Shown here: piece by piece, positions 1-17,765 of the stretch
Layout: every line of letters starts with the position of its first letter
How positions within the stretch are numbered: the first letter of the stretch is position 1
Source of the DNA: a candidate division Zixibacteria bacterium SM23_81
Lineage (GTDB): Bacteria; SM23-81
Assembly: GCA_001304015.1 (NCBI GenBank)
Contig: LJUY01000057.1
Span: forward strand, 1-17,765
Length of the DNA stretch: 17,765 nucleotides
Direction of reading: 5' to 3'
The notes under the pieces: generated by a model
What the model was told of the DNA's origin: nothing
Seen by the model: only the letters and a program-made list of their open reading frames with translations
Database searches by the model: none
Made by a program: the position numbers and the translations under genes

Positions 1-23
1 GGTGGCGTCCCATTTTACTGTTG
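1..23. repeat. Terminal inverted repeat of the IS, transposase 3' side
   Basis: These 23 bases are the exact reverse complement of 1243-1265. The match stops at base 24 (G here, where C would be needed at 1242 but T is found). The repeat contains the stop codon of the transposase at 15-17. Confidence 0.93.
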
Positions 24-1142
24 GTTTTTTATTCTCTGGCTGAAGCGAATCCAATTGATACCAGCGGTGTCTATACCAGCTAACTGAAGTGGGTTCTTCC
101 CGTTGTTCTTTCTATTTTTCTTCCGGCAGTCGGTGAACTTTTTGAAGCGGTACCACATAATCAGCATCTTCAATGTCGCCCAACAGGTCTGATGTGATCC
201 ATAACCATCGGCTGGGTCAATTCTTTCATCCAGGCGACTAATTACTCCCTCAACGATGTTATTAGTCCGTGGCATACCAGGATGGAGGTGATGGGTCACC
301 AGGTAAGGGAAGTTCCTCTTGATGTGTTTGATGATACGTGAAAACCCTGCTTGCTGGAACCCTGAGTCAACAGAGATCGATTCTAGCTGTCGTTGAGCTT
401 TGGTGATGCTGTGAGCATACAACATTCGGTGCACAGCGCCCAGCAGGCGCTTGTTCTGACGCCAGTGGCCTGGTTTCTGAGTGAATCGATAGCGCAACAG
501 ATGCGTTAGATCTTTCTCAAAATGCCGCACACAGAGCTGTCGGGGACAGTGGGGATAGATGGCCTGGATGCCTTGTATGATGGCCGGAAAGCCATCAGAG
601 ACGATCCCTGGGGGTGTATAGCCAAGCATGTCCCGCAAGTCTAAGAAGAAACGCGTCCAGTTGTGACCATCCTCACTGTTCACCAGCAGAGCATGGAGGA
701 TGTCCTGGCTGTGGCTGTCAACGCCAAGCAGGAGCATCTTCCTGCCTCTGCCCACATCAATAGCATCGCCATCAACGATCAGATAGCCAGACCACCGAGG
801 CTTGAGCTCTACAGTAACCTCAAAAGGTGTCTTACAGTTCTTGCAACGCTCTGAGATGAGACGATAGGCTGTGTTTCGGTGAAAACCAAGCCTTCTGGCC
901 ACATCCCGATACGAAGCCCTGCTATCGAAGTATAAATCAACCGCTCGGTATGCTCGCAAGGACATGTATTCGGATGGTGACTGGTACGGCGTAAAGGCTC
1001 GCTGACAGTCGTTGCAGTACCAGCGCTTCCTCTTTTCTCTCTTTCCCTTTTGCCTCTTGCGCATGAGAGAAAAGGAGCCATATCTTACCGTGTGTAAACT
1101 TTGGCAAGAGGGACATCTGATCCTCCGTCGCCTCTGAGCCAT
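15..1142 (-). CDS. DDE transposase, IS256/Mutator (MULE)-like, with N-terminal zinc ribbon
   Basis: This 375-residue protein catalyses cut-and-paste or copy-out movement of the surrounding element. A zinc ribbon is visible at the N-terminus (C10, C13, C43, C46) with a very basic stretch between the two pairs, followed by a helix-turn-helix-like segment around residues 78-96. The catalytic core shows D124 or D126 (VDGDAIDV), D183 in IVSDGFPAI, and E298 in TNNIVEG. The C-x2-H pair at C204/H207, typical of IS256 and MULE transposases, lies between the second Asp and the Glu. The ATG start is preceded by GGAGG six bases upstream. The ORF is intact with all expected catalytic residues, so it is probably active. 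Family assignment is from motif spacing; the exact IS group is not certain, because zinc-ribbon N-termini also occur in other IS groups. Confidence 0.9.
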   Translation of the reverse strand: MAQRRRRIRCPSCQSLHTVRYGSFSLMRKRQKGKREKRKRWYCNDCQRAFTPYQSPSEYMSLRAYRAVDLYFDSRASYRDVARRLGFHRNTAYRLISERCKNCKTPFEVTVELKPRWSGYLIVDGDAIDVGRGRKMLLLGVDSHSQDILHALLVNSEDGHNWTRFFLDLRDMLGYTPPGIVSDGFPAIIQGIQAIYPHCPRQLCVRHFEKDLTHLLRYRFTQKPGHWRQNKRLLGAVHRMLYAHSITKAQRQLESISVDSGFQQAGFSRIIKHIKRNFPYLVTHHLHPGMPRTNNIVEGVISRLDERIDPADGYGSHQTCWATLKMLIMWYRFKKFTDCRKKNRKNNGKNPLQLAGIDTAGINWIRFSQRIKNQQ

Positions 1143-1216
1143 TTTTTGCCTCCTATGGGTGGCCAGACACCTTTAAGTGCCTTACCATACCATAGAAGAC
1201 GAAGTCATTCAACCAG

Positions 1217-1245
1217 TTTTAATTTTCAAAGAACATTTTTATCAA
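1217..1245 (-). promoter_or_regulatory. Possible transposase promoter overlapping the IS end
   Basis: On the minus strand TTGATA (1245-1240) is followed after 17 bases by TTAAAA (1222-1217). The -35 box matches the sigma70 consensus at 5 of 6 positions but the -10 box at only about 3 of 6. It lies about 75 bases upstream of the transposase start codon, and a promoter abutting the terminal repeat is common in insertion sequences. The call rests on motif match alone. Confidence 0.33.
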
Positions 1246-1265
1246 CAGTAAAATGGGACGCCACC
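1243..1265. repeat. Terminal inverted repeat of the IS, transposase 5' side
   Basis: This is the exact reverse complement of 1-23. Its inner end (TTG at 1245-1243, minus strand) forms part of a possible -35 box for the transposase promoter. Confidence 0.93.
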
Positions 1266-1353
1266 GGGAAAATGAGCTCTCACCCGAGTTGCGATCCAAC
1301 TACAGACTTTTTTCTCGAGGTTTGTGTCATAACCCAACTTGCCAGGTTCAACT

Positions 1354-2022
1354 TCACACAAAGGTGGCTATCTCAGCGAGCACTTTTCGGCGCACATCCG
1401 GCACGACCGCATCTTTTGAGGGATAGCCAACGACCAGAAGCAAAAATGGCCGCTCATCGGCGGGCCGATGGAGAATGTCATTGAGAAATCTTATCCGACT
1501 TGGCGTATATGTCAGCGCTACCAGACCGGCATGATGGATGGCTGTGATCAATATTCCCGTCGCTATCCCCACCGACTTAAGCGGATAGTAATATTTGACT
1601 CTGTAGCCACCTGGTAACTTCCCGTGTCGCCGAACGAAAACGGCGATCACATACGGTGCGGTCTCCAAGAATTGCTTGTGCTCATTGGTACCCAAGGGCG
1701 CCAAAGCCTCCAGCCATTCTTCCGGAGCTCGATGTCGGTAGAACTCACGCTCTTCCACTTCAGCAGCCAAGCGAATCCGTCGCTTGACGGTCTGGTCCTC
1801 AACCACCACGAAGTGCCACGGCTGCATGTTGGCACCGCTGGGCGCAGTGCTGGCTGCGCGCAGGCACTGCTCGATGATCTCCCGAGGCAACGAGCGGTTT
1901 GAAAAATGGCGAACGGTGCGCCGCCGTTGCATCTCGTTGTAGAAAGCGGCGGCACGCTGTTTCATCTCCTCAACGGGATGCTCGTGATAGGTCATCAAAG
2001 GGACAAACTGGGGTTTGGGCAT
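1354..2022 (-). CDS. Nitroreductase-fold flavoprotein, iodotyrosine deiodinase (IYD)-like
   Basis: The predicted protein has 222 residues and should bind FMN as a homodimer. The N-terminal RRRTVRHFS (33-41) and [15 protein letters not shown] (60-74) are the usual FMN-phosphate and nitroreductase signature regions. The C-terminal half, with TYTP (171-174), VVGYPSKDA (197-205) and VPDVRRK, matches the iodotyrosine deiodinase branch rather than NfsB-type enzymes. The active-site lid carries E91, Y95 and K116 with the E-x3-Y-x20-K spacing that in animal IYD grips the amino-acid part of halotyrosine. The function is therefore plausibly reductive dehalogenation of halogenated tyrosines or phenols, but the physiological substrate in bacteria is unknown. 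I chose the ATG at 2022 because GGAGG (2032-2028) lies five bases upstream; a TTG at 2034 would place the ribosome site inside the gene. It is preceded by a 392-base non-coding stretch with strong folding potential and followed by the IS. Confidence 0.87.
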
Positions 2023-2027
2023 ACAGG

Positions 2028-2032
2028 CCTCC
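2028..2032 (-). promoter_or_regulatory. Shine-Dalgarno GGAGG fixing the nitroreductase start
   Basis: GGAGG on the minus strand stands five bases before the ATG at 2022. The longer reading frame from TTG at 2034 would include this site, so the shorter start is preferred. Confidence 0.75.
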
Positions 2033-2103
2033 AAGAATCCAGACCGAGCATCTATAGGTCGTTGCTATAAAGAAGATCGATTGCCGCGTGGCGTCCCGCA
2101 AGT

Positions 2104-2393
2104 CAGCCTATACATTAATTGAATTCATCGTAAAACGAGAGCCAATAAGGGCAACTCCTACCCCACAAACACCACAGCCCACCGTCTTATCTGGCGAGGT
2201 ACTTCAAGGAAGCACATCACCAGGTACACCTTGTCGAAAAGACAGCAGGCTGGATACGCTTCGTCCTTTCAGAACAGCTCTCATATTTAACGGCTCCAGA
2301 AGATGGGGGTCATGAACCCCACAGTCCTCAACCAGAGCCTCACAGGGACGAGCAGTGGCGGTTATGCCACCGCTCCGTCCCATCGTTAGGCTG
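2104..2393 (-). ncRNA. Candidate structured RNA or mRNA leader (unrecognised)
   Basis: This covers most of the 392-base gap (2023-2414), which has no convincing gene. On the minus strand CAGCCTA (2393-2387) can pair perfectly with TAGGCTG (2110-2104), closing a domain. Inside lie consecutive stem-loops: 2381-2345 (about 15 pairs with one bulge), 2339-2292 (GGCTC/GAGCC outside, GTGGGG/CCCCAT inside), 2278-2258, 2253-2220, 2215-2199 (seven pairs, loop CTT) and 2198-2178. Several pairs are G-U in the minus-strand RNA and would be A-C mismatches on the other strand, which favours leftward transcription. It does not match what I remember of RNase P RNA, tmRNA, SRP RNA, 6S RNA, T-box or cobalamin riboswitch cores. 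It could be the leader of the nitroreductase mRNA 82 bases downstream, the 3' region of the desulforedoxin-like transcript, or decayed mobile DNA. The pairings were found by eye without energy or covariation testing. Confidence 0.33.
2345..2381 (-). repeat. Long imperfect hairpin
   Basis: GGGACG pairs with CGTCCC, AGC with GCT, and GTGGC with GCCAC around the loop ATAACC. There is one bulged G and one G-U pair on the minus strand. No T-run follows it, so it is not a standard intrinsic terminator. It is the strongest single element of the candidate RNA at 2104-2393. Confidence 0.7.
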
Positions 2394-2414
2394 TTTTCCT
2401 CTCACATATCTCGA

Positions 2415-2588
2415 TCAGGATTGCTTCTTCGCCAAATCCTGGCCACAGCAAACGAATTGGCAGGGAGTGCAGGAGCAGGATTCGGCCGGAGTATCCGCCT
2501 CCCGGCACTCTTTGACCACCTGCAGCTCAAGACCACAGTCCGAGCACACGTATATCTCTCCACTTTTCATATCGTGACAGTGGGGCAT
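2415..2588 (-). CDS. Small Cys-rich protein, desulforedoxin-like metal site
   Basis: This 57-residue protein has nine cysteines (C4, C15, C18, C28, C38, C40, C43, C47, C48). The segment EIYVCSDCGLEL followed later by FVCCGQDL has the C-x2-C ... C-C arrangement of desulforedoxin-type rubredoxin folds, which bind one iron or zinc by four Cys. The extra cysteines between the two halves are not part of a plain desulforedoxin and could form a second site or disulfides. The start is the ATG at 2588, preceded by an almost perfect ribosome site AAAGGAGGTGA; the frame is open further upstream to 2642 without initiation signals. It lies 130 bases downstream of cysS and is separated from it by a T-rich, repeat-containing spacer, so it may have its own transcript. 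The function is unknown; electron transfer or metal binding is inferred from the cysteine pattern. Confidence 0.75.
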   Translation of the reverse strand: MPHCHDMKSGEIYVCSDCGLELQVVKECREADTPAESCSCTPCQFVCCGQDLAKKQS

Positions 2589-2613
2589 TGTTTCACCTCC
2601 TTTTAAGACAGCT

Positions 2614-2710
2614 ATTCGTGAATCGTAATTCGTAAATCGCAAAAAAAAAAGAATCCTGATATGAGACGCTAATCCTGACGATCCCCGATTCCCGGATCCA
2701 GATTCCCGAT
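2614..2710. repeat. Degenerate short-period intergenic repeat plus A/T run
   Basis: Between cysS and the Cys-rich gene, 2614-2640 repeats the word ATTCGTGAATCG with small changes. It is followed by ten A (2641-2650) and by 2651-2710 built of variants of GAATCCTGA and GATTCCCGG. On the minus strand the run is T10 downstream of cysS and may act in termination, but no clean hairpin precedes it. Similar words recur at 11326-11464 and 16763-17219. Confidence 0.6.
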
Positions 2711-2718
2711 ACAGAGCA

Positions 2719-4170
2719 TCAATCTCCCTCAGAGCGGACCACGTCCATAAGCATCTTGCCAGTCTCCTTATCCAGCACCACCGTCCCCTCGGGTCGGTCC
2801 TCCAAGACGGCCCTATGCTCCTCGGAAAGAACTTCCCGGCAGCGATCCGCCTCTCCCCAGTTTTTCTCGGCCCTAGCTTGCTGCCGCTGGCGCACCAGCT
2901 TCTCGATCTTCTCTAGCTCTTCCGATGGCCTTTTTGCGGGTGGTTCCAAAACACCCAGGACTTCATCAAACCGAGCTAACAATTCTTTCACCTTGGAGCT
3001 ATCCGACAAGGATAAGCCATCACCTTCTATAAGCTTGTTTACCCGTCCGATCATGCTGAACAGACTGCCCAGAGCCCCGGAGATGTTCAGATCGTCGTCC
3101 ATATGGCTCTCAAATTCACTCCTGGCCTGCTCCAAGATTGCGTCCAGTTTGTGGTTATCCTTCTCAGCAGCTGATAGGGCCAGGTTGTTGACAAGATCTT
3201 GAATTCGATGCAGAGCGTTGGCAGCGCCTTCAAGGCCATTGAAGGTGAAATTAAGCTGCTGACGATAGTGGGTGCTCATCAGCAGATAACGGATAGCCAC
3301 CGGGTCATGCCCCTTCTCCAACAAATCCCGTAGGGTATATTGATTCCCCAAGGATTTGGACATTTTTTGACCCTCTACAATGAGGTGGGCATTATGTAGC
3401 CAATAGCGCACGAAGGGCTTACCAGTGGCCGCCTCGCTCTGGGCGATCTCGTTCTCATGATGGGGGAACATGTTGTCCACCCCGCCAGTGTGGATATCGA
3501 AGGTCTCTCCCAGGTATTTCATGCTCATGGCACTGCACTCGATATGCCAGCCCGGGCGACCCTTGCCCAGTGTTGTTTCCCAGAAGACCTCCCCGTCGGA
3601 CTCCTCCCAGGCTTTCCAGAGGGCGAAATCGCTGACTTGCTCCTTCTCGTATTCGTCCGCCTTGACCCGGGCGCCGCCCTTGAGCTCGTCCAACTTCATG
3701 TGGGACAGCTTGCCGTACTCGGAAAAGGACGAAATTCGATAATAGAGATTTCCCTCGGCTTCATAAACCACACCCTTTTCCTGCAGCTTCTGAATGAGGG
3801 CCACCATCTCCTCGATGTGTTTTGTGGCCTCGGGATAATGCTCTGCCCTCTGGATCCGCAGCGTGTCCAGGCCTGCGAAAAAGGCCTCCTTGTATTTAGC
3901 GGTATATTCCTCCAGGCTTTGGCCTGTTTTCCGAACTGCGGCGATGCTTTTGTCGTCCACATCGGTGATGTTCATAACCTGAGTAACCTCAAAGCCTCTG
4001 TATTGCAAGTAGCGCCGGAGAAGATCTTCGAAGATATAGGCTCGATAATTGCCGATGTGAGCATAGTCGTACACCGTGGGACCGCAGGTATATATGCGCA
4101 CCTGTCCTTCCTTGATGGGCACAAATTCTTCCTTGCGCCGAGTCAGAGTGTTATATAAAGCTAATGCCAT
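2719..4170 (-). CDS. cysS: Cysteinyl-tRNA synthetase
   Basis: This class I aminoacyl-tRNA synthetase of 483 residues charges tRNA-Cys with cysteine in the cytoplasm. The HIGH-type signature is HIGN at 38-41 and KMSKS is at 269-273. The expected zinc ligands that select the cysteine thiol are present as C29, C212, H237 and E241, in the spacing known from the E. coli enzyme. Length is slightly above the common 460-residue form and the C-terminal anticodon region is complete. I prefer the ATG at 4170, with GGAGG eight bases upstream; a GTG at 4179 and an ATG at 4176 lie in frame, but GGAGG overlaps or crowds them. The btpA stop codon is at 4176, so the two genes are about five bases apart and likely translationally coupled. 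Confidence 0.97.
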   Translation of the reverse strand: MALALYNTLTRRKEEFVPIKEGQVRIYTCGPTVYDYAHIGNYRAYIFEDLLRRYLQYRGFEVTQVMNITDVDDKSIAAVRKTGQSLEEYTAKYKEAFFAGLDTLRIQRAEHYPEATKHIEEMVALIQKLQEKGVVYEAEGNLYYRISSFSEYGKLSHMKLDELKGGARVKADEYEKEQVSDFALWKAWEESDGEVFWETTLGKGRPGWHIECSAMSMKYLGETFDIHTGGVDNMFPHHENEIAQSEAATGKPFVRYWLHNAHLIVEGQKMSKSLGNQYTLRDLLEKGHDPVAIRYLLMSTHYRQQLNFTFNGLEGAANALHRIQDLVNNLALSAAEKDNHKLDAILEQARSEFESHMDDDLNISGALGSLFSMIGRVNKLIEGDGLSLSDSSKVKELLARFDEVLGVLEPPAKRPSEELEKIEKLVRQRQQARAEKNWGEADRCREVLSEEHRAVLEDRPEGTVVLDKETGKMLMDVVRSEGD

Positions 4171-4175
4171 AAGCA

Positions 4176-4985
4176 TCACCTCCCGACGCTTTTCAAGAGT
4201 GCTTTGACTCTCTCAGCCTCTACCTCATTTTCCGTGTGACCATCTCTTTTTAGGGAAGTCCCCACAATGGCCCCATCGGCGATGGCCAGCACCTCGGCCA
4301 CGTTCTCCGGCATCACACCGCTGCCGGCCAAAACTGGTGTTTCCCCAACAGCTTCCTTGACCGACTTCAATTCGTCCAGCAACGGCTGCGCGCCAGTAGC
4401 CTCACCCGTGACGATGAGGGCGTCGGCCATGCCGCGATGGACTAGCTCTCTGGCGGCCATATGCATATCCTGATGGACTAAAGGGCGAGCGTGTTTCACC
4501 ATGACGTCGGCGAATATCTTAGTCGATAATCTCAAAACGCTCCGCTGGCGCAAAAGACGATGAGCCTGCCCCTGAACAATCCCCTGGTCAGTGATCATGG
4601 CCCCCATGAGGACGTTGACCCGGATAAACGAGGCATCCAAAACGGCTGCCAGACCCAGAGCGGACAGGGCATCATTGCGAAGAACGTTCACGCCCATGGG
4701 AATGTCAATAGCTCGATGCACCTCCGCACCCACCAAGGCCATAGCCGCCACCGTCTCCGGTGGCACCCCCTCCGGATAAAAGGGCAGATCCCCGTAGTTC
4801 TCCAAAATCAGACCATCCAGACCGCTTTCCGCATAGACCCTGGCATCTCGCTTGGCCCGATCCACCACCCCAGCCATGGAGCCTTTATACCGCGGACTGC
4901 CCGGAAGAGGAGGCAGATGAATCACGCCGATAAGAGGCCGCTCTGCGGAGAAAATGTCTCTCAGTGAGAACTTCCAGTGCGCCAA
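4176..4985 (-). CDS. btpA: BtpA/SgcQ family protein
   Basis: This 269-residue protein has the predicted TIM-barrel fold of the BtpA/SgcQ family. In cyanobacteria BtpA is needed for stable photosystem I; in other organisms the role is unknown. Seen here are IGVIHLPPLPGSPRY (19-33), LILENYGDLPF (59-69), GVNVLRND (98-105), ALIVTGEATG (189-198) and the C-terminal DGAIVGTSLKRDG (237-249), which resembles a phosphate-binding loop of barrel enzymes. The start is a TTG at 4985 with GGAGG seven bases upstream; the only nearby ATG upstream is out of frame and the next in-frame Met is at residue 37. It lies 45 bases after the M42 peptidase gene and directly before cysS. No photosynthesis gene is seen nearby, so a general metabolic role is more likely than photosystem assembly. 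Confidence 0.9.
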   Translation of the reverse strand: MAHWKFSLRDIFSAERPLIGVIHLPPLPGSPRYKGSMAGVVDRAKRDARVYAESGLDGLILENYGDLPFYPEGVPPETVAAMALVGAEVHRAIDIPMGVNVLRNDALSALGLAAVLDASFIRVNVLMGAMITDQGIVQGQAHRLLRQRSVLRLSTKIFADVMVKHARPLVHQDMHMAARELVHRGMADALIVTGEATGAQPLLDELKSVKEAVGETPVLAGSGVMPENVAEVLAIADGAIVGTSLKRDGHTENEVEAERVKALLKSVGR

Positions 4986-5030
4986 CTCATCACCTCCATG
5001 AGCAAGAAGAGGCTTTTCGGATCGAACCTC

Positions 5031-6104
5031 TTAACGTGATGTTAATCCCCGCACAGTTTTTTGGTCCAGTCGGCGGATGACCTCGGTCAACATCGTCACG
5101 GTGTGATCATAGTCGTCGCGATGGAGAATGCCCGCCTGGGCATGAATATAGCGGGTGGGAACGCCGATGGTCTGGGTGGGAACGCCGCTGCGGTGCAGAT
5201 GAATCTTTCCGCCATCGGTGCCGCCCCGGAGGATGCTGGTAAAATGGTAAGGAATTTTCTTCTTCTCGGCCACCTCGATGACCAGATCTCGCAGCCGAGT
5301 GTTGGGAATCATAGTGCTGTCGTAGACATAGAGAGAGGGGCCAGCGCCCAGCTTTTCCTTCCTTTCGCCATCAATGCCGGGAGTGTCCATGGCCAGGCCC
5401 ACCTCCAAAACGAAACCCACATCGGGGTCCACACTGCTGACGCTGGTGGTGGCCCCTCGGAGGCCCACCTCCTCCTGCACGGTGCCCACTCCGTAAACGG
5501 TGTTGGGGTGCTTGATCTTAGTCAGCCTGTTCATCACGTCGATGATCAAAGCGCATCCGATGCGATCATCCCATGCCTTGGCCAGGTATGCCTTTTTGTT
5601 TCTCAGCACCGTAAAGGGGCTGATGGGAACAATGGGATCTCCTGGTCGAATACCTAGCTTCTCGGCCACGTTGTTATCGGCCGTGGCACCCACATCGATG
5701 TACATATCCTTTATTTCCACGACCTTTTTTCTCTCCTCTGCCTCTAACAAGTGGGGAGCCTTCGAGCCCACAACTCCGACGACATCACCTTTGGAGGTGC
5801 GGATACAGACCCTCTGGGAGAGAACGACGTGCGGCCACCAGCCTCCTAGGGGCAGGAACTTAACGAATCCTTCTTTAGTGACCTCCTTGACCATAAAACC
5901 GACCTCGTCCATATGCCCCGCCAGCATTATTTTGGGCCCTTTTGGAGTTCCCCTTTTCTCGGCGATGATGCTGCCCAGCTTGTCATATGAGATCTTGCAG
6001 ATGGGCTTCAAATGCCGGGCTATAATGCCAGCCACATCCTCTTCATGGCCGGTTACGCCGTAAGCTTCGGTCAGCTCTTTGAGCAGTTTTTCGGTTTGAT
6101 CCAT
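5031..6104 (-). CDS. M42 family metallo-aminopeptidase (TET/glutamyl aminopeptidase type)
   Basis: This 357-residue cytosolic di-metal peptidase probably trims N-terminal residues from peptides and may assemble into a tetrahedral dodecamer like other M42 enzymes. The di-zinc or cobalt ligands can be placed at H64 and D66 (LAGHMDEVGFM), the bridging D179 (AWDDRIGC), E212, E234 and H321 (RYIHA), with E211 as the general base in VQEEVGLRGA. The GTDGG loop is at 295-299. The ATG start is preceded by GAGGAGG five bases upstream. It sits between ddl (38 bases) and btpA (45 bases) in the same run. M42 proteins are often annotated as cellulase M or glucanase; that label should not be used. Substrate preference cannot be told from the sequence. 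Confidence 0.93.
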   Translation of the reverse strand: MDQTEKLLKELTEAYGVTGHEEDVAGIIARHLKPICKISYDKLGSIIAEKRGTPKGPKIMLAGHMDEVGFMVKEVTKEGFVKFLPLGGWWPHVVLSQRVCIRTSKGDVVGVVGSKAPHLLEAEERKKVVEIKDMYIDVGATADNNVAEKLGIRPGDPIVPISPFTVLRNKKAYLAKAWDDRIGCALIIDVMNRLTKIKHPNTVYGVGTVQEEVGLRGATTSVSSVDPDVGFVLEVGLAMDTPGIDGERKEKLGAGPSLYVYDSTMIPNTRLRDLVIEVAEKKKIPYHFTSILRGGTDGGKIHLHRSGVPTQTIGVPTRYIHAQAGILHRDDYDHTVTMLTEVIRRLDQKTVRGLTSR

Positions 6105-6142
6105 GGTATCCTCCTCAAGGGATCAAAGGACAATCGAAATGG

Positions 6143-7174
6143 TCAGCTTCCTTGTTTTTCCAAGGCCAGGGCGATGATCTTCTCCACAAGCTGGGGAAAT
6201 TCAATTCCATCGACACGGGCCGCCTTGGGTACTAAGCTGTGCTGGGTCATACCCGGGAGAGTGTTAATCTCAAGAAGGTAGGGAACCTTCTCCGGGCTCA
6301 AGCGCAGATCAGCTCGACCATACCCATAACATCCCAAGGCTCGAAAGGCTTCCAGAGACATATCTTGAACTTCCTGGACCACACCCGACGGCAGATTCAC
6401 ATCCGTCACATACTGACTCTTTCCATCGGTGTATTTACACGTGTAATCATAGAGCCCGCCCTGGGGAACGATCTCCACGATGGGCAGGGCTCGGTCTTCC
6501 AAAAGGCTTACCGTAATCTCCCGTCCAGGTATGTACTCCTCCACCAAAACCCCGCCGCCGTATTTGGCTGCCTCTGCGAACGCCTTGGCAAATTTCGAGT
6601 CTTTCTCCACAACGCTGAGACCGACGGTGGAGCCCTGATTGTTTGGCTTGACAACCAGGGGAAAGTTCAGATTCTGGTCCAGTTTTTCTCGAAAAGCAGA
6701 AAGGCTGTTTCCCTGCCCTGGAAATAGAGTCATGCCCCGAGGAGTTGGTATGCTCATGTGATGAAATATCCGCTTTGCCATAGTCTTATCCATAGCCAAG
6801 GCGCAGGCCAACATCCCCGAGCCGGTATAGGGGATGCCCACAAGATCCAGATAGCCCTGAATAGTGCCATCCTCCCCTATTCCCCCGTGAAGGGCGTTGA
6901 AAATTACCTGGACCTTGAGACGATGACAGGTCTGTACGGCGGAGAAGACATTACCGCGATATTGACCCCAGCGTGCTAAAAGCTCCGGAGGCTGTTTCGA
7001 TGGTCCTGTCCCCCAACGCTCTGGATCTTTAGGGAGCAGATCCTCTCCCCGAGCCGTATCCAAAGCCAGGATCTCATGCCCCAGCTCCATTAAGGCTTTG
7101 GCCACACAACGCCCCGTCTCCAGAGAGACATCGCGCTCCGGAGAATCACCCCCCAATAAGATGGCAACCTTCAA
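6143..7174 (-). CDS. ddl: D-alanine--D-alanine ligase
   Basis: This ATP-grasp enzyme of 343 residues joins two D-Ala in the cytoplasm to make the end of the peptidoglycan stem peptide. E14 in the N-terminal LLGGDSPERDVS, the HGGIGEDGTIQG loop at 96-107, KPN at 176-178, the K247-Y248 pair of the omega loop, R287/D289 and the metal-binding E302/N304 (LEINTLPGMT) are all present. The Lys-Tyr pair is the form associated with D-Ala-D-Ala products rather than D-lactate or D-serine endings. The start is a TTG at 7174 with AAGGAG five bases upstream, giving the standard N-terminus MKVAILLGG. It is 23 bases downstream of dedA. Its presence shows that the organism makes peptidoglycan. Confidence 0.96.
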   Translation of the reverse strand: MKVAILLGGDSPERDVSLETGRCVAKALMELGHEILALDTARGEDLLPKDPERWGTGPSKQPPELLARWGQYRGNVFSAVQTCHRLKVQVIFNALHGGIGEDGTIQGYLDLVGIPYTGSGMLACALAMDKTMAKRIFHHMSIPTPRGMTLFPGQGNSLSAFREKLDQNLNFPLVVKPNNQGSTVGLSVVEKDSKFAKAFAEAAKYGGGVLVEEYIPGREITVSLLEDRALPIVEIVPQGGLYDYTCKYTDGKSQYVTDVNLPSGVVQEVQDMSLEAFRALGCYGYGRADLRLSPEKVPYLLEINTLPGMTQHSLVPKAARVDGIEFPQLVEKIIALALEKQGS

Positions 7175-7197
7175 GGCGACTCCTTAGACTTACCAGT

Positions 7198-7794
7198 TCA
7201 CCGGGTCCAGAATTTCAGGCGACCACGTGCCCTCAGATACCAAAGAAGGATTATGAGAATGGCCACAACGATAATCAGTCCATTATAGAACCTGAACAGA
7301 CGAGCTACGTGCTTCCAGTTTTGGCCCAGTTTCAAACCCAAAAACAGCAAAAGGCCATTCCAGGCCAGGATACTTATCAGGCTAAACCATAGAAATAGCC
7401 CATACTTCATTCGGCCCATGCCCGCTGAGAGAGCCACAAGCGATCTGACGCCGGCTAGAAAACGGCTGGCCAAAACAGTTTTCCGACCATGGCGGTCAAA
7501 CCACCCCTCGACCTTGTGGAGACGTGCAGGAGAGAAAAAAGGGTATCTGCCCCTCTGGAAGAGGGATCTTCCCTTGGCCAATCCCAAGCAGAAAAGAATC
7601 GACGCCCCACACAAACTCCCCACCACAGAACTCAACAGAGCGCCCCCGAAGTTGAGCCGGTCCACACCCACCAAATACCCTCCCACCAGAATCACGGTGT
7701 CCCCTGGATAAGGTGGAAAAAGGCTCTCGATGACGGCACTGCCGAACAAAATCAGGTAGAGCCATAAGGTACTTGATTCCAGCAACAGGCGCAC
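7198..7794 (-). CDS. DedA family membrane protein
   Basis: This 198-residue integral membrane protein of the DedA/VTT superfamily contributes to membrane homeostasis; relatives act in undecaprenyl-phosphate or phospholipid translocation. The signature ESLFPPYPGD is at 23-32 and the second family motif SRFLAGVRSLVALSAGMGRM at 110-129, with R111 and R117 conserved; the common Pro of FxPG is Ala here. Hydrophobic segments are seen at about 8-22, 33-72, 132-155 and 172-187, with a basic C-terminus. The GTG start at 7794 lies 24 bases after the ispF stop and lacks a clear ribosome site, so the start is uncertain and may depend on coupling to ispF. Placement beside ddl and isoprenoid genes fits a role near lipid-linked cell-wall precursors, but this is inference. 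Confidence 0.9.
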   Translation of the reverse strand: MRLLLESSTLWLYLILFGSAVIESLFPPYPGDTVILVGGYLVGVDRLNFGGALLSSVVGSLCGASILFCLGLAKGRSLFQRGRYPFFSPARLHKVEGWFDRHGRKTVLASRFLAGVRSLVALSAGMGRMKYGLFLWFSLISILAWNGLLLFLGLKLGQNWKHVARLFRFYNGLIIVVAILIILLWYLRARGRLKFWTR

Positions 7795-7818
7795 AAGGTT
7801 GGTGATTTCTAGATCCCC

Positions 7819-8295
7819 CTATGAACCTTCATCGACCAAAGCCACCGCAAAGGCCTCCATGCCTGCTCCGGACCCAACGAAACCCAAGCCCTCTGAGGTG
7901 GTAGCCTTCACGGAAATCCTTGCCTCAGGAATGCTCAACGATTTGGCGATGGCTGCCCGCATCTGGGAGACATATGGGCTGATGCGGGGCTTTTCCGCCA
8001 CGAGAGTGGCGTCGATATTGTGGATCTGAAATCGATTTCCCCGCAACAAGGATCCCACCTCTTTGAGAAGCCGCAAACTGGAGATATTCTCGAAACGAGG
8101 TTGATCATCGGGAAAATGGCTTCCCAGATCACCCAAACAGGCAGCTCCCAGGAGTGCATCGCCGATAGCATGGCACAGCACATCAGCGTCGGAATGACCC
8201 AGCAGCCCCTTCTCAAAAGAGATCTTGACGCCCCCCAAAACCAGTTTTCGACCCTCCACCAATGCGTGGGCGTCGTAGCCGAAGCCGACTCTCAA
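7819..8295 (-). CDS. ispF: 2-C-methyl-D-erythritol 2,4-cyclodiphosphate synthase
   Basis: This 158-residue trimeric enzyme cyclises CDP-methylerythritol phosphate, the fifth step of the MEP isoprenoid pathway. The zinc ligands D8, H10 and H42 are present (GYDAH, CHAIGDALLG), as are LLGHSDADV at 31-39 and TTSEGLGF at 132-139, which bind the nucleotide. The start is a TTG at 8295. Its bases overlap the ispD stop codon as TTGA (8295-8292), with GGGAGG four bases upstream inside ispD. Translation is thus likely coupled to ispD. The length is typical of the family. Confidence 0.96.
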   Translation of the reverse strand: MRVGFGYDAHALVEGRKLVLGGVKISFEKGLLGHSDADVLCHAIGDALLGAACLGDLGSHFPDDQPRFENISSLRLLKEVGSLLRGNRFQIHNIDATLVAEKPRISPYVSQMRAAIAKSLSIPEARISVKATTSEGLGFVGSGAGMEAFAVALVDEGS

Positions 8296-8984
8296 TGGTC
8301 CTCCCTCTGGCGCAATACCATCTCCACAAAAGTGAGATCCTCAGGAGTTGTCACCTTGACGTTCTCATAGCTTCCCTCAACCACCAGCACTTTTTCTCCC
8401 AGAGCTTCCACCAGAGAGGCATCGTCTGTTCCCTGATAACCCCGCTGCAAAGCCAGATCATGCGCCCTTTTGATCAGGTCGCGCCGGAAAACCTGTGGGG
8501 TCTGCACCTGCCAAAGCATCCTGCGATCCAGGGTGGTTAATAGAAACTGCTCATCTCCCCTCTTAATGGTATCCTTGGGTCGCACTGCGACGGCCGCAGC
8601 GCCATGCTCGGCAGCTCGCTCCACTGCCAGATCGATGAGCTGCGAGGTGATCAGCGGGCGAGCCCCATCGTGAATGGCCACCAGCTCACCGCTCTGGTCT
8701 AGAGCCTGGAGGCCGGCGAACACAGATTCCTGCCTGGTTTCCCCTCCGGGAACAATTTTGGTGACTTTCCTAAAGCCATGCGGGTTAATCACATCGCGAG
8801 CCACGGCGCTAATGAGCGCCTCCGCTACCACCACAACCACCTCGTCCACCCGACGGGCCTGTTCAAAAGCTTCTAGCGTGTGCCCGAGAAGCGGCCGAAG
8901 GCCCACTTCCGTTAAGATCTTTGGCGCTGCGGTGGCCATTCTGGTTCCTTTCCCGGCAGCGGCGATGATGGCCACCGTTTTCAT
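8292..8984 (-). CDS. ispD: 2-C-methyl-D-erythritol 4-phosphate cytidylyltransferase
   Basis: The enzyme (230 residues from the chosen start) transfers CMP from CTP to methylerythritol 4-phosphate, step three of the MEP pathway. The nucleotide loop AAAGKGTRM (8-16) with R15 and K22, GGETRQESV (80-88), HDGARP (105-110), QTPQVF (161-166), GTDDAS and VEGSYENVKVTTPEDL (202-217) are all in place. I chose the ATG at 8984 because family members begin with MKxxAIIxAAG; the frame stays open to a TTG at 9026 and ATG at 9023, and no start has a strong ribosome site at good spacing, so up to 14 extra residues are possible. It starts 61 bases after queA and overlaps ispF by four bases. IspE, which acts between IspD and IspF, is not in the window. 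Confidence 0.95.
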   Translation of the reverse strand: MKTVAIIAAAGKGTRMATAAPKILTEVGLRPLLGHTLEAFEQARRVDEVVVVVAEALISAVARDVINPHGFRKVTKIVPGGETRQESVFAGLQALDQSGELVAIHDGARPLITSQLIDLAVERAAEHGAAAVAVRPKDTIKRGDEQFLLTTLDRRMLWQVQTPQVFRRDLIKRAHDLALQRGYQGTDDASLVEALGEKVLVVEGSYENVKVTTPEDLTFVEMVLRQREDH

Positions 8985-9045
8985 ATGAAGATCTGTTCCC
9001 ACAGGAATCTGAGCTCCTCCCATCAACTATGCCTGCAGCCTGCTC

Positions 9046-10092
9046 CTAGAGGATGAGCATGGCGTCGCCATAGCTGTAAAAGCGGTACCTCTCTTGTATG
9101 GCTTCACGGTACGCTTGAAGCATCCTGTGATGCCCGGCAAAAGCGGATACTAACATCAACAGGGTGCTCCGAGGAAGATGAAAATTGGTTAACAAGACAT
9201 CGGTTATCCAGAATCGAAAGGGCGGGTAAATAAATAGGTCCGTCCAGCCATGGCCAAATTGCAGCTGCGCTTCCGTCGCCATTTCTGACCTCACTATCGC
9301 TGACTCCAGGACCCGGACGGTGGTGGTGCCCACGGCGACGATTCGCCCTTTTCCTTTTTTGACTCGATTTACGGTCTCAACCGCCTTACGCGAAACTCGA
9401 TAGTATTCTGCCTCCACTCGATGACGTCGAATCTCTGTCTGCCTCACCGGTCGAAAGGTTCCCGGGCCCACATGGAGCAAGATGGGCACAATCTCCACCC
9501 CCATTTGCTCCAAATCCCTCAGCATGGCCCGCGTGAAATGGAGGCCGGCTGTGGGTGCCGCCACAGCACCTTTATGCCTAGCAAAGACCGTCTGATAGCG
9601 CTCTGCATCGCTGGGCTCTGGCGGACGTCTTATATACGGCGGTAAGGGGACCTGTCCCAGCTCCGCCAGGGCAGCATTCACCTCGCCCCGGCTGTGGAAT
9701 TTTCCCACCCACAAACCCGGTGCCGCCCTCTGTTCCAACTCACACAGAAGACGTCCCGCGCCGAAGCGGAATCTCGCTCCGATCTTGGCCCTTCTGGAAG
9801 GCTTCACCAGCAAATGCCAGCGTTCATCCCCCAGATCCCTCACTAACAAGAACTCGGTCTTACTACCGGTGCCCTCCTTTTCGCCGACCAAACGGGCCGG
9901 CAATACCTCTGTCTCGTTGACAACAAGGCAGTCTCCGGAACGGAGATAATCCACAAGATGGGCAAACTTCCTGTGCTCGATGCGATCATTATCTCGATGG
10001 AGCACCAAGAGTCGAGACTGACCACGCTCTCGAGGCGGAAATTGGGCGATGAGCTCCTCGGGGAGGTAATAGTCAAAATCGGAAAGATCCAT
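9046..10092 (-). CDS. queA: S-adenosylmethionine:tRNA ribosyltransferase-isomerase (queuosine synthesis)
   Basis: QueA (348 residues) transfers the ribosyl part of SAM to preQ1 at tRNA position 34 to form epoxyqueuosine. Family signatures seen are FDYYLPEELIAQFPP and RGQSRLLVL near the N-terminus, VNETEVLPARL (58-68), AAPTAGLHFT (178-187), LHVGPGTFRPV (206-216), AVGTTTVRVLES and the C-terminal LTNFHLPRSTLLMLVSAFAG. The ATG at 10092 immediately follows the TAG of the DUF2905 gene with no spacer and no clear ribosome site, so translation is probably by termination-reinitiation. The adjacency DUF2905-queA is conserved in many Firmicutes and Thermotogae. No tgt or other queuosine gene is seen in the window. 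Confidence 0.96.
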   Translation of the reverse strand: MDLSDFDYYLPEELIAQFPPRERGQSRLLVLHRDNDRIEHRKFAHLVDYLRSGDCLVVNETEVLPARLVGEKEGTGSKTEFLLVRDLGDERWHLLVKPSRRAKIGARFRFGAGRLLCELEQRAAPGLWVGKFHSRGEVNAALAELGQVPLPPYIRRPPEPSDAERYQTVFARHKGAVAAPTAGLHFTRAMLRDLEQMGVEIVPILLHVGPGTFRPVRQTEIRRHRVEAEYYRVSRKAVETVNRVKKGKGRIVAVGTTTVRVLESAIVRSEMATEAQLQFGHGWTDLFIYPPFRFWITDVLLTNFHLPRSTLLMLVSAFAGHHRMLQAYREAIQERYRFYSYGDAMLIL

Positions 10093-10314
10093 CTATTTTT
10101 TCAGAAAAAGCCGTAACACGATGGTCAGCAGGATGCTCAGCAACAGGCAGCTGGCCAAGGGAAGGTAAAGGGAAAATCCCCGTCTCTGGATGAAAACGTC
10201 TCCGGGCAGCTTCCCTAAAAGGGGCGACTTGGCCAAAATCAGCAATAGTACGCTGGCCAAGAGTAAGATCAAGCCCCCAAAAAGGAGAAGTTTGGCAATA
10301 ACACGAAGGTCCAT
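10093..10314 (-). CDS. DUF2905 family small membrane protein
   Basis: This 73-residue protein has two strongly hydrophobic segments at about 7-28 and 49-69. They are joined by a polar stretch with LGKLPGDVFIQRRGFSLYLPLA, the recognisable core of DUF2905. Function is unknown; the family is usually found between ruvB and queA, as approximately here. The ATG at 10314 has no obvious ribosome site. The stop codon touches the queA start codon. The C-terminus ends in basic residues (LFLKK). Confidence 0.85.
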   Translation of the reverse strand: MDLRVIAKLLLFGGLILLLASVLLLILAKSPLLGKLPGDVFIQRRGFSLYLPLASCLLLSILLTIVLRLFLKK

Positions 10315-10347
10315 TTTCGGCGACAGAGATCTCTTACGATTCTCTCC

Positions 10348-10851
10348 TCAGAATACCGAAGCCCGTTTGACCTTCATGACCAATGGAGGAACGAAAATCA
10401 GCTGTAACACCACTCCCGGCCAGCCAACGGCCAATGCGGCTAAAACCACTGGCAGGGTTCGGCCTCCAAATCCCAACAGTGGTGCGATGACAACCGCCAT
10501 CAGACACCAAACCACCCGTCCTGCCACCATGGCCCCGATCAGGGCCAGCCACAAGCTGCGTTTTCTATCCGTGTAGAGAAGACCGGATACCGCCCCATAG
10601 GCGGCCAGTTCCGGCGTCATGGGCACAGCATAGGCGGCGGTGGGCATGCCGGTCAACAAAGCGCTTAATCCGGGAGACAGGGCCCCGACCAAAAGACCGG
10701 CCCAGGGGCCCAAAACGAGACCCGCCAAAAATACGGGGATGTGCATAGGCAAAAAAACACGCCCGGCGATCCCGAACTGGTGGAAGACCACTGGGAAAAG
10801 GACTGCAGCAGCCAACAGAAGCCCCGTTAGGCTGATAAAGCGAGCGCTCAT
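10348..10851 (-). CDS. ECF transporter S component, substrate unknown
   Basis: The predicted membrane protein has 167 residues and about six hydrophobic segments, and resembles the general ECF S-component family (substrate-binding subunit of vitamin-type importers). The N-terminal half contains LPMHIPVFLAGLVLGPWAGLL and LSPGLSALLTGMP, typical of this group. The C-terminal half keeps the small-residue-rich helices that dock on EcfT. No EcfA, EcfA' or EcfT gene is present in the window, so it would rely on a shared energising module. I chose ATG at 10851 with AGGGG four bases upstream; a GTG at 10872 directly after the fmdE-like stop is the alternative. It does not look like the classical QueT family, although queA is two genes downstream. 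Substrate could be a vitamin, precursor base or metal complex; the sequence does not decide. Confidence 0.8.
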   Translation of the reverse strand: MSARFISLTGLLLAAAVLFPVVFHQFGIAGRVFLPMHIPVFLAGLVLGPWAGLLVGALSPGLSALLTGMPTAAYAVPMTPELAAYGAVSGLLYTDRKRSLWLALIGAMVAGRVVWCLMAVVIAPLLGFGGRTLPVVLAALAVGWPGVVLQLIFVPPLVMKVKRASVF

Positions 10852-10872
10852 TTTTCCCCTGATCGTATCCAC

Positions 10873-11286
10873 CTACTTCTCTCCCAGCAGATCCAATAGT
10901 TCTGATTCTTCCAACTCCCACAGTTGGAGCGCCAGCTCCTCAAGTTGATGGCTGCCTATCGCAGTCCGAATTTTCTCCCATATGGCGGATTTGAGAGAGA
11001 TAATGACTTCGCGATCGCCTCGGACCGCCAAGACCTTCGCCTGACCACCCTCCCGGATGACGATGCCGCCGTTGCCCACGGTACAAGGAGTGGCCAACTG
11101 GAGGCCGTCGACCACGCAAGAAAGAGGCGGCTGCGGTCCGGTGAAAGAGGTGATGGTAATGGCGAAAGGCTCCGGGCCAAGACGCCTGACGATGGCCTGC
11201 CCCATCCTGAGTCCCACCACCAGATAGGGGCCCAGATGAGAGTGGAAGTCTTTGGCCTTCTGGAGCTCGTCGGGCAATGAGCGCAT
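10873..11286 (-). CDS. FmdE-like metal-binding protein
   Basis: The 137-residue protein matches the core domain named after subunit E of the formylmethanofuran dehydrogenase operon. FHSHLGPYLVVGLRMG (14-29) provides H15 and H17, and SCVVDGLQLATPCTVGNGG (56-74) provides C57 and C68, the expected metal-binding positions. The C-terminal zinc finger of long FmdE proteins is missing; the last 30 residues are Leu/Glu-rich and probably helical. Stand-alone FmdE domains occur in many anaerobic bacteria that do not make methane, and their role is unknown. ATG at 11286 has no evident ribosome site. The gene begins a tight run (ECF S component follows by about 21 bases) and is preceded by a 184-base repeat-rich spacer. 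Pairing with an ECF S component suggests joint handling of one ligand or metal, but this is inference. Confidence 0.82.
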   Translation of the reverse strand: MRSLPDELQKAKDFHSHLGPYLVVGLRMGQAIVRRLGPEPFAITITSFTGPQPPLSCVVDGLQLATPCTVGNGGIVIREGGQAKVLAVRGDREVIISLKSAIWEKIRTAIGSHQLEELALQLWELEESELLDLLGEK

Positions 11287-11470
11287 AGTAACAATAACGT
11301 CTATGGGCTATCGGTGTCGAGAGGCGTAACGTGAATCGTGTGTCGTCCGTCGAAGCTCGTCCCAAGTGATAGCGGAAGTGAAGAATTTCCACGATGGCCA
11401 CGTTTCGAATCTCGACAAACGTTACGCACTTCGAGACCGCCAACCGATTCACGAATTACAATCGCGTGCT
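11287..11470. repeat. Non-coding spacer with interleaved inverted repeats
   Basis: The 184 bases between ruvB and the fmdE-like gene hold no gene. GTAACGTGAATCG (11327-11339 region) is answered by the inverted CGATTCACGAATTAC (11445-11459), and GCGTAACG near 11324-11331 by CGTTACGC near 11420-11427. TCTCGA/TCGAGA pairs also occur. The words resemble the ATTCGTGAATCG repeat at 2614-2640. It might insulate or terminate the ruv transcript, or be a dispersed repeat family member. No T-run typical of an intrinsic terminator is present. Confidence 0.55.
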
Positions 11471-12496
11471 CTAGAACAAACTCTGCTGCGAATCCCCGGT
11501 ACTCTCTAGATGCAGATGCTTCCGGGCACGGTCTGTAGCAATCCGCCCCCGGGGGGTACGCTGAATAAACCCTTCCTGCACCAGGAAGGGCTCGTAAACT
11601 TCCTCTATGGTATCTTTTTCCTCTCCCACAGCCACGGCCAACGTATTCAAGCCCACGGGCCCTCCACCAAATTTCTCCAAGATGGCCTTGATGATCCGCT
11701 TGTCCATCTCGTCCAGACCCATCTCATCTACCTCCAACATCCCCAGGGCCATGGCGGCAACGCGACGCGTGATTTTTCCGTCGGCCTTGACCTGTGCATA
11801 GTCCCGAACTCGACGCAGCAGACGATTGGCCACTCGGGGCGTTCCCCGCGACCTTCTGGCGATTTCCTTGGCCCCGGTGGCGTCTATGGCCACCTTCAGT
11901 ATCCGGGCGGAACGAAGGACTATCTGCTGGAGTTCCTTGGGACCGTAGTAATCCAGGCGAGAGATGACCCCAAAGCGAGATCGCAGGGGAGAGGTCAACA
12001 GGCCAGCTCTTGTGGTCGCACCAACCAGGGTGAAGTTCTTCAGGTGTAGGTCGACAGTTTTTGCCCCCACGCCTCGGTCCAACACGGCATGGCACACTCC
12101 ATCCTCCATGGCCGAATAAAGGGATTCCTCTACAGCGGGGCTGAGGCGGTGTATTTCGTCGATGAAGAAAACCTCTCCCTCCCGCAGTTTGCTGAGAATT
12201 CCAGCCAGATCAAATGGCTTCTGCAGCGCCGGACCCGAGGTGGGCCTCACTTTCACTCCCAGCTCGTTAGCGATAATATGGGCCAAGGTAGTCTTGCCCA
12301 GACCAGGCGGGCCGGAAAATAAAACGTGATCCAATGCCTCCCGCCTCTGCTTGGCAGCGCCCACAAAGACCCGCAGATTCTCCTTTATCTTCTCCTGCCC
12401 CACAAAATCTTCAAACCGGGTGGGCCGCAGGCTTCGATCAAGTTCAAGTTCACCTTCCAGACGATAGGGAGCGGTTATTTTCCCTTCTGTACTCAT
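11471..12496 (-). CDS. ruvB: Holliday junction branch migration ATPase RuvB
   Basis: This 341-residue hexameric AAA+ motor drives branch migration of Holliday junctions together with RuvA. Walker A is GPPGLGKTT (62-70), Walker B FFIDEIHR (110-117), followed by sensor 1 GATTRAG and the arginine finger in LRSRFGV. The C-terminal winged-helix region ends with [10 protein letters not shown], the usual DNA-binding end of RuvB. ATG at 12496 has AGAGG four bases upstream. It is 43 bases after ruvA in the yebC-ruvC-ruvA-ruvB operon. Length is normal. Confidence 0.98.
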
Positions 12497-12539
12497 AGTG
12501 CCTCTTACGTGCTCATTCTAAGGGGCCAAGGAAGGAACC

Positions 12540-13139
12540 TCAGGTATGCTGAAGAGCCCTGAGAATTAACTCCTCCAGGGACGGCTCGTCTGCGGATCTT
12601 GTCCTCACCAGTCGCACCAGCCTTTCAGCCTCCCGGGCCCTGCAACCCAGGGAAACGAGGGCCTTTATGGCATCTCTATCCAGAGAGGAGAAAATCTCGC
12701 CAGGAACCTCGCCGGTCACCCCGGCGCCAAGTCCTCTCTCGCTGAACTTCTCCTTCAAGTCCACCAACAACCGCTGGGCCGTCTTTTTGCCCACTCCTGG
12801 AATAGCTGTTAGGGGCAAGAGGTTGCCCTCAGCCATACATCTCCTGAACTGGTCAACGGAGATCCCCGAAAGAACACTCTGGGCCAGCCGAGGGCCCACT
12901 CCAGAGACGGAGATCAACATCCGAAAGAGCTCTCGCTCCTCCTGGGTGGAGAAGCCATAGAGCTGAATGGCATCTTCGCGGACGTGGAGGTGGGTGAAAA
13001 CCTTCACCCCCTCTTCCGAGGAGAGAAATTTCTTATAGCTTGAGAGCGGAATTTGGACAAAATAGCCCACACCGTTGTTCTCAATGACGATATGAGTGGG
13101 CTTTTCCTCGACCAGTTTGCCTGCCAAGTAAGTGATCAT
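12540..13139 (-). CDS. ruvA: Holliday junction branch migration protein RuvA
   Basis: This 199-residue protein forms the tetrameric junction-binding partner of RuvB. An N-terminal OB-fold domain (about 1-62) is followed by two helix-hairpin-helix motifs, SVSGVGPRLAQSVLS and AIPGVGKKTAQRLL. A three-helix C-terminal domain (about 150-199) should contact RuvB. The ATG at 13139 is the natural start because the family begins MIxYLxGxL. Spacing to ruvC is 55 bases and to ruvB 43 bases. Confidence 0.97.
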   Translation of the reverse strand: MITYLAGKLVEEKPTHIVIENNGVGYFVQIPLSSYKKFLSSEEGVKVFTHLHVREDAIQLYGFSTQEERELFRMLISVSGVGPRLAQSVLSGISVDQFRRCMAEGNLLPLTAIPGVGKKTAQRLLVDLKEKFSERGLGAGVTGEVPGEIFSSLDRDAIKALVSLGCRAREAERLVRLVRTRSADEPSLEELILRALQHT

Positions 13140-13194
13140 CCTGGACCTAATTCACACGAAGTTTGGGCTTGTTGGAAAATTGAGGCTGTCAATA

Positions 13195-13671
13195 TTAGGG
13201 GATATCCAGCCTGTTTGCGTGACAAAGGGCGACGGCAAGTGCATCCGAGGCATCCAGAGGCAGGGACGCCTCCTCGATCTTGAGAAGCTTCGTAACCCAG
13301 AATTGCACTTGCTCTTTGGATGCGGAGCCAAAACCCGTTAGGGCAAGCTTCACCTCCCGGGGCGAGTATTCAGATACGGGCAAGGTGGAATTTGTGGCCA
13401 CCAGGAGCGAGACTCCCAGCACCTGCCCCATGACCCAGGCCGTTCGCAAATTCTTTCCTGAGAACCCCCTTTCAACGGCCACCACATCCGGACGATGCTC
13501 GCAGATGACCTTCATGAGACCCGAGTATATCATGCCCAGCTTCTCCGGCAAATCTCGAATGCCTTTGGTTCGAATACATCCATGCTGGATGATACACCAG
13601 CCATCGTCCTCCTGCCGGATTAAGCCGTATCCTGTCACAGCACTGCCCGGATCAACGCCCATGATGACCAT
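13195..13671 (-). CDS. ruvC: Holliday junction endonuclease RuvC
   Basis: This 158-residue RNase H-fold nuclease resolves Holliday junctions by symmetric cuts. The four acidic catalytic residues are D7 (MGVDPGS), E67 (VAVERGF), D140 and D143 (LDASDALAVALCH), in the spacing of the E. coli enzyme. ATG at 13671 has GAGGA seven bases upstream. It lies 33 bases after yebC. The length is close to the minimum of the family, with a short C-terminal tail. Confidence 0.97.
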   Translation of the reverse strand: MVIMGVDPGSAVTGYGLIRQEDDGWCIIQHGCIRTKGIRDLPEKLGMIYSGLMKVICEHRPDVVAVERGFSGKNLRTAWVMGQVLGVSLLVATNSTLPVSEYSPREVKLALTGFGSASKEQVQFWVTKLLKIEEASLPLDASDALAVALCHANRLDIP

Positions 13672-13704
13672 ATTTTCATCCTCAGGCCTAAGATGAATGT
13701 GCCT

Positions 13705-14454
13705 TTAGCTGCCCATCTTCTCCATGATGCTTTCGTCGATGTCGAAGTTGGAATAAACGTGCTGAACGTCTTCGTGATCTTCCAGATCCTCCATAAGCGT
13801 CAGGGCCTGTTCGGCGGTCTTGCCCTCTAATTTCACTATGCTTTGAGGAGTTTTGGTCAGCTCCGCTAAGGTATAGGGAATTTTGTGTTCGTCGAGAGCC
13901 TGCTTTACCGCCTCGAAATCGTTAGGCGCCGTGGTGATCTCATAAGCATCTCCCTCCAATTCCATATCCTCGGCTCCAGCTTCTAACACCACGGCCAGCA
14001 ATTGATCCTCGTCACAGGCTTCTTTACCGACGACGATGAAGCCCCTCTGCTCGAACATCCAGGCCACGCTTCCCGTCTCGCCCAGGTGTCCGTTTCTCTT
14101 GGAAAGAATATGACGTATGTCGGCCACGGTCCGGTTTTTATTGTCGGTGGCCACCTCCACCAGCAGGGCCATACCTCCAGGACCGTATCCCTCGTAGACG
14201 ACCTCCTCATACGTCACTCCCGGCAGCTCTCCGGTGCCCTTTTTGATGGCTCGCTCGATGTTGTCCTGAGGCATGTTGGCCGTTTTGGCGCTCTGAACGG
14301 CCTGGCGAAGTCTAGGATTCGCATTCAGGTCTCCTCCGCCCTGACGAGCCGCAACAGTGATCTCCTTGATCAGTTTGGAGAATATCTTGCCTCGTTGAGC
14401 ATCCATTTTGCCCTTTTTTCTTTTAATAGTGCTCCACTTCGAGTGCCCCGACAT
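13705..14454 (-). CDS. yebC: YebC/PmpR family translation or transcription factor
   Basis: This 249-residue protein of the TACO1/YebC family begins with the characteristic [20 protein letters not shown] and contains [17 protein letters not shown] and [14 protein letters not shown]. Family members have been described as DNA-binding regulators and, more recently, as ribosome-associated factors that help translation of proline stretches; which applies here cannot be told. The ATG at 14454 has AAGGGGG five bases upstream. It is the first gene of the yebC-ruvCAB operon, an arrangement found in many bacteria. The acidic C-terminal third is usual. Confidence 0.96.
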
Positions 14455-14601
14455 GGATACCCCCTTGAAAACCTTACCCGCTATTTCTCCAAGCTATCCG
14501 GTGACTCACAAGTTTCACTCGCCCTTAACTTAACATTTTCTAGCAGAAATTGCAAATAAAAAATCCCCCCGATGGGTCCGCCAGTCCCCGGTGCCCTTGG
14601 C

Positions 14602-14632
14602 AAAAGACGGTGTCCCCTTGAGAACACCGTCT
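14602..14632 (-). terminator. Likely intrinsic terminator of the EF-G-like gene
   Basis: A perfect nine-base inverted repeat, AGACGGTGT at 14605-14613 and ACACCGTCT at 14624-14632, encloses a 10-base loop 41 bases beyond the EF-G-like stop codon. On the minus strand it is followed by TTTG, so the U-tract is short. A second T6 run lies further on at 14563-14558. The stem is strong but the tail is weak, so termination is likely rather than certain. Confidence 0.65.
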
Positions 14633-14673
14633 GACAAAATACGAGCCGCTGCATCCGTGAGCGATGACCGAGC

Positions 14674-16743
14674 TTAGTCCTCTTTAGACTCGGCGATGAC
14701 CTTCTCGCTCACCTCCCTGGGTACCTCCTCATAATGGGAGAACTGGCGAGCGTGAAGACCTCGCCCCTGGGTCAAAGACCTCAAGGTGGTGGAATAGCGA
14801 TAGAGCTCTGCCAGGGGCACTTTGGCCTTGACCACCTGAAAACTTCCCTTCGGGTCGACCCCCAAAATCTTCCCCCTTCTCGAGGAGAGATCTCCCATCA
14901 CGTCGCCCATGAAGTCCTCTGGAACGGTAACCTGTATATCGTAGATGGGCTCCAGCAGAATCGGCTTTGCCTCCATGATGGCCTTTTTTAATGCCATGGA
15001 TCCGGCAATTTTGAAGGCCATCTCCGAGGAGTCCACCGAATGAAAAGAGCCATCGTAAAGAGTCACTTTGACATCCACGAGAGGATAGCCGGCTACGACC
15101 CCGTCTGTCATGGCCTCTTTAATTCCCTTTTCCACAGCGGGAATGAATTTGTTCGGGATGACCCCGCCGACGATGGCGTCCACGAATTCGAAACCACTGC
15201 CCCGGGGCAAGGGCTCTACCTTCACCCAGGTGTCTCCGTACTGCCCGCGACCACCCGTTTGCTTCTTGTACTTCCCTTGAGCTTGCGAATTGGCCTGTAT
15301 CGTCTCACGGTAGGCAATTCTGGGTTTGACCAGCTCCACGTCTACTCCAAACTTGCGCTTCAAGCGCCCGACGATGACGTCCAGGTGAAGCTCGCCGAGA
15401 CCCGAGATCACCGTCTGTTTGAGCTCACTGTCCACTTCTGTGACAAAGGTGGGATCTTCATCGTGAAGTTTGGCCAGGCCTGAGCTGATTTTTTCCTCGT
15501 CGCCTTTGGTCTTGGGCTCAATGGCCACCCTGATGACCGGTTTGGGAAACGCAATTGGTGGTAGGACGATGGGAGCTTTTTGATCGCTGAGCGTGTCGCC
15601 CGTATCCGTGTTCTTGAGCTTCACCACAGCCCCCATCTCCCCGGTATGCATGATGCCCACCTCTTTTCTTTCTTTACCGACCATGGCGTAAATCTGCCCG
15701 ATGCGCTCCGTGCCGCCTTTGCTGGTGTTTCGGACATCCATGCCCGATTTGAGAGTGCCGGAGTAAACGCGAAACAGAGAAAGTTCCCCCACATGGGGCT
15801 CTGAAATGGTCTTAAAGACGAGGGCGCAAAGGGGTTGATCGTCTGCTGCCTGCCGTGTCTCTTCACTGTTGGTTCCTGGCTTCAACCCTTTAATCACTCC
15901 CATGTCCTCGGGGGAGGGTAGATAGGCGACGATGGCGTCCATGAGAGGCCGGGTGCCTTTGTTCTCGAAGGCGTCGCCGCAAAGAAGGGGAAAAACCTTT
16001 CGGGTGATCGTGCTTTGACGCAATCCCCTGATAATTTCCTCTTCGGACAAATCGCCCTGGTCGAAGTACGCCTCCAGGAGCGCGTCGTCCGACTCCGCCG
16101 CCGCCTCCACGAGACGTTCGCGATGCTCGCTGACTAGCTCCTGCATGTCCGCGGGAATATCCGTTTCTTTCATCGTTCCTCCTGATTCGAAAAGCATCGC
16201 TTTCATCTTCACCAGATCGACCACACCTTTGAAACCAGCTGCTTGACCGATGGGAAGTTGAAGCGCCACCACCGCGTTTCCAAAGTGCTCCCGGGCCATG
16301 GTCAGAACCTTATAGAAGTCGGCATGCTCCTTATCCATCTTGTTCACAAAGATCAAGCGGGGAATCCCCTGTTCAGCGGCCAATTCCCACACATTCTCGG
16401 TACCCACCTCGATGCCAGAGGTGGCATGTATCAACACGACGCCTCCATCCACCACATGAATGGCCCCCACGACCTCGCCGATGAAATCGGCATATCCCGG
16501 CGTATCAAGAAGATGGATGCGATGTCCCTCCCAATCGAAATGCAACAGAGCCGTGCTGATGGAGATGTTGCGCTCTATCTCATCGGGATTGTAATCAGAG
16601 ATGGTATTTCCGGCATCAATACGCCCCAGGCGTTTGGTAATGCCCGACGTGAAACACTGGGCTTCTGCCAAAGTCGTTTTGCCCGAATCGCCATGAGCGA
16701 TGAGAGCAATGTTGCGATATTGTCCTGTCTTAAACTCTTTCAC
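14674..16743 (-). CDS. Elongation factor G-like GTPase (EF-G paralogue, FusA2/EF-G-2 type)
   Basis: This 689-residue five-domain translational GTPase resembles EF-G but belongs to the divergent paralogue group that includes Thermus EF-G-2. G1 is AHGDSGKT (16-23) instead of AHIDAGKT, G3 is DTPGYADF (80-87) with Tyr84 where canonical EF-G has the catalytic His, G4 is NKMD (134-137), and G5 is CGDA (255-258) instead of GSA. Switch I reads ERNISIST (57-64), with Asn and Ser in place of Gly and Thr of RGITI. The domain IV segment KYKKQTGGRGQYGDTW and the C-terminal SRRGKILG and QFSHYEEVP are conserved. The start is GTG at 16743 with GGAGG eight bases upstream. The gene stands alone between the rRNA operon and yebC. 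It may act in ribosome recycling or a special translocation step; it is unlikely to be the only EF-G. Confidence 0.93.
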   Translation of the reverse strand: MKEFKTGQYRNIALIAHGDSGKTTLAEAQCFTSGITKRLGRIDAGNTISDYNPDEIERNISISTALLHFDWEGHRIHLLDTPGYADFIGEVVGAIHVVDGGVVLIHATSGIEVGTENVWELAAEQGIPRLIFVNKMDKEHADFYKVLTMAREHFGNAVVALQLPIGQAAGFKGVVDLVKMKAMLFESGGTMKETDIPADMQELVSEHRERLVEAAAESDDALLEAYFDQGDLSEEEIIRGLRQSTITRKVFPLLCGDAFENKGTRPLMDAIVAYLPSPEDMGVIKGLKPGTNSEETRQAADDQPLCALVFKTISEPHVGELSLFRVYSGTLKSGMDVRNTSKGGTERIGQIYAMVGKERKEVGIMHTGEMGAVVKLKNTDTGDTLSDQKAPIVLPPIAFPKPVIRVAIEPKTKGDEEKISSGLAKLHDEDPTFVTEVDSELKQTVISGLGELHLDVIVGRLKRKFGVDVELVKPRIAYRETIQANSQAQGKYKKQTGGRGQYGDTWVKVEPLPRGSGFEFVDAIVGGVIPNKFIPAVEKGIKEAMTDGVVAGYPLVDVKVTLYDGSFHSVDSSEMAFKIAGSMALKKAIMEAKPILLEPIYDIQVTVPEDFMGDVMGDLSSRRGKILGVDPKGSFQVVKAKVPLAELYRYSTTLRSLTQGRGLHARQFSHYEEVPREVSEKVIAESKED

Positions 16744-16762
16744 GAAGCATGCCTCCTTGGGT

Positions 16763-16845
16763 GGATCGTTGATCGGTGATCGTTAATCGGTAATCGGTAA
16801 TCTAAAAGAAGAGGATTCGAGGATTCAGGGATTCGAGGATTCGAG
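16763..16845. repeat. Degenerate short-period intergenic repeats upstream of the EF-G-like gene
   Basis: 16763-16802 consists of variants of GGTAATCG/GGTGATCG/GTTAATCG, and 16811-16845 of variants of GAGGATTC. The period is about 7-8 bases with frequent single changes. Related blocks lie at 16994-17076. They sit in the probable untranslated leader of the EF-G-like mRNA. No coding potential is seen. Confidence 0.7.
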
Positions 16846-16969
16846 CGAAAAAATGCTAGAAGTTCTCAAAATTTACCAACAAGGTTGAAGAGTCCTAAGT
16901 CCTCTGATCCCACATCGTTTAAAACCTTTGCTTGTCAAGAGTGCTGAATAAGCAAACATCTCATCACTA

Positions 16970-16989
16970 ATGGTTTTCTACAAATTTAT
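16970..16989. repeat. 20-base direct repeat, copy 1
   Basis: The 20 bases beginning ATGGTTTTCT are identical to 17091-17110, with 101 bases between the two copies. The match ends at both sides (A versus G before, T versus A after). Confidence 0.85.
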
Positions 16990-16993
16990 TTAT

Positions 16994-17076
16994 TCGGTAA
17001 TCGTTAATCGGTGATCGGTAATCGAGAATACCTGGGTTCAAGGATTCCAGGCTTCAAAGATTAAAGGATTAAAGGG
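16994..17076. repeat. Second block of degenerate intergenic repeats
   Basis: 16994-17026 repeats the TCGGTAATCG/TTAATCGG words of 16763-16802, and 17034-17076 repeats GGATTCCAGG/AAGGATTAAAGG words. The block lies entirely between the two copies of the 20-base direct repeat. AAGGATTAAAGG (17064-17075) is also the inverted counterpart of CCTTTAATCCTT at 17172-17183. Confidence 0.7.
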
Positions 17077-17090
17077 CAAAAACACCGGTG

Positions 17091-17110
17091 ATGGTTTTCT
17101 ACAAATTTAT
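17091..17110. repeat. 20-base direct repeat, copy 2
   Basis: This is identical to 16970-16989. It lies immediately downstream (minus strand) of the -10 box at 17116-17111, so the expected transcription start falls within it. Confidence 0.85.
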
Positions 17111-17139
17111 ATTTTAATATTTATTAGCTTGCAAGTCAA
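17111..17139 (-). promoter_or_regulatory. Probable sigma70-type promoter for the EF-G-like gene
   Basis: On the minus strand TTGACT (17139-17134) and TAAAAT (17116-17111) are separated by exactly 17 bases. Each box matches consensus at 5 of 6 positions and the surroundings are A/T-rich. Transcription would start near 17104 and give a leader of about 360 bases before the GTG at 16743. It is the best promoter-like sequence in the window. It lies downstream of the rRNA terminator, which fits an independent transcription unit. Confidence 0.7.
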
Positions 17140-17170
17140 GGTTTGTTTTGTAATGTGGTGCTTTTTAATG

Positions 17171-17219
17171 TCCTTTAATCCTTGGCCCCTCGAACCCTTT
17201 AACCCTTCAACCCTTTCCT
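17171..17219. repeat. Third block of degenerate intergenic repeats
   Basis: The stretch is made of variants of CCTTTAATCC and AACCCTTCAA. Its minus strand carries AAGGATTAAAGG, the same word as the plus strand at 17064-17075, so the two blocks could pair across the promoter region. It abuts the rRNA terminator. Confidence 0.6.
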
Positions 17220-17221
17220 TT

Positions 17222-17252
17222 CCAATAAAAAAGCCCGCTCATAGCGGGCAAA
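17222..17252 (-). terminator. Intrinsic terminator of the rRNA operon
   Basis: On the minus strand GCCCGC (17249-17244), loop TATGA and GCGGGC (17238-17233) form a perfect six-pair GC stem followed by TTTTTT and ATT. It begins only a few bases after the 3' end of 5S rRNA. This is a textbook terminator structure. Confidence 0.93.
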
Positions 17253-17256
17253 TAAT

Positions 17257-17370
17257 CCGGCAGCGTCCTACTCTCCCGCAAGGTTTCCCAAGCAGTACCA
17301 TCGGCGCTGGAGGGCTTAACTTCTCTGTTCGGAATGGAAAGAGGTGTTACCCCTCCGCTATAGCCACCGG
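17257..17370 (-). rRNA. rrf: 5S ribosomal RNA
   Basis: The minus strand begins CCGGTGGCTATAGCGGAGGG and ends GGACGCTGCCGG. The conserved middle CCATTCCGAACAGAGAAG is followed by TTAAGCCCTCCAGCGCCGATGGTACTG-type loop sequences. The terminal CCGG/CCGG helix gives a length of about 114 bases; the ends may be off by a few bases. It is the last gene of an rRNA operon reading leftward. Confidence 0.95.
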
Positions 17371-17494
17371 AAAAAGATGTGCCTGGCTGGGGCCTCACGA
17401 GTGGGTCGCATATACCCCATTTAATCTGATGGTTCTTGACAACCCGAACCAGGCCACGAAAAAAATGACAACCGCATAGAGAAGAGGTAAAGTA

Positions 17495-17518
17495 AGAATT
17501 CTCGCAAGCGAAAATTCT
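17495..17518 (-). other. Hairpin in the 23S-5S spacer, likely RNA processing site
   Basis: On the minus strand AGAATTTTCGC (17518-17508) pairs with GCGAGAATTCT (17505-17495) across a two-base gap, with one G-U pair that would be a mismatch on the other strand. It begins within a few bases of the 23S 3' end. The rest of the roughly 150-base spacer (17371-17519) contains no tRNA that I can recognise. A role in RNase cleavage of the precursor is inferred from position. Confidence 0.6.
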
Positions 17519-17519
17519 A

Positions 17520-17765
<246 letters not shown>

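Follow-up and report, generated by a model that had tools for sequence, protein, structure and literature searches.

A structured RNA without known class is supported on the minus strand of the analyzed DNA, a window of 17,765 nt, by sequence comparison and predicted folding. The conserved RNA core covers positions 2167-2336 (minus strand), as delimited by alignment to the homologous stretch G001:C292:306-481:- and by a consensus fold, and is composed of the hairpins P1, P2, and P3 and a U-rich tail. Folding energy, conservation, kept base pairs, and strand specificity are all in good agreement with the leftward structured RNA without known class that was proposed in the first-pass annotation; its extent is smaller than proposed. 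As a structured RNA candidate the element is real, and it lacks a known family. Its distribution is narrow, with two genera of one family, and its function is putative.

Folding energy and extent of the element

The minus strand of segment 2104-2393 folds with -129.1 kcal/mol compared to -93.2 +/- 4.9 kcal/mol for dinucleotide shuffles (z -7.29, reached by 0 of 200), and the plus strand gives a z of -5.49 against dinucleotide shuffles. Among 244 segments of 290 nt scanned on both strands of the whole window, 2104-2393 is the lowest, and it ranks lowest on each strand separately as well; the runner-up elsewhere in the window reaches a z of -4.4. Folded alone, the core segment has a z of -3.8 and the homologue a z of -4.8. 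After 2104-2393, the strongest deviation in folding energy within the window is seen at 16966-17255 (z about -4.4 to -5.1), a stretch that contains a terminator hairpin adjoining the 5S gene as well as a long imperfect inverted repeat of GGGTT/AAGGG-like short repeats. Degenerate short repeats of the type GATTACGAATTCGC / CGAATCCCGAA occur in intergenic stretches of this genome (2600-2720 and 16760-17000) and of the other genome (L100 1-110).

The first-pass annotation had delimited the RNA by a seven-base closing pair, CAGCCTA/TAGGCTG, the 3' half of which is located at 2104-2110 and its partner at 2387-2393 (minus strand). The two halves are indeed exact complements, but chance alone should produce about seven 7-mer inverted repeats with such a spacing in the 1.4 kb around them, and thus the closing pair alone is not evidence of an RNA. 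Likewise, the 15-pair hairpin GGGACGGAGCGGTGGCATAACCGCCACTGCTCGTCCC at 2345-2381 (minus strand, -28.3 kcal/mol) is present as described, and no second copy of it was found elsewhere in its own genome. Closing pair and hairpin are both restricted to this genome, without counterpart in the homologous locus. Since these two features are not shared and the former is at chance level, the conserved feature is smaller than 2104-2393. A likeness of the motif GCCACUG in the 5' hairpin to a B12 box was rejected, given that no cobalamin riboswitch model scores and that this hairpin is not conserved. Of the original observation, the energy, the literal helices, and the lack of an Rfam match are confirmed, a homologue that shares the consensus fold exists, and the extent is not confirmed.

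Conservation and consensus fold of the core

In the alignment of the core to its homologue, 119 of 169 ungapped columns are identical (70%), compared to 39-60% identity at four-fold degenerate sites in seven neighboring orthologous genes. Outside the cysS-to-yebC gene run, the core is the only block that can be aligned between both loci. Mismatches affect 19 of 92 paired columns and 31 of 77 unpaired columns of the core alignment and follow no codon phase.

None of the 46 consensus pairs is lost in either copy, with 13 one-sided and three two-sided changes, a count that is partly circular as the consensus fold was chosen on the same two sequences; controls with a slid partner keep about 50% of the pairs. 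In the within-pair shuffle control the observed pairing was reached by 63 of 500 shuffles. When the single-sequence folds were carried to the respective partner, 11 of 61 pairs were broken in one of the two transfers (p 0.05) and 21 of 65 in the reverse transfer, which gives no support. Applied to the alignment and compared to column shuffles, RNAalifold yields a z of -4.37 on the minus strand, a value reached by none of 500 shuffles, and of +0.44 on the plus strand, and therefore the minus strand is regarded as the strand of the RNA. Taken from the comparison of two sequences, P2, the basal part of P3, and P1 in its general form appear well supported, whereas the P1 register and the apical domain of P3 do not.

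P1 (2291-2334, minus strand; consensus UGGYU.AGGA.UG.GGG / CCY.CA..UYCU..RGCCG) has 14 consensus pairs, four of which carry a one-sided change that preserves pairing. This genome favors the alternative register GGCUCUG/UGGAGCC, and the register of the lower part of the hairpin is ambiguous. P2 (UGUYCU..AAAGGACG; 2262-2276, minus strand) comprises six consensus pairs including one U-G/C-G change, with a pair probability of about 0.9 in this genome. P3 (2175-2252, minus strand) possesses a long basal stem, CAGCCYGCUGUCUU / RAGACGGYGGGYU, with 15 consensus pairs of which five show a one-sided and one a two-sided change and none is broken, at pair probabilities near 1. Its apical domain is partly conserved, with an apical hairpin at 2193-2221. 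Directly after P3, the alignment places a U-rich tail (2167-2174, minus strand) that reads UUUUUGUUUGU in the homologue and, weaker, UGUGGUGUUUGU in this genome, and which we infer to be terminator-like. With the U-rich run behind it, P3 resembles an intrinsic terminator whose tip is unusually large and conserved in part. It was not called by a simple terminator scan, which permits short loops only, the loop of P3 being beyond its limits.

A small ORF, MRAVLKGRSVSSLLSFRQGVPGDVLP, is situated inside the core (2204-2284, minus strand), preceded by GGAG and overlapping P2 and the 5' arm of P3. The homologue has an ORF of 27 codons at the equivalent place (26-27 codons across both), and ATG, stop codon, and upstream GGAG/GGGG are common to both genomes. 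The middle 11-12 codons are mutually out of frame, with the DNA still similar. Start and stop are kept by 0.8% of simulated partners, a figure to be read in the light of the fact that the ORF was noticed post hoc. The small ORF may account for part of the conservation of the core.

Distribution and gene neighborhood

The comparison comprised four genomes of the phylum, G000 (this genome) and G001 representing two genera of one family and G002 and G003 representing its sister family. One homologue was found by blastn (G001:C292:355-481), in the only other genome of the family compared, and was widened by end-to-end alignment to the stretch given above. A covariance model, R1, built from both copies recovered only these two in 386 related genomes, 31 further genomes, and 5 genomes from the phylum to which G386 belongs. 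A weak R1 match in G386 is located inside a large ORF, and other weak matches of 13-17 bits are not credible. No match to the RNA was observed at 80 cysS loci from named genomes or in phage and plasmid collections. A viral pattern match fell within a coding gene of chaperonin-like type and is attributed to chance. The element is single-copy, with no paralogue in its own genome. Collecting homologous regions for covariation, as had been suggested, thus yielded one homologue with three two-sided and 13 one-sided compatible changes, but no third copy.

In both genomes the RNA is located just downstream of, and on the same strand as, cysS, encoding a cysteine--tRNA ligase (2719-4176, minus strand; TIGR00435, 492.8 bits), whose protein shares 81% amino acid identity with the copy adjoining the homologue. 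The conserved stretch of G001 begins at the cysS stop codon. In this genome the RNA is situated about 380 nt past cysS, and a small Cys-rich, zinc-ribbon-like gene (2415-2591, minus strand; weak LysW-like match), for which G001, G002, and G003 gave no match, lies in between. For G002 and G003 no copy of the RNA was detectable behind cysS. In G002 (G002:C112 1-870), cysS is followed by a promoter-like site TTGACA...TATTTT, four tRNA genes (Rfam), and the beginning of a tuf-like gene.

Downstream of the RNA, a nitroreductase-family gene (1354-2022, minus strand; PF00881, 86.4 bits) starts at a distance of about 145 nt. It matches the BluB model with 64 bits, under the cut-off of 150. No match to this gene was found at E <= 1e-15 in G001, G002, or G003, and the approximately 305 nt downstream of the RNA in G001, up to the contig end, contain no credible gene. 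As the nitroreductase and the Cys-rich gene were found in this genome only, of the four, the nitroreductase seems an unlikely ancestral partner of the RNA. The contig end of the window is occupied by a complete-looking insertion sequence (1-1265) with 20-base terminal inverted repeats, GGTGGCGTCCCATTTTACTG, at 1-20 and 1246-1265. The best match of its transposase (18-1142, minus strand) is an IS256 variant zinc-binding model with 53.3 bits, below the cut-off of 150.

Possible roles and relation to known RNAs

We tentatively favor, at somewhat less than even confidence, a structured element that is specific to this lineage and forms the 3' end of the cysS transcript. The data show its conservation, its fold, its strand, and its location behind cysS; co-transcription with cysS, termination, and stabilization of the cysS RNA are what we infer. 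The RNA would be read on the minus strand, either within the cysS message or as a fragment processed out of it. P1 and P2 would fold first, and P3, with its strong stem, conserved tip, and U-rich tail, would then act as terminator and 3'-end cap that ends and stabilizes the cysS RNA. Weighing against this 3' element are the number of sequences, two only, the weak U-run in this genome, and about 80 conserved bases upstream which a plain terminator would not need.

Alternatively, the terminator-like stem may be part of a cis-regulatory leader. In such an attenuator or riboswitch, P3 would be the terminator of the expression platform, and its conserved tip, or a small leader ORF, would sense a signal and control the next gene, here the nitroreductase, for which a leader had been suspected in the first-pass annotation. 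The conserved tip of P3 recalls terminator-type riboswitches (PMC8632094), unpaired stretches between P1 and P2 are conserved, the 26-27-codon ORF with its upstream GGAG/GGGG reaches from P2 into the 5' arm of P3, and the nitroreductase start is close by in this genome. A nitroreductase leader is nevertheless not supported, the gene not having been found in the other carrier of the RNA, where the roughly 305 nt up to the contig end also lack any other credible gene, and no riboswitch or leader model of Rfam scores even at E <= 10. We consider such a leader doubtful, albeit a serious candidate. A new class of metabolite- or charged-tRNA-responsive riboswitch or ribosome-dependent attenuator behind cysS in one family, composed of P1, P2, a sensing tip of P3, and possibly a leader ORF, would be distinctly unlikely. 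Only a little less so, and still unlikely, is a trans-acting sRNA that is transcribed independently from a promoter of its own and terminated by P3. The size of about 170 nt, the terminator-like 3' end, and a conservation that is independent of both flanking genes of this genome would suit an sRNA, but the stretches immediately upstream showed no sigma-70-like promoter in the two genomes, and in the homologue the conserved stretch directly begins at the cysS stop codon.

That the locus is primarily a gene for a conserved small protein or leader peptide (MRAVLK...QGVPG...), with the fold being secondary, is very improbable. In addition to the shared ATG, stop codon, and GGAG/GGGG and the few simulated partners that keep both ORF ends, all four substitutions in the in-frame blocks MRAVLK and QGVPG are synonymous. 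Against a peptide speak the middle codons, which are out of frame between the genomes though their DNA is similar, the mismatches without codon phase, a conservation that exceeds the ORF on both sides, and the significance of the fold on the minus strand. Least probable of all is a decayed gene, a mobile element, or chance folding. The nearby insertion sequence and a closing pair of the kind expected by chance would fit such an origin, but the element is single-copy and without phage or plasmid match, the observed energies were reached by none of the 200 and none of the 500 shuffles, and the conservation between the genera is well above that of four-fold sites. If the RNA is confirmed, it would constitute a new bacterial structured RNA family, absent from Rfam, from a lineage of which hardly any members have been sequenced. 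In practice, given the corrected gene association, the search for its role should begin at cysS and 3'-end biology and not at control of the nitroreductase.

Concerning known classes, positions 1260-2720 of the window and the homologous stretch were scanned against Rfam 15, with the gathering cut-off of each family as criterion. None of the families, including riboswitches, T-box, 6S, and group I/II introns, gave a match pertinent to the core even at E <= 10, and two or three sub-threshold matches are far below gathering, which bears out the earlier statement that the RNA could not be matched to a known class. 6S RNA (RF00013) gave no match in the four genomes at E <= 1, with a model that is insensitive, finding 6 of 14 controls. 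In the open papers searched, no description of an RNA downstream of cysS was found, and the closest parallels are provided by published motifs. An attenuator of cysS itself, uORFC-8-2 of the Rhodobacterales, is located upstream of this gene and relies on Cys codons (PMC8632094). Similar to the RNA described here it concerns cysS and combines a small ORF with a terminator stem, whereas our RNA lies downstream of cysS and its ORF is devoid of shared Cys codons. A terminator-like stem with conserved tip bases is also found in the HMP-PP, guanidine-IV, and HRC-8-4 motifs, the first two of which are riboswitches that control the genes downstream of them (PMC8632094); compared to these, the cysS-downstream RNA has two extra hairpins before the stem and no known shared downstream gene. 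In case of the orphan HRC-28-1 motif, the gene context is different, and the likeness is one of description, beyond which the comparison consists of the Rfam scan only. However, both are multi-stem RNAs whose last stem resembles an intrinsic terminator, and HRC-28-1 has been proposed to form a structured part of the 3' UTR in the mRNA of its upstream gene (PMC8632094), a published interpretation which the 3'-UTR reading favored here parallels.
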